In this document: piece after piece, positions 1 to 64,000 of the stretch | How the letters are laid out: each line of letters starts with the position of its first letter | How positions within the stretch are numbered: the stretch's first letter is position 1 | DNA from: an uncultured bacterium | GTDB lineage: Bacteria; Patescibacteriota; Saccharimonadia; Saccharimonadales; Saccharimonadaceae | Direction: 5' to 3' | Assembly: GCA_903821365.1 (NCBI GenBank) | Contig: CAIJKY010000005.1 | Span: 62,001-126,000, forward strand | Length of the DNA stretch: 64,000 nt | Made by a program: the position numbers and the translations under genes | The notes under the pieces: generated by a model | What the model was told of the DNA's origin: nothing | The model's database searches: none | What the model saw: only the letters and a program-made list of their open reading frames with translations

Positions 1-1
1 A

Positions 2-988
2 AAAGTCGACAACTGGTTTAAAACAAAGCTAGTCAACGGCACCGAGCTCGGCGTCGGCCTTACACACGAGGAGCCAATCGTTGATGCGCTGAGCGACTAC
101 GTCAACTCTTATAAAGACCTACCAATTTATATCTACCAAATTCAGAGCAAGTTCCGTAATGAACTGCGCGCCAAGAGTGGTCTACTGCGCGGCCGTGAGT
201 TCACCATGAAAGATATGTACACGCTTGCTCGCACCCAAAAAGAGCATGAAGAGGTCTACGAAGTGGTTGCTGCAGCCTACCATCGTGTTTACGAGCGACT
301 TGGTATCGGTGACGTTACCTATCGTACTGCTGCTGATGGCGGTATTTTTACCGAGCGTTTCAGTGACGAGTTCCAGACCGTGAGCGAAATTGGTGAAGAT
401 ACAATTTATCTCCATGAAGCAAAACGTATCGCCGTCAACGAAGAAGTATACACCGACGAGAACCTTGCTCGCCTCGGGCTGAAAAAAGAAGAGCTAGTCG
501 CCAAAAAGGCAGTCGAAGTAGGTAACATTTTCCCATTAGAATCAAAGTATACTGATGCGCTCGGTGTCTACTATATTGACGAAAATGGCGATAAGCAGTC
601 GATCATTATGGGCTGTTACGGCATCGGTATTAGTCGTATTATGGGCGTCCTGGCTGAACTCTTCGCTGATGACAGGGGACTAGTGTGGCCTGAGAATATT
701 GCGCCATACCGTGCTATCATCACGCGCCTTGGCGATAACGAATCGACAGTCAAAGTAGCCGACAAGCTTTATGAAGATCTGAAAAAAGCGGGCATTACGA
801 CGCTCTATGATGATCGTGATGCTCGTGCAGGTGAAAAATTCGCTGATGCCGATTTGATAGGTATTCCACATCGAATTGTCGTGAGCGACAAACTTGTAGC
901 CTCCGACATGTTTGAATATAAGCAGCGCACAGCCCAAGAATCTGAAAAATTAAGCTATGAAAATTTAATGAATCGTTTTAAGCTATAG
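2..988 (+). CDS. proS: Prolyl-tRNA synthetase, C-terminal part (cut by window edge)
   Basis: Charges tRNA-Pro with proline in the cytosol. The frame is open from the first bases, so the N-terminus lies outside the window and about 328 residues remain. Class II core motifs are visible: LTHEEP, the motif 2 stretch LRGREFTMKDMY, motif 3 GCYGIGISR, and a C-terminal anticodon-binding domain containing DDRDARAGEKFADAD. Between motif 2 (ending near TERFSDEF) and NIFPLESKY there are only about 60 residues, whereas the usual bacterial enzyme carries an editing (INS) domain of about 180 residues here. The insert therefore appears to be absent or vestigial, so hydrolysis of Ala-tRNA-Pro would need another route. 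A promoter for the next gene follows directly. Confidence 0.95.
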   Translation, partial: KVDNWFKTKLVNGTELGVGLTHEEPIVDALSDYVNSYKDLPIYIYQIQSKFRNELRAKSGLLRGREFTMKDMYTLARTQKEHEEVYEVVAAAYHRVYERLGIGDVTYRTAADGGIFTERFSDEFQTVSEIGEDTIYLHEAKRIAVNEEVYTDENLARLGLKKEELVAKKAVEVGNIFPLESKYTDALGVYYIDENGDKQSIIMGCYGIGISRIMGVLAELFADDRGLVWPENIAPYRAIITRLGDNESTVKVADKLYEDLKKAGITTLYDDRDARAGEKFADADLIGIPHRIVVSDKLVASDMFEYKQRTAQESEKLSYENLMNRFKL

Positions 989-1008
989 AGAACAAAAACG
1001 ACAACTAC

Positions 1009-1037
1009 TTGCAAAAAATTAAATAAAGCGCTAATAT
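1009..1037 (+). promoter_or_regulatory. Promoter for greA
   Basis: TTGCAA (1009-1014), a 17-nt spacer and TAATAT (1032-1037). Transcription should start near 1044, giving a leader of 50-70 nt. The leader contains the hairpin CCTGC-ATAC-GCAGG (1075-1088), which overlaps the purine-rich sequence before the upstream ATG at 1095. Confidence 0.55.
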
Positions 1038-1112
1038 GAGCTCCCAGCCCATATCGACAAGCGTGACCGTAAAGCCTGCATACGCAGGAAGGGCATGGAG
1101 AAAGAGGAACAT

Positions 1113-1574
1113 ATGGTACGAAAAGACTATCAGCTGACAAAAGATGGTAAAAAAGAACTTGAGAACGAGCTCAATCAGCTCGTCGGCCAGCGTGGCGCTA
1201 TTGCCGACAAAATCGCGACTGCAAGGGATTTCGGCGACCTCAAAGAAAACGCCGAGTATAGCGCTGCCAAAGACGAACAGTCGCAGGTAGAAACCCGCAT
1301 CTCGGATATCGAAGCGATTCTAAAGCACGCCACCGTCATCCAGGCTGGCAAAAATACCACCAAAGTTACAGTTGGCTCGACAGTTGACCTAAAAGCCGAC
1401 GGCAAGCGAGTAAGCTACACTATTGTTGGCTCGGTTGAGGCAGACCCACTTGAGGGGAAGATCAGCAACGAGTCGCCAATTGGCAGTGCCTTGATTGGCA
1501 AGAAGGTTGGTGAAAAAATCACCATCACAACGCCAAAGGGCAAAATTGAGTACGAAATTACCAAGCTATCATAA
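1113..1574 (+). CDS. greA: Transcription elongation factor GreA
   Basis: Rescues backtracked RNA polymerase by stimulating cleavage of the nascent RNA in the secondary channel. The N-terminal coiled coil has the typical pattern (LTKDGKKELENELNQL, then ARDFGDLKENAEY with the family's acidic tip), followed by the FKBP-like C-terminal domain (YTIVGSVEADPLEGKISNESPIGSALIGKKVG). Length, about 153 residues, is normal. I prefer ATG 1113, preceded by AGAGG with 5-nt spacing, because family members begin about six residues before LTK. ATG 1095 adds MEKEEH and also has an AGGA upstream, but that site lies in a leader hairpin. A clear terminator follows, so greA is monocistronic. Confidence 0.95.
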   Translation: MVRKDYQLTKDGKKELENELNQLVGQRGAIADKIATARDFGDLKENAEYSAAKDEQSQVETRISDIEAILKHATVIQAGKNTTKVTVGSTVDLKADGKRVSYTIVGSVEADPLEGKISNESPIGSALIGKKVGEKITITTPKGKIEYEITKLS

Positions 1575-1578
1575 GCGA

Positions 1579-1601
1579 ACGGCCCTAACGGGCCGTTTTT
1601 C
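1579..1601 (+). terminator. Rho-independent terminator of greA
   Basis: Stem ACGGCCC (1579-1585) / GGGCCGT (1590-1596) with loop TAAC, running into a T tract (1596-1600). It lies four bases after the greA stop codon. Confidence 0.9.
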
Positions 1602-1615
1602 GTACAGACTACATC

Positions 1616-1624
1616 TGTTATAAT
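1616..1624 (+). promoter_or_regulatory. Extended -10 promoter of lysS, near-leaderless
   Basis: TG-T-TATAAT (hexamer 1619-1624), with only 10 nt between the box and the lysS ATG at 1635. The predicted mRNA leader is at most about 4 nt and no Shine-Dalgarno is present. Confidence 0.65.
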
Positions 1625-1634
1625 AGCCTCTATT

Positions 1635-3197
1635 ATGGCTACACTCAAAGACTACCGCAACGAACGCTTACGCAAGCTTGACGAGCTAAAGGCGCTTGGT
1701 ATTAATCCTTACCCAGCGACGACTCATCGCAGTCACACGCTTGCTGAGGTTGTGGCGAACTTTGCCGAGCTAGAAACTAAGCAAGTACAGGTTGCGGGAC
1801 GTATTACAGCTATCCGCAAGTTTGGCAAAATTGCATTCATAGCCGTAAAAGATGCGAGTGGTAGCTTACAACTTTTCCTGAGCGCTGAGAATGTTGCATC
1901 GCTTGATGTTGCTCACGGCACAATCGGCTTTGCAGAACTGCCGCTCCTCGACACTGGCGATTTCATCGAGGCCAACGGCACGGTAATCAAAACCAAAACT
2001 GGCGAGTTGTCAGTTGACGTCTTGGCACTAAAACTGCTCACCAAAGCCCTCCGCCCACTTCCAACTAGCCATGATGGCCTGAAGGATAAAGAAGAGCGCC
2101 TCCGCCGCCGCTACGTCGATACTAATATTAACGAAGATGTTCGTCAGCGCTTTATCCGCCGCAGTAAGTTTTGGCAAGCGACCCGTGACTTTCTCAATGA
2201 ACAAGGGTTTTTAGAAATTAATATTCCTGTTCTTGAGCACACAACAGGCGGTGCCGATGCGAATCCATTTACAACGCATATGGACGCGCTCGGTGAAGAC
2301 TTTTATTTACGTATCAGCCATGAACTACCGCTTAAACGCCTCATTGGTGGTGGCTACGAGAAGATTTTTGATATTGGCCCACGTTTCCGTAACGAAAACT
2401 ATTCTGATGAACATCTGCCTGAGCATGTTGCCATGGAATGGTACTGGGCGTATGCCAACTGGGAGCAGGGGATGCAACTGACACAGTCATTAATGCGCCG
2501 CATTGTTGATGCTACCTGGGGCACCCGTCAGTTTACGTTGGCAAATGGCATGGCCATAGATTTTGGTGCCGATGGCACCGATTGGCCACGCGTTAGCTTT
2601 GTCGAGGTCATTCGTGAGCGCTATAACATTGACGTATTTGACTGTACGCTTGAGCAAGTGCAAGCGCAGCTCAAAGCCAATCATTTAGAGCTTGAAAAAA
2701 GTGACAACATTGGTCGTTGCATTGATAAATTATGGAAAAAGATTCGCGTTGAAATGACGGGTCCGGCTTTTTTGGTTGATATTCCAACGTTCTTGCAGCC
2801 GTTGGCAAAACTACAGGCCAATGACGCTCGGTTAACTGAACAATTTAATTTATTACTCGGTGGCACCGAAGCCTGTAAAGCCTACAGTGAGCTCAATGAT
2901 CCACTTGATCAGCTCCACCGATTCTTGGAACAGCAAAACTTACGCGATGCCGGTGACGACGAAGCTATGATGCTCGACATCGACTATGTCGAGATGCTCG
3001 AATATGGTATGCCACCAGCCTGCGGCTATGGTCATTCAGAGCGTTTATTCTGGATTCTCGAAGGTGTTACAGCCCGTGAAGGCGTGCCGTTCCCGCAGCT
3101 ACGCCACGAAGTTGACGAAGTAACAAAAGGCATTTATCCAGAGGTGTTTGGTAGTAAAGATCAGAAAGCTCAAGACGTTACCGATGCTACAGATTAG
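1635..3197 (+). CDS. lysS: Lysyl-tRNA synthetase (class II)
   Basis: Attaches lysine to tRNA-Lys. The N-terminal OB fold (about residues 50-150, VQVAGRITAIRKFGKIAFIAV) is followed by the class II catalytic domain: motif 1 region FLEINIPVLEHTTGGADANPF, motif 2 DIGPRFRNENYSDEHLPEH, and motif 3 near the C-terminus (YGHSERLFWILEG). At 520 residues it is close to the family norm of about 500. Motif 3 is less canonical than in E. coli (usually GxGxGxDR), which is common in divergent lineages. The start follows an extended -10 box by 10 nt, so translation is probably leaderless. The 3' end overlaps the next gene by 14 nt in another frame. Confidence 0.93.
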   Translation: MATLKDYRNERLRKLDELKALGINPYPATTHRSHTLAEVVANFAELETKQVQVAGRITAIRKFGKIAFIAVKDASGSLQLFLSAENVASLDVAHGTIGFAELPLLDTGDFIEANGTVIKTKTGELSVDVLALKLLTKALRPLPTSHDGLKDKEERLRRRYVDTNINEDVRQRFIRRSKFWQATRDFLNEQGFLEINIPVLEHTTGGADANPFTTHMDALGEDFYLRISHELPLKRLIGGGYEKIFDIGPRFRNENYSDEHLPEHVAMEWYWAYANWEQGMQLTQSLMRRIVDATWGTRQFTLANGMAIDFGADGTDWPRVSFVEVIRERYNIDVFDCTLEQVQAQLKANHLELEKSDNIGRCIDKLWKKIRVEMTGPAFLVDIPTFLQPLAKLQANDARLTEQFNLLLGGTEACKAYSELNDPLDQLHRFLEQQNLRDAGDDEAMMLDIDYVEMLEYGMPPACGYGHSERLFWILEGVTAREGVPFPQLRHEVDEVTKGIYPEVFGSKDQKAQDVTDATD

Positions 3198-3594
3198 CGA
3201 CAAAGATTTCGAGATAATGATCGGCCAAGCTATGGACGAACTCCCCGAGCATTATGCAAAAGAAATGAACAACGTTGTTATTACCTATGAAGATGAGCCA
3301 AACGAACAGCAGCGCCAAAAGTTGAAACTCCGTTGCAACGAAAGCCTCTTTGGCCTGTATGAAGGCATCCCACAGCCGCTACGAGGCGCTGGCTACAATC
3401 TTGTTCTGCCCGATAAAATTACGCTTTTCAAACTTCCAATGCTACAACATGTTCATGATATGGACGGCCTGCGCGCGCAAATCAAACACACATTGTGGCA
3501 TGAACTCGCGCATCACTTTGGCCTTGATCATAATCGCATCCATGAACTTGAACGCAAGAATAACTCGCCATTTGCCGAGCCGAATGTTGCGTAA
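3184..3594 (+). CDS. Zincin-like metallopeptidase family protein (DUF1025 type)
   Basis: Small protein of 136 residues with the zinc-binding sequence HELAHHFGLD near residues 104-113, matching the HExxHxxGxxD pattern of the minigluzincin/DUF1025 family (PF06262). The N-terminal half (SDKDFEIMIGQAMDELPEHY) is the usual lead-in of that family. Cytosolic, with no signal peptide; substrates of the family are not well known. ATG 3184 sits inside the last codons of lysS (14-nt overlap), implying co-transcription and translational coupling. A longer reading from 3148 would add twelve unrelated residues inside lysS and is unlikely. Confidence 0.85.
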   Translation: MLQISDKDFEIMIGQAMDELPEHYAKEMNNVVITYEDEPNEQQRQKLKLRCNESLFGLYEGIPQPLRGAGYNLVLPDKITLFKLPMLQHVHDMDGLRAQIKHTLWHELAHHFGLDHNRIHELERKNNSPFAEPNVA

Positions 3595-3608
3595 ATTTCG
3601 CTATAGGA

Positions 3609-3614
3609 TATAAT
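3609..3614 (+). promoter_or_regulatory. -10 box for the 3664 gene
   Basis: TATAAT followed by a leader of about 45 nt. The leader carries the palindromic CTCGCGAG and a strong Shine-Dalgarno TGGAGGGG (3653-3660) before ATG 3664. Confidence 0.5.
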
Positions 3615-3663
3615 TAGTTTTACTCGCGAGAGTAAGCGAGACCATCGAGCACCTGGAGGGGAA

Positions 3664-4515
3664 ATGCCCGAGAATCCGTATGCAAGCTATCCCGATGCGC
3701 AATGCCGAGCCACGCTTAAAGAAGAGCTTGAGAAGGGCATCAACCTGGCGCCGCTCATGCGGCTCAGGGTGATTGTCGCTCTTATGCAGCGGCTCAATGA
3801 AGTGCGGTTCACCAACGAACTGAGCGTGCATGACCTCAGGCAGCTGATCGCGTTTGCCGAGCGGACGTGTTTTATGCGCACGATCACCATTACTGATAGT
3901 AAAGGTAATCAGCGCATGGCACAGCCCAGTTGGGGATGTGCCACTGGGGCAGTTTCGCTCAGTAATTTTTCGGTGCCGCGAAATGGCCAATGCGAGATTA
4001 TGCTGCGTGGTGGTGACGGTAAGCGAGCGGTGCGTGTCACGCGTGACGACAGCGGAGAAGTCACCTTGCGAGCGCTGCGGTTCTCACGTGGGCATGCTTC
4101 GACATCCGAGCAAGATCTTGGCGGCGCGGGCAACGTGCTCGCAGCCTATGAGGCAAGGGCTCACAAAGCGCTCACAAGTTCGTCGCCAAGCAGTGTCGTT
4201 CCGGTGCTGCATCACGTATGGACGAGTCTCTTGTTGCTGCCCAAAACAGCACCAAGAGAGCCACTGTCTATGGGCAGCTGCTTGGCGCGCTGTCTGTATC
4301 TGGATGGTCGCTCGGTGCGCATCCAGCTGGGCTTGGGAAGTGGTGGCCTCCCTATAGTGGGGACACTGAAGGGGCACAGTCAGCCTCATCGTGGTGGACA
4401 TGTTCTGCACTTCAAACCGAAAGACGGCGAGCCACGCGAACTGCGAGTCTCAAGTGTCTTCAGCCTGATCCCGTGTCCGCCCAGCTTCGTTGAGCTGAGC
4501 CCCACAGCTGCCTGA
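3664..4515 (+). CDS. Unknown protein, member A of a paralogous cassette pair
   Basis: Not recognised; 283 residues, no signal peptide or membrane segment. By eye it is distantly related to the next gene: both have an alpha-helical N-terminal third (RLRVIVALMQRLNEVRF), a central tryptophan segment (HHVWTSLLLLPK, against ERIWARMLVHAP in the neighbour) and a similar C-terminal end (RELRVSSVFSLIP, against AELRIPVAQIGSLAP). The coding sequence is visibly richer in GC and CTG codons than lysS upstream. It has its own promoter and a strong Shine-Dalgarno, and is followed 13 nt after its TGA stop by the 85-bp repeat R1. Function unknown; the cassette organisation suggests an accessory gene. Confidence 0.7.
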   Translation: MPENPYASYPDAQCRATLKEELEKGINLAPLMRLRVIVALMQRLNEVRFTNELSVHDLRQLIAFAERTCFMRTITITDSKGNQRMAQPSWGCATGAVSLSNFSVPRNGQCEIMLRGGDGKRAVRVTRDDSGEVTLRALRFSRGHASTSEQDLGGAGNVLAAYEARAHKALTSSSPSSVVPVLHHVWTSLLLLPKTAPREPLSMGSCLARCLYLDGRSVRIQLGLGSGGLPIVGTLKGHSQPHRGGHVLHFKPKDGEPRELRVSSVFSLIPCPPSFVELSPTAA

Positions 4516-4528
4516 TCGCTCCATCTCT

Positions 4529-4613
4529 CGGGGTTCTACCACCCCATCACCATCCGCTCGTCGACACCACCACGGTAGTCACCAGCCGGAGGGTTGGTGG
4601 GGTGTTGTCATGT
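4529..4613 (+). repeat. R1, copy 1 of a structured 3' repeat
   Basis: Near-identical to R2 (5507-5595). The first 21 bases match exactly, the middle 10-14 bases differ, and the last 54 bases differ at one position. It can form GGGGT-TCTACC-ACCCC at its 5' end, and the CACCCCA there can alternatively pair with TGGGGTG near its 3' end; the segment after GTCGAC is also partly self-complementary. It follows the stop of member A and probably acts as its transcript terminator or 3' processing element. Confidence 0.8.
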
Positions 4614-4614
4614 C

Positions 4615-4643
4615 TTGACATAATTCTCAATCATGTGCATTAT
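4615..4643 (+). promoter_or_regulatory. Promoter for the 4685 gene
   Basis: Consensus -35 TTGACA (4615-4620). With a 17-nt spacer the -10 is CATTAT (4638-4643); an overlapping TTATAT gives a longer spacer. It starts two bases after repeat R1 ends. A Shine-Dalgarno GAGAAGGGG precedes ATG 4685. Confidence 0.5.
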
Positions 4644-4684
4644 ATGTTTATCCGGTTAGACTGGACAACAGAGAAGGGGCAAAT

Positions 4685-5485
4685 ATGCCGCGAACCTCAG
4701 TGATCAAAGACCTGAGTTATGCAGGAGCAATCATCAGTAGAACTTTGGCCGACGACCCACATCTGTGCCGTCTGACGCCTCAGTCAACTGAGCGGCTCAT
4801 TGCCGCAATGCGTGCGCTGAGCCGCACGAGAATCGGCAATATCTCGCCCAATCACTTGGAGGCGCTACGGGCGTACTTCACGAGCATCCAAGTCGAGCAC
4901 CGCACGGGAATGATTGGCTGCACTGAACTGCAGTCACGCGGCCACGCGACGCTCGGCAAGTCTGACTTGCCACGGGGCAGTACAGACGGCCACAACCTGT
5001 TCGACCTCTACGGCGGGGTTGACCTGCGACTCAAGGCGACATGGAATCCGGCGGGCAATGGCCGCTTTCGACTGATTCCTTCGCGGAAGCTGTTCGGTGC
5101 AAAGCCGTCCCGCTATGTCGTTGCCGTCAATTTCATGCCGGCAGTCGAGGAGTACTACACGGCCCTCTGGGATGCCTTCAACGAGCAAGACATGCGACGA
5201 GTGTTCGTCGTGCTTGAGCGTATCTGGGCACGCATGTTGGTGCACGCTCCGCCGCGGCCAATGTTGGCGGATTCACTGCATCTGCGTGCAGGACAACTGC
5301 AGGGTTGTCCTGCTATCGTCGCTTGGTTCGATGGCAAGGGTGCACTGGCCTACCACACGGGCATCGTGAAGCCCTTCGAAGGCCGCATCGGCAAGCAAGT
5401 GAAGCGCCTCACGCTCGTCAACGCTGCAGCCGAGCTGCGCATACCGGTCGCCCAGATCGGTAGTCTCGCGCCGTACCGTCTGTAG
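4685..5485 (+). CDS. Unknown protein, member B of a paralogous cassette pair
   Basis: Not recognised; 266 residues, soluble by appearance. It shares a layout with member A: helical N-terminal third (TERLIAAMRALSRTR), a central ERIWARMLVHAPPRP segment and a C-terminus ending ELRIPVAQIGSLAP. Identity is low, so the duplication is old or each copy has diverged fast. GC-rich and CTG-rich relative to core neighbours. It has a TTGACA promoter, a GAGAAGGGG Shine-Dalgarno, and repeat R2 beginning 21 nt after the stop. The two copies therefore form back-to-back units of promoter, Shine-Dalgarno, gene and 3' repeat. Confidence 0.7.
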   Translation: MPRTSVIKDLSYAGAIISRTLADDPHLCRLTPQSTERLIAAMRALSRTRIGNISPNHLEALRAYFTSIQVEHRTGMIGCTELQSRGHATLGKSDLPRGSTDGHNLFDLYGGVDLRLKATWNPAGNGRFRLIPSRKLFGAKPSRYVVAVNFMPAVEEYYTALWDAFNEQDMRRVFVVLERIWARMLVHAPPRPMLADSLHLRAGQLQGCPAIVAWFDGKGALAYHTGIVKPFEGRIGKQVKRLTLVNAAAELRIPVAQIGSLAPYRL

Positions 5486-5506
5486 TTGCGGCCGTTCTGT
5501 CCATGC

Positions 5507-5595
5507 CGGGGTTCTACCACCCCATCAATTTTCCGCTGCACGTCGACACCACCACGGTAGTCACCAGTCGGAGGGTTGGTGGGGTGTTGTCATGT
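5507..5595 (+). repeat. R2, copy 2 of the structured 3' repeat
   Basis: Second copy of the R1 element, 89 bp because of a slightly longer variable middle. Its last base is the first T of the TATAAT box for the next gene, so the element both ends the member B unit and abuts the following promoter. Confidence 0.8.
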
Positions 5596-5600
5596 ATAAT
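5595..5600 (+). promoter_or_regulatory. -10 box of the YdjM-like gene, leaderless
   Basis: TATAAT, with 7 nt to ATG 5608. Transcription would start at or one base before the start codon. Confidence 0.6.
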
Positions 5601-5607
5601 AAAGCTT

Positions 5608-6126
5608 ATGCCCGGATACAAAGGTCACACCATCGGCGCCACGGCTGCCTGTATTGTTTATATTGCCGCCATTACGGTATTACCATTCGCCGCTCTGCAG
5701 CAAACGAGCGGGTTGCTAGCAAATAGCTGGCAGATGGTAGTCGGCATCTTCGTGGTTGCCGTCTTGTTTGGATTATGGCCAGATATTGATACAAACTCCA
5801 AAGGCCAGGACATTTTTTATAGCCTCGCTTTCATCGTCGATGCTATCTTAATTTTTAATGGCATGTTCCAGGCCGCAGCCTATTTCGGATTACTATGCCT
5901 GACGCCAATCCTGAGCCATCACCGCGGATGGACGCACAGCATTGCCGCAATGATATTGGTCCCATCGCCAATCGTACTGGTGCCGCTGTTTTATAAATCT
6001 GATCTTTTTGATACTGCATTATTATTTTACGGTGCCGCCGTTATCGGCTTCTTCAGCCATCTATTGCTCGACGGTAAGATCGTCAGCTGGATACACGTGA
6101 AAGGTCGCAGCAGTTGGAACGGCTAG
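5608..6126 (+). CDS. YdjM-like membrane-bound metal-dependent hydrolase
   Basis: Multi-pass membrane protein of 172 residues resembling the YdjM/DUF457 family of predicted membrane metal-dependent hydrolases (PF04307). Conserved polar motifs between hydrophobic helices are visible: GHT near the N-terminus, DIDTNSK, the signature HHRGWTHS, and FFSHLLLDG. These supply the likely metal-binding His and Asp residues. I chose ATG 5608 rather than an in-frame ATG at 5503, because the latter reads through repeat R2 and the -10 box; the 5608 start begins with the family's typical MxGxxGHT. Substrate unknown. Confidence 0.8.
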   Translation: MPGYKGHTIGATAACIVYIAAITVLPFAALQQTSGLLANSWQMVVGIFVVAVLFGLWPDIDTNSKGQDIFYSLAFIVDAILIFNGMFQAAAYFGLLCLTPILSHHRGWTHSIAAMILVPSPIVLVPLFYKSDLFDTALLFYGAAVIGFFSHLLLDGKIVSWIHVKGRSSWNG

Positions 6127-6143
6127 ACTTTTTATTAAATTTA

Positions 6144-6152
6144 TGCTATAAT
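6144..6152 (+). promoter_or_regulatory. Extended -10 promoter, leaderless
   Basis: TG-C-TATAAT (hexamer 6147-6152), with 8 nt to ATG 6161 and no Shine-Dalgarno. Confidence 0.65.
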
Positions 6153-6160
6153 AAATAGAT

Positions 6161-7060
6161 ATGGCACGTAACCCTCTATCCCGCTTATGGCGGGCAATTT
6201 TTCCGCGTCACTATCGCTTGAGCGCCCCAGTTAACACTGGCGCTGGCCAAACGGTAGTTTTTTTACATGGCATCGCTAACAATCACCATGCCTGGGATTT
6301 TGTCCTGCCGCTTATAAAGAGTCGCCACCGAGCCATTGCGCTCGATCTGCTTGGCTTTGGAGAGTCGCCAGCACCACAAGACTGCCAATACACACCCGCC
6401 GACCATGCCGAGGCAGTGATGTTCACGCTGCGTAAAATGCATGTCCATGGCCCAATTATTCTAGTAGGGCACTCTATGGGTGCTTTGATCGCGGTCGAAA
6501 TCGTGAAACAACACCCAGACTTCGTCAAGCAACTCATTCTTTGTAGTATGCCAATGTATCGACTTGCGGATAAGCGACGCCTGCTGCCTCGCCAAGATGA
6601 CATGTATTTCAGTATCTACAAACAAGTGCTACAACGCCAAGCAGTAACATTAAAGGCCTTCGCACGCCTGCAACGTCTAGCTGCAAAATCAGTGCCGGGT
6701 TTTGGCCTCACTGAAGAGCGTTGGCACGCCTTTGAGCGCAGCTTGAGCAATACGATTATCAATCAAACCGCACTTGATGACATCGCCACGATTCGTTCGC
6801 CAATCAGCATGCTTATTGGGCGACTAGATATGTTTCTCATCCGACAATACGCTATTCGACTCGCCAAGTTGCACCCAACTATTCGCGTTACCACATTGAA
6901 CGAACCACACGATATTGGCGCGACATACGCGCGTTATGTTGCTGAAGAAGTTGACGCAGCGATTGAAGGGCGACCGGTTCAGCCGATCACGAGTAGTCGC
7001 CGTTTGAAGCTGCCACGAGTACCTTCGATTAAGCGCCAACGAAGTCCACGAGAACGATAG
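6161..7060 (+). CDS. Alpha/beta hydrolase
   Basis: 299-residue alpha/beta hydrolase of unknown substrate. The fold signatures are clear: oxyanion-hole region VVFLHGIANNHHAW, the LDLLGFGES strand turn, nucleophile elbow GHSMG (Ser near residue 107), a late Asp in LIGRLDMF and a C-terminal catalytic His in NEPHDIGA. No signal peptide, although the first 25 residues are basic and aromatic (RLWRAIFPRHYRLS). The C-terminal 30 residues are strongly basic and probably disordered. Leaderless promoter; it converges on the pilin operon with 3 nt between stop codons. Confidence 0.88.
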   Translation: MARNPLSRLWRAIFPRHYRLSAPVNTGAGQTVVFLHGIANNHHAWDFVLPLIKSRHRAIALDLLGFGESPAPQDCQYTPADHAEAVMFTLRKMHVHGPIILVGHSMGALIAVEIVKQHPDFVKQLILCSMPMYRLADKRRLLPRQDDMYFSIYKQVLQRQAVTLKAFARLQRLAAKSVPGFGLTEERWHAFERSLSNTIINQTALDDIATIRSPISMLIGRLDMFLIRQYAIRLAKLHPTIRVTTLNEPHDIGATYARYVAEEVDAAIEGRPVQPITSSRRLKLPRVPSIKRQRSPRER

Positions 7061-7063
7061 ACG

Positions 7064-9166
7064 TTATTGGATAAGGCTGTACCAAGTATTAGCTTGTTCG
7101 ACATTGCCAAGATAGCCATTGGTGTAATAGAGATAGCCATTATTGGATAGCGCTGCTGCTGAGTGGCGAGCGGCTGGCAAGCTATTTGTTGATAATGTCC
7201 AGCTACCAATCGCACCAGTACTTGCGTTGAGAGGTGAGTAATAGACATTCGTTGTGTCTGACCCACCCATGACGTAGACATTAGAGCTAGTGATGGCCAT
7301 AGATGCACATTCACGCGTTGCAGGGAAGGTACTGAGATTTGCCGTACCAATTGATCCATTAGCGTTGATGATTGCATAGCGGAAAGTATTCTCACCCTGC
7401 ACATACAGGTAGCCATTTGCAACACCAGCCGTGGCACAGAAGGTGCTTGCCGTATCGTTAAACCAGGTCGCTTGGTCGGTAAACGTCCCAACGGCACCAG
7501 TTGTTGGGTTGATGGTCGCGTATGATATTTTTTGGTTACTCGTTGTGTAGTTTATATCACCACCAATCACATAGAGGTAGTTATTGTAAGCAACAATGCT
7601 ATGCACATAGAGATTGACGAAAGCGGGGATGGCTTGTGTCGTCCAAGCACCAACGGTGCCATCGGCATTGATCGAAGCATAGCGTAGGCTGTTGGCATTT
7701 CCATTACCGCCGACTGAGTAAATCCTACCATTTGCTATGGCGATACCGGCGTCACAAACGGCGTTCGGCAAAGAGGTGGTTTGAGTCATGCTGCTCAAGG
7801 TACCATTCGCATTGATTGTCGCAAATTGCACCGTGCTTGTTGGTGCGTCATTCGTGCCACATCCACCAACTGTATACATGCGGCCATTATAAACACCGAG
7901 TCCATGGCCTTCACGAATTCCGGTTGCCGTAGTGCTAGCAAACACGCCTGGTGCACCAGCATTGCCTGTAGGTGGCGGTGGTGTTATCGCACCCGTTGCT
8001 GCTCGCACAATAAAGCCGATATACGAAGTGTTTGCAGGCGCGTAGGTGATAGTATTTGTTCCAAAATTAATTGTTGTTGAAGTTGAGCTGCCCTGAGTGT
8101 TACCCTGACTGACGGCGCCATAGTTAGGCTTACCTTCATGAATTTTTGTCCAGCCCGTTGGAGTTTTGATACCGGTCGTACCACTCTGGGCAACGCTTTG
8201 TCCATTGAGCACCATATACCCAACTTTAATATCATTGGTTGTTGGCGTTGCGGATGTTGTAAGTGACCAACTGGCATTGCTAGGAACGGCATCATCATTC
8301 GCTACAGCCCCAGCTATCGGCGCAGTTAAGTCGACATTATCGAATTCATCAACATAGACTGAGTAATTATAAATACTGCCGTATTGGTGACTGACGGTCA
8401 CTTGCATGTTGCTTGGCGGTGTAGTTTTGACGACTGCGTAATATGATCTAACACCAACATCACACAAGTCGCCAACGTCGCGCGCGCTACCAGCGATTGG
8501 GATCCACTGCAAACCGCCACCTGACACGCGGAGTGTTGAGCCATTCGGTGCAATAACATCTTGATTACAGTTTTGACCTGCGGCAATCGTCGTTACTAAT
8601 ATACTGTTTGCATTAGGCGTAAAGGTACCAGGAGGCGTGTAGCTGCCATCGCCGTATGCCGAGGCACCGGATGTACTTGCGTCTGTGCGTGCGATTCGCG
8701 TTAACGCACCGCTAGGCGTGACAGCAGTATTTTGAATGGCTGCCGAGATTGTTGCGATAAATTGGCTTCGATAAGCATTGACAGGAGTGACACCAACCTT
8801 ACGGATAACGATACCGGTACTGGAGAACTTACCGTCCGCTACTTCGGTTATCTTGAACGTTGTACATAAGTTGCTGTCGTTCACAAGATATGGTGTGAGT
8901 GATGTATTGCTATTGGTACAGTTTGTCGGGGCATTGGTGCCTGTGTAGAGTGCATTTTGAGAGACCTGCTCGTAGGCCCATTCGATGCCTGAATGTGCCG
9001 CTTCCGCTGCAAGCTTTCGGTAAATTGTATTCTGGAGGTTTGCACGAGCAACATTTGCGTAGTCAAAAATAGCAAAACTAAGAATGGTCATAACTGTACC
9101 AATAATAATGACGCTTGCCATAAGGAAGCCGTTTTCCCCACGATTATGCATAGTAGAATTGCTCAT
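7064..9166 (-). CDS. Pilin-like protein fused to a kelch-type beta-propeller
   Basis: Large 700-residue protein, last in the pilin operon. The N-terminus (GFLMASVIIIGTVMTILSFAI, residues 13-33) is a pilin-like hydrophobic helix without the usual Glu at +5, as in tip-forming minor pilins of the PilX/GspK type. A Ser/Thr/Asn-rich middle follows. From about residue 405 to the end there are six kelch-like repeats, recognisable as YNGRMYTVGGC, ANGRIYSVGGN, YNNYLYVIGGD, ANGYLYVQGEN, SSNVYVMGGS and NNGYLYYTNG, spaced about 45-50 residues. It is probably a pilus-tip adhesin. Start and upstream stop overlap by one base (TAATG), so translation is coupled. Confidence 0.8.
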   Translation of the reverse strand: MSNSTMHNRGENGFLMASVIIIGTVMTILSFAIFDYANVARANLQNTIYRKLAAEAAHSGIEWAYEQVSQNALYTGTNAPTNCTNSNTSLTPYLVNDSNLCTTFKITEVADGKFSSTGIVIRKVGVTPVNAYRSQFIATISAAIQNTAVTPSGALTRIARTDASTSGASAYGDGSYTPPGTFTPNANSILVTTIAAGQNCNQDVIAPNGSTLRVSGGGLQWIPIAGSARDVGDLCDVGVRSYYAVVKTTPPSNMQVTVSHQYGSIYNYSVYVDEFDNVDLTAPIAGAVANDDAVPSNASWSLTTSATPTTNDIKVGYMVLNGQSVAQSGTTGIKTPTGWTKIHEGKPNYGAVSQGNTQGSSTSTTINFGTNTITYAPANTSYIGFIVRAATGAITPPPPTGNAGAPGVFASTTATGIREGHGLGVYNGRMYTVGGCGTNDAPTSTVQFATINANGTLSSMTQTTSLPNAVCDAGIAIANGRIYSVGGNGNANSLRYASINADGTVGAWTTQAIPAFVNLYVHSIVAYNNYLYVIGGDINYTTSNQKISYATINPTTGAVGTFTDQATWFNDTASTFCATAGVANGYLYVQGENTFRYAIINANGSIGTANLSTFPATRECASMAITSSNVYVMGGSDTTNVYYSPLNASTGAIGSWTLSTNSLPAARHSAAALSNNGYLYYTNGYLGNVEQANTWYSLIQ

Positions 9167-10083
9167 TAGTTTGTCGCTCCGCCCAGTGGTGCTGATGAAA
9201 TACGATGTCCGTATGAGTAAGGGTTGCCGCCGATGTTACGAGTAACACTAGTCAGGATAGTGAGCACTCGAGCACCATCAGGCCCGTCAGCAGTCGTGCA
9301 CAGTGAGTTCTCGTCCTCATAGTTACTATGTTCACTACGGGGGGCGGGACAGTGGATATTTGGGAATAATTCGACAGCAGGAATTTGATATCGTACAAGG
9401 AATTGGCTAACATTTGTCATGACGATCGTATCTTTAATACAGCCTGAAGCACTGGTATAGACAGGACAGGTTGGCTTTTGAATCGGGTTGCCACACAGTG
9501 AGGGTGGTGTTGGATCGGTAACGATACGCTTGTAGAGCACATTCTGGTAGACGAAATAAATGATGTTGTAAATATAAACTGGATTAGAAAGGAGCACTGA
9601 TGCACCACAGCCATTGACATTTATTCGTACGTAATCTCGACTTGGATCTTGTGGGCCTGCAGTCGTCGAAGGGGCAGCAAGGATTACCTGCGAGAACGGT
9701 GGTATGACATTAGTATTAGTAGAATCCGCCCAATCTCCCGTGCTTTGCCATGTACCGCCCCCTGGGGGCCCATAGCTATCGGTATTATTGCTATCAATGT
9801 ATTTTGAGACGTACTCACTCAGTTCGACGTCGGTACGAATCGCATCAAGCCCGTCGTTGACATCGCTCACTGCCTGCAAGCGACCAATACTGCGTAGATT
9901 TTGAGTGTATAAAATTACCATAAATGCAAAAAGTGTCACAATGACAATGACGACTATTGGCATTGTGACTGCTAGCTCAACAAGTGTGAATCCACCTGAT
10001 TTGTCGTCAAGCTCTACTTTTCGTCGCGAGCGCAGTATTTCCAGGAGACGCTTAATAGTAGTGTCCTCCGGGGAAACGGACAT
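9166..10083 (-). CDS. Type IV pilin-like minor subunit
   Basis: 305 residues with a long (about 30-residue) charged leader and a clear prepilin peptidase site: SGG followed by FTLVELAVTMPIVVIVIV, Glu at +5 and a long hydrophobic helix (residues about 31-57). The exported C-terminal part holds several cysteines (NGCGAS, SLCGNPIQKPTCPVY, ASGCIKD, NIHCPAP), suggesting disulfides in the extracytoplasmic domain. It is the middle gene of a three-gene operon: it overlaps the upstream pilin by 32 nt and shares one base with the downstream kelch gene. Likely a minor pilin assembled with the others at the fibre tip. Confidence 0.82.
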   Translation of the reverse strand: MSVSPEDTTIKRLLEILRSRRKVELDDKSGGFTLVELAVTMPIVVIVIVTLFAFMVILYTQNLRSIGRLQAVSDVNDGLDAIRTDVELSEYVSKYIDSNNTDSYGPPGGGTWQSTGDWADSTNTNVIPPFSQVILAAPSTTAGPQDPSRDYVRINVNGCGASVLLSNPVYIYNIIYFVYQNVLYKRIVTDPTPPSLCGNPIQKPTCPVYTSASGCIKDTIVMTNVSQFLVRYQIPAVELFPNIHCPAPRSEHSNYEDENSLCTTADGPDGARVLTILTSVTRNIGGNPYSYGHRISSAPLGGATN

Positions 10084-10474
10084 ATGTTTGAACAGTTATT
10101 GTCGGACGGTTGGTGGTCTTATAGCCCCAGTCAACAGAGACTGATTGTACAGTAATGCTTGTATTGGGCAGGGCAGTGACGATGCCGTGAAGATGGTACG
10201 ACCCTCGTGCTTCAGGCTGATATTTGAATGGTCCATCAACACCATATTGATCACTATCTTGCTCGAGACCAGCGACACGGTATGCAGTGTTCCATTTTTC
10301 TTCATCAAGATTGCGGAACGCCATATTATAAGCATAGGCACGTTCTAGGGAATCTTGAGCCATGCGATACGTCGCATTATATAAGTCATAAAAAGAAAAC
10401 AGTAATATACTGCCAATGATGAGCGATATCATGGCCTCTACTAACGAATATCCGTCTTGATTTCTCATACCCAT
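10052..10474 (-). CDS. Type IV pilin-like minor subunit
   Basis: 140-residue prepilin-like protein, first gene of the pilin operon. The short leader MGMRNQDG precedes YSLVEAMISLIIGSILLFSF, giving a type III signal with Glu at +5 of the mature chain and a class IV pilin N-terminal helix. The remainder (VAGLEQDSDQYG, RGSYHLHGIV) is a small globular domain. ATG 10474 has AAGGA upstream at suitable spacing. Overlap with the next gene indicates co-translation. Confidence 0.82.
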   Translation of the reverse strand: MGMRNQDGYSLVEAMISLIIGSILLFSFYDLYNATYRMAQDSLERAYAYNMAFRNLDEEKWNTAYRVAGLEQDSDQYGVDGPFKYQPEARGSYHLHGIVTALPNTSITVQSVSVDWGYKTTNRPTITVQTYVRFPGGHYY

Positions 10475-10492
10475 TGTTGTTCCTTGTACATA

Positions 10493-10498
10493 AGTATA
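10493..10498 (-). promoter_or_regulatory. -10 box of the minor-pilin operon
   Basis: TATACT on the minus strand, 18 nt before ATG 10474. The leader would be about 10 nt, with AAGGA as a weak Shine-Dalgarno. Confidence 0.5.
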
Positions 10499-10642
10499 AG
10501 CAATTTAAGGAAGACGGTAAAGCTTTTGTTTGACGGCTGTTTATAAGTGGCTCAACCACAGATGCAAATGATTTTGCAGCTCTGGGAGAGGAGACAAAGG
10601 AGAGTCATCCGCTCGCTGTACAGACTAGATGGCCAAGGCCTT

Positions 10643-10673
10643 GCTCGGCCAGTCCGGATGGGACGGGCCGAGC
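10643..10673 (-). terminator. GC-rich hairpin after the 10680 gene
   Basis: Perfect stem GCTCGGCC (10643-10650) / GGCCGAGC (10666-10673) with inner stem GTCC/GGAC. It lies just past the stop of the minus-strand gene and has no clear T tract. It is a probable terminator or 3' stabilising structure. The 10475-10642 stretch holds only this unit's end and the pilin promoter. Confidence 0.6.
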
Positions 10674-10679
10674 TTGAGG

Positions 10680-11039
10680 TCAGGGCTTGTCCGGCTCGTC
10701 GCCTTCTGTAGGCTTGACAAGCCTCAGTTCGGTACGCACGATGCTGCTGGCGTACTCACCGAAGCGCTCCTTCATCTGGAACTCGACGGCGAGTACCGTC
10801 AGCTTGCGCTCAGCGCCCAGCGCGAAGTACGTGAACATGCTGATCGCCGTGCAGAGCAGCAGGACGGTGACACCGCCACCGATCGCGGTGACTCGTTGGT
10901 CGAACGACACGTTCAGTATGCCTTGCTGGAGCACGCCGACGAGCATCGACGCCATCAGCAGATCAAGCCAGATGAACGTGAACAGCTTCACTTTCAGTCC
11001 TCGCCGCCGAAGCGGCGCAACTTTCTCGGTTGCCGTCAT
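10680..11039 (-). CDS. Unknown two-TM membrane protein (GC-rich cassette)
   Basis: Not recognised; 119 residues. Two hydrophobic segments are visible (about residues 15-40, FTFIWLDLLMASMLVGVL, and 50-73, GGGVTVLLLCTAISMFTYFAL), followed by a charged C-terminal tail (FQMKERFGEYASSIVRTEL, then KPTEGDEPDK). I chose ATG 11039, preceded by AAAGGAG at good spacing; an upstream in-frame ATG at 11087 lacks such a site. Like the genes at 3664, 4685, 25990, 27801, 41946 and 49085, it is GC-richer than the core genes, stands alone and has its own promoter and a GC-rich 3' hairpin. Confidence 0.65.
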   Translation of the reverse strand: MTATEKVAPLRRRGLKVKLFTFIWLDLLMASMLVGVLQQGILNVSFDQRVTAIGGGVTVLLLCTAISMFTYFALGAERKLTVLAVEFQMKERFGEYASSIVRTELRLVKPTEGDEPDKP

Positions 11040-11131
11040 CAGTTTCTCCTTTGTCTCGTAGCCACCCAGATAGGGTAGCCGGTACAAGCGTCAGAGCGGC
11101 AAGAAAAACTGCCCTCACAACACTTATCTTT

Positions 11132-11160
11132 ATTATATCATAAATATTACAATAATTCAA
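11132..11160 (-). promoter_or_regulatory. Promoter of the 10680 gene
   Basis: Minus strand TTGAAT (11160-11155), 17-nt spacer, TG-A-TATAAT (hexamer 11137-11132). This gives a leader of about 85 nt containing GGCA...TGCC as a small hairpin. Confidence 0.65.
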
Positions 11161-11188
11161 GTTTATACTATGAATTTGATCTGTAAGA

Positions 11189-11197
11189 TGCTATACT
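11189..11197 (+). promoter_or_regulatory. Extended -10 promoter of typA
   Basis: TG-C-TATACT (hexamer 11192-11197). The leader is about 67 nt and includes hairpin GCGTC...GACGC followed by TTTTATT, then Shine-Dalgarno AAGGAG (11258-11263) before ATG 11271. Confidence 0.6.
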
Positions 11198-11270
11198 ATA
11201 ACCAAATAGTGACCTAAGACACATCAATTGGCGTCCATACGAGACGCTTTTATTATGAAGGAGACGCGAA

Positions 11271-13097
11271 ATGAGCGCCAAACAAGACCCGAGTGCAATC
11301 CGTAACATCGCCATCATCGCCCATGTTGACCATGGCAAAACCACTTTGGTTGATGGCTTGCTAAAGCAGTCGCACACTTTCCGCGATAATCAGGCTGAAA
11401 TGAGCCAAGATTTGATCATGGACAGTGGCGATCAAGAGCGCCAGCGCGGCATTACCATCACCGCTAAGGTGACGTCGGTACAGCACGAAAACTATCGGAT
11501 CAACATTATCGACACTCCAGGCCACGCCGATTTCTCGGGCGAAGTCGAGCGCGTGCTTAATATGGCTGATGGTTGTTTGCTGATTGTTGACGCCCAAGAA
11601 GGCCCAATGCCACAGACCAAGTTTGTGCTTGGTAAAGCGCTTGCGGCCGAGCTGAAGCCAGTTGTTATCATCAACAAGATTGATAAAGCTGGTCGCCGTA
11701 TTAAAGAAGTCGAAGACGAACTGGCCGATCTTTTCCTAGAGCTCGCTGTCCACGAAGACCAGCTCCATTACCCAGTCTATTACGCAATTGGCCGTGCCGG
11801 TAAAGCCTGGACAAGCGTGCCAGAAGACACTGAAGCCGATGCTGATCTATCGCCAATTTTCGAAGCCATTACAACGCATGTGCCAGCACCAAAGGTTGAG
11901 CTCGAAAAACCTTTCCAGATGCTAGTAACTGCACTTGCTTGGGATAATTTCAAAGGCAAGTATGCCATCGGACGTATTACGCGCGGCCGTATTAAGGGCG
12001 GTGATGCCGTAATGCTTTGTAAAAAAGACGGCAGCCAAGTCCGTGCCAAAATCGAAGCTGTATACATGAGCCAAGGTGTCAGTCGTTTTGAGGTTCCAGA
12101 TGGTATTGCCGGTGACATTGTCCAGTTAACGGGTATTGCTGGTGCCGGTATTGGTGAGACAATTGCCGACGCTGAAAATCCTGAAGCACTGCCTGTTATC
12201 GAAGTTGAAGCGCCAACGCTCCAGATTTATATGGGACCAAATACCTCGCCATTCAAAGGGCAAGAAGGTGAGTTTACGACAAGTCGTCAAATTGGTGATC
12301 GCCTCGTCAAAGAGCTTGAGACCAACGTTGGTTTGCGTGTCGAACCAAGCGATATTGGCTATCTTGTTTCTGGCCGTGGTGAGCTTCACCTAAGCGTTCT
12401 TATTGAAACCATGCGCCGCGAAGGTTACGAATTTGAAGTCGGCCGCCCGCAAGTGGTGACAATCGAAAAAGATGGTCAACGTCTTGAGCCAGTCGAAGAA
12501 GTAATTATCGAAGTTCCCGCTGAACACGTCGGTGGCGTCCAAATGGAACTTGGTACTCGCCGAGCGATCCTAAAAGAGCAATTTAGTTCGTCATCAAAGG
12601 GTGTGACAAAGCTTGTCTATGAAATGCCAACCCGTGCTTTGCTCGGTATGCGTAGCATCTTGATCACGAACACTAAGGGTACGATTGTTATGAACAGTCT
12701 CGTCACTGGCTATCAGCCAGCAGGGCAGGCTCTACAGCAACTTCGCAACGGTGTGTTAATTGCTTATGAAACGGGCACAACAACACCATATTCATTACAA
12801 ACTGCCGAAGATCGTGGCGCTGTCTTTGTCGGTCCTGCAGTGAAAGTCTATGCTGGGCAGATCGTCGGTCTCAACAAGCGTGGTGATGACCTAGAAATGA
12901 ACGTTTGTAAGGCAAAACACCTCACCAACATGCGTAGCTCAAGTAGCGACGGTGTGGTGCAGCTGACGCCATTCACGAGCCTTAGCCTCGAGCAATGTCT
13001 TGATTTCCTTGAAAACGATGAACTCCTCGAAGTAACACCAAAAAGCCTTCGTCTTCGTAAGCGCGAGCTTGACCCAGGCAAACGCAAGCGTAAGTAA
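11271..13097 (+). CDS. typA: Ribosome-associated GTPase TypA/BipA
   Basis: Translational GTPase of 608 residues that binds the 70S ribosome and helps assembly or translation under stress and cold. The G domain is complete: G1 [11 protein letters not shown]2 region [13 protein letters not shown]3 [11 protein letters not shown]4 NKID. EF-G-like domain II, domains III and V ([17 protein letters not shown]) and the BipA C-terminal domain ([30 protein letters not shown]) follow. Length is typical. AAGGAG lies 7 nt before the ATG, so unlike many neighbours it uses Shine-Dalgarno initiation behind a structured leader. Confidence 0.97.
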
Positions 13098-13108
13098 GCG
13101 ATTTCGCG

Positions 13109-13114
13109 TATACT
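13109..13114 (+). promoter_or_regulatory. -10 box of the bactofilin-like gene
   Basis: TATACT with a leader of about 18 nt carrying Shine-Dalgarno CAGGGAGG (13127-13134) before ATG 13139. Confidence 0.55.
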
Positions 13115-13138
13115 AAAGAGTGAAGACAGGGAGGTCCA

Positions 13139-14356
13139 ATGTTTAAAGCTCTAAAAGTATCGTTAATTGTCGGTATCGCTGCCATAGCAGGAAGTGTTTT
13201 GATCGCATCAAGTGGTGCGCACATTGTCCATGCTGCTGATTTTCGTAGCGGCGACAACACAGTTATTGCTAAGGACGAAACAATCGATGGCAGCCTGTTT
13301 GTTGCTGGCGACACGATAACCGTTAACGGTAATGTCAACGGTGACATATTTTGTGCCGGAAATAAAATCACCATCAACGGCTCCGTTAATGGTGATGTAC
13401 TTTGTGCTGGACAAGAGGTGACTGTTGCTGGCCGAGTGAGCGGTGATATCCGTGCCGCTGGCAACAAAGTCACCGTACGTAGTCAAGTCGGTGGCAGCGT
13501 TACAATCGCTGGCCAAACAGTAGCGTTAGAAAAATCATCGAGTGTTAAAGATGCTCAGATTAGCGGTGGCAGTGTCCTTATGGCAGGCTCGGTGCTTCGC
13601 GACGCATCAGCCTCAGGACAATCAGTTGATGTGAGTGGGCGCATTGGCCGTAATCTCCAAGCTGACACTGATAGTTTGTACTTTAGCTCGACTGCCGCGG
13701 TAACTGGTACGACCTATTACAATGGTGCTCGCGATATCGCCCAGTCAAATGGTGCACAAATTGGTAAAGTACAGCGCGCTGCAGAACAAGACCGTGATAA
13801 AGGCAATAGTCTTGAGTCGCTGCAGGCTACCATTCTTGTGCTTGCGGCGATCATGTTCTTGGTACTTGGCATGGTCGTAGTTTTGCTCGCGCCGCGTTTC
13901 TTATACTCGGTATCAGAGCAGGGCATGCGCCATCCAGCCACTGCTGCGTTAACGGGATTCGGCGCGACGTTTGCGCCCCTTGCTCTCATTATCGGCGCCG
14001 CGGCCAGCGTCCTTGGACTTGGCGTTGCCGGCTTGGCATTCCTTGTCTGGATGATTATTCTGACATTGAGTTTGCCGGTGTTCGCTTTTTACCTCGGTAG
14101 GCTATTGTTGGCACGATCCACTGATAATGCATTGCTGTACATGTTTGCCGGCCTTGCGGCAGTGGTTTTTATCGGACTACTTCCGATTATTGGCGGTATT
14201 ATTGTCAGCGCAGGCGGTATATTCGGCGCCGGTATGTTGGTGTCCACACTTGTGCGTCGCTGGCCAAAGCCGCAGTACAAGCTCGCGCTCAATCAAACCG
14301 TTCATATGCATCAGCCAACCGAACCAACGCATAAACCAACGAAAAAGGAGAAATAA
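13139..14356 (+). CDS. Exported bactofilin-like protein with C-terminal membrane helices
   Basis: 405 residues. A signal peptide or anchor (residues about 5-33, ending VHAAD) is followed by a beta-helical bactofilin-like region (about 35-170) with repeats such as TVNGNVNGDIFCAGNKI, TINGSVNGDVLCAGQEV and TVAGRVSGDIRAAGNKV. A linker then leads to four hydrophobic segments (about 225-250, 268-290, 292-315 and 330-360) and a His/Thr/Lys-rich tail. Bactofilins normally polymerise in the cytosol; here the signal sequence would place the polymerising domain outside the membrane, as in polymer-forming cytoskeletal proteins annotated in CPR genomes. A role in the envelope is inferred. The Shine-Dalgarno-like AAGGAG at its 3' end serves the next gene. 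Confidence 0.8.
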   Translation: MFKALKVSLIVGIAAIAGSVLIASSGAHIVHAADFRSGDNTVIAKDETIDGSLFVAGDTITVNGNVNGDIFCAGNKITINGSVNGDVLCAGQEVTVAGRVSGDIRAAGNKVTVRSQVGGSVTIAGQTVALEKSSSVKDAQISGGSVLMAGSVLRDASASGQSVDVSGRIGRNLQADTDSLYFSSTAAVTGTTYYNGARDIAQSNGAQIGKVQRAAEQDRDKGNSLESLQATILVLAAIMFLVLGMVVVLLAPRFLYSVSEQGMRHPATAALTGFGATFAPLALIIGAAASVLGLGVAGLAFLVWMIILTLSLPVFAFYLGRLLLARSTDNALLYMFAGLAAVVFIGLLPIIGGIIVSAGGIFGAGMLVSTLVRRWPKPQYKLALNQTVHMHQPTEPTHKPTKKEK

Positions 14357-14659
14357 ATGAAAGCTACTTGGAAAAACACAGTCATTGCCGAGACGGCAAA
14401 AGAAAACCTTATTTATATCGAAGGCAATTGGTATTTTCCACCTGAAAGTGTCAATCAAGCACTTCTGCAGCCAAGCGACCATCGCACAATGTGCCATTGG
14501 AAAGGTGAGGCAAGTTACTACAACGTCGTGACCGATGCGGGCGTTAACGATGAGGCTGCTTGGTATTATCCAGCACCAATGGCCGGCTCGATCGAACGTG
14601 TTGGCAAAGACTTTACCAACTACGTCGCCTTTTGGCGTGGCGTGACTGTAAGCGAATAG
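14357..14659 (+). CDS. DUF427 domain protein
   Basis: 100-residue protein matching the DUF427 family (PF04248). Typical elements are WKNTVIAE, VEGxWYFP-like IEGNWYFPPESV, CHWKGEASYY and AWYYPAP. The biochemical role of the family is unknown; it is a small cytosolic beta-rich fold. It starts directly after the bactofilin-like gene's stop, with AAGGAG as Shine-Dalgarno, and is one base from msrA, so the three genes form an operon. Confidence 0.88.
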   Translation: MKATWKNTVIAETAKENLIYIEGNWYFPPESVNQALLQPSDHRTMCHWKGEASYYNVVTDAGVNDEAAWYYPAPMAGSIERVGKDFTNYVAFWRGVTVSE

Positions 14660-14660
14660 T

Positions 14661-15155
14661 ATGCATGAAACAATTTACTTTGCTGCGGGCTGTTTTTGGG
14701 GTGTCCAGTACTATTTTGATCAAGTGCCAGGCGTCATAGCTACTGAAGTCGGTTACGCTGGCGGCTATGGAGAAAACCCGACCTGGGAAGACGTGTATTC
14801 GCACCGAACCGGACACGCCGAAACTTTAAAAGTTGAGTTTGACCCAAAAGTAGTCAGCGTTGAAACGCTTGTGCGCCAATTCTTCTACATGCATGATCCT
14901 ACGCAAACCGATGGCCAAGGCCCTGACATTGGCGATAGCTATCGTAGTGAGATATTTGTGCTTAACGACGGCCAACGAGAAATCGCTCAAAAAGTTCTCG
15001 ATGAACTAAATGAGTCAACGTACGATGGAAAAATATTCACGAAAATAACACCATTCACCACTTGGTGGACAGCCGAAGACTTTCATCAAAAATTCTCAAT
15101 TCGTACTGGTCGCGGTATGTGCCACAAACCCTACAAGGCTATGGCGCAAGCGTAA
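14661..15155 (+). CDS. msrA: Peptide methionine sulfoxide reductase MsrA
   Basis: Reduces methionine-S-sulfoxide in proteins and free methionine. The catalytic GCFWG motif (Cys near residue 11) is present, with VGYAGG, HTE-type region (THRTGHAET as SHRTGHAET) and FFYMHDPTQ, all family hallmarks. At 164 residues it is a short single-domain MsrA without an MsrB fusion. A candidate resolving Cys is at the C-terminus (GRGMCHKPY). Its last 17 nt overlap, tail to tail, the end of the ABC-F gene on the other strand. Confidence 0.95.
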   Translation: MHETIYFAAGCFWGVQYYFDQVPGVIATEVGYAGGYGENPTWEDVYSHRTGHAETLKVEFDPKVVSVETLVRQFFYMHDPTQTDGQGPDIGDSYRSEIFVLNDGQREIAQKVLDELNESTYDGKIFTKITPFTTWWTAEDFHQKFSIRTGRGMCHKPYKAMAQA

Positions 15156-16791
15156 TTGTGTCGCCGCCAATGCGTTTGGCAAAGTAGCTATCATGGCTGA
15201 CATACAGTAGTGCGCCATGATAATCGCCGAGCGCATTCTCAAGTTCTTCGATCGAAGGGAGATCAAGGTGGTTCGTCGGCTCATCGAGTATCAAGAGATT
15301 CGGGTTATTTGCGAGCATGCGCATAATTTGTAGTCGAGCTTTTTGGCCACCGCTGAGCAGCCGTACGGGCATATCGCCGTCAGTGTGTGGATTGAACAAG
15401 TAGTTGCTCATCAGCTGTTTCACTTTTTCACCGGTGATGCTGGCTTTTTGCTCGGCATAGATATGTTCAATTGCATCGCTCAGCGTCATAGCCAGCAGGG
15501 CAGGGTTGATCTCTTGATCATAGATACTCATACGCAGCTTGGGGTCGGAGAAAATACTACCGCTCCGCCATGTTTCGGCGCGTTTGCCACTGACTGCAGC
15601 AAGAATCGCCCGTACTAGGGTTGTCTTACCGGCGCCATTGCGCCCTACTAATTGCAGTCTATCACCGTGGCCGAGCTGAAAGCTAAGTGGCGCAAATAGT
15701 GGTGTATCGCCGTAGCTGAGAGTCAGCTCCTCGGCGCGTAGAAGCTCGCGGGCGTCTTCTTTGCCCTCACTCTTGTGGATGCTGATATTTTTAGCTTTAT
15801 ACTTCTCGTAATTTTCGCTCGCGCCTTTACGCAGGCCGGCAGCTGACTCGCGATCAATCCAAAAGCTCGGTTTTTCGATCTTCTCAAGCTGTTCAAGCTC
15901 GGCCATCGCTTGAGTTTCACGACGTTTGAACTGCTTGATCGTATCTGGGTCACGCGATTTTTCTTTGAGACGTCGAAACTGCACAATCTTTGCGCGAGTG
16001 TTTACGATTTGACGACTTGTTACTTCATAATCATGCATTTTTGTGGTCGTCGAAACGGCATTCTGTTTCAGATAATCATCATAATTACCGCGAAAGGTAA
16101 GAGCACCACCATCTTTCATCTCAATGATCTTGTCAACATACCGTAGCACGTCACGGTCATGGCTAATCACAACGACAGCGTGTTTTACCGATTTCAGCCA
16201 TTCAATAAATGCTTCTTTGGCAATGTAGTCCATATGGTTGGTTGGCTCATCGATCAATGCAATATCGGCATCGGCGTGCTCGATGCGCACCAGCTCAACA
16301 AAGCGTTTTTGGCCGCCGCTGAGCCGATGCATGGGCATACGCGCTTTGTCTTCGTTGATTTGATACGTTGCAAGACTCAGCAAAACATCGGTCTCAATAG
16401 TGTAATAACCAAGGCTTGAAAAATGCTCAAGCGCAGCCGTGTAGGTCTCGATCTTTTCCATGTCATCGCCCATGGTGTCGGGGTAGGTGTCAATAACGTG
16501 CTTCAGCTTACGGTAATCAGGTAGATTTTCCATAATGTAATCCAACGCCGAGAGCTCGCCACTGTCATGGTGTTCTTGCTTTGTATCGGTAATACGAATA
16601 CCGCGTTTAAAACTGATGTCACCTTCAAAGTCTTTATCTTCACCAGTCAATAATCGAAATAATGTCGTTTTGCCAACGCCGTTGCGTCCAATGATGGCAG
16701 ATTTCTCATTTGCCTCAACACTAAAATTAAGGTGCGCAAATAATTCTTTGGCACCTATCGACTTTTTTTCGATGTCGATTGATAAGAGCAT
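15139..16791 (-). CDS. ABC-F family ATPase
   Basis: 550-residue cytosolic protein with two ABC domains and no membrane segments, as in ABC-F translation factors. First domain: Walker A GRNGVGKTT, signature LSGGQKRF, Walker B ALIDEPTNH. An inter-domain linker rich in charged helices (about 240-320) corresponds to the ribosome P-site tRNA interaction motif. Second domain: Walker A GRNGAGKTT, signature LSGGQKARL, Walker B LILDEPTNHLD. Whether it is a housekeeping EttA/Uup type or an antibiotic-resistance type cannot be told from sequence alone. The start lies 6 nt from an extended -10 box, so it is leaderless. Confidence 0.9.
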   Translation of the reverse strand: MLLSIDIEKKSIGAKELFAHLNFSVEANEKSAIIGRNGVGKTTLFRLLTGEDKDFEGDISFKRGIRITDTKQEHHDSGELSALDYIMENLPDYRKLKHVIDTYPDTMGDDMEKIETYTAALEHFSSLGYYTIETDVLLSLATYQINEDKARMPMHRLSGGQKRFVELVRIEHADADIALIDEPTNHMDYIAKEAFIEWLKSVKHAVVVISHDRDVLRYVDKIIEMKDGGALTFRGNYDDYLKQNAVSTTTKMHDYEVTSRQIVNTRAKIVQFRRLKEKSRDPDTIKQFKRRETQAMAELEQLEKIEKPSFWIDRESAAGLRKGASENYEKYKAKNISIHKSEGKEDARELLRAEELTLSYGDTPLFAPLSFQLGHGDRLQLVGRNGAGKTTLVRAILAAVSGKRAETWRSGSIFSDPKLRMSIYDQEINPALLAMTLSDAIEHIYAEQKASITGEKVKQLMSNYLFNPHTDGDMPVRLLSGGQKARLQIMRMLANNPNLLILDEPTNHLDLPSIEELENALGDYHGALLYVSHDSYFAKRIGGDTITLAP

Positions 16792-16797
16792 CTCACT

Positions 16798-16806
16798 ATT
16801 GTAACA
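16798..16806 (-). promoter_or_regulatory. Extended -10 promoter of the ABC-F gene, leaderless
   Basis: Minus strand TG-T-TACAAT (hexamer 16803-16798), 6 nt from ATG 16791. Confidence 0.6.
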
Positions 16807-16888
16807 GATAGTGCACCCCTGTTGAACTGTTGTGCATAGATTGCGCCCAAGAGTACATATTTATGATTAGCCAAAAGCATAAGAGCTT

Positions 16889-16897
16889 TGTTATAAT
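16889..16897 (+). promoter_or_regulatory. Extended -10 promoter of the pilin gene
   Basis: TG-T-TATAAT (hexamer 16892-16897), 10 nt before ATG 16908. Confidence 0.6.
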
Positions 16898-16907
16898 AGA
16901 CAACATT

Positions 16908-17459
16908 ATGAGGTCCACAACCGCCACAATGCAGCGAGGCTTTACTATCGTCGAGCTGCTTATCGTGATCGTAGTCATCGGTATTTTAGCGGCGATCGTA
17001 CTCAACACTTTTGTCGGTGTGCAAGTGAAAGCCGAAAATAATAGAACGACTGACGCCATGAAAGCGTATGCAAAAGCGCTTCAAGGATATAAAGCTGACA
17101 ATGGCAGCTTTCCAGTAGCTTTGGGATATCCATGCCTTGGCACAACGCTCAGCAACACCTGTGCTCGTGTCTCTGGCAGTACGGCTTGCAATGGCGATGG
17201 CAGCACGGTGGGTATTCCAAGCTTTGACGCGATTTTGCAGCCATATCTTGGGAGCACGAAACCGGCGCCAAGCACACAGCGCACCAACTGTAATGGCTCT
17301 GTGTTCTCGGGCGGCTACTATTATTCTCCTGATGGTGTTGCCACGTCGATCGTCTATTATTTACGTGGTGTTTCAACCTGCCCGTCCGTCGGTGGGTTAA
17401 CAGTCAACTCGACTTTCGCAACCGATGACGGTGTGCGCTGCGGCAATACCTTAAATTGA
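16908..17459 (+). CDS. Type IV pilin
   Basis: 183-residue prepilin: leader MRSTTATMQRG, then FTIVELLIVIVVIGILAAIV with Glu at +5, the canonical N-terminal helix of major-type pilins and pseudopilins. The globular part has five or more cysteines (YPCLG, NTCARV, TACNGDG, TNCNGS, STCPSV, VRCGN), implying disulfide-stabilised loops. ATG 16908 follows a -10 box by 10 nt. A shorter start at 16929 would leave only a four-residue leader. It stands alone, 6 kb from the minor-pilin operon, and may be the major pilin served by those minor subunits. Confidence 0.85.
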   Translation: MRSTTATMQRGFTIVELLIVIVVIGILAAIVLNTFVGVQVKAENNRTTDAMKAYAKALQGYKADNGSFPVALGYPCLGTTLSNTCARVSGSTACNGDGSTVGIPSFDAILQPYLGSTKPAPSTQRTNCNGSVFSGGYYYSPDGVATSIVYYLRGVSTCPSVGGLTVNSTFATDDGVRCGNTLN

Positions 17460-17471
17460 CGCCCTAAAAAG

Positions 17472-17480
17472 TGGTATACT
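17472..17480 (+). promoter_or_regulatory. Extended -10 promoter of serS, leaderless
   Basis: TG-G-TATACT (hexamer 17475-17480), 7 nt to ATG 17488. Confidence 0.65.
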
Positions 17481-17487
17481 ACGTCGT

Positions 17488-18786
17488 ATGTTAGATATTC
17501 GATTCATCCGTGAAAACGCTGGGCGTGTCCAAGAGGCAAGTGAACAAAAAGGTTATAAGGTTGATATTGCGGCCTTATTGCGCGTTGACGACTCACGTCG
17601 TGAACTTTTGAATACTGTTGAATCGCTGCGTCAAAAACGGAATGAAACTGCTGGTTCGATGAAGGGTGCAAAACCAAGCCCTGAACACATTGAAGCGGGC
17701 AAGAAGATCAAACTCGAGCTTGCTGGCCATGAAGAAACGCTCCGTACATACGATGCCGAATACACAGCGCTCTTGAAAAAGATTCCAAATATGCCGATGG
17801 ACGACGTACCTATTGGTGCAAGCGAAGATGAGAATGTTGTGGTGCGCACGGTTGGTACTATTCCAAAATTTAATTTTGATGTAAAAAATCATTGGCAAAT
17901 CGCCGAGACCAAAGGCTGGATTGATAAAGAGCGAGCAGCAAAAGTTGCAGGCTCTCGCTTTGCGTACATTAAAGGCGATCTCGCACTCTTGTGGTTTGGC
18001 TTGGTAAATTACGCCATGAGTGTGCTGGCAAACGAAGCGGCAATTGCAGAGATTATCAAGAAAGCCGGCCTTGAAGGTCTTTCGACAAAACCGTTCACGC
18101 CTGTACTGCCGCCGCTCATGATTCGTACCGAGCCGTATGACGCCATGGATCGCCTCGAGCCGCGGGATGAGCGCTACAAAATCGAGGGTGAAGAATTATG
18201 GTTGCAGGGAAGTGCTGAGCACGTACTCGGTAGTATGCATATGAATGAAATCTTGCCTGAAGCTGAGCTGCCAATTCGTTACGCCGGCTATGCTACTAGC
18301 TTTCGCCGCGAGGCAGGCACCTATGGCAAGGACATGGAAGGTATCTTTCGCATGCACCAGTTTGATAAATGCGAAATGGAAAGTCTTGCAACGGCTGAAA
18401 CGGCATTGAAGGAGCACCTGTTAATGGTCGCGATCCAAGAACACTTTATGCAGGCGCTCGGCTTACCTTACCGTGTTCTGCAGAAATGTACTGCCGATAT
18501 TGGTAAACCGAATGCTCGTGGTGTCGATATCGATGTCTGGCTGCCTGGCCAAGACAAGTACCGCGAGACGCATACTGCTGACTACATGACTGATTATCAG
18601 GCGCGCCGTTTGCAGACGCGTGTTCGGCGTGAAAGTGGCGAGGTTGAATTGGTGAACACCAATGATGCTACGGCATTTTCGCAGCGCCCGTTGATCGCTA
18701 TTATCGAAAATTATCAGGATGCCGACGGCAATGTGGTTGTGCCTGAAGTTTTACGACCGTACCTCGGTGGTCGTGCCTTACTGTAA
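17488..18786 (+). CDS. serS: Seryl-tRNA synthetase
   Basis: Charges tRNA-Ser. The N-terminal antiparallel coiled-coil arm (residues about 25-110, LRQKRNETAGSMKGAK ... LRTYDAEYTALLKKIPNMP) binds the long variable arm of tRNA-Ser. The class II core follows: PLMIRTEPYDAM, LQGSAEHVLGSMH (Thr/Glu substrate loop), the motif 2 region FRREAGTYGKDMEGIFRMHQFDK and motif 3 near RPLIAIIENYQ. Length 432 is typical. The start follows an extended -10 box with 7 nt. Confidence 0.96.
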   Translation: MLDIRFIRENAGRVQEASEQKGYKVDIAALLRVDDSRRELLNTVESLRQKRNETAGSMKGAKPSPEHIEAGKKIKLELAGHEETLRTYDAEYTALLKKIPNMPMDDVPIGASEDENVVVRTVGTIPKFNFDVKNHWQIAETKGWIDKERAAKVAGSRFAYIKGDLALLWFGLVNYAMSVLANEAAIAEIIKKAGLEGLSTKPFTPVLPPLMIRTEPYDAMDRLEPRDERYKIEGEELWLQGSAEHVLGSMHMNEILPEAELPIRYAGYATSFRREAGTYGKDMEGIFRMHQFDKCEMESLATAETALKEHLLMVAIQEHFMQALGLPYRVLQKCTADIGKPNARGVDIDVWLPGQDKYRETHTADYMTDYQARRLQTRVRRESGEVELVNTNDATAFSQRPLIAIIENYQDADGNVVVPEVLRPYLGGRALL

Positions 18787-18836
18787 AGCTTTAGTAGATT
18801 TTTTGTAATATATTTAACATTGAGTTAATGACCCAG

Positions 18837-18845
18837 TGCTATAAT
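18837..18845 (+). promoter_or_regulatory. Extended -10 promoter of hpf, leaderless
   Basis: TG-C-TATAAT (hexamer 18840-18845), 6 nt to ATG 18852. Confidence 0.65.
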
Positions 18846-18851
18846 AAAGGT

Positions 18852-19262
18852 ATGATTAAACACATCGATATCTCCGGTATCAACCTTAATCTAGAGGAGG
18901 ATATTCAGCGTTATATCACTCGTAAAATCGGCCGTCTCGAGCGCCTCATTCCGCGCCAAGCCCGCGCCAGTGTCCACGCCGAAGTGCGTATCAAAGAGGT
19001 GAACGAAAGCCACGGCAACAAATATCGCTGCGAAGCGGTTATCCATTTGCCAGAAGAACAATTGACAGCAAGCGACAGTACTATGAATCAATTTGCCGCT
19101 GTCGATATTGTCGAAGAGAAACTTAAAAACCTCCTCCATAAGTATAAAGAACTTCACAGTTCAAAAGTTCGCGCCCACGGTGGCGGTATCATTGGCCGTT
19201 TCAAACGTCGCAGAGCCGCTCGCCAAATGAGCGACCCAAGCGTCATTGCTGATGTAGAATAG
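18852..19262 (+). CDS. hpf: Ribosome hibernation factor HPF/RaiA family
   Basis: 136 residues. The N-terminal fold (IKHIDISGINLNLEEDIQRYITRKIGRLERLI, HAEVRIKEVNESHGNKYRCEAVIHLPEEQLTA) is the sigma-54 modulation/S30AE family that binds the 30S decoding region and shuts ribosomes down in poor growth. It lacks the dimerising C-terminal domain of long HPF and ends in a basic tail (GRFKRRRAARQ). The in-frame ATG at 18828 would lie upstream of the -10 box and is rejected in favour of 18852, which matches the family start. Confidence 0.88.
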   Translation: MIKHIDISGINLNLEEDIQRYITRKIGRLERLIPRQARASVHAEVRIKEVNESHGNKYRCEAVIHLPEEQLTASDSTMNQFAAVDIVEEKLKNLLHKYKELHSSKVRAHGGGIIGRFKRRRAARQMSDPSVIADVE

Positions 19263-19310
19263 CCGTTCATATTATTGCCTAATATCCGTGACTAATTACT
19301 CTAACACCGT

Positions 19311-19326
19311 TATACTGTAAAACAGT
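19311..19326 (+). promoter_or_regulatory. secA -10 box overlapped by a dyad
   Basis: TATACT (19311-19316) overlaps the perfect inverted repeat TACTGT-AA-ACAGTA (19313-19326), a possible operator. The leader is about 50 nt and ends in Shine-Dalgarno GGGAGGAG before ATG 19372. Confidence 0.5.
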
Positions 19327-19371
19327 AAATTTGAGTGTCCGAATTATTGCCGAGAGGGAGGAGTTAACGCG

Positions 19372-22011
19372 ATGGTTAGTAGAGAAAAGATGTTGACGAA
19401 AGTGTTTGGGGATCCCCAAGCACGTACCTTGCGCCGTCTGCGCAAGCGAGTAATTGAAGTCAATAAGTTAGCTGACGTATACGAAAAAATGAGCGACAAA
19501 GAGCTCAAAGCACAGACCGATGTGCTAAAGAAACGCATCAAGGATAAGGGCACCGACAAAGCCAGCAGGCAAGTTGACCGAATTTTGCCAGAAGCTTTCG
19601 CGGTTGTCCGTGAGGCGTCAAAACGCGTGCTAAAAATGCGTCACTTTGATGTGCAGCTTATCGGCGGCATGGTCCTGCATGAAGGTAACGTTGCTGAAAT
19701 GAAGACCGGTGAAGGCAAGACGCTTGTTGCAACGCTACCAGTCTATCTCAACGCGCTTGAGGAACAAGGGGTTCACGTTGTTACCGTCAACGATTACTTG
19801 GCACAGCGTGATGCAGGTTGGATGGGTCAGGTCTACCACTGGCTTGGTATGAGCACTGGCGTTATTGTGGCTGAACGATCATTTATTTTCGATCCAGAGT
19901 ACGACAACAGCGAGCACGACGATGCTCGTATGAAGAAGCTTCGTCCATGCACCCGCAAAGAAGCCTATGCCGCTGATATTACGTATGGCACGAACAATGA
20001 ATTCGGCTTTGATTACCTCCGCGACAACATGGTCAATGAAACCGACTTACTACGTCAACGCTCACTGCACTACGCTATCGTTGATGAGGTTGACTCGATT
20101 CTCATCGATGAAGCGCGTACGCCACTCATCATCTCGGCTCCTGCTAGCGAAAGTGCTGACGGCTATTTATTGTTTGCTAAAATTGCTGCAAAACTTGTGC
20201 CCGACGATTACATTCTCGATGAAAAACACAAGTCGATCAGCCTGAGTGACCAAGGTGTTGAACGTGTTCAAAAAGACTTGGGTATTAAAAATCTTTACAG
20301 CCCAGAAAACGTTCGCAATGTCTATCACCTCGATCAAGCACTCAAAGCGCAAGTATTATTCCGTCGCGACAAAGATTACGTCGTCTCGGCCGACGGCGAA
20401 GTGATTATCGTCGATGAATTTACCGGCCGTCTAATGAATGGTCGTCGCTATAACGAAGGCCTTCACCAGGCAATCGAAGCCAAAGAGCATGTCAACGTTT
20501 TGCAAGAGAGCATGACGCTTGCGACCGTTTCATTCCAGAACTACTTCCGTCTCTACAAAAAGCTTTCAGGCATGACCGGAACTGGTTTTACCGAAGCTGA
20601 AGAGTTTCATCAAATTTACAGCCTCGATGTTGTCCAGGTGCCCGCTAACCGTCCAATGGCTCGCGAAGACCGCACTGACATTATCTTTAAGACCGAAACC
20701 GCCAAATTTATGGCAATCGCCGAAGAAGTCAAGAAACATCAAGAAGCCGGACGACCAGTACTTATCGGTTCTGCTTCGATTCGTAAGAATGAAGAGCTGA
20801 GTAAGCTACTCAACAAGCTCAACGTAAAGCACGAACTACTCAACGCCAAGAACAATGAGCGCGAGGCTGCGATTATCGCCGATGCAGGTAAAAAAGGCGC
20901 CGTGACCCTTGCGACCAACATTGCCGGCCGTGGTACCGACATTGTGCTTGGCGAAGGCGTTAAAGAACTTGGTGGGCTTGTTGTGATCGGCTCCGAGCGT
21001 CACGAAGCTCGTCGTATTGACAATCAGCTTCGTGGTCGCGGTGGTCGTCAGGGTGACCCTGGTGTGAGCCAGTTCTATGTCTCGACTGAGGATGATCTTA
21101 TGCGTATTTTCCAGGGCGACCGACTTCGTGTTGTCATGGATCGCCTGCGCTTACCTGACGACACGCCAATTGCCAACAAGAACATCTCCAAGATGCTTGA
21201 AGGTGCCCAAGAGCGTATCGAGGGTTACAACTATGATATGCGTAAAAACGTTGTCCAGTACGACAATGTCATCAATCGCCATCGTAAGGCTGTCTATACG
21301 ATCCGTCGGCAAATTCTTGAGTCAGAGGACATCTCAGAGCGTATTATGGATCTCATCCAAGAAGAGGCGACGAAGCTAACGCTCGAAGGGCCAAAGCGCA
21401 ATAAGAAATTCGTTGACCAATTTGAAGTAACATTACCACTTGATAAAAAGGTGATCCAAAAGATCGCTGAACTTCCAAAGCCAGCTGTTCGTGCTGAGTA
21501 CGCACTCAAAGAGGCGAAAGCTCTCTACAAGCAGCGCGAAGAAAAATTCACCAGTGAAATGACTCGTAAATTAGAGCGCGAAGTGTATTTGCAGATACTC
21601 GACACATTATGGATGCAGCATCTTGAGAACATGGAGCACCTACGCAATGGTATTCACTGGCGTAGCATTGGTCAGCGCGACCCGTTGGTCGAATATCGCC
21701 AAGAATCACAGCGCCTGTTCGAAACGCTACAAGCGACACTACGAGAGGAAGTCTTAAAAGCGCTTTACCATATTACTGAGCACGATTTTAAGGGCGCTCA
21801 CGTTCACAAAGAATCATTTGATACCGAGTTAACTCGCGCGGCAACCAGCTCAGTCGAGAAGGGTGTTAACGAAATCACAACAGGAAATCCAGATGGTGAC
21901 TTCGAAGACATGAAGCTACGTCCGAAAAAAGCCGTCGTCAAAACTACTGTCGCACACGACAAGCGTAAAGCTGAACGCAAAAACAAGAAAAAAGCTCGAC
22001 GTAAATCATGA
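19372..22011 (+). CDS. secA: Preprotein translocase ATPase SecA
   Basis: Motor that drives unfolded preproteins through SecYEG. At 879 residues it has all main blocks: NBD1 Walker A MKTGEGKTL and DVQLIGG upstream, VNDYLAQRD, YGTNNEFGFDYLRDNM, IDEARTPLIIS, the preprotein cross-linking domain, NBD2 with TNIAGRGTDI and RIDNQLRGRGGRQGDPG, and the helical scaffold (LDTLWMQHLENMEHLRNGI). The usual C-terminal zinc-binding tail for SecB is absent; it ends in a Lys/Arg-rich stretch. It overlaps the M16 peptidase gene by 4 nt (ATGA). Confidence 0.97.
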   Translation: MVSREKMLTKVFGDPQARTLRRLRKRVIEVNKLADVYEKMSDKELKAQTDVLKKRIKDKGTDKASRQVDRILPEAFAVVREASKRVLKMRHFDVQLIGGMVLHEGNVAEMKTGEGKTLVATLPVYLNALEEQGVHVVTVNDYLAQRDAGWMGQVYHWLGMSTGVIVAERSFIFDPEYDNSEHDDARMKKLRPCTRKEAYAADITYGTNNEFGFDYLRDNMVNETDLLRQRSLHYAIVDEVDSILIDEARTPLIISAPASESADGYLLFAKIAAKLVPDDYILDEKHKSISLSDQGVERVQKDLGIKNLYSPENVRNVYHLDQALKAQVLFRRDKDYVVSADGEVIIVDEFTGRLMNGRRYNEGLHQAIEAKEHVNVLQESMTLATVSFQNYFRLYKKLSGMTGTGFTEAEEFHQIYSLDVVQVPANRPMAREDRTDIIFKTETAKFMAIAEEVKKHQEAGRPVLIGSASIRKNEELSKLLNKLNVKHELLNAKNNEREAAIIADAGKKGAVTLATNIAGRGTDIVLGEGVKELGGLVVIGSERHEARRIDNQLRGRGGRQGDPGVSQFYVSTEDDLMRIFQGDRLRVVMDRLRLPDDTPIANKNISKMLEGAQERIEGYNYDMRKNVVQYDNVINRHRKAVYTIRRQILESEDISERIMDLIQEEATKLTLEGPKRNKKFVDQFEVTLPLDKKVIQKIAELPKPAVRAEYALKEAKALYKQREEKFTSEMTRKLEREVYLQILDTLWMQHLENMEHLRNGIHWRSIGQRDPLVEYRQESQRLFETLQATLREEVLKALYHITEHDFKGAHVHKESFDTELTRAATSSVEKGVNEITTGNPDGDFEDMKLRPKKAVVKTTVAHDKRKAERKNKKKARRKS

Positions 22012-23294
22012 AACATACCGTTCATGAGCTAAAGCTTGGTGGTGGCACCGAGGGACTCATTATCGATGTCCCTGGTGCGACTGTTGCAAGCTATCAGATA
22101 CATTTTCGAGCTGGTAATCGCTACGTTGCTCGCACGGATGCTTACGAAGCAGCACATGTCATGGAGCACATGGCGTTTGGCGCCAATGCAGGGTACAAAG
22201 ATGCGCACGCCTATGAAGCCGAATTTACTAAAAATGGCGCATATCATAACGCCTACACCAGCGATATTAGCATGGTCTATGTTGCTGACTGCGCCGATTT
22301 TGAGTGGCAGCGAATTCTCGATTTAAAGCGAGTTGCAATTTGCTCACCAAAATTCAATCAAGAAGAGCTTGTCTCTGAAATGGGCAATGTCAAAAATGAG
22401 CTCACGGGCTATCTTAACCAGCATGGGCGACTGTTATGGCCACGTATCCAGCAAGCACTTGGCGAAGCAACACTGACGTTTGACGAACGGCTCAAACGTC
22501 TCGACAACGTCACGCTCAACGACATTACCAAGCATCATCTGGCAACGCACACCAAGGGTAACATGCGTTTTGTGATTGCAGGTAAATTTGGCAGTAGGCT
22601 CGATGCTATCCGCACTAATCTTGAACAATGGGACTTACCAACAGGTAAACGGTTGGTTATTCCTCACGAAGAGCTTACGGGCAGTGATCCATTCTTGATT
22701 CGTCGCAAAGAAGCTTCAAACATTACTTTTGGCATGGCGATGATCTTGCCGCGACGTCTCAGTGACCCTGAGCTTGAAGCTATGGCCTGTGTTGACCACA
22801 TTCTTACAGGAACACTTCACTCGAAGATTCTTGGCAAAGCTCGAAAGAAAGGGCTTGCCTACGGCATGTTCTCTGACGCATCGACCTATGAATACGACAG
22901 TGCCTGGGAGTTTGGTGGCCAAGTCAATATCGACACTGCTGATCAGCTTTTTGATATCATCGTCGAAGAAGTCCGCGCGGTGCTTGACGGTAAAGTCGAC
23001 AGCGCCGACATCGAAGCCGCAAAGCAGTATGCGCTCGGCAAGCACCAAATGGGCTGCCAGACGGTTGGTAATATTAATAATTGGTATGCCGACCGCTACT
23101 TCTTCGATGGAACAATCGAAGATTTCGACCAGCGCCCCGCTGCGATCAAAGCCATCACCAAAGACATGATGGTCGAGACAGCGCGCGAGATAGCTCGTTC
23201 TGGCCGCTGGGTGCTCGGCGCTGTCGGTGGTGTCAAGCTCGAAGACGTCAAGCGACTTAATGAAAAACTAGCACCACTGTTTATTAATTCTTAA
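22008..23294 (+). CDS. M16 family zinc peptidase
   Basis: 428-residue pitrilysin/insulinase-type peptidase. The inverted zinc motif HxxEH is present as HVMEH (about residues 46-50), with the downstream Glu in EELVSEMGNVKNE. A second inactive-type domain follows (about 220-420, with the characteristic late ILTGTLHSKILGKARKKGLAYGM). No signal peptide is seen, so it probably degrades peptides in the cytosol. The ATG overlaps the secA stop by 4 nt, indicating coupled translation. Co-expression with secA would fit clearing of signal peptides or failed exports, but that is inference. Confidence 0.9.
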   Translation: MKHTVHELKLGGGTEGLIIDVPGATVASYQIHFRAGNRYVARTDAYEAAHVMEHMAFGANAGYKDAHAYEAEFTKNGAYHNAYTSDISMVYVADCADFEWQRILDLKRVAICSPKFNQEELVSEMGNVKNELTGYLNQHGRLLWPRIQQALGEATLTFDERLKRLDNVTLNDITKHHLATHTKGNMRFVIAGKFGSRLDAIRTNLEQWDLPTGKRLVIPHEELTGSDPFLIRRKEASNITFGMAMILPRRLSDPELEAMACVDHILTGTLHSKILGKARKKGLAYGMFSDASTYEYDSAWEFGGQVNIDTADQLFDIIVEEVRAVLDGKVDSADIEAAKQYALGKHQMGCQTVGNINNWYADRYFFDGTIEDFDQRPAAIKAITKDMMVETAREIARSGRWVLGAVGGVKLEDVKRLNEKLAPLFINS

Positions 23295-23304
23295 GACACT
23301 CAGG

Positions 23305-23310
23305 TATACT
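23305..23310 (+). promoter_or_regulatory. -10 box of murD, leaderless
   Basis: TATACT, 6 nt before ATG 23317; no Shine-Dalgarno. Confidence 0.55.
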
Positions 23311-23316
23311 AACGGT

Positions 23317-24630
23317 ATGAGAGTTGCAATCTTGGGGTATGGTATTGAAGGGCAATCAGCGTATAACTTTTACGCTAAAAAACATGCCGACATCACCATA
23401 TTCGATCAGGCGCAGCAACCAAAGAGCGCGCCACCTCAGGGTGCGCACTTTGTAGGAGGCCAAGCAAGCTTTACCGGTCTCGAAGGGTATGACGTTATTG
23501 TACGCACTCCAGCCGTTAATCCAGACCAACTTAAAGCGCTCGGCGCTAAAGTCACCTCTGCGACCAAACTATTTTTTGAGCACTGTCCGCAGCCAATCAT
23601 TGGCATTACGGGCACGAAGGGCAAAGGGACGACCGCTTCGCTTATTCATGCACTATTGCACGAGGCTCATATAAAGAGTTGGCTTGTTGGCAACATTGGT
23701 GTTGCCGCTCTTGACGCTTTAGAAGAAATTCAGACAGCAGGCGAGGGCATTGTTGTTTACGAACTCAGTAGCTTCCAGTTGTGGGATATGACCATTAGTC
23801 CGCATACGGCTGTTGTGTTGATGATCGATCAAGACCATCTTGATGTCCATGGCAGTATCGATAACTATATTCAGGCCAAGGCCAACATTGCTCGTTGGCA
23901 AATGGCTGATGATACGGTTATCCACCACCCAAGAAACGAACAAGCAATTACAATTGCTAAGTTGTCGAAAGGACATCATATTTCGTTTGGTGTCGCACCT
24001 GCAGCGCGTGTTCGGGATGACAATATATTCATTGAAGAACAAAAAATTTGTTCAGTTTCATCGCTGCAATTGCCAGGTGAACACAATCTTGAGAATATTT
24101 GCGCTGCCGTTACTGCATGTTGGCAGTATACACAGGATAGTACTGCGATCTCAAAGGCTTTGGCAGATTTTAAGGGTCTTGAGCATCGACTTGAAACGGT
24201 AAAAACTGTTGATAAGATTACATATATCAATGACAGTTTTTCATCTGCACCAGCGGCAACGCAGGTGGCGCTTGCGGCCTTTACGCAGCCAAAAATATTG
24301 ATCGCCGGCGGTTATGATCGGGGCGGGGATTTTGCTGATATGGCAAAAACAATAGCCGCTGCACATACACTTCGCCAGGTGCTTCTCATCGGCCAAACGC
24401 GCCATAAACTGGCAGAGCAACTTAAGAGTCTTGGCTTCGCCGATTTTACCGTCTGCGATGCAGCCAAGCTTGACGACATCGTTCTGCAAGCACGTAGTCT
24501 TGCGCACCCGGGTGACATCATCTTGCTTAGTCCCGGCTGTCCAAGTTTCGATATGTTTGATAATTTTTATGAACGCGGTAATCAATTTAAATCGATTGTC
24601 GGTGGGCTGCAATCACGAGAGGAACAGTAG
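23317..24630 (+). CDS. murD: UDP-N-acetylmuramoylalanine-glutamate ligase (MurD family)
   Basis: Adds glutamate to UDP-MurNAc-L-Ala in peptidoglycan precursor synthesis. The N-terminal Rossmann-like domain starts VAILGYGIEGQSAYNFY. The ATP site GITGTKGKGTTASLIHALL (residues about 93-111) is clear, as are YELSSFQLWD, DQDHLDVHGS, LEHRLE and the C-terminal DSFSSAPAATQVAL region. Length 437 is typical. The next gene, 9 nt downstream, is MurL-like. If that is right, this enzyme may be of the MurD2 type that accepts L-Glu, with epimerisation afterwards. Specificity cannot be read from the sequence alone. Confidence 0.92.
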   Translation: MRVAILGYGIEGQSAYNFYAKKHADITIFDQAQQPKSAPPQGAHFVGGQASFTGLEGYDVIVRTPAVNPDQLKALGAKVTSATKLFFEHCPQPIIGITGTKGKGTTASLIHALLHEAHIKSWLVGNIGVAALDALEEIQTAGEGIVVYELSSFQLWDMTISPHTAVVLMIDQDHLDVHGSIDNYIQAKANIARWQMADDTVIHHPRNEQAITIAKLSKGHHISFGVAPAARVRDDNIFIEEQKICSVSSLQLPGEHNLENICAAVTACWQYTQDSTAISKALADFKGLEHRLETVKTVDKITYINDSFSSAPAATQVALAAFTQPKILIAGGYDRGGDFADMAKTIAAAHTLRQVLLIGQTRHKLAEQLKSLGFADFTVCDAAKLDDIVLQARSLAHPGDIILLSPGCPSFDMFDNFYERGNQFKSIVGGLQSREEQ

Positions 24631-24639
24631 GGAGTAACT

Positions 24640-25950
24640 ATGACGCTTAGCCACGCCCACAACACATTCAATTATGAACAGTACAGCTTTGACGAAGCAA
24701 CCGGCATTGCCAGCTTCCATTATAATTTTGATGGAAGTCGTAACTTTACTGAGACGCTCCAGTTTACTACTATCCACAAAGACTGTGACCACGACGTACT
24801 TGAAGCCGCCATGCGCCTCAGCTTCATGTTGATTGGCATGTCGTATTTCAAACTATTTCCTGTTAAAAAGGTTCGATTTTTGAACGGTGCACTTGATACA
24901 AAAGCGGCTGATTTTTTAAATCAGGTTTATCCAAATGGCTTAAGTCAGTTTTTGTTCGAAAACCAGCTATCACCAAGCGACTTGCCAGTTTTTGAAGCGA
25001 CTACGCATCCATACAAGCCGCAGAAATATGCCGGTGATGGTGTTATTGCCATGCAAAGCGGCGGCAAAGATTCTCTGCTCACCGCCAGCTTGCTTGATGC
25101 TCAAAATATTCACTACACACCGTGGTATATGCAGTATGGCAATGATGCGTACCCAGAGGTGCTCGACATGCTCTCATCCGCACCACGCACCATCCAGCGC
25201 CAGATTGATCGTGCAGCGCTCAAGGCAGCCAAAGCCGATGGTGGGCTTGATGGTCACGTACCGATTACTTTTATGGTAATGAGCTTCGCACTGATCGATG
25301 CCATTCTACATAACGAAAACATGGTGCTGGTCTCTATCGGTGCCGAGGGCGAAGAAGCACACGAACATATTGGCGAATTGGCAGTTAATCATCAATGGTC
25401 GAAAACTTGGGATGCGGAAAAGTTATTTGCAAATTTTGTATACGAGAATATCTCGTCAAACTTGTTTGTCGGTTCGCCACTGCGTGCGCTCAGCGAATTA
25501 AGAATTGTTCAACTGTTTTCGGATATAGCCTGGCCAAAATATAGCCATTATTTTTCATCATGCAATCTCGCGAATTACCAGCAGGGACACGCTCGGCGCA
25601 CACTGACATGGGACGGCACCTGCCCAAAGTGTGCCAATGCCTTCTTGCTCTTTGCGCCCTTCATCGAGCCAGTCGAGCTACGGTCAATCATCGGCGGCAA
25701 TCTTATGGCAAAGCCCGAACTCGTCGATACATTTAAGGGCTTGCTCGGCATCGATGGAGTCATGAAACCATTCGAGTGCATTGGCGAAACCGAAGAGCTT
25801 CGCTACGCGTATCATTGGGCACGCACGAAATGGGGCAGTGAGGCGTATCAGTTGCCATTTGTTGTGCCACTATCGGAATTTGATTACATGCATCGTGGCG
25901 AGCAACAGGCTTGGACTGAACATTTTTTAGGAATTAATACCGATCAATAA
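24640..25950 (+). CDS. murL: MurL-like UDP-MurNAc-L-Ala-L-Glu epimerase candidate
   Basis: 436 residues. By recollection of the MurL family from Xanthomonas, the layout fits: an N-terminal block with FDEATGIASFHYNFDG and SYFKLFPVKKV, ADFLNQVYPNGLSQFLFEN, an adenylating PP-loop-like SGGKDSLL (about residue 145), EGEEAHEHIGELAVNHQWSK, and a cysteine motif TCPKCANAFLLFAPF. MurL uses ATP to invert the terminal L-Glu of UDP-MurNAc-L-Ala-L-Glu, replacing the glutamate racemase route. Position directly behind murD, with GGGAG as Shine-Dalgarno and a 9-nt gap, supports this. The alternative is another PP-loop ATPase of unknown role. Confidence 0.7.
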   Translation: MTLSHAHNTFNYEQYSFDEATGIASFHYNFDGSRNFTETLQFTTIHKDCDHDVLEAAMRLSFMLIGMSYFKLFPVKKVRFLNGALDTKAADFLNQVYPNGLSQFLFENQLSPSDLPVFEATTHPYKPQKYAGDGVIAMQSGGKDSLLTASLLDAQNIHYTPWYMQYGNDAYPEVLDMLSSAPRTIQRQIDRAALKAAKADGGLDGHVPITFMVMSFALIDAILHNENMVLVSIGAEGEEAHEHIGELAVNHQWSKTWDAEKLFANFVYENISSNLFVGSPLRALSELRIVQLFSDIAWPKYSHYFSSCNLANYQQGHARRTLTWDGTCPKCANAFLLFAPFIEPVELRSIIGGNLMAKPELVDTFKGLLGIDGVMKPFECIGETEELRYAYHWARTKWGSEAYQLPFVVPLSEFDYMHRGEQQAWTEHFLGINTDQ

Positions 25951-25957
25951 AAAGGCG

Positions 25958-25987
25958 GGTGTGGGTGCCCGCTTGGACACCCACACC
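25958..25987 (-). terminator. Terminator of the 25990 gene
   Basis: Perfect 10-bp stem GGTGTGGGTG (25958-25967) / CACCCACACC (25978-25987). On the minus strand it is followed by CGCCTTTTT. It lies between converging transcripts and may also stop the MurL-like gene. Confidence 0.85.
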
Positions 25988-25989
25988 GG

Positions 25990-26556
25990 TCACAGCTTTC
26001 CGAGTGCATCCATCGCTTCGTTGTAGCCACTGACGTTGCTACCGTTGAGGGCGGCCTCTCCAGCGATGAGTGCTCTGCTGAGCGTCTGTTGCCGTCTAGA
26101 CAGCCTCTCGATTATATCCGGCAGTACCACGAAAAAGAGTTTCATCCGCTCGTGGCCGCCTTCGGTGTTGACATCGATGGAGTTGTAGGCGACGGTAGCC
26201 CATGCCAGCAGCACGTATTCGCTGTCGGCGCTCAGATTGACATTGCCCCGACGCCGAGCGTAGAAACGCCAGACGTCATTTGGTATCTCTATCTTTCGCA
26301 TCTGCGGCATCTTCTCGTACTCGTGCCGCAGAAAACGAGCCAGGATCAGCCCGCCGACGCCGAGTGCCGCCAGTATGCCGGCGCTGCTGTATGCCCAGGC
26401 GGCCGCAGTTTGGATGCCGCCGAAGAACAAGCCGACGGCCAAGATCGTCACCGAGAGGCCGTATCCAGTCATGACGCGCGTCAACCATTGCCTATCCTTG
26501 GCATCATCCTTAGCATCCACGTCGTCTTGGTGGGTGTACAGCTTCATACCATCCAC
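25990..26556 (-). CDS. Unknown two-TM membrane protein (GC-rich cassette)
   Basis: Not recognised; 188 residues. A charged N-terminus (DDVDAKDDAKDRQW) precedes two hydrophobic segments (about residues 33-52 and 56-73), then a soluble C-terminal domain with DVWRFYARRRGNVNL, EYVLLAWATVAYNSIDV and PDIIERLSRRQQTL. The layout resembles the protein at 10680 (two TM helices, then a charged helical tail), although I see no clear sequence identity. A GAGGAG/GGAGAG Shine-Dalgarno region precedes the ATG. The gene is GC-rich relative to neighbours, monocistronic and ends in a strong terminator. Confidence 0.65.
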   Translation of the reverse strand: MDGMKLYTHQDDVDAKDDAKDRQWLTRVMTGYGLSVTILAVGLFFGGIQTAAAWAYSSAGILAALGVGGLILARFLRHEYEKMPQMRKIEIPNDVWRFYARRRGNVNLSADSEYVLLAWATVAYNSIDVNTEGGHERMKLFFVVLPDIIERLSRRQQTLSRALIAGEAALNGSNVSGYNEAMDALGKL

Positions 26557-26591
26557 GCTCTCTCCACTCCTCGAAGAACTGTAACAACAAT

Positions 26592-26597
26592 ATTATA
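26592..26597 (-). promoter_or_regulatory. -10 box of the 25990 gene
   Basis: TATAAT on the minus strand, giving a leader of about 30 nt with GAGGAG. It is back to back with the prfB promoter. Confidence 0.5.
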
Positions 26598-26625
26598 TAA
26601 TCATTCCCAAACAATAGCCATAATA

Positions 26626-26631
26626 TATACT
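26626..26631 (+). promoter_or_regulatory. -10 box of prfB, leaderless
   Basis: TATACT, 7 nt to ATG 26639. Confidence 0.55.
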
Positions 26632-26638
26632 AAAGCTA

Positions 26639-27733
26639 ATGAACCAAGACCTAAAACGCTCCGCCGACCTTGCCGATGCCCTCGAAGCCGCACTCGTTAC
26701 CCTTAATATTGCCGAACTCGAGCGTCAGCACGACGAGCTCGCCGATGAATTGGCTCAGCCTGATGCTTGGAGCGACGCCGAAGCCGCCAGCGCCAAATCT
26801 CAAGCATTGGCAAAACTGGCACAGCGCATCACGCCATGGCGAGAATTGCAAACGCAGCTGCAAGAAATTCAAGACCTGCTCGACCTCCAAGATGATTCAC
26901 TCGCCGAAGAGCTTGAGCATCAGCTTGGCCACGCCGAAGCTCGTTTCGCCGATTTGCACCGCGAACTATTATTTAATGGTATTTACGATGATCACGATGC
27001 TGTATTGAGCCTTCACGCCGGTGCCGGTGGCGTTGACGCCATGGACTGGACGGCTATGTTGCTGCGCATGTATCTTCGCTGGGCCGAAGATAAAGGTTTT
27101 AAAACTGATATTGTTGATCAGTCCAGCGGTGAGGAAGCAGGCATTAAAAGCGTTACACTAACGATTCGCGGTAGCTACGCCTATGGTCGCTTACGCAGTG
27201 AGCATGGCGTTCATCGCCTAGTGCGCCTCAGTCCTTTCAACGCTGATAGTTTACGCCAAACCAGCTTTGCGCTCGCAGAAGTAATGCCAGTTATTGATTC
27301 GCCCGACGAAGTGACCATCGACGAAAAAAATCTGCGTGTCGATGTTTACCGCGCTGGTGGTCACGGTGGCCAAAGCGTTAACACCACTGACTCGGCTGTT
27401 CGCATTACGCATATTCCAACGGGCATTGTGGTCGCCATCCAAAACGAACGTAGCCAGCTGCAAAATAAAGCTACCGCTATGAGCATCCTCCGCGCCAAGC
27501 TTGCCCAAGCTCAAATGGAACAGCACACCGAAACACTGGCCGAACTCCGTGGTCCAAGCAAATCTGCAGAGTGGGGCAGTCAGATTCGCAACTACGTCCT
27601 CCATCCGTACACATTAGTAAAAGATGCCCGCACAAAATACGAAGAACATGATGCCGCCGGTGTACTTGATGGGCGTCTCGACGGTTTTATGAATGCCTAC
27701 CTCGAAGCCGCCTCCCAACAACAGAATAGTTGA
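26639..27733 (+). CDS. prfB: Peptide chain release factor 2
   Basis: Releases the nascent chain at UGA and UAA. The class I release factor core is complete: HAGAGGVDAMDWTAMLLRMY, the tripeptide-anticodon region with SPF in VRLSPFNADSLRQTSF (diagnostic of RF2), and the catalytic GGQ in AGGHGGQSVNTT. Length 364 is normal. The gene is a single uninterrupted frame: the autoregulatory +1 frameshift with in-frame UGA seen in many bacteria is absent. The gene starts 7 nt after its -10 box. Confidence 0.95.
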   Translation: MNQDLKRSADLADALEAALVTLNIAELERQHDELADELAQPDAWSDAEAASAKSQALAKLAQRITPWRELQTQLQEIQDLLDLQDDSLAEELEHQLGHAEARFADLHRELLFNGIYDDHDAVLSLHAGAGGVDAMDWTAMLLRMYLRWAEDKGFKTDIVDQSSGEEAGIKSVTLTIRGSYAYGRLRSEHGVHRLVRLSPFNADSLRQTSFALAEVMPVIDSPDEVTIDEKNLRVDVYRAGGHGGQSVNTTDSAVRITHIPTGIVVAIQNERSQLQNKATAMSILRAKLAQAQMEQHTETLAELRGPSKSAEWGSQIRNYVLHPYTLVKDARTKYEEHDAAGVLDGRLDGFMNAYLEAASQQQNS

Positions 27734-27750
27734 TTTTAAAGCAATTTTAT

Positions 27751-27780
27751 TATATAGTCCGATCACCCGGAAGTACCGGG
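27751..27780 (+). promoter_or_regulatory. Promoter and leader hairpin of the 27801 gene
   Basis: AT-rich TATATA -10 candidate (27751-27756), then the perfect hairpin CCCGG-AAGTA-CCGGG (27766-27780), then Shine-Dalgarno GTGGAGG before ATG 27801. Confidence 0.45.
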
Positions 27781-27800
27781 CTAGTGTCAGTGGAGGCAGC

Positions 27801-28337
27801 ATGACCAACGACGCGTCAAGTGCGCTGTGCCCGCCCGACGGGATGTTCCTCGGTGTCGCCATTCCTGGGGAGGCGCTGAAGTGGCCCTTTCCGGTTGACG
27901 GCTTCCGAACGCAAGATATCATCGATGCGGCCAGCGCCGCTGCGGGCGATCAGCTTCTCGACGACTTCGTCTGGGGCCTGAGCGGCTGTAGTGAGGTTGT
28001 CAGGGGCAGGCCTGCTCGAACGCCGCGTTTCACGGCGACCATTTCATCGGCTCGACAGACGCTTCGGGGCTGGCTGCCGGGAGATGTCCAGGCGGCGCAA
28101 TGCCAAGATGTCGTCGAAGGGCGCGATGGCGCCCCCGGCTGCAACGCGGCAATGACGTTCACGCTGTGGAATGCTGGAAACCACGGCCAACTGATCTACA
28201 ACGAAGCGCCTGCGACTCTGCCGTCGCTTCGTCTCGGCTCCATCTTTTGGGCGACGGTGCATCCGTACATCAAGCTAGACGCCCACAAGCAAGCCCACGC
28301 CCAGTGGCTCGCCCGAGCCGCCCTCGTCCCTCACTGA
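27801..28337 (+). CDS. Unknown protein (GC-rich cassette)
   Basis: Not recognised; 178 residues, no membrane segment or signal peptide. Recognisable features are a proline-rich start (CPPDGMFLGVAIPGEALKW), TQDIIDAASAAAGDQLLDDF, GCSEVVRGRPARTPRF and an aromatic segment GSIFWATVHPYIKLDAHKQ near the C-terminus. ATG 27801 is preferred because of GGAGG at 7-nt spacing; the longer frame from 27693 reads through prfB's end, the -10 and a leader hairpin. GC content and codon choice differ visibly from prfB and ftsE on either side. It is a monocistronic unit ended by a long GC-rich terminator. Confidence 0.6.
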   Translation: MTNDASSALCPPDGMFLGVAIPGEALKWPFPVDGFRTQDIIDAASAAAGDQLLDDFVWGLSGCSEVVRGRPARTPRFTATISSARQTLRGWLPGDVQAAQCQDVVEGRDGAPGCNAAMTFTLWNAGNHGQLIYNEAPATLPSLRLGSIFWATVHPYIKLDAHKQAHAQWLARAALVPH

Positions 28338-28348
28338 GACGAGTCATC

Positions 28349-28418
28349 GCGCCGCTCCGGTGGGATTCGAGTGTGACCTCAGTGGTTGCCTTGTCCCGCC
28401 GGAGTCGGCGCTATTTTC
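28349..28418 (+). terminator. Long GC-rich terminator of the 27801 gene
   Basis: GCGCCGCTCCGG (28349-28360) pairs with CCGGAG-T-CGGCGC (28399-28411, one bulge). An inner GGGA/TCCC extends it, and TATTTTC follows. Confidence 0.8.
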
Positions 28419-28438
28419 ATGACGCACACGCTTAAAGA

Positions 28439-28447
28439 TGCTACAAT
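28439..28447 (+). promoter_or_regulatory. Extended -10 promoter of ftsE, leaderless
   Basis: TG-C-TACAAT (hexamer 28442-28447), 8 nt to ATG 28456. Confidence 0.6.
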
Positions 28448-28455
28448 TATGTTCG

Positions 28456-29190
28456 ATGATTCTTCTCGATAGGGTAACAAAAGTTTATGGCAAAGAAGCC
28501 AATCCTGCGCTCAACCGGGTCAGCCTCCATATTGGCCCCAAAGAGTTTGTTATTTTAGTTGGCACCAGTGGTGCCGGCAAATCAACGCTTCTCAAACTGC
28601 TCACTCGTGAAGAAAAGCCAACCAGCGGCAAAATTGTCGTTGGCGGCATCGACTACGACACACTAAAAGACAAGCATATCCCATTGCTTCGTCGTAAAAT
28701 TGGCACCGTTTTTCAAGACTTTAAATTATTACCAAATCGTACCGTTTACGAAAACATCGCCTTTGCTATGGAAATCGTCGGCATGAGCAACCACGAAATC
28801 AACAACACCGTGCCAAAAGTAATCGACCTTGTTGGACTCGAAGGCAAAGCCAAAAAGTTTCCGCACCAACTTTCAGGTGGCGAAAAGCAGCGTGTCGCCA
28901 TCGCGCGCGCCGTTGCACGCCAGCCCAAGATTCTCATTGCCGATGAGCCAACCGGAAACCTTGACCCAAAGCACAGCTGGGATATCGTTCGTCTCCTTGA
29001 AAAGATCAATCGCTACGGCACGACAGTACTTCTTACAACACATAACCAAGAAATTGTAAATAAATTACAACGCCGCGTTATCACGATTGACCACGGCAAA
29101 CTCGTCGAAGATCAAGCCGTCGGTAGCTATCGCCAAGGAGTCGCAGCGGTTGAAACGCTCGACCCAGATAGGGGGCAGATAAAAGTATGA
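28456..29190 (+). CDS. ftsE: Cell division ATP-binding protein FtsE
   Basis: ATPase of the FtsEX complex that transmits ATP hydrolysis across the membrane to peptidoglycan hydrolases at the septum. Walker [11 protein letters not shown]-loop region [10 protein letters not shown], signature [15 protein letters not shown], Walker [12 protein letters not shown] and the H-loop TTHNQEIV are all present. 244 residues from the chosen ATG; a start at 28438 would lie within the promoter. It overlaps ftsX by 4 nt. Confidence 0.95.
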
Positions 29191-30143
29191 ACCGCCGTTG
29201 GAGAATCACCGTCCGCCGTGTTTTGCAGTATGGTTTCTATAACTTTATGCGTAATGCCTGGCTTACAACCGCAGCTACCGTGGTTATGAGTATTACGCTT
29301 ATGGTAATCGTTAGCAGCTTTATGCTCCGCATGACGTTCGCTGATACCATCGATGTTATCCGTAGCCGTATTGACGTCTCAATTTATCTCAAAGACGGTA
29401 TTACCGATAGCGAACGTGCTAAGCTCACCACTGCGCTGAAACAGTTGCCGATCGTCACCAGCATCGAGTACATCAGCAAAGATCAAGCTCTTGCTAATTT
29501 CCGTCAACAAAACAGTAGCGACAAGCAGCAGCTTAGCGCCATCCAGGAGCTACAAGAACTCCAAAATAATCCACTTCCAGCGAGTCTCCGAGTAAAAAAT
29601 AATGACCCGAATCGTTTAAAAGAGGTGAGTGATCTCGCCACCAGTAGCCAATATAAAAACCTGCTCGCCCCTGACATCCCACCGTCCAACTCCGGCGAGA
29701 GACGCGACGCTATTGATCGTATTGCCAATTGGTCACGCACCTTTGAGACGGCTAGTCTTGTTGCTTCAATCATTTTTGTAGTTATCTCGGTGCTCATCAT
29801 TTTCAATACTATCCGTATGGCCATTTATAATCGTAAAGATGAAATCGAAATGATGCGACTTATCGGCGCGAACCCAAGCTTCATACGCGGTCCATTTATA
29901 GTCGAAGCAATTCTTTACGGCGTCTTTGCCGCAACGATATGCTCAGTTTTACTGTACGCGTTATTGCTTACACAACCGCAGTCACTGACACAATTCTCCA
30001 GTCAAGGCATCCAGGTAGAGCGCACTCTCAGTGTCTTTCACAATTTCCCATATCTAGTAGTGCCTGCGCTTGCCGCTATCGGTATCGCTATCGGTTTCTT
30101 CTCATCGAGCCTGGCTATCCGTCGCTATTTGAAAGACGGCTAG
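29187..30143 (+). CDS. ftsX: Cell division protein FtsX
   Basis: Membrane partner of FtsE, 318 residues. TM1 is near residues 22-45 (WLTTAATVVMSITLMVIV). A large extracellular loop (about 50-190), the predicted docking site for hydrolase coiled coils, is followed by three more TM helices (about 193-213, 242-262, 285-307) with the conserved KDEIEMMRLIGANPSFIRGPF between them. The ATGA overlap with ftsE shows coupled translation. Two secreted coiled-coil CHAP hydrolases follow downstream, matching FtsEX-PcsB systems. Confidence 0.93.
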   Translation: MNRRWRITVRRVLQYGFYNFMRNAWLTTAATVVMSITLMVIVSSFMLRMTFADTIDVIRSRIDVSIYLKDGITDSERAKLTTALKQLPIVTSIEYISKDQALANFRQQNSSDKQQLSAIQELQELQNNPLPASLRVKNNDPNRLKEVSDLATSSQYKNLLAPDIPPSNSGERRDAIDRIANWSRTFETASLVASIIFVVISVLIIFNTIRMAIYNRKDEIEMMRLIGANPSFIRGPFIVEAILYGVFAATICSVLLYALLLTQPQSLTQFSSQGIQVERTLSVFHNFPYLVVPALAAIGIAIGFFSSSLAIRRYLKDG

Positions 30144-30370
30144 CAGACGACAAGTTGACACCTGCTCATTACTTTTTCACAATAGTAAATAGGTGAGCGT
30201 CACCGCTGATAACGCTTGTGTTATCCACAAATTAGCCTCTTTTATCCACAGAAAGTTTGATTAATGCTCGAAAGCCGTGCATAATTGAAATCACTTAGTC
30301 CACCATAGCTAAAAATGATCAAAACAATCACAAACGGGCATCAAACATAACGCCAAAGGGTCCTATTTCT
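30144..30370. other. 227-bp intergenic region with two DnaA boxes
   Basis: Holds a TTGACA-like site (about 30153) with CACAAT 17 nt further, two perfect TTATCCACA boxes (30221-30229 and 30242-30250), and an 80-nt stretch leading to the TTG start of the first CHAP gene. No ORF or RNA gene was recognised. Confidence 0.5.
30221..30250 (+). promoter_or_regulatory. Tandem DnaA boxes
   Basis: Two exact TTATCCACA sequences in the same orientation, starting 21 bp apart, that is two helical turns. They sit upstream of a division-linked hydrolase gene; no dnaA gene is near, so an operator role is more likely than an origin. Confidence 0.6.
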
Positions 30371-31471
30371 TTGAAACGTCGCAATTATCTCTATCGCTAC
30401 GGCTTAGCTACGCTTGCGCTTCTTATGGCAGCGACACCAGCGACCGCCCGGGCTATCGACTACCAATCAGAAATTAACAATCTGCAAAATGATATCAGCT
30501 CTTTAAATGGGCCGTTGCAAGACACCATCGCCCAGGCAGGGACACTCGAGCAAGCTGTTGCTCAACTCAACAATCAAATCGCCGACCTCCAAAACCGTAT
30601 TGCGGCCAACCAGCAAACGCGTGCCAATCTAACCGTCAGCATCGACAAAGCTCAAGCCGATATCAAAATTCGCACCGAGACACTCGGCAAAACGATTAAG
30701 TCGATGTACGTCGACAGCGATGTCACTGACCTTGAAAAAGTCGCCTCAAGCAGCAGCATCAGTGAGTTTATTGACAAGCAAGAGTATCGCAATAAAATCC
30801 GTGACCGCGTCCAAACTGCCATGAAGCAGATCCAAGAACTCAAAGTCCAGCTCGAGGGTCAAAAAACACAAATCGATCAGCTCATTAAAGATGACGAGAC
30901 CCTCCGCGGCCAAATCGCACTCCAGCAGGCCGCTCAAGCCCAATTGCTTGTCCAGACTCGGGGTCAAGAAGCCGAGTATCAAAAACAGATAGCCAGCAAA
31001 CGCAACCAAATCAACGACTTGCTCGTTGCTCAGGCCGCCGCTAACCGTAATATCGGTGGTGGCGCGAACGTCACTGCTGGCGACCCTGCGAAAGGTGGGT
31101 ATCCTGCCGCCCTCAACAACGCACCAAAAGATTCACTTGTCGACCCTTGGGGCATGTATAACCGTGAGTGTGTTAGCTATGTCGCTTGGAAAGTTCAGCA
31201 AAAGATTGGCCGCATGCCCTATTGGGGTGGGCGAGGCAACGCCAACCAGTGGCCAAGTAGCGCTCGCGCCGACGGCATTGCCGTTGGTTCAACGCCGCGC
31301 GCCGGTGCAGTCGCAATCTCAATGGCTGGCTACTACGGCCACGCTATGTGGGTCGAAAACGTCCTCCCAGGTGGCATGATTCATGTCAGCCAGTACAACT
31401 ATGAGGTCCAAGGACTCTACTCCGAAATGACCATTTCTGGCAATGGCCTCATTTACATCTATTTTCAGTAA
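30371..31471 (+). CDS. Secreted coiled-coil CHAP peptidoglycan hydrolase (PcsB-like), copy 1
   Basis: 366 residues. The signal peptide (MKRRNYLYRYG, hydrophobic ATLALLMAA, then TARA) only exists if translation begins at TTG 30371, which I therefore accept. A long coiled coil (about 30-220, rich in Q, L and I) precedes a C-terminal CHAP domain (about 250-366) with catalytic Cys in YNRECVSYVAWK and His in YYGHAMWVEN. This is the architecture of PcsB, whose coiled coil binds the FtsX loop. It lies 227 bp after ftsX and is paralogous to the next gene over its whole length. Confidence 0.88.
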   Translation: MKRRNYLYRYGLATLALLMAATPATARAIDYQSEINNLQNDISSLNGPLQDTIAQAGTLEQAVAQLNNQIADLQNRIAANQQTRANLTVSIDKAQADIKIRTETLGKTIKSMYVDSDVTDLEKVASSSSISEFIDKQEYRNKIRDRVQTAMKQIQELKVQLEGQKTQIDQLIKDDETLRGQIALQQAAQAQLLVQTRGQEAEYQKQIASKRNQINDLLVAQAAANRNIGGGANVTAGDPAKGGYPAALNNAPKDSLVDPWGMYNRECVSYVAWKVQQKIGRMPYWGGRGNANQWPSSARADGIAVGSTPRAGAVAISMAGYYGHAMWVENVLPGGMIHVSQYNYEVQGLYSEMTISGNGLIYIYFQ

Positions 31472-31492
31472 TACTATAGCCACATAACCATA

Positions 31493-31522
31493 TTGACATT
31501 AGCACAAGCATTATGCTAATGT
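31493..31522 (+). promoter_or_regulatory. TTGACA / TGC-TAATGT promoter with internal palindrome, leaderless
   Basis: TTGACA (31493-31498), 18-nt spacer, TG-C-TAATGT (hexamer 31517-31522), 7 nt to ATG 31530. CATTAGCA (31497-31504) and TGCTAATG (31514-31521) form a perfect inverted repeat between and over the two promoter elements. Confidence 0.65.
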
Positions 31523-31529
31523 AGAGAAA

Positions 31530-32675
31530 ATGCAGCCAACACAAAAAGTCAAAACGGTTCCTATTTACCATCCTGCGCATCACACGACGCAACGGGTTAT
31601 CGCGTTGTTTCTTGCGGTCGTGATCATGCTATCGCCGCTCTCGGTATTGCCGGTACTTGCACAAGATTACAGCAGCCAGGTTAACTCCGTCCAAAGCGAG
31701 ATCAACAGCTACCAAGCCGCCCAGGTCCGTCTCAATAACTACGCTGACAACCTCGAAGCCGCACTTCAACAGTCAAACGATCAGCTTCGCGATGTCCAAG
31801 CTCAAATAGCGCTCAACCAAGCCAAATACGATGCGCTCACCAGTGAACTTATCTACCGCGCCAGTGATGTAAAAGCCAAGAGCAATCAAGTTGGCAGCGT
31901 GATTCGTGCCAATTATGTCGATACCGATATTAGCTCCGTCGAACTGTTCGCCGCCAGCGGCAGCCTCAGTGATTACATTGATCGCTTTGAATACCGCGAC
32001 CGTTTAGGTAGTCAGTTACAAAGCAGCCTCCGCCAATTAACAACCGCCCAAGACCAAGTAAAAGCTCAACAGCAAGAAGTTGATAAAATCCTCCGCGACG
32101 GCAAAGCGATGCGTGACACACTTGTCAAAAAGACCGAAGAGCAAAACGAACTGCTGAGCCGCACCCGAGGTCAGCAAGCAGCCTATACTAAGCTTATTTC
32201 TGAGCGTAACGCCAACATCGCCACACTTCGTGCCAATCAGCTCAGCGCCAACCAAACCGCTTTTAGCGGTGGGGAACTGGTCGCGGGTGACCCGAACAAA
32301 GGTGGCTATCCTGCGAAATGGGCCGATGCCGACCAAGACAGCCTCGTCGATGACTGGGGCCTCTATAACCGTGAATGCGTCAGTTACACAGCTTGGAAAG
32401 TCGAGCAGTCGGGCAAACGCATGCCGTACTGGGGTGGGCGAGGCAATGCTAACCAATGGCCAAGCAGTGCCCAGGCCGACGGTATCGCTACTGGCAATGA
32501 GCCACGTAAAGGCGCGGTTGCCATTGCTCTCATCGGCCCTTATGGCCACGCAATGTATGTCGAGGACGTTCTCGCCGGTGGTAAAATCCGCATCAGCGAG
32601 TTCAACTACTACGTTACCGGTACTTATACCGAACGCATCGTCAGCGGCGCTAATTTGACCTACATTTACTTCTAA
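31530..32675 (+). CDS. Secreted coiled-coil CHAP peptidoglycan hydrolase (PcsB-like), copy 2
   Basis: 381 residues, a full-length paralogue of copy 1: signal peptide (about residues 20-45, ending VLAQD), coiled coil (about 45-235) and CHAP domain with Cys in YNRECVSYTAWK and His in PYGHAMYVED. The block PYWGGRGNANQWPSSA is identical in both. It differs in having its own promoter, which belongs to a TTGACA/TAATGT class shared with the genes at 35553 and 61508, so the two copies are probably used under different conditions. Likely FtsEX-activated or a general cell-wall remodelling enzyme. Confidence 0.88.
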   Translation: MQPTQKVKTVPIYHPAHHTTQRVIALFLAVVIMLSPLSVLPVLAQDYSSQVNSVQSEINSYQAAQVRLNNYADNLEAALQQSNDQLRDVQAQIALNQAKYDALTSELIYRASDVKAKSNQVGSVIRANYVDTDISSVELFAASGSLSDYIDRFEYRDRLGSQLQSSLRQLTTAQDQVKAQQQEVDKILRDGKAMRDTLVKKTEEQNELLSRTRGQQAAYTKLISERNANIATLRANQLSANQTAFSGGELVAGDPNKGGYPAKWADADQDSLVDDWGLYNRECVSYTAWKVEQSGKRMPYWGGRGNANQWPSSAQADGIATGNEPRKGAVAIALIGPYGHAMYVEDVLAGGKIRISEFNYYVTGTYTERIVSGANLTYIYF

Positions 32676-32721
32676 AGCTATTCCTTTGCGTCATACAATC
32701 TGCTACCATAAGCAGGATATT

Positions 32722-34065
32722 ATGACAAAATCTACTCCCCACACCGACACTTCGAGTTCAGATAATTCTGAGCTAAAACACGACCAGGCTACCCCTGTTG
32801 TCGATAGCAAACGTAACACGATCGTAGAGACACCTCCGGTGCCCGCATCGGTTCGAGCGACACCACCGCCCAAAAAACCAAGCCGTAGCGTGCCGCTGAC
32901 GACAACGATCTTTCTCGTCGTTATTATTGGCGTGGTTAGCTTTATTGGTGGTGCACGCAGTCCGGAGCTTCTCAGCTCACTCAACCCAGCCAATAGTACC
33001 CAAAATAAGTCACTGCCTGGCGAGCTCGATTACACACAGCTTAACGAGGTTTACTCGTTGCTCAAGAACCGCTTTGATGGCACTCTCGACACCCAGAAGT
33101 TGCTCGATGGCGCCAAAAAAGGCATGACCGATGCCGCCGGCGACCCATACACCGTCTACTTCACCGACAAAGAAGCCAACGAGTTCTTTGGCGAACTTGA
33201 TGGCAAATTTAGTGGTATTGGCGCAGAACTCGGCAAAAAAGATGACAAGCTGAGTGTTATGTCAGTGATCGACAACTCACCAGCCGCTAAGGCAGGCATC
33301 TTGCCAGGCGACATCGTTGCCCAAGTTAACGGCGACGCAACAACTGGCTGGTCAGTTGATAAAGCCGTTTCGGTCATTCGCGGCGACAAAGGCACTAGCG
33401 TCAAGCTGACCGTTCTACGCGGCGACGAAGTCAAAGATTACACCATCACTCGCGATGACATCGTTGACCCAAGCGTCAAATCCGAAATAACCGCTGACAA
33501 CATCGGTATCCTACGCCTTTCACGCTTTAACGACACCGATACTTTGCCGCTTGCCCAGAAAGCCGCTCAAGACTTTAAAGCCAAGGGCGTTAAATCAATC
33601 ATCCTTGATTTGCGCGGTAACGGTGGTGGCTACGTTGAAGCGGCCCGTGGTATCGCTGGTCTCTGGCTCGACAATAAAACAGTTGTTGAAGAACGCCAAG
33701 GCACCAAAGTGCTCGACAAACTCACTTCAGAAGGTGGCAAGGCGGTCTTTGCCGGCATTCCAACCGTTGTCTTGATCGACGGCGGCAGTGCGAGCGCCAG
33801 CGAAATCGTTGCCGGTGCACTTCATGATTACGGCGCAGCGCAACTTGTTGGCGACAAGAGTTTTGGCAAAGGCTCTGTCCAGCAAATCGAGCGCGTGCCT
33901 GGTGGTGGTCAGCTCAAAATCACTATCGCTAAGTGGTACACGCCAAAAGGCAAGAACATCAACAAAGAAGGCATTCAGCCTGACGTCAAGGTTCCTGTTG
34001 ATGCGAACACTCCTGTTGGCACCGACCCGCAAAAAGATAAAGCCATAGAACTTCTCAACAAGTAA
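32722..34065 (+). CDS. ctpA: S41 family C-terminal processing protease (CtpA-like)
   Basis: 447 residues from ATG 32722 (an upstream in-frame start at 32686 lacks support). A Ser/Thr/Pro-rich cytosolic N-terminus is followed by a TM anchor (about 52-72, TTTIFLVVIIGVVSFIGGA), a PDZ domain (about 145-230, KAGILPGDIVAQVNGDATTGW) and the S41 catalytic domain. Nucleophile Ser lies in GGSASASEIVAGAL and the catalytic Lys in GDKSFGKGSVQ. Extracytoplasmic protease that trims or degrades envelope proteins; in several bacteria CtpA homologues control cell-wall hydrolases, so its place behind two CHAP enzymes is suggestive. Confidence 0.93.
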   Translation: MTKSTPHTDTSSSDNSELKHDQATPVVDSKRNTIVETPPVPASVRATPPPKKPSRSVPLTTTIFLVVIIGVVSFIGGARSPELLSSLNPANSTQNKSLPGELDYTQLNEVYSLLKNRFDGTLDTQKLLDGAKKGMTDAAGDPYTVYFTDKEANEFFGELDGKFSGIGAELGKKDDKLSVMSVIDNSPAAKAGILPGDIVAQVNGDATTGWSVDKAVSVIRGDKGTSVKLTVLRGDEVKDYTITRDDIVDPSVKSEITADNIGILRLSRFNDTDTLPLAQKAAQDFKAKGVKSIILDLRGNGGGYVEAARGIAGLWLDNKTVVEERQGTKVLDKLTSEGGKAVFAGIPTVVLIDGGSASASEIVAGALHDYGAAQLVGDKSFGKGSVQQIERVPGGGQLKITIAKWYTPKGKNINKEGIQPDVKVPVDANTPVGTDPQKDKAIELLNK

Positions 34066-34079
34066 CTGGTAGATATCCA

Positions 34080-34463
34080 GTGAAACCCGTTCTCATCGTG
34101 ACTGACAATCAAGCGCTTATCGCGCTTTGTCAGTCACTTTTGAGTGCTACTGCTACGTCGCTGCGTTCCGTTGGGTCATCACGCAAGGCCATTCAAGCAG
34201 AAATAGCAGAACATCCTCCTACCGTTGTCGTATTTGATAGGGCAGTGCCGATCAAGCGGGGTGACGATCCTCTCGACGCAATTATCGCTGCGCTTAGCTA
34301 TGAAAACGTTATCATCATCAATGCATTGCCACCTGAGAGCGCCACAGACGTGCAGACATCTGACGAACGCGCAGAATACGCAGTCAAACTAGAAATCGTC
34401 GCAAGAGACGTTCTGGCGCGCGTCAAGCATACATATGCACTTACTACGGCGCCAGTAGCTTAG
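34080..34463 (+). CDS. Degenerate receiver-like protein
   Basis: 127 residues beginning at GTG 34080, 14 nt after ctpA. The first strand VLIVTDNQALIALCQSLL and the central VVVFDRAVP with a possible phospho-acceptor Asp resemble a CheY-type receiver. The usual acidic pair after strand 1 is reduced to a single Asp (TDN), and the conserved Lys near the end is not evident. It could be a phosphorylation-independent pseudo-receiver. No partner kinase is adjacent. Function unknown; the fold call is tentative. Confidence 0.5.
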   Translation: MKPVLIVTDNQALIALCQSLLSATATSLRSVGSSRKAIQAEIAEHPPTVVVFDRAVPIKRGDDPLDAIIAALSYENVIIINALPPESATDVQTSDERAEYAVKLEIVARDVLARVKHTYALTTAPVA

Positions 34464-35419
34464 TACGGCCAGTCACTTTTCGGCTTGAACTCGCCAGCCC
34501 GTTGACGGTCAATTGTTTGGGCGACGGCTGCCGTTAACGCTGCGTCACCAGCTAATAGTAACGACTCCATCTCACTCGTCGTTATATGATGAGTTTCTGT
34601 TAAGTAGTCAAACACTTCCTTTGCTAGGTCAGCAGGACTTTGCTCTTCGGTCGCTCGGTCAATACCAGCCACATCAAGCATCTTTACCGAACCATCAGCG
34701 CGGTCATGAACAAACTCGACATCGCTTAAATCTAAACGGTGACGCTGAACGACGTCGTTAATGCGCGAGAATTCAGCTGCGATGTGCGTGCTTGGGAGTT
34801 CATCAAGCCCACCGGCGTCAATGCGGTCCATCACGATTACAGGGCGCGATAGCGGGCGCTTGCTTGTGCCGCGTACGATCGGCGTTGAGGCAATGTCGCT
34901 TTTGTTTAGCTTATGTGCTTGAGAATATCGTTCTTCTATGGCCGTATCGAGCAAAACATGAGGGCGTGGCGTTAAGCCTTCTTCTTGTAACTCTGTCAAA
35001 ATAGCCATCTCTTTCTCAACGTAATCATAGGTGAGGGCATCGCCATAATATTTATAAGCGAGCGTTTCATCGCCGAAGAGTATTGCCGATGAGCCGTCGT
35101 CGGACAGTAAGTTAATTGATCGGTCTGGAAAAATCGCCGCAAGATTATCACGCGCAGCTGCTTCGGCTTGTTCGCCACGGAGCGTGCTCCGTCCGCGCGG
35201 TGCATGCTCAAGCACAGGGTAGGGCTCGTGACCGTCGGCTAATGATGTTTTGAGTTTATATCCCTTTGGTCGCACAGCCTCGGTTTCATTCATGCCAATG
35301 GCTTCACGGATACCAAAACGACCCATAAGCCTGCGCAGTCCGCGTGGCGCGTCGGGCGCTGCTTCGACTGGGGTTTCGCGTTCGTGACCGTCATGTTTGT
35401 ATTCATCTGGCTGTGTCAT
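34460..35419 (-). CDS. Protein-kinase-like fold protein, divergent from an FHA gene
   Basis: 319 residues, cytosolic. The central region looks like a divergent kinase: AILFGDETLAYKYYG (beta-3 Lys candidate), YVEKEMAILTELQEEG (helix C Glu candidate), a hinge-like PVIVMDRIDAGGL and a late SVKMLDVAGIDRA in the place of a DFG segment. A canonical HRD catalytic Asp is not obvious (HRLDLSDVEFVHD), so activity is uncertain. The N-terminus is acidic and disordered. It is transcribed divergently from an FHA-domain protein, which suggests a phospho-signalling pair. Its end overlaps the receiver-like gene by 4 nt tail to tail. Confidence 0.5.
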   Translation of the reverse strand: MTQPDEYKHDGHERETPVEAAPDAPRGLRRLMGRFGIREAIGMNETEAVRPKGYKLKTSLADGHEPYPVLEHAPRGRSTLRGEQAEAAARDNLAAIFPDRSINLLSDDGSSAILFGDETLAYKYYGDALTYDYVEKEMAILTELQEEGLTPRPHVLLDTAIEERYSQAHKLNKSDIASTPIVRGTSKRPLSRPVIVMDRIDAGGLDELPSTHIAAEFSRINDVVQRHRLDLSDVEFVHDRADGSVKMLDVAGIDRATEEQSPADLAKEVFDYLTETHHITTSEMESLLLAGDAALTAAVAQTIDRQRAGEFKPKSDWPY

Positions 35420-35428
35420 GTTAGCTTT

Positions 35429-35457
35429 AAAATAACATACAATACTGCTTATGTCAA
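35429..35457 (-). promoter_or_regulatory. Promoter of the kinase-like gene
   Basis: Minus strand TTGACA (35457-35452), 17-nt spacer, weak -10 TATTTT (35434-35429), 9 nt to ATG 35419. Confidence 0.45.
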
Positions 35458-35482
35458 TAATATGATTATGCTAAAAACTATA

Positions 35483-35511
35483 TTGACAATACTACAATAT
35501 AGTGCTAATGT
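35483..35511 (+). promoter_or_regulatory. TTGACA / TGC-TAATGT promoter of the FHA gene
   Basis: TTGACA (35483-35488), 17-nt spacer, TG-C-TAATGT (hexamer 35506-35511). The same -35 and -10 are found upstream of 31530 and 61508. The leader is about 35 nt, A-rich and without a clear Shine-Dalgarno. Confidence 0.65.
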
Positions 35512-35552
35512 TTAAACATAAATAAACCATAAAGGTTACAAAAACAAATATC

Positions 35553-37043
35553 ATGACACAAGGACCCCAACGATACGGACTCGGCCCAAGGCCCGGACAA
35601 CCTAGCCCGGAAGTAGATTACGAAGCGTTAAGACTAATGGCTGAAATGGGAGCAGAATCTGACAGAAGGGCTGCAGAGCGAGCCGCAAAGCAAGAACGTG
35701 AGCCTTTTGCATCACCAGAAGCAGTCGACGCTTTACTGCTCGAGCCTGGCACACAAACAACCGAACTACGTGGCCATAGCGAAACGCTTATCCCAATGGT
35801 TGTTAAAGCTGAATACTTACGCACCGCAGGCCAGGGCGAAAATGCTCCCACAATTTTGGGTGTCATCGATATTCCTGGGTACGAACCAGATATGGGCGAG
35901 CTGGGCGGAGAAACCGAGCATGGCCGATTAATTGTTGGACTTAATGAAAAAGGTGTCTATCTTGCAGGAAAAGGCGCGACTTCTGCCGAAGCTGGTGAAG
36001 TGATGTATCTAGATCCAAGCAAGGGCTCATTCGAACTTGGGCGCAATAGCGCTGGTGACTCACGTCTTGGAAGCATCGCTCCAGAACTTGCAGGAGCTGC
36101 TACATCAAAAGTGCACTTAGAAATCGGTTTTGAGCATGGATCGATTGTCGTCAAAAATAAAGGCCAAAACGGAAGCCGCGTGTCACTCCCAGGCGCAGAG
36201 CAAGACCAAGCAGCGGTCGCCGCTCCTGCTGCGAAAGAGCGCATGAGCGTTCCTTGGCTTGATGAAGCTGAGAAGGGTGGAGATCCTGATCCGCACCACG
36301 AGCGAGTTGACCATCGAATCACAGGTACTGAGCGTGTATCGCCTTCGGAACGGCGACAAATTCTTGATCTGGGTCGTCTTGCTGCCGAAAATGGACCAGT
36401 AATACCTGCACAGCGTACTGAATATATTCCAGTCGACCCACCAACAGAACGTTTAGATTTACCAACAGATCAGTTTGAAAAAGTGAATATACCAGCATCC
36501 CCAGAGCGCGGTCGTGAATTAACACCTGCAAATGTTGAAAAGTACGCCAAGGAATGTGGCGATGAAGTAAAAGCTTTGATTACTGTCGATGAGCTCACCA
36601 AGCAGGATAGAATGTTTGTCGACGAAGTTGGATCTAATTTTGCAAAAATTCTACAGAATGTGGAGACTATACCTGGCACGGAGACGGAGCTGCATAAAGG
36701 TAACTCGACACGTGAGCAATATGACGATTATCATGCAGACCGCGCTGACTTAGTCGGCGTCGCCAACACTGCCCGCTCGGTCATTGAGTGGCAAGCTGGC
36801 CGACAGCCATCTGAGCGCTTTACAACAGCAGAACAAGCAATAGCCTGGATTGCAGACAGCGGCGCAGCTCACTCGAGCCTTGACCGTGGACCAGCCATAG
36901 TGCTTGCACAGCTGACTGCTAAAATAGCAGGCAACGTTATGCGCGTAAACCAAGGTGCAAATATTAATAACCCATATATCGCTGGCAAAATACAGGCCAT
37001 TGCACGTGCGAAAGGGTACAAAGCTAAAGCTCGTAATCGCTAA
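35553..37043 (+). CDS. FHA-domain protein
   Basis: 496 residues, cytosolic and acidic. A forkhead-associated domain (about residues 120-215) shows the phosphothreonine-binding pattern: FELGRNSAGDSRL, TSKVHLEIGFEHGSIVVKNKGQNGSRV. The Gly-Arg, Ser-x-x-His and Asn-Gly positions are all there. A Pro/Glu-rich linker follows (about 220-330, with VPWLDEAEKGGDPDP), then a helical C-terminal domain (about 330-490) that I do not recognise. FHA domains bind phosphothreonine peptides, and the divergently transcribed neighbour is kinase-like. A single-gene transcript, ended by a bidirectional terminator. Confidence 0.75.
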   Translation: MTQGPQRYGLGPRPGQPSPEVDYEALRLMAEMGAESDRRAAERAAKQEREPFASPEAVDALLLEPGTQTTELRGHSETLIPMVVKAEYLRTAGQGENAPTILGVIDIPGYEPDMGELGGETEHGRLIVGLNEKGVYLAGKGATSAEAGEVMYLDPSKGSFELGRNSAGDSRLGSIAPELAGAATSKVHLEIGFEHGSIVVKNKGQNGSRVSLPGAEQDQAAVAAPAAKERMSVPWLDEAEKGGDPDPHHERVDHRITGTERVSPSERRQILDLGRLAAENGPVIPAQRTEYIPVDPPTERLDLPTDQFEKVNIPASPERGRELTPANVEKYAKECGDEVKALITVDELTKQDRMFVDEVGSNFAKILQNVETIPGTETELHKGNSTREQYDDYHADRADLVGVANTARSVIEWQAGRQPSERFTTAEQAIAWIADSGAAHSSLDRGPAIVLAQLTAKIAGNVMRVNQGANINNPYIAGKIQAIARAKGYKAKARNR

Positions 37044-37073
37044 ATTGTAATAAAACCTAATATCAAGAAAGAC

Positions 37074-37102
37074 AAAAAACGCACCGTAGTGGTGCGTTTT
37101 TT
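37074..37102. terminator. Bidirectional terminator between FHA gene and rpmA
   Basis: Stem AAAAAACGCACC (37074-37085) / GGTGCGTTTTTT (37091-37102) with a 5-nt loop. It provides a T tract in both directions for convergent genes. Confidence 0.9.
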
Positions 37103-37119
37103 AGTTAATCAAGAGTTGA

Positions 37120-37404
37120 CTAAGCGTCAGCGTCAAGCACCATAACCTGGGTGCGGTTGGCGGTTTTGCCAGTAAAGCGAGTGACTTTAACTTTTTTGAA
37201 ACCTACAACACCGTCGCGTGCAGCGTGAATGGTGAAGTTATTGCTCATAAAAGTGCCAGGACCGGCAGTTTTAGTTTGGCCTACCTGACGAACAAGGACT
37301 TCGCCGGTGCGAACAACTTGGCCACCAAAGCGCTTAACGCCGAGGCGTTGTCCGGGTGAATCATGAATATTTTTGGCTGTACCGCCGGCTTTAACGTGTG
37401 ACAT
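37120..37404 (-). CDS. rpmA: 50S ribosomal protein bL27
   Basis: 94 residues, component of the large subunit near the peptidyl-transferase centre. The block SPGQRLGVKRFGGQVV, followed by GEVLVRQ and GPGTFMSNNFTIHAARDGVV, identifies bL27. The N-terminus starts MSHVKAGGTAKN without the cleavable extension of Firmicutes. Its usual partner rplU (bL21) is not adjacent. It is downstream of the Trm11-like methyltransferase gene (23-nt gap), with GTAAGGAT as a weak ribosome site, so the two may be co-transcribed. Confidence 0.95.
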   Translation of the reverse strand: MSHVKAGGTAKNIHDSPGQRLGVKRFGGQVVRTGEVLVRQVGQTKTAGPGTFMSNNFTIHAARDGVVGFKKVKVTRFTGKTANRTQVMVLDADA

Positions 37405-37427
37405 AGGGTGGACTTATCCTTACTTTA

Positions 37428-38678
37428 TTATCGTCGTGTGAGCACTAGGAGCTCGCGGGCAACTAACTGATCATCTCGAAAGTACATCAAATCGTTACCT
37501 CTCACGTGTGTGAAATCTGTTTGATTATACCCCAGTGACACCAGTTCGTCAATAACTGGCAGGTGGCGAAAACGAGCTTTTCCGCTGGCTTCAGGATTAA
37601 GCCGCCAAGCGGGGACGGCCATGCATAGCGAGGTGCCCGGCGAAAGCTGTTTTGCGATGTTTTTGAAAAATGCTCGATGTAATTCGTCACATTTCATCAC
37701 GATTTCATTAAGTGCGGCTAGAGTAGGGAGGTGTTGTAGTGGCGTGCCGAGGTAGGTTTCGCCAGCAACGCAGTCGATATTGCTCCAATGGTGCGTTGTG
37801 GCATCGCCAGCTTCAAGAGTGACATTGAAGCGATTGAGGCCGAAGGTTGTACGAAGCCAGTCGAGATTGCCGCGAGAGTAATCGATCATGCGCGATTCGA
37901 GGTCGGTGCCATAGGCGTCGTGCCCCATAAGGAGCGCCTCTTGCAATATGACACCGGTGCCACAAAAAGGGTCAAGTATACGCAGTGGTGGCTGTTTGTG
38001 GCGCATAGTGGGGCTGGCTGCGAGATTGAGCATGATTTGGGCAAGCTTGGGTGGGAGCATACCAACGAAAGCGTCGCGCATTGGGCGACCATGATCGCGG
38101 GCGGCATAATTGTCTATGTCTTGGCAGTATACGGTTTGAGCAATCAATGTCTCGCTGCCATTGCGTAAAAGTACTAGCTCGCAACCGAGCGGGCCTGTGA
38201 GCTGGTTGTGTAAAATTTGGGCGCTCGATAGGCTTGTCTGTTGGTTGGGAATGATGCGTACTGAACGTCCAGTGGCGCGAAGTGTCTTTTTGCAGTCGAG
38301 AGCTGTAGCGGCGAGACGAGCAGCACTTACTTCAAGGCCGTAGGTGCTCAGACCAAGCTTGAGCTTGCCTTCGGAGACGTGAGCGACGTAGTGTGTGAGG
38401 CGTTTTTCGAGGTGCCGTGCAACCTGTGGCCAGTTGGTTGAAGCAACCGAGTCAATAAGACGTGCAATTTTAACGCTGCCGCCGAGGTAAGGAAAGTGAG
38501 CTTCGGCTGTGGCCGTGTCGGCACCAGTAAGTCCTGTAACGAGTGCTGCATCCGCAGTGATGACATGAACGCGTTCAGCGCCGTATACTGCTTCGAGCTC
38601 GGCAATGCCAAGCGCTGGCTGTCGACCAAGAATGTGCAAGTAATCGTGTGTTTGTTGTGGTTTATCGGTAGTGTCCAT
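37428..38678 (-). CDS. Trm11-like RNA guanine-N2 methyltransferase
   Basis: 416 residues, related to the UPF0020/Trm11 (TrmG10) family that methylates tRNA G10. An N-terminal THUMP-like region (about 1-190) precedes a Rossmann methyltransferase with SAM motif LDPFCGTGVILQEALLMG and the following acidic YGTDLESRMIDYSRGNLDW. The catalytic motif IV, usually DPPY, is here replaced by a sequence around GETYLGTPL, an atypical version. The substrate could be tRNA or another RNA. Its promoter is back to back with the 38714 gene. Confidence 0.8.
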   Translation of the reverse strand: MDTTDKPQQTHDYLHILGRQPALGIAELEAVYGAERVHVITADAALVTGLTGADTATAEAHFPYLGGSVKIARLIDSVASTNWPQVARHLEKRLTHYVAHVSEGKLKLGLSTYGLEVSAARLAATALDCKKTLRATGRSVRIIPNQQTSLSSAQILHNQLTGPLGCELVLLRNGSETLIAQTVYCQDIDNYAARDHGRPMRDAFVGMLPPKLAQIMLNLAASPTMRHKQPPLRILDPFCGTGVILQEALLMGHDAYGTDLESRMIDYSRGNLDWLRTTFGLNRFNVTLEAGDATTHHWSNIDCVAGETYLGTPLQHLPTLAALNEIVMKCDELHRAFFKNIAKQLSPGTSLCMAVPAWRLNPEASGKARFRHLPVIDELVSLGYNQTDFTHVRGNDLMYFRDDQLVARELLVLTRR

Positions 38679-38691
38679 AGTATCAAGCGCT

Positions 38692-38706
38692 ATTATACTT
38701 TATACT
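38692..38706. promoter_or_regulatory. Back-to-back divergent -10 boxes
   Basis: TATAAT on the minus strand (38697-38692, 13 nt to ATG 38678) and TATACT on the plus strand (38701-38706, 7 nt to ATG 38714). Only 3 bp separate the boxes, so the two promoters should compete for polymerase. Confidence 0.6.
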
Positions 38707-38713
38707 GTTGGTT

Positions 38714-39787
38714 ATGTCTTTCCGACGGTGGCTCAGCATTTTCTCATTTGTCGCAATTGTTGTGTTGCTTATTTTTTCGTGGAAAGATATCACGAAGGCT
38801 TGGCGATTGCTTGAGCAAGTACAACTGCTCGTGCTTCTGTTGATTATTCCAGTTCAAATTTTTAGTTTTTACGCATCCGGCGAAATTCTTGCGAGCTTCC
38901 TTCGCAATAAAGGCGAGCTCAAGGGTGTGTCGAGGGCAGAGGTTGCGCGCTTCTCGCTAGAGTTTAATTTCGTTAATCATATCTTGCCAAGTGGTGGGCT
39001 TTCTGGCGCATCATATGCGAACTGGCGTTTTAAGCACATGGGCGTATCGGTCGCACGAGTAACACTTGCCAATGCGCTTCGATTCCTAGTCCAGTTTGTG
39101 GTGTTTATTATTCTATTGGTACTCGCGGTGTTGGCATTGGCTCTTGACGGCAATATCAATCGGTTAACGCTGCTGTTTGCGAGTACATTATCGACTTTAA
39201 TTATTGTAACAACATTACTCTTTTTGTATGTTGTTAGCTCTCGGTCGCGCAGCAATAGCTTTGGGCGCCAAATCATACGCGTCGTCAATGGGTTGGCTCG
39301 TAAATTCCTACGTCGCAAGAATCTCGTTTCGAACGCCAAAGTAGAAGCCTTTATGGGGCAGATGCATAACGATTATCTTGAGCTGCGTAAGACGCCGCGA
39401 CAACTGCTGGCGCCGTTCGTGTGGGCATTTATCTACACTGTACTTGAGATCGGCCTTTTTATGGTGGTGTTCGCCTCGCTGCACTCGTTTGTTAATCCGG
39501 CAGCGATGTTGATTGCTTATGGCTTTGCTGGTGCGGCTGGAATTTTTGTGGCAACGCCGGGCGGTGCTGGGGCGTATGAGGCGGTGATGATCAGTTTCTT
39601 GAGTAGCGCGGGTATTCCTCAAGAAACAGCTATTGCCGGTGTACTGCTGACTCGCGTCATTATTATTTTGATTACAATCACAAGCGGCTATGTCTTTTAT
39701 CAGCTAACGCTCGTTAAGTATGGCCGAGCGCCCAACACTAAGCCAGACGAAATAGCTGACGAGCCGCCCCGTGACCGTCATTCTTGA
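38714..39787 (+). CDS. Lysylphosphatidylglycerol synthase TM region / UPF0104 family membrane protein
   Basis: About 357 residues with seven or eight hydrophobic helices. The pattern of the UPF0104 family (PF03706) is visible: FNFVNHILPSGGLSGASYANW after the second helix, and ATPGGAGAYEAVMISFLSSAGIPQETAIAGVLLTRVI near the C-terminus. Members are flippase-like or the membrane half of MprF; there is no aminoacyl-transferase domain here, so lipid transport or glycolipid handling is more likely. I chose ATG 38714 over TTG 38708 for position after the -10 box. It overlaps xseA by 17 nt. Confidence 0.85.
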   Translation: MSFRRWLSIFSFVAIVVLLIFSWKDITKAWRLLEQVQLLVLLLIIPVQIFSFYASGEILASFLRNKGELKGVSRAEVARFSLEFNFVNHILPSGGLSGASYANWRFKHMGVSVARVTLANALRFLVQFVVFIILLVLAVLALALDGNINRLTLLFASTLSTLIIVTTLLFLYVVSSRSRSNSFGRQIIRVVNGLARKFLRRKNLVSNAKVEAFMGQMHNDYLELRKTPRQLLAPFVWAFIYTVLEIGLFMVVFASLHSFVNPAAMLIAYGFAGAAGIFVATPGGAGAYEAVMISFLSSAGIPQETAIAGVLLTRVIIILITITSGYVFYQLTLVKYGRAPNTKPDEIADEPPRDRHS

Positions 39788-40925
39788 TGCCACCGAAGCG
39801 TTGACCGCAGGCCAGCCACTGTCGGTTACTGAGTGCATCGGCATTTTAAATGAAACACTTGAGATGGCACTGCCAGTGCTTATGGTTGAAGGTGAAATCG
39901 GCAGTTTTAAGATCAATCAGGGTAAATATGTCTTTTTTGACGTTAAAGACGATAAAGGTACACTTGGCTGTTTCATGATGGTACACCAACTAAGGACGCC
40001 ACTTGAAAACGGTATGCGGGTACGGTTGGTGGTGACACCACGCATTACGGCCTGGGGGAAATTTAGTCTGACTGTCCGTGCGGTGACGTTGGTGGGCGAG
40101 GGAACTCTGCAACGTGCCTATCAGCTTTTGAAGCAGCGATTAACAACTGAGGGGCTATTCAGTGACGAGCGCAAGCGCCCGCTCCCTGAGTATCCTGAAC
40201 GCATTGCCGTCATTAGTTCGCGCCAAGCTGCAGGCTTTGCTGATTTTATGAAAATTGCGGCTGCACGCTGGCCGCTGGCAAATATTACAGTCGAACATGT
40301 ACGAGTACAGGGAGCCGGTGCGGCTGATGATATCATTGCCGCGATTGCGCGGATAAATGCTCAAGCCAATGGCATTGAGGCGATCGTCCTTATTCGTGGC
40401 GGCGGCAGCGCTGATGATCTTGCTTGTTTTAATGATGAGCCGTTAGTTCGTGCAATTGCTGCCAGTCGTGTGCCGCTTATTGCAGGTATTGGCCACGAAG
40501 TCGATGAAACGTTGGCGAGTCTTGCCGCCGATGTCATGGCAAGCACACCAAGCAATGCTGCTGAATTATTGCTGCCCGACAGTGCAGTTGTGGCGCAGGC
40601 GCTTCGACAACAAGCAAAGCAAATGAATGACTCGGCGAAGCGACTCATTCAGGATCAGCGACAAACTATCGAGCGACATCACGTTTGGCTCGATACCACT
40701 ACTCGTCAGGTACTCGTCAGCGCTCAGCAGCGCCTTAGGCATGCCACGGCGCTGTTAAATCAACTCAATCCGCAGCGAGTGCTGAGTCATGGTTACGCAA
40801 TTGTTCGCCAAGATGGTGCCGTTCTGCGCGATGGCGGACGGCTGAAGGCGGGTGATCATTTAACAATCCAGCTCGCGCACCATTATATTGAAAGTGAGGT
40901 TACACGTGTCACCAGTAAAGACTAA
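39771..40925 (+). CDS. xseA: Exodeoxyribonuclease VII large subunit
   Basis: Catalytic subunit of the single-strand exonuclease ExoVII. An OB-fold domain at the N-terminus (LMVEGEIGSFKINQGKYVFFDVKDDKGTLGCFM) is followed by the catalytic core with PEYPERIAVISSRQAAGFADF, VRVQGAGAADDIIAAI, IRGGGSADDLACFNDEPLVRAIAASRVPLIAGIGHEVDETLA, and a short coiled coil plus C-terminal barrel strand (LSHGYAIVRQDG). At 384 residues it is slightly short. Start is GTG 39771, inside the end of the upstream gene; no better start is seen. Confidence 0.95.
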   Translation: MTVILDATEALTAGQPLSVTECIGILNETLEMALPVLMVEGEIGSFKINQGKYVFFDVKDDKGTLGCFMMVHQLRTPLENGMRVRLVVTPRITAWGKFSLTVRAVTLVGEGTLQRAYQLLKQRLTTEGLFSDERKRPLPEYPERIAVISSRQAAGFADFMKIAAARWPLANITVEHVRVQGAGAADDIIAAIARINAQANGIEAIVLIRGGGSADDLACFNDEPLVRAIAASRVPLIAGIGHEVDETLASLAADVMASTPSNAAELLLPDSAVVAQALRQQAKQMNDSAKRLIQDQRQTIERHHVWLDTTTRQVLVSAQQRLRHATALLNQLNPQRVLSHGYAIVRQDGAVLRDGGRLKAGDHLTIQLAHHYIESEVTRVTSKD

Positions 40926-41127
40926 ATCGACAAAAGATGAGCCAAGTTTTGCACAGCTCATGGCTGAGTTTGAAGCGATTACGGCGCGATTTGATACGCC
41001 AGATTTAGATATCGAGTCAGCGGTGACGCTTCATGCTCAAGGCGTCGCACTGCTTGCAGCCCTGCAACAACGACTCACAAAAGCAGAAGCTGCGCTCACC
41101 GAGCAAATGGCTCAGGATAAACAATAA
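40906..41127 (+). CDS. xseB: Exodeoxyribonuclease VII small subunit
   Basis: 73 residues; forms the stalk of ExoVII with XseA. The two-helix pattern FAQLMAEFEAITARFDTPDLDIESAVTLHAQGVALLAAL is typical (usual form ...LExIVxxLExGxLxLEEALxxYExG). I chose GTG 40906, preceded by GAGG, overlapping the end of xseA; an in-frame TTG at 40888 is an alternative. Co-translated with xseA. Confidence 0.92.
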   Translation: MSPVKTKSTKDEPSFAQLMAEFEAITARFDTPDLDIESAVTLHAQGVALLAALQQRLTKAEAALTEQMAQDKQ

Positions 41128-41139
41128 GTCACTGATTCA

Positions 41140-41652
41140 ATGCTGCAACTAATCGTCTTTTTCGTATCGCTTGCCATTTTATATCTATTACTCCAGGGCG
41201 CACCGTACGTTCCGGCCAAAGCCAAGGGTATTGATCAGGCATTTATGATGATGAAACTTCCCGCGGGTAGTACAGTTGTCGATCTTGGCTGTGGTGACGG
41301 GCGAGTGCTCATAACGGCCGCGAGGCGGGGGTACAAAGCAGTCGGTATAGAGATTCACCCATTGTTTTGGCTGATAGCTTGGATTCGTACACGGCGTTAT
41401 GGCAAGCAAGTGAAAGTTGTGTATGGTAATCTGTGGCGCTGGAATCTGCCCGAAGCGACCACTGGTATTTTTGTTTTTTCAGCAGACGCCTTTACGACCA
41501 AGCTTGAAGCATGGCTCGACGCCCAGCGATTACGGAGCGCTCGACCATTTCAGCTTGTTACATTTGGTGCTGAACTCCCCAGTCGTAAAGGGCGTGCGGG
41601 TGAGTGGGGATGCACTCTCTACTCCTACGAAAGTGTTACTACTAGCAAATAG
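41140..41652 (+). CDS. Membrane-anchored class I SAM-dependent methyltransferase
   Basis: 170 residues. An N-terminal hydrophobic helix (LQLIVFFVSLAILYLLLQG) acts as a membrane anchor, followed by a Rossmann methyltransferase: SAM motif VVDLGCGDGRVLITAARRG, acidic second motif VGIEIHP, and a third around VVYGNLWRWNLPE. The C-terminal half of the fold is shortened. The substrate is unknown. It lies 12 nt after xseB and is probably in the same transcript. Confidence 0.8.
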   Translation: MLQLIVFFVSLAILYLLLQGAPYVPAKAKGIDQAFMMMKLPAGSTVVDLGCGDGRVLITAARRGYKAVGIEIHPLFWLIAWIRTRRYGKQVKVVYGNLWRWNLPEATTGIFVFSADAFTTKLEAWLDAQRLRSARPFQLVTFGAELPSRKGRAGEWGCTLYSYESVTTSK

Positions 41653-41671
41653 TTGCTTTTAAACTAAATAG

Positions 41672-41680
41672 TGATATAAT
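41672..41680 (+). promoter_or_regulatory. Extended -10 promoter of the 41690 small ORF
   Basis: TG-A-TATAAT (hexamer 41675-41680), 9 nt to ATG 41690. Confidence 0.6.
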
Positions 41681-41689
41681 ATTTTTATT

Positions 41690-41809
41690 ATGAATTACAA
41701 TATAGCCACCTCTATGCCAAATTCTCAACACCTTGTCACTCTCGGTGTCTCTTTTTCTATGGCAAATGGCATTGTGTGGAACTATCTGGCTTATCTTATA
41801 CAGCATTAA
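41690..41809 (+). CDS. Small ORF of 39 codons, possible leader peptide
   Basis: Reads MNYNIATSMPNSQHLVTLGV and on to YLAYLIQH, 39 residues, starting 9 nt after an extended -10 box and therefore leaderless. It is followed 27 nt later by a terminator and, 137 nt after its stop, by the MFS gene. No signal-peptide logic is evident, but the C-terminal half is hydrophobic. Either a small membrane peptide or a leader peptide controlling read-through into the transporter. Too short to support with homology. Confidence 0.45.
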   Translation: MNYNIATSMPNSQHLVTLGVSFSMANGIVWNYLAYLIQH

Positions 41810-41835
41810 ACAAAACCGTCTTTTTACTACTAGAT

Positions 41836-41866
41836 AAGCCTCCTGCAAACGCACTGGAGGTTTTTT
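41836..41866 (+). terminator. Terminator between small ORF and MFS gene
   Basis: AAGCCTCC (41836-41843) / GGAGGTTT (41856-41863), inner TGC/GCA, then the rest of the T tract. A second GGAGGTTTAT at 41890-41899 can pair with ATAAGCCTCC (41834-41843) as an alternative structure. Confidence 0.75.
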
Positions 41867-41901
41867 AAATAACGACTCAGCGACAATCAGGAGGTTTATC
41901 T

Positions 41902-41917
41902 GGCACTGAAAAGTGCC
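41902..41917 (+). promoter_or_regulatory. GNRA-capped hairpin in the MFS leader
   Basis: GGCACT-GAAA-AGTGCC, a perfect 6-bp stem with a GAAA tetraloop, 16 nt before the Shine-Dalgarno GGGAGG of the MFS gene. Confidence 0.6.
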
Positions 41918-41945
41918 AATCCGTTTACAACAGGGAGGAAAACCA

Positions 41946-43100
41946 ATGGACCGCACCATACGCAGCATGCGATTGTTGCAGTGTGAGATGACCATCACTT
42001 CGACGGTCATTGCTATGCCAGTCATCAATATCTTCTTTGGTGTTGATCTGGGGCTGAACCAGTTTCAAATTGGGCTCAGCCAAGCTGCTTTTACGGTAGC
42101 CGTCTTGCTGCTTAACATTCCGGCTGGAATCATCGCCGACCGAGTGAGCCGCAAGTACTGCAACGTTGGCGGTGATCTGCTGGTAGCGCTTGGCTTTATC
42201 TTCTACGCCAATGTAACAAACTTTGGACAGCTTATCGCTGCCGAAGTAGTCATTGGAGTAGGGGCTGCATTCTCACAAGGTGCCGATGTGGCATTGCTGC
42301 GCGGCTATGCACAGAAGCTCGGTATATCCTATCGAGCCGAGAGCGCACGGGTGAGCGCAGTGAGTCCTTGGTTTCAGGCTGGGTGTGTGCTGATCGGCGG
42401 CGCTATTGGCGCATGGTCGCCACGGTTCGCTGTTTTGATCAGCGCCGTACCGTACTTGGTTGGCGCGTTACTCTCGTTTGGTATCGACGATACCAGCGAG
42501 CGTGCACAGCGTAATCAGGTGGCACTGAGAGTGGTGTGGCGGGCTGTACGTCGGCCGCAACTTGGTTGGTCGATCCTAGCAATGGCGACCGCAAGTGAGA
42601 TCACCCACGCAGTTATCTGGGTGTTTTCACCGCTGCTACTGCTCGCAGGGGTCGCGCCAGTCTTGGTCGGGGCTGGCTGGGCGCTCAACTTTCTGGCAAT
42701 GAGCCTTGGTGGCTATATTGCTGGACGGCGCTGGGCGCTTCGGCTTCCTGACTGGGCATCATTTGTCCTGCCGGCTGCATTGCTGCTTTTTGCCAGTGTC
42801 TTTTTGGTGACCAACCTGAGCCTGGCAACAGTTTGGCTGTACGCCGCATTCGGCTTCGCTCGAGGCTGGTATGCGGCAGTGCTCGCTCCAATCGTGCAGC
42901 ATTATACGCCAGATGCTATGCAAGCCACGGTCTTTTCGGTGGCGGCGAGTATCCGGCAGCTGCTGTATGTGCCGTTGGTGATAGTTATCAACGGGGCAGG
43001 CAATGATGCGCCGCAGTGGTCAATCGCAGCCAATAGTCTGATCTTTGCTCCACTAATACTAGTGGTGGCGTACAGATTGTGGCGGCTGCGCGCCGAGTAA
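41946..43100 (+). CDS. Major facilitator superfamily transporter
   Basis: 384 residues, about eleven or twelve hydrophobic helices. The MFS loop 2-3 signature appears as GIIADRVSRKY (form GxxxDRxxRK), and the helix pattern (VAVLLLNIPAGIIA, LIAAEVVIGVGAAFSQGADVALLRGY) fits drug/sugar-type carriers. Substrate unknown. ATG 41946 has a strong Shine-Dalgarno GGGAGG at 7 nt; a GTG at 41913 in the leader hairpin is rejected. GC-rich and CTG-rich like the other cassette genes, with a GC-rich terminator. The small ORF, terminator and hairpin upstream suggest regulated expression. Confidence 0.85.
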   Translation: MDRTIRSMRLLQCEMTITSTVIAMPVINIFFGVDLGLNQFQIGLSQAAFTVAVLLLNIPAGIIADRVSRKYCNVGGDLLVALGFIFYANVTNFGQLIAAEVVIGVGAAFSQGADVALLRGYAQKLGISYRAESARVSAVSPWFQAGCVLIGGAIGAWSPRFAVLISAVPYLVGALLSFGIDDTSERAQRNQVALRVVWRAVRRPQLGWSILAMATASEITHAVIWVFSPLLLLAGVAPVLVGAGWALNFLAMSLGGYIAGRRWALRLPDWASFVLPAALLLFASVFLVTNLSLATVWLYAAFGFARGWYAAVLAPIVQHYTPDAMQATVFSVAASIRQLLYVPLVIVINGAGNDAPQWSIAANSLIFAPLILVVAYRLWRLRAE

Positions 43101-43107
43101 ACGGATT

Positions 43108-43158
43108 CAGCCCGAGCGGCACCGCGTCAATGACGTCGTGTGCTGCGCGGGCTGTTTT
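43108..43158 (+). terminator. GC-rich terminator of the MFS gene
   Basis: CAGCCCG (43108-43114) / CGGGCTG (43148-43154), with additional pairing inside, followed by TTTTCT. Confidence 0.75.
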
Positions 43159-43234
43159 CTATTGTTGTCTTACAGGTGCACTGCACGGAGCCAACTTTAC
43201 AACCATAAGAACTTTCGTTATCATACATACAACC

Positions 43235-43924
43235 ATGAGTAAAAACGAAAAACATAGTTTGAACGTGAGCGAGGCATCACGCTTGGACGAAGGGGCAGTC
43301 AATGGACTCGCCATTCTGCTTGCAGTATCAGTATTTATCATTATCGGTGTTTCGGGCGCTGCAGTCTGGCTGTTTACGCAAAAGAATGAAGCACAGTCGA
43401 ATCTTGATGCCAAAGTATCAACCGCCGTTGAGGCCGCTAAGACTGATCAAATTGCTAAAGACAATAAAGATTTTGCCGAACGCGAGAAGCAACCAAACCG
43501 ACAGTTTGTTGGCCCAGCTGACCTTGGTGGTGTTCGTTTTGATTATCCAAAAACCTGGAGCGTTTATGTTGATAAGGACGGCGCCAACGGCTTTTACGAG
43601 GCCTACTTCTCGCCATTGATCGTGCAGCCGCTCGCTGCTAAGGTGCCGCGCGCGCTCCGTCTGTCTATTACGCCTCGTGATTATGATGAAGTGGTCAAGG
43701 GATATGAGTCGAAGGTGAAAAATGGTAGCTTGCGCTCCTCGCCAGTTACAGTCGGCGGTTTCAATGGTCTAAAGCTCGAAGGCTCATTTACGAACGATAT
43801 TCCACAAGCTGCGATGATTATCTTTAAAGTACGTGACAAAACGATGCTTGTTTCGGCCGAGGCGCCTGAATACTTCTCAGATTTCAATAATATCGTCTTG
43901 AACAGTCTCCGCTACACACCGTAA
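43235..43924 (+). CDS. Membrane-anchored protein with PsbP-like extracytoplasmic domain
   Basis: 229 residues. A short cytosolic N-terminus, one TM helix (about 24-46, LAILLAVSVFIIIGVSGAAVWLF), an A/K/D-rich linker (about 47-90) and a beta-rich C-terminal domain (GVRFDYPKTWSVYVDKDG to NIVLNSLRYTP). The pattern of a YPxxW motif after GVRF, and a late FNNIVLNSL, is like PsbP/PsbP-like or DUF1795 domains. Role unknown. The longer frame from 43079 includes the MFS terminator and is rejected. Confidence 0.7.
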   Translation: MSKNEKHSLNVSEASRLDEGAVNGLAILLAVSVFIIIGVSGAAVWLFTQKNEAQSNLDAKVSTAVEAAKTDQIAKDNKDFAEREKQPNRQFVGPADLGGVRFDYPKTWSVYVDKDGANGFYEAYFSPLIVQPLAAKVPRALRLSITPRDYDEVVKGYESKVKNGSLRSSPVTVGGFNGLKLEGSFTNDIPQAAMIIFKVRDKTMLVSAEAPEYFSDFNNIVLNSLRYTP

Positions 43925-43933
43925 ACGCATAAT

Positions 43934-43944
43934 TGGTATACAAT
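43934..43944 (+). promoter_or_regulatory. -10 promoter of the histidine kinase gene
   Basis: TG-G-TATACA (hexamer 43937-43942), overlapping TACAAT (43939-43944); 7-9 nt to ATG 43952, so leaderless. Confidence 0.55.
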
Positions 43945-43951
43945 ACTAACT

Positions 43952-44671
43952 ATGCAGAGGCAGCAAACCAACTTTATTGATGGCGGCCGCGCACTTGAGG
44001 CGCCGTCGTTGGTTGCTGCTGCCCATGAACTTAAAGAGCCACTCGCGCTTATTCGCCTCTATGCGCAAATGTTATCAGACACTGCGCTTGAAGATAGTGA
44101 ACGACGACGTTTTGAGCGACGAATCGGCCTTGCAGCTGAACAGCTTCTTGAGCTAACAAGCGGGCTTGTTGAAGGCTATCGTTGGCAACAGCAAGTATTG
44201 CCACTTGAGCCAGTCAATACGCATGTTGTTTGCGAAGAAGTTGCTCATGAAGTGTTTGAATACGCACGGGCTCATGGCCAACAGCTCGCCTACAGGCCGG
44301 CATCTTCTCGCTATGTCGTTGTTGCACATCGTAGCTTCTTGAAAAATGTGTTGAATAATTTGCTGTGTAATGCGGTAAAGCACACGCCCGCGGGCTCTGA
44401 TATTGTCCTGCAGCCAGTGAAGCGCCAGGGCGCATTACAAATTCAAGTCTGTGACACTGGTCCAGGATTCAGCAAAAACACTATGAAAGCGCTTCAGCGC
44501 GCCGAGAATCTTCGTCAGCCGCTCCCCGGTCGTAGTGGCGGTCTTGGCTTGCTCGTTGCCCAAGAATTAGTGCGCGCGATGTACGGTGAACTGCGCGTCG
44601 TGGCTTCACGTTCTGGCGGTACGGTGAGTGTAACGCTACCTTTATCGCAGCAGATTAGTTTGCTTGCATGA
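43952..44671 (+). CDS. Cytosolic sensor histidine kinase
   Basis: 239 residues with no membrane segment or sensor domain, essentially a HisKA plus HATPase core. The H box is AAHELKEPLALIRLYAQML (His near residue 26), the N box NNLLCNAVKHTP, G1 DTGPGF and G2 GGLGLLVAQELV. The signal must come from another protein or from a cytosolic ligand. It overlaps the response regulator gene by 4 nt and is leaderless. Confidence 0.9.
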   Translation: MQRQQTNFIDGGRALEAPSLVAAAHELKEPLALIRLYAQMLSDTALEDSERRRFERRIGLAAEQLLELTSGLVEGYRWQQQVLPLEPVNTHVVCEEVAHEVFEYARAHGQQLAYRPASSRYVVVAHRSFLKNVLNNLLCNAVKHTPAGSDIVLQPVKRQGALQIQVCDTGPGFSKNTMKALQRAENLRQPLPGRSGGLGLLVAQELVRAMYGELRVVASRSGGTVSVTLPLSQQISLLA

Positions 44672-45060
44672 GCCAACCATCCATTATGCTTATTGATGAT
44701 GACCGTTGGTATGCCGACGCAGTTGTCGCCAATCTCCGAGAGGACTACACAGTGACATGGTGCAGCGGTGCGCAAATGGCAATCGAAGCGATTGATCAGT
44801 CACCGCCACAGGCTATTGTCCTCGATATGCTCATGCCTGGAGGCAATGGCAGCGTCTTCTTGCAAGAACTTCAGTCGTATACTGATACGGCTATGATACC
44901 GGTTATACTTTGCAGTAGTATCGATTTTATGCCACAGGCGGCAACCCTACAAGCTTATGGCGTGCGCCATGTTTTCGATAAAGCAAAGCTTGATTTTAGC
45001 GAACTGCGCGCGACGTTGGCCACATGTGTCGCATCTGAAAAAGTAAGCCATGCGCTTTAG
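44668..45060 (+). CDS. Stand-alone response regulator receiver
   Basis: 130 residues, a single CheY-like domain: acidic pair in IDDDRW, phospho-acceptor Asp in IVLDMLMPGGNG, Ser in ILCSSID and Lys in VFDKAKLD. It has no DNA-binding output domain, so it acts by protein contact. Translated with the upstream kinase (ATGA overlap) and overlapping recO by 11 nt. Confidence 0.9.
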   Translation: MSQPSIMLIDDDRWYADAVVANLREDYTVTWCSGAQMAIEAIDQSPPQAIVLDMLMPGGNGSVFLQELQSYTDTAMIPVILCSSIDFMPQAATLQAYGVRHVFDKAKLDFSELRATLATCVASEKVSHAL

Positions 45061-45721
45061 TACTGAAGCCATCGTCTTGCGACGTACCGATTATGGCGAA
45101 GGCGATCGTATAATCAACATACTCACTGCGGAGCATGGCAAGCTCTCGGCTATTGCCAAGGGCGCCCGCAAACCAAAGAGCAAACTTGCTGGTGGCATAG
45201 AGCCATTTTCACTGGTGAATGTGACGTTACTGCGTGGCCGCACTGATCTGCATACTTTGGTATCAAGCCAAATGGCGCAGAATTTTGATCATATTACGAC
45301 TGATTACGAGCGTTTAACGCTTGGCTACGTAATTCTAAAAAAGATTAACCAGGCCGCCGAGACGCTGCATGAATCAGCATTATACGAATTACTCAAACTA
45401 TCCTTGATAAGCGTGAATGCTCTCACGATCGATGTCAGGCTGAGCGAAACATGGTTTCATGCGCATTACCTGCAAGTTCTTGGCCATGGTTTGAATATTG
45501 TCACCGACGGCAACGGCAAGAAACTTGACGCTGCACTACTGTATAACTTTTCTGTCGCTGATATGGCCTTTTTTGAGCATCCAAAGGGAACATATGGCGG
45601 CGACCATTTGAAGCTGCTCAAAGTGCTTTTAGCGCGAACTCCAGATTTTGCCGCATCAATCCGCGGCGTTGACATGGTTGTTGAAGATTGCTTACGACTT
45701 CTGCGAACAATCGATGAATAG
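45050..45721 (+). CDS. recO: DNA repair protein RecO
   Basis: 223 residues; with RecR and RecF it loads RecA on SSB-coated DNA. The N-terminal OB fold shows STEAIVLRRTDYGEGDRIINILTAEHGKLSAIAKGARKPKSK, followed by a helical domain. The C-terminal zinc finger of many RecO proteins is absent: no CxxC pattern is seen in LQVLGHGLNIVTDGNGKKLD. It overlaps the response regulator by 11 nt, an unusual partner. Confidence 0.9.
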   Translation: MRFSTEAIVLRRTDYGEGDRIINILTAEHGKLSAIAKGARKPKSKLAGGIEPFSLVNVTLLRGRTDLHTLVSSQMAQNFDHITTDYERLTLGYVILKKINQAAETLHESALYELLKLSLISVNALTIDVRLSETWFHAHYLQVLGHGLNIVTDGNGKKLDAALLYNFSVADMAFFEHPKGTYGGDHLKLLKVLLARTPDFAASIRGVDMVVEDCLRLLRTIDE

Positions 45722-45723
45722 TT

Positions 45724-45729
45724 TACAAT
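45724..45729 (+). promoter_or_regulatory. -10 box of the histidine phosphatase gene, leaderless
   Basis: TACAAT, 6 nt to ATG 45736. Confidence 0.5.
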
Positions 45730-45735
45730 AGCTGC

Positions 45736-46269
45736 ATGACGACTATTATCTTTGAATCGCACGCCACATCACTCGACAATGAATCAAAATTATGTTCAGG
45801 TTGGAATGATGTTGATGTATCAAAAAAAGGACTACAAGAGGCCGCCGAACTTGGTGAGCGCTACGGCTCAAAACTACCCGACGTTGTTTTTTGCTCTGAT
45901 TTATTACGGAGTTATAAAACAGCCGCTTTGGCCTTCAAGAATACAGGCGTACCAATATTGATTGATGATCGACTTCGTGAATGCGACTATGGCACAATGA
46001 CAAAGTCAGCCAAAACACTCGTTGAAGAACATAAAATGGCGCATCTCACCGAGCCATTCCCGGGCGGCGAGAGCTATCAACAGGCAACGACTCGCATGAA
46101 GCATTTCCTTGATGATATTCGGCGTGCCGCTAGTGGAAAAACCATTATGATCATTGGACATAGAGCCACCCAATATGGACTCGAAGTACACATCAACAAT
46201 AAGCAGCTCGAAGCAGTGGTGAGTGAGCCATGGCAGTGGCAGCCAGGCTGGACGTATAATCTGTTATAA
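45736..46269 (+). CDS. Histidine phosphatase (phosphoglycerate mutase-like) family protein
   Basis: 177 residues of the branch 1 phosphatase fold: SGWNDVDVSKKGLQEAAELGERY, VVFCSDLLRSYKTAALAF, RECDYGTM (acid-base Glu region), and IIGHRATQYGL with the second catalytic His. The first motif is unusual: the canonical RHG/RHA is ESHATS, with the nucleophilic His kept but the preceding Arg lost. Phosphatase activity is therefore plausible but not certain. The -10 box is 6 nt from ATG. Confidence 0.8.
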   Translation: MTTIIFESHATSLDNESKLCSGWNDVDVSKKGLQEAAELGERYGSKLPDVVFCSDLLRSYKTAALAFKNTGVPILIDDRLRECDYGTMTKSAKTLVEEHKMAHLTEPFPGGESYQQATTRMKHFLDDIRRAASGKTIMIIGHRATQYGLEVHINNKQLEAVVSEPWQWQPGWTYNLL

Positions 46270-46270
46270 T
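46262..46270 (+). promoter_or_regulatory. Extended -10 promoter of glyS
   Basis: TG-T-TATAAT (hexamer 46265-46270), with ATG 46306 35 nt downstream. A second TATAAA lies at about 46281-46286. The leader has only a weak GAAGAG. Confidence 0.5.
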
Positions 46271-46305
46271 AACTACGAATTATAAATCACGAAGAGCATG
46301 GCATT

Positions 46306-47670
46306 ATGAGCGACACGAAAAACAACCTACGACTTGAAGAAATTGTGAGCCTGGCGAAACGCCGCGGTTTTATTTATCAAGGTTCAGAAATTTATGGTGG
46401 GCTGGCAGGAACTTGGGACTACGGTCCTCTTGGTGTGCAATTAAAACGCAATATCGAACAACTATGGTGGAAGATGATGATTGATGATCGTGACGATATG
46501 TACGGTCTTGATAGTGCTATTTTAATGAATCAAAAAGTTTGGCAGGCGAGTGGGCATACTGGTGCCGGCTTTGCGGATCCTTTGGTTGAAGACCTAAAAA
46601 CTAAAAAACGCTACCGCGCTGACCATTTACTTGAAGACAACGGTGTAGAAAACGCTGAGGTGATGAGTCACGCTGAAATGAACGCCGTTATTGCCGAAAA
46701 AAAGATCACCAGCCCAGACGGCAATCCACTCAGCGATGTCCGTACATTTAACTTAATGTTTGAAACGTACATTGGTCCAATTCAAGATGAAACCTCAAAA
46801 TCATACCTTCGCCCAGAGACTGCCCAGGGTATGTTTGTTAATTTCCGTAATATCATGGATAGCTTCTATCCAGATCTACCATTTGGTATTGCTCAAGTTG
46901 GACGTAACTTTCGTAATGAGATTAGTCCACGAGAATTTATTTTCCGTGTGCGTGAACTCGAAATTATGGAACTTGAATATTTTATTGCCGAAAAAGATTG
47001 GCAAGAGCAGTTTGAACATTGGCGTAAACAATTCTATGCCTATATCGAAATGCTTGGTTTAAAAGCCGACAAAGTGCATGAACTCGATGTGCCTGAAGAA
47101 GATCGCGCGCATTATAGCAAAAAGACAATCGACTTTGAGTACGAGTTTCCATTTGGTATCAAAGAAATTGGTGCAGTGGCGTATCGTACTGACTTCGATT
47201 TGCGCAATCACCAAGAGCACAGCGGCGTAAACATGGAGTATTTGGTTAAGAGTACGCACGAGCGCTTTATCCCACACGTTATCGAGCCGACCTTTGGGCT
47301 AACGCGCCTTGTGCTTGCTGCCATGGCTGAAGCCTATTGTGTTGATGAGCAAAAAGGTGAGCAGCGTATTTATTTGAAACTGCCCGAAGCAATTGCGCCG
47401 GTGAAATACTGCGTATCACCGCTACTCAAGAACAAGCCTGCGCTTGTCGAAAAAGCTCGCGAAATTTATCATGCCATGAAAAAGAAGCACGGGCGTGTGA
47501 TGTGGGACGACAACGGTAACATTGGTAAGCGCTATCGCAGGCAGGACGAGATTGGCACGCCGCACTGCGTCGTGATTGATTTTGAAACGCTTGAAGATGG
47601 GAAAGTCACGGTGAGAGATCGCGACACTACCGAGCAGAAGCGTGTGAAAATTGCAGATCTAACCAAATAA
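46306..47670 (+). CDS. glyS: Glycyl-tRNA synthetase, single-chain type
   Basis: 454-residue alpha2-type glycyl-tRNA synthetase (the archaeal/eukaryotic/Gram-positive form, not the alpha2beta2 GlyQ/GlyS enzyme). Diagnostic segments: RRGFIYQGSEIYGGLAGTWDYGP at the N-terminus, motif 2 VGRNFRNEISPREFIFRVREL, HSGVNMEYL and motif 3 HVIEPTFGLTRLVLA. A C-terminal anticodon-binding domain contains RYRRQDEIGTPHCVVIDFETL. Confidence 0.96.
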   Translation: MSDTKNNLRLEEIVSLAKRRGFIYQGSEIYGGLAGTWDYGPLGVQLKRNIEQLWWKMMIDDRDDMYGLDSAILMNQKVWQASGHTGAGFADPLVEDLKTKKRYRADHLLEDNGVENAEVMSHAEMNAVIAEKKITSPDGNPLSDVRTFNLMFETYIGPIQDETSKSYLRPETAQGMFVNFRNIMDSFYPDLPFGIAQVGRNFRNEISPREFIFRVRELEIMELEYFIAEKDWQEQFEHWRKQFYAYIEMLGLKADKVHELDVPEEDRAHYSKKTIDFEYEFPFGIKEIGAVAYRTDFDLRNHQEHSGVNMEYLVKSTHERFIPHVIEPTFGLTRLVLAAMAEAYCVDEQKGEQRIYLKLPEAIAPVKYCVSPLLKNKPALVEKAREIYHAMKKKHGRVMWDDNGNIGKRYRRQDEIGTPHCVVIDFETLEDGKVTVRDRDTTEQKRVKIADLTK

Positions 47671-47679
47671 GGGGGCACT

Positions 47680-48216
47680 ATGGGACTTTTTGAAGGTATG
47701 AAGCGCATGATCCAAGGCAAGCCAGTGTTTGATGTCAATGACGATAACGACTGGGGCCGTGATGATGACGATACCAAGAACCAAAATCAGCGCGCCGAAA
47801 AAGCTGCCGATAACTACAATCCAAGTGCTGTAACTGCAGCAGCGCAACATACCGGACCAAAAGTGTTGCCGCGAGTTGAGATTGAAAAAATTAATTGCAA
47901 CCTGAACGGTGATCGTATGGATTGTTACTTTGCCATTCAAAACAATTCAACGGTTCGTGTTGAAGTTGATAAAATCACGATTCTCGGCACCACCCGCGAA
48001 CTTGATAACTTTTTGAATCCAGGCGAGGAGCGGGAATTCCTAGTCTTTTCTGGTAAACGCCCAGCCAACAATTACGCCAACAAGTGCGAGCTCTACTACA
48101 AAGACCCAACCGGTGATTACTTTATGTCGCAGCACAGCATCGATTTTGAGCGTGAACATGATGGCACCTACTACATTTACCGTGTTACGTTCAACCCACC
48201 CGTGCGCGACGTCTAA
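47680..48216 (+). CDS. Unknown protein
   Basis: Not recognised; 178 residues. The first 15 residues are amphipathic (MGLFEGMKRMIQGKP), followed by an Asp/Asn-rich disordered stretch (about 16-55). A beta-rich domain follows (IEKINCNLNGDRMDCYFAIQNNSTVRVEVDKITILG through FLVFSGKRP), resembling an immunoglobulin-like or C2-like sandwich by strand pattern only. No TM or signal peptide. It lies 9 nt after glyS with AAGGGGG before the ATG, so it is co-transcribed with glyS. Confidence 0.65.
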   Translation: MGLFEGMKRMIQGKPVFDVNDDNDWGRDDDDTKNQNQRAEKAADNYNPSAVTAAAQHTGPKVLPRVEIEKINCNLNGDRMDCYFAIQNNSTVRVEVDKITILGTTRELDNFLNPGEEREFLVFSGKRPANNYANKCELYYKDPTGDYFMSQHSIDFEREHDGTYYIYRVTFNPPVRDV

Positions 48217-48233
48217 ACGACACTCATTTACCC

Positions 48234-49031
48234 ATGTTATCACTCCTTGCGCCGTCAAAAACTATGGATATGCAGAGCCGCGCGCCGTATCTGCGGATTG
48301 CAACGCGACCATTATTTCTTGACCAGGCAATGCGCATTGCGGCTCGCATGCAGCATAAGCGTCCCAGTGAGTTGCGTCGCCTTATGAACACCAGTGATGA
48401 GCTGACAAAAAGTGTTTTCGACATGTACGCTCATTGGTCGCCAAACGCACCCGGCAAAGCGGCGCTGTGGGCCTATAAAGGTGATGTCTACAAGGGAGTG
48501 TACGCCGACACGCTTGATCCTGCGGCCGCTGCTTGGGCAGAGCAACATATCGTTATCCTGAGCGGCCTATATGGTCTATTACGGCCACATGATGCGGTGC
48601 AGCGCTATCGACTTGAGATGAAGGCGGGGTTGAAAGTTGGCCGCGCCAATAATTTGTATGAGTTTTGGAGTGATACGCTTGGTGTATATGCGGCCGAGCA
48701 TTCAGACGGCGTTATTTGCTGTTTGTCGTCGAATGAGTACGCTCGGGCGGTGCTTCGACATGTACCATCCAGTATACGGGTCGTCACGCCAACTTTTTTT
48801 GACACAAAGCCGAATGGCCAAGTCGGTACAGTGCCGATTTATAGCAAAATGATGCGCGGCGTTATGGCGCGCTGGATTATTGATCATAGAATTGATTCGC
48901 CCGAAGGACTATGTGATTTTACTGGCCATGGCTATGCATACGATGCGGGGCGTAGTACAAAAGATGCGCCGGCGTTTTATCGTGCGGTTATGAAGCCACT
49001 TGTTTTCACGCCACCATTGACGAATAATTAA
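48234..49031 (+). CDS. yaaA: YaaA family peroxide-stress protein
   Basis: 265 residues, UPF0246/YaaA family, which in E. coli limits free iron under peroxide stress and binds DNA. Family landmarks are LLAPSKTMD at the N-terminus, ALWAYKGDVYKGVYADTL, IVILSGLYGLLRPHD, YRLEMKAGLKV, LYEFW, LSSNEYARAV and the late GHGYAYD. Its gene is 17 nt after the previous one without a visible Shine-Dalgarno. Confidence 0.9.
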   Translation: MLSLLAPSKTMDMQSRAPYLRIATRPLFLDQAMRIAARMQHKRPSELRRLMNTSDELTKSVFDMYAHWSPNAPGKAALWAYKGDVYKGVYADTLDPAAAAWAEQHIVILSGLYGLLRPHDAVQRYRLEMKAGLKVGRANNLYEFWSDTLGVYAAEHSDGVICCLSSNEYARAVLRHVPSSIRVVTPTFFDTKPNGQVGTVPIYSKMMRGVMARWIIDHRIDSPEGLCDFTGHGYAYDAGRSTKDAPAFYRAVMKPLVFTPPLTNN

Positions 49032-49084
49032 TTGTAGTATTTAATACGTCTAGGTTTATCCTTCGAGAAGATCGGAGCACGGCC

Positions 49085-49672
49085 ATGGAGCTCTATCGTC
49101 CGGCGCAGTTCATTACCCTTGAAGACATGCCGCAGCAGCTGTTCTTGCTTCAGATGCGATGGCTGCGTGAAGACGAAGCTACGGTGCAGTCGGTCATCGA
49201 TCAGATTGCACGCGAAGAGCGCCGTCGCCATGTGGAACGTTCGGTTTTGCCGCAGCCTCCCATGAGTACGAATGTGCAGTGGGGACCGTATCAGTCCCTG
49301 GTCAGTGCCGTGCTCAGTTTCTACCAGGGTGCTCGTGATGACCGAATGGCTCCCAGTAAGCATACCGAGCTTGGCGATCAGCTGGGATGGGTGCTTGTCG
49401 ACCGTTGTACGTACGAGCTCTACGAGGCAATGGTCGACGGCATGCCTTTGTACTTCGTCGTCATGGTTCGGCTCTATCTCGCGGTTGTCGGCGAAGAAGA
49501 GGGCGATATTCTGGTGATGTCGCCGAAGGGCCAACTGCAGACACTGACGCTCCAGAACATCGGCTGGCTACATGGGATAGCGGCCGACGAAGTGTATGCG
49601 ACAACTGTGCGGCTGAGAATCGATGCCGGACTCTCGCCCGTGCCAACTCAGCGTTGGCGATACGAGCGGTAA
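49085..49672 (+). CDS. Unknown protein (GC-rich cassette)
   Basis: Not recognised; 195 residues, cytosolic, mostly helical. The first half is Arg/Glu-rich (RWLREDEATVQSVIDQIAREERRRHVE). A conserved-looking DQLGWVLVDRCTYELYEAMVDGMPLYFVVMVRLYLAVVG follows. Codon and GC style match the other isolated cassettes (3664, 4685, 10680, 25990, 27801, 41946) and not yaaA or rnhA. Shine-Dalgarno region TCGGAG lies 9 nt before the ATG, and a large GC-rich terminator follows. Confidence 0.65.
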   Translation: MELYRPAQFITLEDMPQQLFLLQMRWLREDEATVQSVIDQIAREERRRHVERSVLPQPPMSTNVQWGPYQSLVSAVLSFYQGARDDRMAPSKHTELGDQLGWVLVDRCTYELYEAMVDGMPLYFVVMVRLYLAVVGEEEGDILVMSPKGQLQTLTLQNIGWLHGIAADEVYATTVRLRIDAGLSPVPTQRWRYER

Positions 49673-49681
49673 GCCTTAACG

Positions 49682-49748
49682 CCCCACCGGGCGGATTCAG
49701 ACGTCTCTTCAATGGACGTCATGAAACCCCACAGCCGGTGGGGATTTT
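49682..49748 (+). terminator. Cruciform GC-rich terminator of the 49085 gene
   Basis: Outer stem CCCCACCGG (49682-49690) / CCGGTGGGG (49735-49743) enclosing an inner hairpin made of two GACGTC copies, followed by ATTTTC. Confidence 0.8.
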
Positions 49749-49769
49749 CATGCCCGCTTGGCAGTTGAA

Positions 49770-49778
49770 TGCTATGAT
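49770..49778 (+). promoter_or_regulatory. Extended -10 promoter of rnhA
   Basis: TG-C-TATGAT (hexamer 49773-49778); leader about 20 nt to ATG 49806. Confidence 0.5.
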
Positions 49779-49805
49779 AAATGCAGTAAAAAGGCACCAA
49801 ACAAC

Positions 49806-50240
49806 ATGATTACGTACTATACCGATGGCTCTGCCAGCCCAAATCCTGGACCAGGGGGCTTTTCGGTTATCAAAGAAATGCAGCCCGCAGTGCTTGGCAG
49901 TGAGCCGAATGGCGCCGAGACAACCAATATTCGTATGGAAGGCTTTGCAATTATCGCAGCGCTTAAAGACGCAGCGGGGGAGCCGTGCAAAATACACACC
50001 GACAGCGAGTTCTGGATTAATGTGATCACCAAATGGTCGCTCGCCTGGGAAAAAAATGGCTGGAAGAAAAAGGGCGGTGAAATTAAAAATCTTGATATTG
50101 TTCGCGAGGTCTGCCCATTATACCGCAGTAGCCAGGCCGAGCTTATCTGGGTGCGTGGTCACAACAACGATCCCGGCAACGAGCTCGCCGACCATTGGGC
50201 CAACGAAGCACGCAAACAGCATCTAGCGAAAGCCGTATAA
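49806..50240 (+). CDS. rnhA: Ribonuclease HI
   Basis: 144 residues; removes RNA from RNA-DNA hybrids. The acidic catalytic residues are present: Asp in YYTDGSASPNPGPGGF, Glu in RMEGFAIIAAL, Asp in HTDSEFWIN and a late Asp in HNNDPGNELADHWA. ATG 49806 gives the family start (MITYYTDGS); a frame from 49758 includes the leader and is rejected. It is followed at 3 nt by the NUDIX gene. Confidence 0.93.
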   Translation: MITYYTDGSASPNPGPGGFSVIKEMQPAVLGSEPNGAETTNIRMEGFAIIAALKDAAGEPCKIHTDSEFWINVITKWSLAWEKNGWKKKGGEIKNLDIVREVCPLYRSSQAELIWVRGHNNDPGNELADHWANEARKQHLAKAV

Positions 50241-50243
50241 GCC

Positions 50244-50768
50244 GTGGAAATCTCTAAAACAGCTCGTTTTTGTCCTGACTGTGGCGCAGCGGCTGTTCGT
50301 CAAAAACCTAATTTGTACGTCTGTGAGAATGGCCATAACAACTGGCTTGATGCCGTGCCTGGCGCGACAATCTATATTCTTAATCAAAAGAACGATGCAG
50401 TCTTATATGGCGTCCGTAGTATTGGTTTTAATGCTGGCAAGCTTAATGTTCCAGGTGGTTTTATTGATCTTGGCGAGACTGCCGAGCAAGCAGCGGTTCG
50501 TGAAGCCAAAGAAGAAATGGGCGTTGATATTGAACTTATTACTATTCTGCGTACCTATACCAGCGGCTACGAAGATCGTTGGGTGCTCAACGTAACATTT
50601 GTCGCACGTCACATTGCTGGTCAGCCGACACCAGCTGACGACATGAGCGGCGGCGACCCGCGTTGGATTCCGATTGATCGTTTGCCCGAGCTTGAGGAAT
50701 TGGCATGGCCATGGCAGTATAAGGCGCAGCGAGATCTTGTTATGTGGCACGCAAAGGCAAACGCATAA
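50244..50768 (+). CDS. NUDIX hydrolase with N-terminal zinc ribbon
   Basis: 174 residues. The N-terminal zinc ribbon has CPDCG and, 15 residues on, CENGHNNW. The Nudix box GFIDLGETAEQAAVREAKEEMG fits GX5EX7REUXEEXGU. The zinc ribbon plus NUDIX layout recalls NudC-type NAD/RNA-decapping enzymes, but the NADH signature is not evident. Start GTG 50244, 3 nt after rnhA. Confidence 0.9.
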   Translation: MEISKTARFCPDCGAAAVRQKPNLYVCENGHNNWLDAVPGATIYILNQKNDAVLYGVRSIGFNAGKLNVPGGFIDLGETAEQAAVREAKEEMGVDIELITILRTYTSGYEDRWVLNVTFVARHIAGQPTPADDMSGGDPRWIPIDRLPELEELAWPWQYKAQRDLVMWHAKANA

Positions 50769-50770
50769 TC

Positions 50771-51736
50771 ATGACACTACCAGGCGCTCGGGATTATCAT
50801 ATTGAACAGCGTGGTAGTGACGCAGGCAGTGCGATAGGTATCATTGCTGTTATCGTAGGTGCGGCTTTTGCAAGCTCTGTGCCTATCTTTGATCCCGGCA
50901 AAAGCCCTGTTGGTTTTATGGGGCTTATGGTCGGAGCGGCTTTTTTAGTAATTTTTCCACTATACAGCATGATAATGACGCGCCGTAAATGGCAAGAACG
51001 CCAGCTGTCATTCGCGCGGGTTGTTGCGAGTCTTGGTGCGAGCGCGACAGCTATTGCCAAGCCAGATGCAAAAGAAAGTGCTATCTCGCTAAAAATGCTC
51101 CCCGAGGATGAATTTCACTTTGAACGTGCTGTCCGGACACCAGCATGGACCTATTACGATTTTGTCTATGACCTCTATGCGCATACCAAATACGGTCGCC
51201 AAAAAGTTGGCGCCGGGTATTACGCTGTTATGTCGATACTGTTGCCACGTGAGCTGCCAAATATTTTATTTGACGCCGCCGCTGCTCGACACCGTCAGTT
51301 CCGATGGTTGATAGACAGCAGTCAACAGCTGAGCTTTGAGGGTGATTTTGACAAACATTTTACTGCTTACGCGCCAGACGGCTATCATGTCGATACACTT
51401 AGCTTTATAACACCAGAAGTTATGGAGGTCATGGTGCAGTATGCGCAATACGACATGGAGATTGCCGGCGACCGATTGTATCTGTATGATGCGCTCGAGT
51501 ACCCGGAAACTCAAATTCCAGCCATGGCAGCGGCTGGCGAAGCTATTACAAAAAAGCTGCTTAACAACATCCTCACGTACCGTGATGAGCGACTGGATGG
51601 CATGACGAATCGACAGTCTATTGCAGTTGCTGGGCAGACGCTCAATCGAAGTTTGGCCCCATACCTTATTGCCGCAGCGATTGTCATTGTGTCGGCGATT
51701 ATCTTTGTTATCATTGCCATTGTTAGCCCTGAGTAG
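50771..51736 (+). CDS. Unknown three-TM membrane protein
   Basis: Not recognised; 321 residues. TM helices lie near residues 18-40 (AIGIIAVIVGAAFASSVPIF) and 48-68 (GFMGLMVGAAFLVIFPLYSM), and a third at the C-terminus (YLIAAAIVIVSAIIFVIIAIV). The large middle part is a soluble domain with LSFEGDFDKHFTAYAPDGYHVDTL and PEVMEVMVQYAQYDMEIAGDRLYLYD, reminiscent of DUF3137-like domains. Begins 3 nt after the NUDIX stop, so rnhA, nudix and this gene form an operon. Confidence 0.7.
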   Translation: MTLPGARDYHIEQRGSDAGSAIGIIAVIVGAAFASSVPIFDPGKSPVGFMGLMVGAAFLVIFPLYSMIMTRRKWQERQLSFARVVASLGASATAIAKPDAKESAISLKMLPEDEFHFERAVRTPAWTYYDFVYDLYAHTKYGRQKVGAGYYAVMSILLPRELPNILFDAAAARHRQFRWLIDSSQQLSFEGDFDKHFTAYAPDGYHVDTLSFITPEVMEVMVQYAQYDMEIAGDRLYLYDALEYPETQIPAMAAAGEAITKKLLNNILTYRDERLDGMTNRQSIAVAGQTLNRSLAPYLIAAAIVIVSAIIFVIIAIVSPE

Positions 51737-51740
51737 GCTG

Positions 51741-51746
51741 TATACT
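51741..51746 (+). promoter_or_regulatory. -10 box of the flavodoxin-family gene
   Basis: TATACT, with a leader of about 28 nt holding Shine-Dalgarno AAGGAGG before ATG 51781. Confidence 0.5.
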
Positions 51747-51780
51747 GAAGAGTATTAGCAATTCAAGCGAAGGAGGGTCG

Positions 51781-52497
51781 ATGACTCATCAAGCGCCAGA
51801 CTACTCGGGTCTCAAAGCAATTTATTTCAACGGAACACTTAAAAAATCACCAGGGCTGAGCAATACTGATGGCCTTATCGATGCCAGTCGTAAGCTCATG
51901 GAAAAGTCTGGCGTAGCAACTGAGGTCATACGACTCATCGACCATGAGGTGGCTACAGGCGTGTACCCAGATATGACCAAACATGGCTGGGAGACTGACG
52001 AATGGCCAGAGTTATTTAAAAAGGTAGCCAGCGCTGACATCATTGTGATTGCAGGACCAATTTGGCTTGGTGATAATAGCTCAATGACAAAGAAGCTTAT
52101 CGAGCGACTATACGCCCTGTCTGGCGAGAGAAACGATAATGGTCAGTATATTTATTACGGCAAAGTCGGTGGCTGTCTCGTTGATGGCAATGAGGATGGG
52201 CTCAAACATTGCGCCATGAACATTCTATATAGCCTACAGCATATTGGCTGCGTCATTCCGCCACAAGCCGATGCTGGCTGGATCGGCGAAGTTGGTCCAG
52301 GTCCAAGCTATCTCGATAAAGGTTCTGGCGGTCCAGAGAATGACTTCACTAACCGTAACGTTACCTTTATGACATGGAACCTCATGCATATGGCTGCCAT
52401 GCTCCGTGCGGCTGGTGGCGTACCGTCGTACGGCAACCAGGCTAAGGCTTGGCTCGAAGGCGAGCGATTTGGCTACGAAAACCCGGAATACCGTTAG
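51781..52497 (+). CDS. Flavodoxin family NAD(P)H-dependent oxidoreductase
   Basis: 238 residues of the NADPH-dependent FMN reductase/flavodoxin-like fold. The FMN phosphate loop is at FNGTLKKSPGLSNTDGL, the second flavin segment is IAGPIWLGDNSSMTKKLIERL, and GGCLVDGNEDGLKHCAMNILYSLQHIGC is a typical third block. The substrate is unknown; such proteins often reduce quinones or nitro compounds. Overlaps the PsiE-like gene by 4 nt tail to tail. Confidence 0.88.
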   Translation: MTHQAPDYSGLKAIYFNGTLKKSPGLSNTDGLIDASRKLMEKSGVATEVIRLIDHEVATGVYPDMTKHGWETDEWPELFKKVASADIIVIAGPIWLGDNSSMTKKLIERLYALSGERNDNGQYIYYGKVGGCLVDGNEDGLKHCAMNILYSLQHIGCVIPPQADAGWIGEVGPGPSYLDKGSGGPENDFTNRNVTFMTWNLMHMAAMLRAAGGVPSYGNQAKAWLEGERFGYENPEYR

Positions 52498-52967
52498 TCT
52501 TTTGCAAGTTTGGGCTTGCGCGTACCATCATTAACATCACCGTCTGCAGTGTAGCGAATGGTGGTAATACGAACGCCAGCGATAACGGTCAGGATGATGC
52601 CGAGGCCGATCGCGTCTTCAAGACTCGCTTTCTTAAACCAAATAGTGACGACTTCATTAAGCATGATGATAAGTATGGTATCAACGATGTAGCGAACGTG
52701 AACGTGGCCATCCTTGAGATAGCCGAGCAGCGTTAAGGTGATTTCTACCAACGCGACGATAAAGACGATATCAAGCAACACTTGTTGCAAGATCTCGTTC
52801 AATGGCTGATGGATTGACGTAAAGAGGTCGTAGCCAGCTTTGACAACGCCGATCGCAAGCGCGCAAAAAATAATAACCAGCAGAACATTAAGCAGTACGC
52901 GAATGGCGGTTGCAAAAAAGGTACTCGAACGGCCAAACAGTTTCTCATAGGGGACTTTCACACGCAT
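52494..52967 (-). CDS. PsiE-like membrane protein
   Basis: 157 residues, four hydrophobic helices (about 21-45, 62-85, 92-112 and 122-140). It matches the PsiE (phosphate-starvation-inducible E) family (PF06146), seen in LLDIVFIVALVEITLTLLG, HVHVRYIVDTILIIMLNEVV and AGVRITTIRY. The E. coli gene responds to phosphate and CRP but its role is unknown. Divergent from the DUF4868 gene, 141 bp apart. Confidence 0.8.
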   Translation of the reverse strand: MRVKVPYEKLFGRSSTFFATAIRVLLNVLLVIIFCALAIGVVKAGYDLFTSIHQPLNEILQQVLLDIVFIVALVEITLTLLGYLKDGHVHVRYIVDTILIIMLNEVVTIWFKKASLEDAIGLGIILTVIAGVRITTIRYTADGDVNDGTRKPKLAKD

Positions 52968-53053
52968 AGAAATTTATTATATAACAAATTTATCGAAATG
53001 AAAAATCGCTGTCATATCAACATGATACTATTCATAAGCGTAAGTGAGTAGGC

Positions 53054-53059
53054 TATACT
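53054..53059 (+). promoter_or_regulatory. -10 box of the DUF4868 gene
   Basis: TATACT with a leader of about 43 nt ending in GGAAGGA before ATG 53109. Confidence 0.5.
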
Positions 53060-53108
53060 TGATGCAGCTATACCAACAAAAACCTAAAAGCGCTTGGAAG
53101 GAAACACC

Positions 53109-54062
53109 ATGCCAGAGGCAGAACAGACTGATATTTTTCTATGGGCCAATAATGTTGATAGTGTCAAAGATTTGCTGGATGTTGAATTGTATCTTTTTGA
53201 CAAACATTACGGTGTCTATACCGTCATGTACGACGATAAACTAAAACGCGATATTGGTGCGATGTTCTTAAAGCGGCTTCTCAAAGAAGTCCATGCTGGC
53301 GCCGCTCGGGGAATGGGTGTCCGAGAATATGAAGCGGTTGTCGGCGATGATGATTCACTACAACATACTGCTCTCGCACGCGTTGAGCAAGCGGCTGACG
53401 TTATCAATACCATTGAAGAAGCGGGTGCTGATATCGATCCGTTCGTGGCTGAGAATCACGAATTCAAAAACGTTAAAGGAATGCTTGCACGATTTTCTCA
53501 CAGTACACTCGCAAAGCCATTTTATATCGGTAAACTTGTCCCGCAATCGCAGGTACTCAAAGGTGACGCATGGGTGTTAGAGGGCAGGGGATTCAAGCAG
53601 TTTGAGTCCGACGCGGGGCTCAAAATGACACCTGATGCCCAAATTCTTATTACTGGTGAAGATATCTTTATTTTTAACGAAGCCAAATTCGAGAAAATGT
53701 TCAACTACAGTGCGAAATGGCAGAGTATTGCGCACCAAAAAGTAGCAGAGCTCGAAGCAATGTTTAAGCTGAGTTTCCCTGATGGCGTCGATCTACAAAG
53801 CATGCTCAAAAAGAAGAAAGCGTTAGTGAAGAAGCTGCAAAAAGTTGACCTGAGCGAGATTAAACAAGATGCGATCACCGATCACGCCGATGAGCTTAAC
53901 CTTGAGCTGATGCTTGACGATGTTGGCGCAATCATCATTATGGATGATAAAGATCTAACAAAATTTGTTAACTTGTTGAACGACGACTATGTTTCATCGC
54001 AGCGAACGGGCAAAGTATATGAAGCCAAGAATAAGAAACCGCTTGAGCCGGCAAAAAACTAG
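53109..54062 (+). CDS. DUF4868 (KwaB-like) protein
   Basis: 317 residues, cytosolic. The C-terminal two thirds resemble DUF4868, the domain of KwaB in the Kiwa anti-phage system, by the pattern KGDAWVLEGRGFKQFES, DAQILITGEDIFIFNEAKFEKMFNYSAKWQSIA and a late AIIIMDDKDLTKFVNLLNDDYVSS. Length matches KwaB (about 315). No KwaA gene (four-TM partner, normally adjacent on the same strand) is present. The nearest membrane gene is the divergent PsiE-like one. AAGGA precedes ATG 53109; TTG 53094 is rejected. Family assignment from memory, so moderate. Confidence 0.55.
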   Translation: MPEAEQTDIFLWANNVDSVKDLLDVELYLFDKHYGVYTVMYDDKLKRDIGAMFLKRLLKEVHAGAARGMGVREYEAVVGDDDSLQHTALARVEQAADVINTIEEAGADIDPFVAENHEFKNVKGMLARFSHSTLAKPFYIGKLVPQSQVLKGDAWVLEGRGFKQFESDAGLKMTPDAQILITGEDIFIFNEAKFEKMFNYSAKWQSIAHQKVAELEAMFKLSFPDGVDLQSMLKKKKALVKKLQKVDLSEIKQDAITDHADELNLELMLDDVGAIIIMDDKDLTKFVNLLNDDYVSSQRTGKVYEAKNKKPLEPAKN

Positions 54063-54107
54063 ATGCTCGTGATTGCAGTAGCGCGGCGACTGGTATAGGC
54101 TGACTCC

Positions 54108-55700
54108 ATGGATCAAGCGCTCGCTTTAGAAATAATGCTTTCGGGTCAAAGCGTCATGCTGACAGGCCCTGCTGGAAGTGGAAAGACGTATGTACTTAAC
54201 CAGTTTATTCGGCGTGCCAAAAAGCAAGGTAAGCATGTTGCAGTAACAGCCACGACAGGCCTTGCTGCCTCGCATCTTGGTGGGAGTACTATTCACGCAT
54301 GGAGTGGTATCGGTGTAAGCGATAGTTTGCACCCAAAGTTCGATGAGCATCTTTTGAAAGGTCGTCGTGACATCATCGAGGCGACCGATGTTCTGATAAT
54401 TGATGAGATCTCGATGCTCCATGATTATCGTCTTGATATGGTTGACGAGGTTGCGCGACGAGTCCGGCGCAGTGATGAGCCGTTTGGTGGCATACAAGTT
54501 ATCTTGTGCGGCGATTTTTTCCAGCTGCCACCAGTGAATCGCAACGATAGCCGCGTCGGCGGTTTTGTAGTTCACTCGGCCGTTTGGGAGCTGTTTGACC
54601 CAGTGATCTGTTATCTTGAAGAGCAGCATCGTCAAAATGATGATCTTTTCTTAGATATTCTCAATGCTCTGCGTGCCGGTGATGTCCGTCGCCGTCATGC
54701 CGAAGCATTACTTGCACGAGTTGGCCAAGCGCCAGCTCTTAACACTGCCGATATCACCGAACTGTATACAGTCAACGCCGACGTCGATCGCATTAATCAA
54801 GAGCGGCTTGAGTCGCTCGATACTGATGGCTATCGCTACACCATGACAACAACTGGCAAAGAGAGCTATGTCGAGACGCTTAAGCGGTCATGCCTTGCAC
54901 CTGAAGCACTGATACTAAAAATGGGCGCGCTTGTTATGTTTATAAAAAATAGTCCTGATCGACGATACATGAATGGGAGTATCGGTTCAGTGATCGGTTT
55001 TGAAGCAGGGACGAATCACCCAATTGTTCGTCTGCTTAACGGCAAGAAGGTGACAGCTGGCCTTGATACTTGGGAACTCCGTGATGGTGACAAAAAGCGC
55101 GCCAGCCTAAGTCAGATTCCACTTCGCCTTGCTTGGGCGATCACCGTACATAAAAGTCAAGGTATGACACTCGATGCTGCCAAAATTGATTTGCGCCGCG
55201 CATTTGTTGAAGGTATGGGGTATGTGGCATTATCACGCGTGCGCTCACTCGAGAATCTAAGCCTCGTCGGTATTAATCAAATGGCACTCCGTGTCAGTGA
55301 AGATGCGTTAACTATTGATGATCAGTTCAGAACTCGCGCTTCTTATGATAAAAAACGCTTCAGTCATCTAAAAGTGAAAGCCGAAGAGCGTGCCGAACGC
55401 GAACGCCAGGCGGCAGAGGCGACATCTGAGAACGGCGATGCAACTGAGGAGACGCCCGACATGGATGTTGACCCAGCTCTACTGGCCGCCTTACAGGCTT
55501 GGCGCACGGCACTTGCGACCGAGCAATCAAAGCCGCCCTACATTTTTGCCAGTAATAAGACGCTTGAGCATATCGCCGCGCGTCGCCCTGTTGATAAGCC
55601 AAGTTTGATGCGAGTTAACGGTTTGGGTCCAAAAAAAGTTGAGCTGTACGGCGACGCCCTGCTCGCTGTCGTCAAGCCGTTTCTTAAATCATCTGAGTAG
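54108..55700 (+). CDS. Pif1/RecD-like SF1B helicase with C-terminal HRDC domain
   Basis: 530 residues. The helicase core has Walker A LTGPAGSGKTYVLNQF, AVTATTGLAASHLGGSTIHAW (Pif1 motif Ia), Walker B VLIIDEISMLHDYRLDMVD, motif III CGDFFQLPPV, and motifs V/VI WAITVHKSQGMTLD and YVALSRVRSLENL. A charged linker (about 420-445) leads to an HRDC domain (about 455-525, ALQAWRTALATEQ, YIFASNKTLEHIAARRP, LMRVNGLGPKKVELYG). HRDC is typical of RecQ and RNase D and gives DNA-structure binding. Acts on forks, G-quadruplexes or R-loops. It starts 8 nt after a weak TGG-TATAGG box. Confidence 0.9.
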   Translation: MDQALALEIMLSGQSVMLTGPAGSGKTYVLNQFIRRAKKQGKHVAVTATTGLAASHLGGSTIHAWSGIGVSDSLHPKFDEHLLKGRRDIIEATDVLIIDEISMLHDYRLDMVDEVARRVRRSDEPFGGIQVILCGDFFQLPPVNRNDSRVGGFVVHSAVWELFDPVICYLEEQHRQNDDLFLDILNALRAGDVRRRHAEALLARVGQAPALNTADITELYTVNADVDRINQERLESLDTDGYRYTMTTTGKESYVETLKRSCLAPEALILKMGALVMFIKNSPDRRYMNGSIGSVIGFEAGTNHPIVRLLNGKKVTAGLDTWELRDGDKKRASLSQIPLRLAWAITVHKSQGMTLDAAKIDLRRAFVEGMGYVALSRVRSLENLSLVGINQMALRVSEDALTIDDQFRTRASYDKKRFSHLKVKAEERAERERQAAEATSENGDATEETPDMDVDPALLAALQAWRTALATEQSKPPYIFASNKTLEHIAARRPVDKPSLMRVNGLGPKKVELYGDALLAVVKPFLKSSE

Positions 55701-56652
55701 TAAAGCTGTGTAACTCAAGCGCATGCGCGAGCCGCTTACGACCAGCTGCATAATGCTTTGCAATAAGATAAACAAGGCTATGACTACGTTCTGCGCGGGC
55801 ACCATCTTGTAGGTAGAAGCCTTGGCTATCTTCAAGGTTCGTCAGGTAGTTGTCGAGCATCGACGGTGTTAGTGTCGCGACTCGCTTCGTAAGCAGCGCG
55901 GCCACGGTAAAAAGTTGACGTTGACGATTGTTGGTGTAAGGGAAGGGTGCTGCTGCGTGCAACGCTTGCTCAAATTGAGTGGCATAACGTAAAAAGCTGT
56001 TGCTATCGTCGAGTAGTGTGTCAAGCGCATTGTCGAAATGCTCAAAGTGATGGGCAGTATCACCAAGAAGTGACGACAAGCTGATTGCTTGCGTTACAAG
56101 ATACTGCTCAAGCGCTTGCCAGTGAGTGAGAACATTTGCATCGAGATCCTGTTTAGGTGCTAATGGCCAATTTGCAATTTTAGGAGCCAGTGCGCCGCTA
56201 TAATCAACGACTAAAGTTTGAGCAGCTGTTTTGGAAACGAATGTTTTGAGCTGGCGTCGCACGGTCGATGGGATGGCAATAAGATATAATGTTCTGCACG
56301 TTGCAGGTAATTCATCGGGTAGTGTATTGCTCACCCATAACGATGCGCTTGGCTGCTGGGCGGGTAGTCCTATGACGGCAGTTGCGCGTTGCATCCGCGT
56401 GATTGCAACAGTTAACTCTAGGATCGTGTTTGCATTCGTGCTAGCACTGCGTTGTTGTTGCAGGGCACTTGTTTGGCGCGTCCACTGTTTCTCGAGTTGT
56501 TTATGGGTATCGGCTGGGTCGCCTGTCAGAACGAATGCCTTGCTGTTCTGATATCGTTGCTCAAAGTGTCGCATCATGTCGGCGACAGCGCTATTCTGAT
56601 GGCTGTGACGATCCTCAAGGTAGTGGCGAGCGGCGGCGTTATGTGTAATCAT
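55684..56652 (-). CDS. Unknown helical protein
   Basis: Not recognised; 322 residues, no TM or signal peptide. Composition is rich in Ala, Gln, Leu and Thr, and it is largely helical (HKQLEKQWTRQTSALQQQRS, HHFEHFDNALDTLLDD). A central strand-rich part has RTLYLIAIPSTVRRQLKTFV and AAQTLVVDYSG. ATG 56652 is preferred; the frame can extend three codons to a TTG at 56661. Its 3' end overlaps the Pif1 gene by 17 nt tail to tail. Confidence 0.65.
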   Translation of the reverse strand: MITHNAAARHYLEDRHSHQNSAVADMMRHFEQRYQNSKAFVLTGDPADTHKQLEKQWTRQTSALQQQRSASTNANTILELTVAITRMQRATAVIGLPAQQPSASLWVSNTLPDELPATCRTLYLIAIPSTVRRQLKTFVSKTAAQTLVVDYSGALAPKIANWPLAPKQDLDANVLTHWQALEQYLVTQAISLSSLLGDTAHHFEHFDNALDTLLDDSNSFLRYATQFEQALHAAAPFPYTNNRQRQLFTVAALLTKRVATLTPSMLDNYLTNLEDSQGFYLQDGARAERSHSLVYLIAKHYAAGRKRLAHALELHSFTTQMI

Positions 56653-56683
56653 ATGATGCAAAACTCTTTTGGTTATTATCCAG

Positions 56684-56692
56684 ATGATAGCA
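56684..56692 (-). promoter_or_regulatory. Extended -10 promoter of the 55684 gene
   Basis: Minus strand TG-C-TATCAT (hexamer 56689-56684); leader about 24 nt to ATG 56652. Confidence 0.5.
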
Positions 56693-56788
56693 TATCGGAA
56701 GGTAATTACTGAGTATTTTGCTGTATTTAGTTATTTACAGTTAATCTTACGCTAGCAAATAATTAAATTATTAACGCAGCTGGCTTAA

Positions 56789-57454
56789 TTACAACAAATG
56801 ATGTTGTCTGAAGCTGTAATGATCTTTTTTGCTGACAATAATATGATCACGCAGCGGAATGCCAAGCATTTGGCCAGCGGCAACGAGCTGCTGAGTGAGC
56901 GTGATATCTTTTTGGCTTGGTTGTGCATCGCCGCTTGGATGATTATGGGCGATGATTACGCTTGCTGCACGGTCAACTATCGGGTCAGAAAACACCTCAC
57001 GCGGGTGCGCCAGCACGGCATCAAGCGTACCAATCGTAATGGTTCGTTGTGCTAATAAGCGCTGGCCACCATCGAGCGATAAACACACGCAGTGCTCTTG
57101 TTGCTTGCCGCGAATATCGCTGAGGCGCACCAGGACATCTTGCTGACTTGTTAATGGTTGCTCGTCTCGTAGTAAATAACGCTTTGCAAGCTCAAGAGCG
57201 GCCAATAGCTTAGCTGCCGTAGCCGTGCTGACGCCACGTAGGGAGGTAAGTTTTTCAATAGTTAAACTGTCGACGCCGCCCGCCATCATTTTTTGCACTT
57301 GGCGGGCAATATAGCTGACATCACTTGTTCGTGTGCCGCTGCCGATAATCGTTTCAAGAAGCTCAAAGTCTGATAAACTGGCGGGTCCTTTGCGCGTAAG
57401 CTTTTCGCGGGGGCGGTCGATAAGGGCTCGCTGACTGAGGCTTGGAGTGGACAT
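56789..57454 (-). CDS. radC: RadC family JAB-domain protein
   Basis: 221 residues. An N-terminal helix-hairpin-helix-like region (RPREKLTRKGPASLSDFELLETIIGSGT ... LTSLRGVSTATAAKLLAALELAK) is followed by the JAB/MPN metal motif: HPREVF, then HNHPSGDAQPSQKDITLTQQL. RadC is conserved but its role (DNA repair or natural transformation) is unsettled. ATG 57454 lies 6 nt from TG-T-TATACT, so it is leaderless; the longer frame to 57628 runs into the divergent gene and is rejected. Confidence 0.92.
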   Translation of the reverse strand: MSTPSLSQRALIDRPREKLTRKGPASLSDFELLETIIGSGTRTSDVSYIARQVQKMMAGGVDSLTIEKLTSLRGVSTATAAKLLAALELAKRYLLRDEQPLTSQQDVLVRLSDIRGKQQEHCVCLSLDGGQRLLAQRTITIGTLDAVLAHPREVFSDPIVDRAASVIIAHNHPSGDAQPSQKDITLTQQLVAAGQMLGIPLRDHIIVSKKDHYSFRQHHLL

Positions 57455-57460
57455 ATTCAA

Positions 57461-57494
57461 AGTATAACAGATACGACTTGCGCTGATGTATAAT
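57461..57494. promoter_or_regulatory. Divergent leaderless promoters of radC and the phosphatidyltransferase gene
   Basis: Minus strand TG-T-TATACT (hexamer 57466-57461, 6 nt to ATG 57454) and plus strand TATAAT (57489-57494, 9 nt to GTG 57504). Confidence 0.6.
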
Positions 57495-57503
57495 GAGACA
57501 TAC

Positions 57504-58103
57504 GTGAAACAAACGACACACCACGGCTGGCAATTACCGGCCGTTGAAACATTACTGACTTGGCCATCGCTCATTACCATGGTACGCACCATGCTTGCTG
57601 CTGCTTTTGCTATTGTTGCAGCCCTCACGCATAGCGAGCAGTGGCTATTAGCGGCGCTACTGACGTACTGGGTGGGGGATATACTTGATGGTATCGTCGC
57701 TCGCTGGCTGCATCAAGAAACGCGGAGCGGTGCCATCTTCGACATTATGGCCGATCGCCTGTGCGTGGCGTTAATATATATTATCTTTGGTCTTTGGCAT
57801 GGGCCGTTGATTATACCGGTAGGGCTCTATCTTTTCGAATTCATTTTTATTGATGGATTTTTATCACTCAGCTTCTTATTCTGGAAATTGTTAAGCCCAA
57901 ATTACTTTTTCCTTGTCGACAAACAGATATTTCAGCTTAATTGGTCGCCACTTGGCAAGGTAGTTAATTCATCATTCTTTTTGATTGCAACAGTTGTCTT
58001 CCAGAACCTATGGTTGAGTCTTGGTATCGCTGCTCTGGTGCTCGTGGTTAAATTCTACTCACTCTATCGCCTCTACACCGTCGTCAAACTGCCGACTACT
58101 TAA
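57504..58103 (+). CDS. CDP-alcohol phosphatidyltransferase family protein
   Basis: 199 residues, multi-pass membrane enzyme that joins a CDP-activated lipid or alcohol to an acceptor. The diagnostic motif is DGIVARWLHQETRSGAIFD with MADR completing DGxxARx8Gx3Dx3D. Acceptor unknown. The in-frame ATG 57486 overlaps its own -10 box, so GTG 57504 is more likely. The reading matches the family's N-terminal (PSLITMVRTMLA). Confidence 0.88.
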   Translation: MKQTTHHGWQLPAVETLLTWPSLITMVRTMLAAAFAIVAALTHSEQWLLAALLTYWVGDILDGIVARWLHQETRSGAIFDIMADRLCVALIYIIFGLWHGPLIIPVGLYLFEFIFIDGFLSLSFLFWKLLSPNYFFLVDKQIFQLNWSPLGKVVNSSFFLIATVVFQNLWLSLGIAALVLVVKFYSLYRLYTVVKLPTT

Positions 58104-58986
58104 TGATTGGATGACCACCGAGAACTGCACCGGCAATCGGATTCTTTAGTTTCACGAGTTTAATGCTTCCATCGCAGACAAAAGTGGTGCCAAGAGCTTG
58201 ACCACGAAACTTAAACGGTTCACCAGCCTGAATAATTTTCGGCTGACGAATTTGATGCACGGCAGCCAGCGTTTCAATAATAAAGTCACGCTCACCAGTG
58301 TCATTAGAATCATTCTTATGCGTAATCTGGCCAGTCCGCCAGCGAATGCCAATCGGGCCAGTATCATCGAGCGCTGCACCAATCCAAACCTCTTTGTCGG
58401 TACCAAGCAAATGTTTAAATTGGTCGTGCCAAAAATTGTAATGTTGTTGATGGTCGCCATTGCCATCAGCTGTTAGGCGCCAAAAACGTACATGGTGACG
58501 GGCGCGTGGGCTCATGCTTTTGCTGCGTGGCAGCTGAAAGCCAATGTCAAAGGACCGTCCAAATAGATAAAGATTACTAAATGGGGCAGTTGGGTAACTT
58601 CGGTCGAGCGCTATCGCAAGTGCCTCGCGAAACATGTTTTTGAATGTCGATTTATCTGCCGTGTACCAGCCAGCACGCTGCATTGACTCAACAAAATGTT
58701 TTTCACTGTTGGCGATTACAGCGATATTAACCGGATCAGCAGGCCAGCCATCAGGTGTGGTTGCATACATTGGAATATGATTTGGCTTAAAGACGACGCG
58801 CCACAAGCGTATCAATGCCGGGATCGCGCCATATGCTACAAAGCAGTACAGTAAAAATAATGATATTGATAGTGGTAGGCGATCATCAACATAAGGAAAG
58901 GCCAAAAACACTGTGAAGTAGACCGTGTAGGCACCAAGCAATAAAATAGTGAGCCGCCAGACGGCACGTAAAATAGCAAATAACAT
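58096..58986 (-). CDS. LssY C-terminal domain membrane protein
   Basis: 296 residues: two or three TM helices at the N-terminus (about 8-28, 38-62) and a large soluble LssY_C-type domain (PF14067). It has DPVNIAVIANSEKHFVESMQRAGWYTADK, RSYPTAPFSNLYLFGRSFDIGF and RARHHVRFWRL. In Legionella, LssY is a membrane protein of unknown role. It overlaps the previous gene by 8 nt, tail to tail. Confidence 0.8.
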   Translation of the reverse strand: MLFAILRAVWRLTILLLGAYTVYFTVFLAFPYVDDRLPLSISLFLLYCFVAYGAIPALIRLWRVVFKPNHIPMYATTPDGWPADPVNIAVIANSEKHFVESMQRAGWYTADKSTFKNMFREALAIALDRSYPTAPFSNLYLFGRSFDIGFQLPRSKSMSPRARHHVRFWRLTADGNGDHQQHYNFWHDQFKHLLGTDKEVWIGAALDDTGPIGIRWRTGQITHKNDSNDTGERDFIIETLAAVHQIRQPKIIQAGEPFKFRGQALGTTFVCDGSIKLVKLKNPIAGAVLGGHPIIK

Positions 58987-58999
58987 AAACGTTCTGGTT

Positions 59000-59044
59000 A
59001 TTATATCGTACCCTGAGCATTTTCGCCGCCAAGTACGCTACAAT
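59000..59044. promoter_or_regulatory. Divergent -10 boxes of the LssY_C and GH1 genes
   Basis: TATAAT on the minus strand (59005-59000, 13 nt to ATG 58986) and TACAAT on the plus strand (59039-59044, 10 nt to ATG 59055). Confidence 0.5.
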
Positions 59045-59054
59045 AAGCATAATC

Positions 59055-60335
59055 ATGAAACAAAAAAAGCCATTTCTGTGGGGTGCAAGTGTTGCAGCGC
59101 ATCAAGTTGAGGGTAATAATCACAATCAGTGGACGACGTGGGAGCTGCAAAATGCAAATGTTTTAGCTGCCAAAGCTCGGCCGCAGTACGACAAGCTACC
59201 AAATTGGCCTGCAATTAAATCGCTTGCAACGAGTCCTGATAATTACATTTCGGGCAAAGCCGCAGATCATTATCACCTGTACAAACAAGACTTTGCACTT
59301 GCAGCTCAGCTAAACTTCAATGCACTACGTTTCAGTATCGAATGGTCGCGCGTGCAGCCAAATAGCAGTAAAGACTGGGATCATGAGGCGGTGGCACACT
59401 ACCGCGATTACCTTAAAGCAATGCGTGCCAAAGGACTAGAGCCAGTGGTTACTTTGTGGCATTTTACAAATCCAGACTGGTTTGAGGCCCTTGGAGGCTT
59501 TGCAAAGCCACGTAATCGTAAGTACCTTGTTGCGTATGCGCGTCGAATCATGGAAGAGCTAGGCGAGTATATCCACTATGTCATCCCGATTAACGAACCC
59601 GATACCTACGCACTTGAGGGCTATCTGCGAGCCGAATGGCCGCCGCAGCAGTCTGGTGTTGTTATCTCAATGTGGGTCTATTTTAACTTGTGCATGACGC
59701 ATCGGGCGATTTACAAGGCGCTGAAGCATGACGAGCAACAAAGCCAGTCTACCGATTCGCCGCGCCAATACACGGTTGCATTTAATAAAGGCTTTACCTA
59801 TTACTACCGCGCCGACGGCGACATCCGTAGCCGTCTCGCAGAGTGGGCAAGCCGTTTTGTTTTTGATGATTTTATTTTATTTCTCGTAATGCGACGATAT
59901 GATCTTATCGCCGTTAATTATTATTTCTCAGTCCGTTTCAAAGGTTTTAAAGTTTACAATCCTCCAAGCGAGCGTCGCAGCGATCTCGGCTGGGGAATGC
60001 ACCCAAATCATCTTGGTGATGTGCTTATTCGGCTTGCGAAGTACCATAAGGCGCCACTCATGGTCACCGAGTCCGGCGTTGCCGACACGGCCGACATTTA
60101 CCGCAAATGGTGGATTACAGAAAATCTCAAAGGAATTCAGCGTGCACAGAAACGCGGCGCGCGCGTCGTCGGATATCTCCACTGGGCTTTGCTTGATAAT
60201 TTTGAATGGGCACATGGCCGCTGGCCAAACTTTGGCTTGATTGCTGTTGATTACAAAACATTCAAGCGCACCATTCGGCCAAGCGCATCGTGGTACGCAT
60301 CGGCGATCGCGCTTTTCAAGAGCCGAGAGAAGTAA
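59055..60335 (+). CDS. Glycoside hydrolase family 1 (beta-glycosidase)
   Basis: 426 residues, (beta/alpha)8 barrel. The N-terminal signature FLWGASVAAHQVEGNN, acid/base Glu in PINEPDTYA and nucleophile Glu in MVTESGVAD are present; the usual ITENG is VTESG here. FRFSIEWSR appears as LRFSIEWSRVQP, and WALLDNFEWAHG is the family's late WSLxDNFEW block. No signal peptide. Substrate could be a beta-glucoside or galactoside. Confidence 0.92.
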   Translation: MKQKKPFLWGASVAAHQVEGNNHNQWTTWELQNANVLAAKARPQYDKLPNWPAIKSLATSPDNYISGKAADHYHLYKQDFALAAQLNFNALRFSIEWSRVQPNSSKDWDHEAVAHYRDYLKAMRAKGLEPVVTLWHFTNPDWFEALGGFAKPRNRKYLVAYARRIMEELGEYIHYVIPINEPDTYALEGYLRAEWPPQQSGVVISMWVYFNLCMTHRAIYKALKHDEQQSQSTDSPRQYTVAFNKGFTYYYRADGDIRSRLAEWASRFVFDDFILFLVMRRYDLIAVNYYFSVRFKGFKVYNPPSERRSDLGWGMHPNHLGDVLIRLAKYHKAPLMVTESGVADTADIYRKWWITENLKGIQRAQKRGARVVGYLHWALLDNFEWAHGRWPNFGLIAVDYKTFKRTIRPSASWYASAIALFKSREK

Positions 60336-60387
60336 TTCTACATGGGGAAGTGTTTTTGCTTAAAGACAAATAATGTTTCATAAAGTA

Positions 60388-60416
60388 TTGATTTTTAAAG
60401 TATTTTATGCTATAGT
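60388..60416 (+). promoter_or_regulatory. Promoter of the nucleotidyltransferase gene
   Basis: TTGATT (60388-60393), 17-nt spacer, TG-C-TATAGT (hexamer 60411-60416). A leader of about 110 nt ends in hairpin AACGCT (60492-60497) / AGCGTT (60505-60510) just before the ribosome site. No other feature seen in 60336-60532. Confidence 0.6.
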
Positions 60417-60532
60417 TTCTAGGTATTAACGTAGTAACGTCCACACTTCCTGTGCCACTCGCGCTAGTTTATGCTAGGCTAGATAGGTACAAACGCTAAA
60501 CGTAAGCGTTATAAAGGGTGGAGATAAGGATA

Positions 60533-61381
60533 ATGACCATGACGTGTAAACACGCCATCATTGTCGCTGCAGGCTTTGGCTCACGCCGCTTGCCAGTGAC
60601 CAAGGCTATTGAAAAAGAAATGATGCCGTTTTTAAATCGGCCCGTTGTTGATTATATTGTGCAGGACTGTATCGATGCAGGCATCGAGCACATTGTATTT
60701 ATCGTTGGTGAAGGTTCTGAACAAATCAAGAATTATTACACCACTCACCAAGTTCTTGAGGATTACCTCAAGCAGCACGGTAAAGAAAAGCTAATTTCTT
60801 CGATTGTTCCACCAAACGTAAAGTTTGATTTTGACGTTCAAACGAATGAAAAAATGTTCACTAAGTACGGTACTAATACTGCCGTCGCTATCGGCCGTCC
60901 TTACATCCCTGAAGGCGAGTCGGCTTTAGTGCTAATGGGTGACGCATTCCTTTATAACAGTGACCATAACCCAATTAAGCAAATGGTTGAAGCTGTTGCT
61001 GAAGGCGAATCGGCCATCATGGGTATCGAAGTCCCTCGTGAGGAAGTGTACCGCTACGGCGTGCTTGACCTTGACGAAGAGGGTCTTTTGCGCCGCACTG
61101 TTGAGAAGCCAAGCGTTGAAGAGGCGCCAAGCAACTTGATTAACACGGCTGAGTATCTCTTTACGAGTGAGATGCTTGATCAGGTTATGAAGTTTGATAA
61201 AGAAGAATCATCAGTCAACGGTGAGTTCTATGTCAATCTTGAACCGCTTGACCGTTATCTTAAGAGCGGTGGCCGCATGAAAGTGGTTGCACCTAAAGGC
61301 GTTTTCTTGGACGCTGGTTCAACCGAAGGTTGGCTTCGCGCTAACATTTTCCTCGCCGATGAGCAGGGTATAGATTACTAA
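60533..61381 (+). CDS. galU: UTP-glucose-1-phosphate uridylyltransferase (GalU type)
   Basis: 282 residues. The N-terminal nucleotide-binding signature AIIVAAGFGSRRLPVTKAIEKEMMPFLNRPV (GxGxRxxPxTKxxPKEMLP type) has Glu in place of the usual Pro-Lys. LVLMGDAFLY, GVLDLDEEGLL, VEKPSVEEAPSNLINTAEYLF and the final DAGSTEGWLRAN are all GalU-like. Makes UDP-glucose for glycan or glycolipid synthesis; a related sugar nucleotide cannot be excluded. The start could be ATG 60533 or 60539, with GTG 60518 less likely. Confidence 0.88.
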   Translation: MTMTCKHAIIVAAGFGSRRLPVTKAIEKEMMPFLNRPVVDYIVQDCIDAGIEHIVFIVGEGSEQIKNYYTTHQVLEDYLKQHGKEKLISSIVPPNVKFDFDVQTNEKMFTKYGTNTAVAIGRPYIPEGESALVLMGDAFLYNSDHNPIKQMVEAVAEGESAIMGIEVPREEVYRYGVLDLDEEGLLRRTVEKPSVEEAPSNLINTAEYLFTSEMLDQVMKFDKEESSVNGEFYVNLEPLDRYLKSGGRMKVVAPKGVFLDAGSTEGWLRANIFLADEQGIDY

Positions 61382-61398
61382 GGTATCTGTTCACTATG

Positions 61399-61425
61399 AA
61401 AAACGTCGCATTATGCGGCGTTTTT
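61399..61425 (+). terminator. Terminator of galU
   Basis: AAAAACGTCGC (61399-61409) / GCGGCGTTTTT (61415-61425), with one G-T pair and loop ATTAT. Confidence 0.9.
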
Positions 61426-61472
61426 CTTTTGCGCACTACAAGATACGAAAGCGCAACTAAATGATATAAGGC

Positions 61473-61501
61473 TTGACATTCTATTATGCTTATGCTAATG
61501 T
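61473..61501 (+). promoter_or_regulatory. TTGACA / TGC-TAATGT promoter, leaderless
   Basis: TTGACA (61473-61478), 17-nt spacer, TG-C-TAATGT (hexamer 61496-61501), 6 nt to ATG 61508. Same class as the promoters at 31493 and 35483. Confidence 0.7.
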
Positions 61502-61507
61502 TGAATT

Positions 61508-61726
61508 ATGAAAAAACAAACAGCCATCAAAACAAATGCAAGCAACGACGTACAAAGCGTGACCGCAGACGCTTTTGTACTCACTGAAACATTTAAAAAC
61601 GATATGAAGAGTTCACTGTTAGTGGTTTCACTAATGGTTAACCTAGTCGTCTTTACCGCGTGGTTAGTGATTCAATCAACCAATCACTACGATGCACAGC
61701 TAATGAGCGTCTTATTCACACGCTAA
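61508..61726 (+). CDS. Small one-TM membrane protein
   Basis: Not recognised; 72 residues. A polar Lys/Thr/Asp-rich N-terminus (about 1-34) is followed by one TM helix (LLVVSLMVNLVVFTAWLVI, about 37-55) and a short tail (STNHYDAQLMSVLFTR). Leaderless from a consensus TTGACA/TAATGT promoter and closed by a perfect terminator, so it is a discrete and probably strongly expressed unit. The promoter class is shared with a CHAP hydrolase and an FHA protein. Confidence 0.65.
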   Translation: MKKQTAIKTNASNDVQSVTADAFVLTETFKNDMKSSLLVVSLMVNLVVFTAWLVIQSTNHYDAQLMSVLFTR

Positions 61727-61744
61727 ACATTGCTGGGCAGTATT

Positions 61745-61774
61745 AAAAAGCCTCCGCTCGCCCGGAGGCTTTTT
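61745..61774 (+). terminator. Terminator of the 61508 gene
   Basis: AAAAAGCCTCCG (61745-61756) / CGGAGGCTTTTT (61763-61774), perfect stem, T tract in both directions. Confidence 0.9.
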
Positions 61775-61800
61775 AGCTGTAAATAATGGCAGTGTGGGGA

Positions 61801-61826
61801 GGTTATCCACAAAAATGGGGATAACC
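61801..61826. promoter_or_regulatory. DnaA-box-like palindrome upstream of mraZ
   Basis: TTATCCACA (61803-61811) faces TGGGGATAA (61816-61824, reverse complement TTATCCCCA). The outer GGTTATCC / GGATAACC gives an 8-bp inverted repeat. Confidence 0.55.
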
Positions 61827-61874
61827 AGCCCAGAAATGCACATGCTTACACGAAAGCAGCATAAAGTACTTGCA

Positions 61875-61921
61875 GTGGGTAATTGTGGGTAGTATGATGT
61901 TGTCAGTGGGTAGCGGTGGGT
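61875..61921 (+). promoter_or_regulatory. MraZ operator: four GTGGGT boxes with a -10 between them
   Basis: GTGGGT starts at 61875, 61885, 61906 and 61916, that is 10, 21 and 10 bp apart. MraZ is known to bind GTGGG-type direct repeats at 10-bp period upstream of its own gene. A candidate -10 TATGAT (61893-61898) lies between the pairs; a second possible -10 (TATAAA, about 61988-61993) is nearer to ATG 62027. Confidence 0.8.
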
Positions 61922-62026
61922 AGCCCAGCAGAGCAAAAAGCAAAGCTGACTATCGACCGAAAAAACAAACACCACAGTACAAAAAACTATAAAAATACGA
62001 AGCATTAGAACTTAGCCACGAACAAA

Positions 62027-62383
62027 ATGGATTACTTTGAACGCAAGCTTGACGAGAAGCATCGGCTTACTATACCGACAGAACTTCGCGCCGAATTTGC
62101 GAGCGGGGTGGTACTAACCCGTGGATTTGGAAACTATTTGCACATGTATCCGCAAAATGTCTGGGACGAGCAAGTCGAGCCAGCCTTGAAGGGAAGTATC
62201 CTTGATGAGGTTATTGCTGACTTAAACGTTAAATTTCGCACCGGTAAAGCCGCTGCAGAACTTGATCAGAAACAGGGGCGGGTGAGTATTGAGCAGCACT
62301 TGCTTGAGTACGCCAAGATCGACCGAACGATTACGGCAACACGAGCGGGAATGTATTGGCGTATCGTCGCAAAAGACGCGTAA
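62027..62383 (+). CDS. mraZ: Transcriptional regulator MraZ
   Basis: 118 residues, shorter than the usual 140-150. It keeps both AbrB-like repeats: the first around LDEKHRLTIPTELR and the second around LDQKQGRVSIEQHLLEYAKID, with the loss mostly at the C-terminus. MraZ forms a ring and represses or activates the division and cell-wall (dcw) cluster that it heads. Four matching GTGGGT boxes lie 106-152 bp upstream. No Shine-Dalgarno is visible. Confidence 0.92.
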   Translation: MDYFERKLDEKHRLTIPTELRAEFASGVVLTRGFGNYLHMYPQNVWDEQVEPALKGSILDEVIADLNVKFRTGKAAAELDQKQGRVSIEQHLLEYAKIDRTITATRAGMYWRIVAKDA

Positions 62384-62470
62384 TAGCTCTTAATCGATAG
62401 TAGCGCCGCGCACTTTAACAATTGATATGACTAGCACCAATGTCGGGTCAGCTTGATCGAATAGTATATT
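62384..62470 (+). other. Gap between mraZ and the structured RNA
   Basis: Contains weak promoter-like sequence (TAGTAT/TATATT at about 62462-62470) just before the RNA's first helix. No ORF or strong hairpin seen. Confidence 0.3.
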
Positions 62471-62751
62471 CGAGGTTAGCTACCTGACAGTCAATGGGTG
62501 GGTATAGAGCGGCCACCACAAGCCTTGCTCTTGTACCTCCTCTTATATCCGAAAGGGTATAGGAACAATTTACACCTCCCAAAAAACTCCACCTCACACA
62601 AGTCTCTCACTCTCGAATGGTAGCGTAGGAAACGATATCTCCTAACATTGCTTCCTACACCACATCTTCCATTCACACACAAAAACAAAAACTATACCAC
62701 GGCGGTTAGCCGACAAAAACAAACACATTGACTGTCAGATAGGTGACCTCG
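62471..62751 (+). ncRNA. Candidate structured RNA between mraZ and rsmH
   Basis: A 26-nt closing helix, 62471-62496 with 62726-62751 (23 Watson-Crick pairs, one G-T). Inside are GGTATAG (62501-62507) / CTATACC (62692-62698), hairpin ACAAG/CTTGT (62518-62534), a GAAA-capped hairpin (62541-62564), nested GAATGG/CCATTC and GTAGGAA/TTCCTAC (62615-62674), and CGGC-GGTTA-GCCG (62700-62712). The GNRA loop and its T-G pair favour the plus strand. Linkers are C/A-rich and include ACCTCC (62535-62540) and ACACCTCCC (62572-62580). I do not recognise it: RNase P, tmRNA and SRP signatures are absent. Confidence 0.7.
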
Positions 62752-62828
62752 CCGCGGCTACACTTAAAAATGTAGTTCACAACGCGAAGTCGTTCGTTAT
62801 AGAATACATAGATATTGTTAGTACTATA

Positions 62829-63743
62829 ATGAATAAAACACCACCACAACCAACTGGGCATATTACCGAGCAAGGACAGCACATTCCAGTGCTGCTTGAG
62901 CAAACGCTGCAGTATCTTGCACCACAACCAGGCGAAAGCTATCTGGATGTGACGGCTGGATATGGCGGCCATGCGAAAGCTGTAGCTGAACGTACTGGAA
63001 GTCAATCGACAATGACACTGATTGATCGTGACCAAAATGCTGTTACCGCTCTGCAACCATTTATCGATGGGGGAGCGCGGCTCATACACAGTGATTTTCT
63101 CAGCGCCGCCCGCGAGCTTCATGCAGAAGGACAGCGCTTTGATATGGTCTTGGCCGATCTAGGGGTTTCATCGCCACAGTTTGATGTTGACGCACGAGGG
63201 TTTTCCTTCAAGCGTGCTGCAGAACTGGATATGCGAATGGACCAACGCGAAGAACTCAGCGCGGCAACCGTTGTAAACGAATGGCCGCAAGAGGAAATTG
63301 CTAAGATCATCTGGCGATATGGCGAAGAGCCACTTGCCAGGAGACTAGCAGAAGCGATTGTCGCTCATAGGCCAATCGCTGGCACTGTCGAACTTGCCGA
63401 AGTTATCGCCACAATTGCAAAGCGTAAGCGCATAGACGCTACGACTCGCACCTTTCAAGCCATACGGATAGCAGTCAATCAAGAACTGGCAATGATATCT
63501 GGGTTTATGGAGCTTATACCTGATCTACTTACCCCTGGTGGGCGAGTGGTGATTATCAGCTTCCATAGTCTCGAAGATAGAATTGTCAAAAAGTTCTTTG
63601 CCGAAGAAGCCAAAGCTGGCTACGAAGCCCAGCTCACTATACTGACAAAACGACCTATCGATGGCGCAACTTACGATGTTTCCAATCCGCGAGCACGAAG
63701 CGCAAAACTTCGGGCCGCAGCAAAAATAAAAAACGTGGTATAG
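62829..63743 (+). CDS. rsmH: 16S rRNA (cytosine-1402-N4)-methyltransferase RsmH
   Basis: 304 residues; methylates C1402 in the ribosomal P site. SAM-binding LDVTAGYGGHAKAVAE, ADLGVSSPQFDVDARGFSFKRAAELDMRMD and the C-terminal RVVIISFHSLEDRIVKKFF are all diagnostic. Second gene of the dcw cluster in most bacteria. It is separated from mraZ here by the structured RNA. A TATAAT (62825-62830) overlaps the ATG and cannot be its promoter for this start; TATAGA/TAGATA elements at about 62798-62815 are alternatives. Confidence 0.95.
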   Translation: MNKTPPQPTGHITEQGQHIPVLLEQTLQYLAPQPGESYLDVTAGYGGHAKAVAERTGSQSTMTLIDRDQNAVTALQPFIDGGARLIHSDFLSAARELHAEGQRFDMVLADLGVSSPQFDVDARGFSFKRAAELDMRMDQREELSAATVVNEWPQEEIAKIIWRYGEEPLARRLAEAIVAHRPIAGTVELAEVIATIAKRKRIDATTRTFQAIRIAVNQELAMISGFMELIPDLLTPGGRVVIISFHSLEDRIVKKFFAEEAKAGYEAQLTILTKRPIDGATYDVSNPRARSAKLRAAAKIKNVV

Positions 63744-63782
63744 CAAAAAGCTGTATCGCACCCAAAGAAAGGACTCGCCGCA

Positions 63783-63842
63783 ATGCCAATCAAAGTTGTC
63801 GACGTGTCAAAAACACAAAAGGTTGAGGTTCACTTCCTCTAA
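63783..63842 (+). CDS. Small ORF of 19 codons after rsmH
   Basis: MPIKVVDVSKTQKVEVHFL, with AAAGGA about 10 nt before the ATG. The last codons lie in a hairpin: AAAGGTTGA pairs with TCAACCTTT (about 63818-63854), with inner GAGG/CCTC. It could be a leader peptide or chance. Low confidence. Confidence 0.25.
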   Translation: MPIKVVDVSKTQKVEVHFL

Positions 63843-63866
63843 AGTCAACCTTTAGATTGCAGCAAG

Positions 63867-63894
63867 CGCTGCGCAGCAAAAATACTGCGCAGCG
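63867..63894 (+). other. Perfect hairpin near the window end
   Basis: CGCTGCGCA pairs with TGCGCAGCG around an A-rich loop. No clear T tract follows. The final 100 bases show no gene I can support. Confidence 0.5.
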
Positions 63895-64000
63895 ACTGGC
63901 TGCTGTTTGAAAGTTGGAAGATAAGTGGGCGACTCGCGCGTCGTATTGCCGCTGATTCTGTATGTCTATTGTTCTGTCAGGCGATGCTGCTGGACTGAAC

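Follow-up and report, generated by a model that had tools for sequence, protein, structure and literature searches.

The element upstream of rsmH in the window (the whole 64,000-nucleotide stretch of DNA that was analysed) is almost certainly a real, functional RNA. It is a folded, non-protein-coding molecule of about 240-280 bases that matches no known family and is apparently undescribed, and it is shown to be class-wide and single-copy and appears to be Saccharibacteria-specific. The reading we favour, to which we give a probability of just under one half (0.48), is that the element is a leader with a boxA, similar to that of pre-rRNA, which acts in cis on rsmH and on the division/cell-wall (dcw) operon, and this reading is preferred over that of a processed, trans-acting RNA.

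Fold of the element and comparison with known RNAs

The segment 62471-62751 folds on the plus strand with a free energy of -92.3 kcal/mol (z = -7.9), and none of 200 dinucleotide shuffles was equally stable. The minus strand of the same segment reaches z = -6.0, so the strand cannot be assigned from folding energy alone. Among homologues, many pairs of the closing helix, P1, are G-C in some and G-U in others when the plus strand is read, differences that would be mismatches on the minus strand; hence the plus strand carries the functional RNA. The features of the locus are collected in Table 1.

Table 1. Features of the mraZ-rsmH interval (positions in the window).
Feature	Positions	Strand	Basis or remark
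mraZ, upstream gene	62027..62383	+	Open reading frame
boxA GCACTTTAACAATT, putative NusB/S10 site	62410..62423	+	Positional conservation; similar in 16S leaders
P1 closing helix, 5' arm	62471..62496	+	Pairs with 62726-62751; covariation
P2 hairpin GGTGG/CCACC, first half of H-type pseudoknot	62497..62517	+	GTGG...CCAC nearly throughout the homologues
Pseudoknot helix, AGAGC (62506-62510) with GCTCT (62527-62531)	62506..62531	+	Own-strand pairing test
GAAA-tetraloop hairpin (62542-62550/62555-62563), genus-specific insertion	62542..62563	+	Fold
Module 0, ACACCTCCC, unpaired	62572..62580	+	Exact in 44/58 unbiased relatives
Module I, ACTCCACCTCACAC, unpaired	62586..62599	+	CTCCACCTC in 50/58 unbiased relatives
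Module II, AAGTCTCTC (mostly ATAAGTCTCTC in relatives), unpaired	62600..62608	+	55/58 unbiased relatives
P3 variable hairpin domain, GAATGG/CCATTC, inner GTAGGAA/TTCCTAC	62615..62674	+	Fold
Tandem A-rich linkers, ACAAAAACAAA x2, flanking small CGGC/GCCG hairpin	62679..62726	+	Linkers conserved in alignments
P1 closing helix, 3' arm, nearly invariant GGUG	62726..62751	+	Covariation as for 5' arm
rsmH, 16S rRNA m4C1402 methyltransferase, directly downstream	62829..63743	+	Same strand in loci compared

At the level of comparative sequence, P1 is proven by covariation: both sides have changed in 18 of its 23 consensus pairs in the homologue alignment, and P1 cells are paired in 97.1% of cases, versus 84.6% in shuffles and no more than 48% after sliding of the 3' arm. 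The original prediction of a structured RNA at this place is borne out by the z-score, by conservation and by the covariation of the closing helix in relatives' mraZ-rsmH regions. Its limits are confirmed for the folded part, but the conserved boxA lies outside them and is part of the unit. The closing helix, the GAAA hairpin and several other predicted helices are present in the fold. Where the minimum-energy fold has a simple hairpin in the 5' domain, the homologues support an H-type pseudoknot as the conserved form of this domain, in which the loop of a GTGG/CCAC hairpin pairs downstream across an A-rich linker. The own downstream strand pairs with the loop in 82% of homologues, versus 45% after species swap, and a permutation test gave an observed value of 8.2 against a mean of 3.8 +/- 0.4. 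With the register left free, pairing hardly exceeded that of the species swap, whereas the position-restricted test, in which the downstream strand is limited to bases after the A-run, is clear.

Other parts of the fold vary. The GAAA hairpin is an insertion relative to most homologues: in the alignment, only the same-genus homologue also has a hairpin at this site, of different sequence. The small CGGC/GCCG hairpin is likewise an insertion relative to most homologues, common to the same-genus genome only, and the P3 domain differs strongly among homologues in both sequence and size.

Among relatives, three pyrimidine-rich modules without pairing partners hardly vary. The order 3' of the pseudoknot is ACACCUCCC, ACUCCACCUCAC and AUAAGUCUCUC, followed by the variable hairpin domain and two A-rich linkers, and the spacers between modules leave room for whole hairpins. 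The most universal module is AUAAGUCUCUC, and AAGUCUCUC is nearly universal; ACACCUCCC is missing from some lineages and CUCCACCUC from others. At least one of ACCUCC and CACCUC is retained in 57 of the 58 unbiased relatives, neither being singly essential. Module I is invariant in alignments of 58 and 45 sequences, which were mostly picked by a pattern containing module I. As for the stretches predicted to be single-stranded, ACACCTCCC and CTCCACCTC (the latter at 62587-62595) are unpaired in the predicted fold, whereas ACCTCC at 62535-62540 is partly paired. Some elements among loci L003, L053 and L149 carry ACACCACAACAACTCCATTA, a near-match to the rsmH coding start CCACCACAACAACTCCAT, a likeness that may be just the A/C-rich style of the class's untranslated leaders.

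Searches against Rfam returned no match at E<=1 within positions 60000-64000 of the window and none at E<=0.5 in ten relatives, so no known class is assigned to the element. The genes for RNase P RNA (RF00010), tmRNA (RF00023) and 16S rRNA (RF00177) are located elsewhere in the genome and do not match here, in agreement with the earlier view that the element is neither RNase P RNA nor tmRNA; sense similarity to rRNA, tmRNA and RNase P RNA is not above chance. The 16S gene of this genome (locus L061, contig C12) is partial, its match ending at about model position 873-902 at the contig end, and the 23S and 5S genes were located in a relative's rRNA operon. No description of such a Saccharibacteria RNA was found in the literature searched, namely open-licence PMC papers.

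The element is also distinct from its nearest known counterparts. The mraW RNA motif of Actinomycetales (RF01746; PMC2864571) is likewise a conserved RNA 5' of mraW, i.e., rsmH, but its covariance model matches neither positions 60000-64000 of the window nor ten relatives, which belong to another phylum. The suhB-type leaders (PMC5725501) share a non-rRNA boxA by a gene tied to ribosome assembly; the suhB boxA, however, is near the start codon and comes without a large conserved RNA structure, and no Rho RNA-binding domain was found in Saccharibacteria relatives. The dcw leader of Rhodobacter sphaeroides releases the abundant trans-acting sRNA UpsM (PMC5089854), a 206 nt RNA from the untranslated start of the operon, but UpsM is encoded 5' of mraZ, an intrinsic terminator forms its 3' end, RNase E cleaves it with Hfq, and it is confined to Rhodobacteraceae (PMC5089854).

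Distribution and gene context

Fifty-nine relatives were chosen by the position of rsmH, and are thus unbiased with respect to the RNA. A recognisable element is present in 58 of their rsmH-upstream regions, one of the 58 being very divergent, and the exception is truncated by a contig end. A covariance model built from 45 sequences found one full-length copy each in 35 of 37 Saccharimonadia genomes; in other Patescibacteria it matched one genome of 343, weakly (E = 5e-4), under stricter filters that very divergent forms could escape. Matches to the element were obtained with blastn in 54 of 61 related whole genomes, and the core DNA pattern is present in at least 120 contigs of the GTDB collection, mostly labelled Saccharibacteria or Saccharimonadia among the matches listed, and the rest mainly MAG bacteria; the window is accordingly of saccharibacterial origin.

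The link to rsmH is absolute: the gene follows on the same strand, at most 272 nt 3' of the element, in 111 of 112 loci, and the exception has just 151 nt past the element. The gene mraZ is upstream in 108 of the 112. Given that the four genomes without mraZ, a same-genus one included, all keep promoter-like sequence, a boxA-like element, the RNA and rsmH, the RNA belongs with rsmH rather than with mraZ. There is little promoter space between the mraZ stop and boxA, so mraZ is probably co-transcribed with the RNA where present. Among the 78 homologues whose gap is 15 nt or longer, 34 have a -10-like hexamer within the last 24 nt ahead of the rsmH start, versus 5.8 expected by shuffling; in those homologues an element-free, leaderless rsmH mRNA is therefore possible. 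In other homologues P1 is followed by an A-rich stretch and then directly by the rsmH start codon. No terminator and no switch sequestering the Shine-Dalgarno (SD) sequence was recognised in the homologues. The 3' arm AGGUGAUC was considered as an extended SD sequence and rejected, since the 16S of the class has ATTACCTCC rather than ATCACCTCC at its end, and the distance to rsmH is variable.

Two further observations concern the operon. At least four GTGGGT repeats lie upstream of mraZ at 61790-61935, as expected for MraZ operator boxes; in the same-genus genome without mraZ (L002) the upstream boxes have decayed. Directly 3' of rsmH, at 63783-63842 on the plus strand, is a micro-ORF of 19 codons (MPIKVVDVSKTQKVEVHFL) with an SD sequence. 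Relatives of 19-23 amino acids, with the family pattern MPI-x-V-x-N-x-S-x-V-x-V-R-F/V-K/G, occupy the same place in nearly every Saccharibacteria locus checked, and the micro-ORF looks to be a conserved dcw-operon gene for a micropeptide not described before.

The boxA and a proposed action in cis

The boxA lies 0-50 nt 3' of the mraZ stop and mostly 10-50 nt 5' of P1, with the conserved form G-C/T-A/T-C-N-TTAACAAT (G-Y-W-C-N-TTAACAAT). Scored against CTTTAACAAT, 75 of 112 homologues reach 9-10 of 10, and none of 112 shuffled sequences does. In the order's 16S leaders the boxA reads CTTTAACAATT or differs from it by one base, and in most cases GTTGTGCAA or a similar sequence comes next. This genome contains the exact 11-mer CTTTAACAATT a single time; genome-wide, exact matches to the 11-mer are not clearly above the reversed-pattern control, and the support for boxA is thus its positional conservation. 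The element's boxA also fits the published consensus GYTCTTTAANA, which is gamma-proteobacterial (PMC5725501).

All 21 Saccharibacteria relatives compared encode both NusB and RNase III, and the two genes are about 1 kb apart in every one of these genomes (within relatives G000-G044). The Rho RNA-binding domain PF07497 was found in none of the 21, whereas the same search was positive in nine of 14 control genomes. This suggests canonical Rho is missing and makes anti-Rho protection unlikely, so that the best-known boxA effect is probably unavailable here.

The closest layout is that of pre-16S rRNA, a boxA followed by a leader-trailer helix that is essential for active subunits (PMC10250234), and leaders of ribosome-related genes, e.g., suhB, are among the known targets of the Nus complex (PMC5725501). 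As in the pre-16S leader (PMC10250234), boxA CTTTAACAATT precedes a long helix, P1 joins RNA ends about 230 nt apart, and RNase III and NusB are encoded. In contrast to pre-16S rRNA, the element encloses 240-280 nt of non-ribosomal RNA with a pseudoknot, follows mraZ instead of lying in an rRNA operon, and shows no rRNA similarity above chance.

Under the cis reading, transcription would begin upstream of mraZ, and the boxA, exposed just 3' of the mraZ stop, would, as it does in pre-rRNA, bring NusB-S10 to RNA polymerase. The NusB-S10/polymerase complex would retain the 5' arm while a further 230 nt or so are transcribed; once the 3' arm is out, the long P1 would close in the manner of the pre-16S leader-trailer helix. 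P1 is a likely RNase III substrate, and its cleavage would part the mraZ RNA from the rsmH RNA. The pseudoknot and the unpaired multiloop modules may be the part that a factor recognises; the likeliest candidates are linked to 30S assembly, such as the S10/Nus complex or RsmH itself. The bound factor would then set read-through and translation of rsmH and later genes. RsmH is a 30S maturation enzyme.

The structure, the covariation of P1 and the pseudoknot, the boxA, the linkage to rsmH, the class-wide single copy, and the presence of NusB and RNase III all speak for this reading. Against it stand the rsmH-proximal -10 box in many homologues, the failure to recognise a terminator or an SD-sequestering switch, and the Rho RNA-binding domain's not being found. 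Moreover, cis-regulators usually precede more than one gene, and the element is seen before rsmH only.

Alternative readings and significance

The same layout lends itself to the main competing, still tentative explanation, that the element is a discrete trans-acting ncRNA: co-transcribed with mraZ, kept intact and folded by boxA, and excised by RNase III at P1, it would work elsewhere through its unpaired modules, most likely via protein binding. The arrangement is that of an rRNA transcription unit on a small scale, with boxA, a leader-trailer helix and an RNase III gene in the genome; the RNA is universal in the class and single-copy, is retained in genomes without mraZ, and in many genomes is followed by a promoter-like box of rsmH's own, and the release of UpsM from a dcw leader is a precedent (PMC5089854). 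Yet the element is never found away from rsmH, a linkage that a trans RNA does not need, its core has no conserved complementary target, and pairing with rRNA is not above controls. As a complete account, a universal, single-copy, rRNA-like ncRNA under boxA control that RNase III cuts out of the dcw operon and that acts in trans via its unpaired modules, we consider it less likely than not. The original prediction had placed the working part in the stretches resembling the anti-SD, with ACCUCC/CACCUC titrating or pairing with SD sequences so as to act on SD-led genes. The resemblance is genuine, given that the class 16S terminates in ATTACCTCCTTTCT and ACCUCC is the exact anti-SD hexamer; what survives of the role is a weak form, in which one or other motif is kept almost throughout, while neither is essential singly. 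Since this is so and AAGUCUCUC, which is not anti-SD, is as well kept, SD pairing is improbable as the main role. Individual modules are dispensable and lost in some lineages, AUAAGUCUCUC is the most universal of them, and conserved flanking bases and the invariant stretch extend far past any SD complement. A search of 41 genomes with a single 12-mer, GAGGTGGAGTTT, which is fully complementary to the invariant core, gave no recurrent partner or target beyond chance, nearly all of its matches lying opposite the element, and pairing of the core with 16S/23S is not above shuffled controls.

That ACACACCUCCC resembles 16S ACACACCGCCC around C1402, in an element linked to rsmH, would fit a substrate mimic for direct autoregulation by RsmH, but the module is missing in termite-gut lineages that retain both rsmH and the element, and the similarity to rRNA is not above shuffled controls, which leaves this idea very improbable. 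A Rho-dependent attenuator, with a C-rich, G-poor, rut-like stretch under boxA control, could draw on the composition of 62566-62613 (42% C, 2% G); set against the lack of PF07497 in the 21 relatives and its detection in nine of 14 control genomes, we give it hardly any credence. Equally slight are the chances that the element is a DNA-level site, for MraZ or another protein, and not an RNA: MraZ-type GTGGGT boxes do lie nearby, upstream of mraZ, but the G-U pairs and compensatory changes extend across 230 nt, and the element is kept in four genomes without mraZ, in the same-genus one of which the boxes have decayed.

Saccharibacteria live widely as epibionts and have tiny genomes; the RNA is likely important to them, given that one copy is kept across nearly the whole class. 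The boxA and leader-trailer helix typical of rRNA are here placed on a non-ribosomal RNA, beside a 16S methyltransferase and the division operon, an arrangement that would connect ribosome assembly with cell-wall synthesis. If the trans reading were true, a non-ribosomal RNA would be using the rRNA biogenesis route in a lineage apparently without Rho. With no detectable Rho RNA-binding domain, these bacteria offer a natural test of whether boxA and the Nus factors serve RNA folding and processing, as opposed to protection from Rho only.
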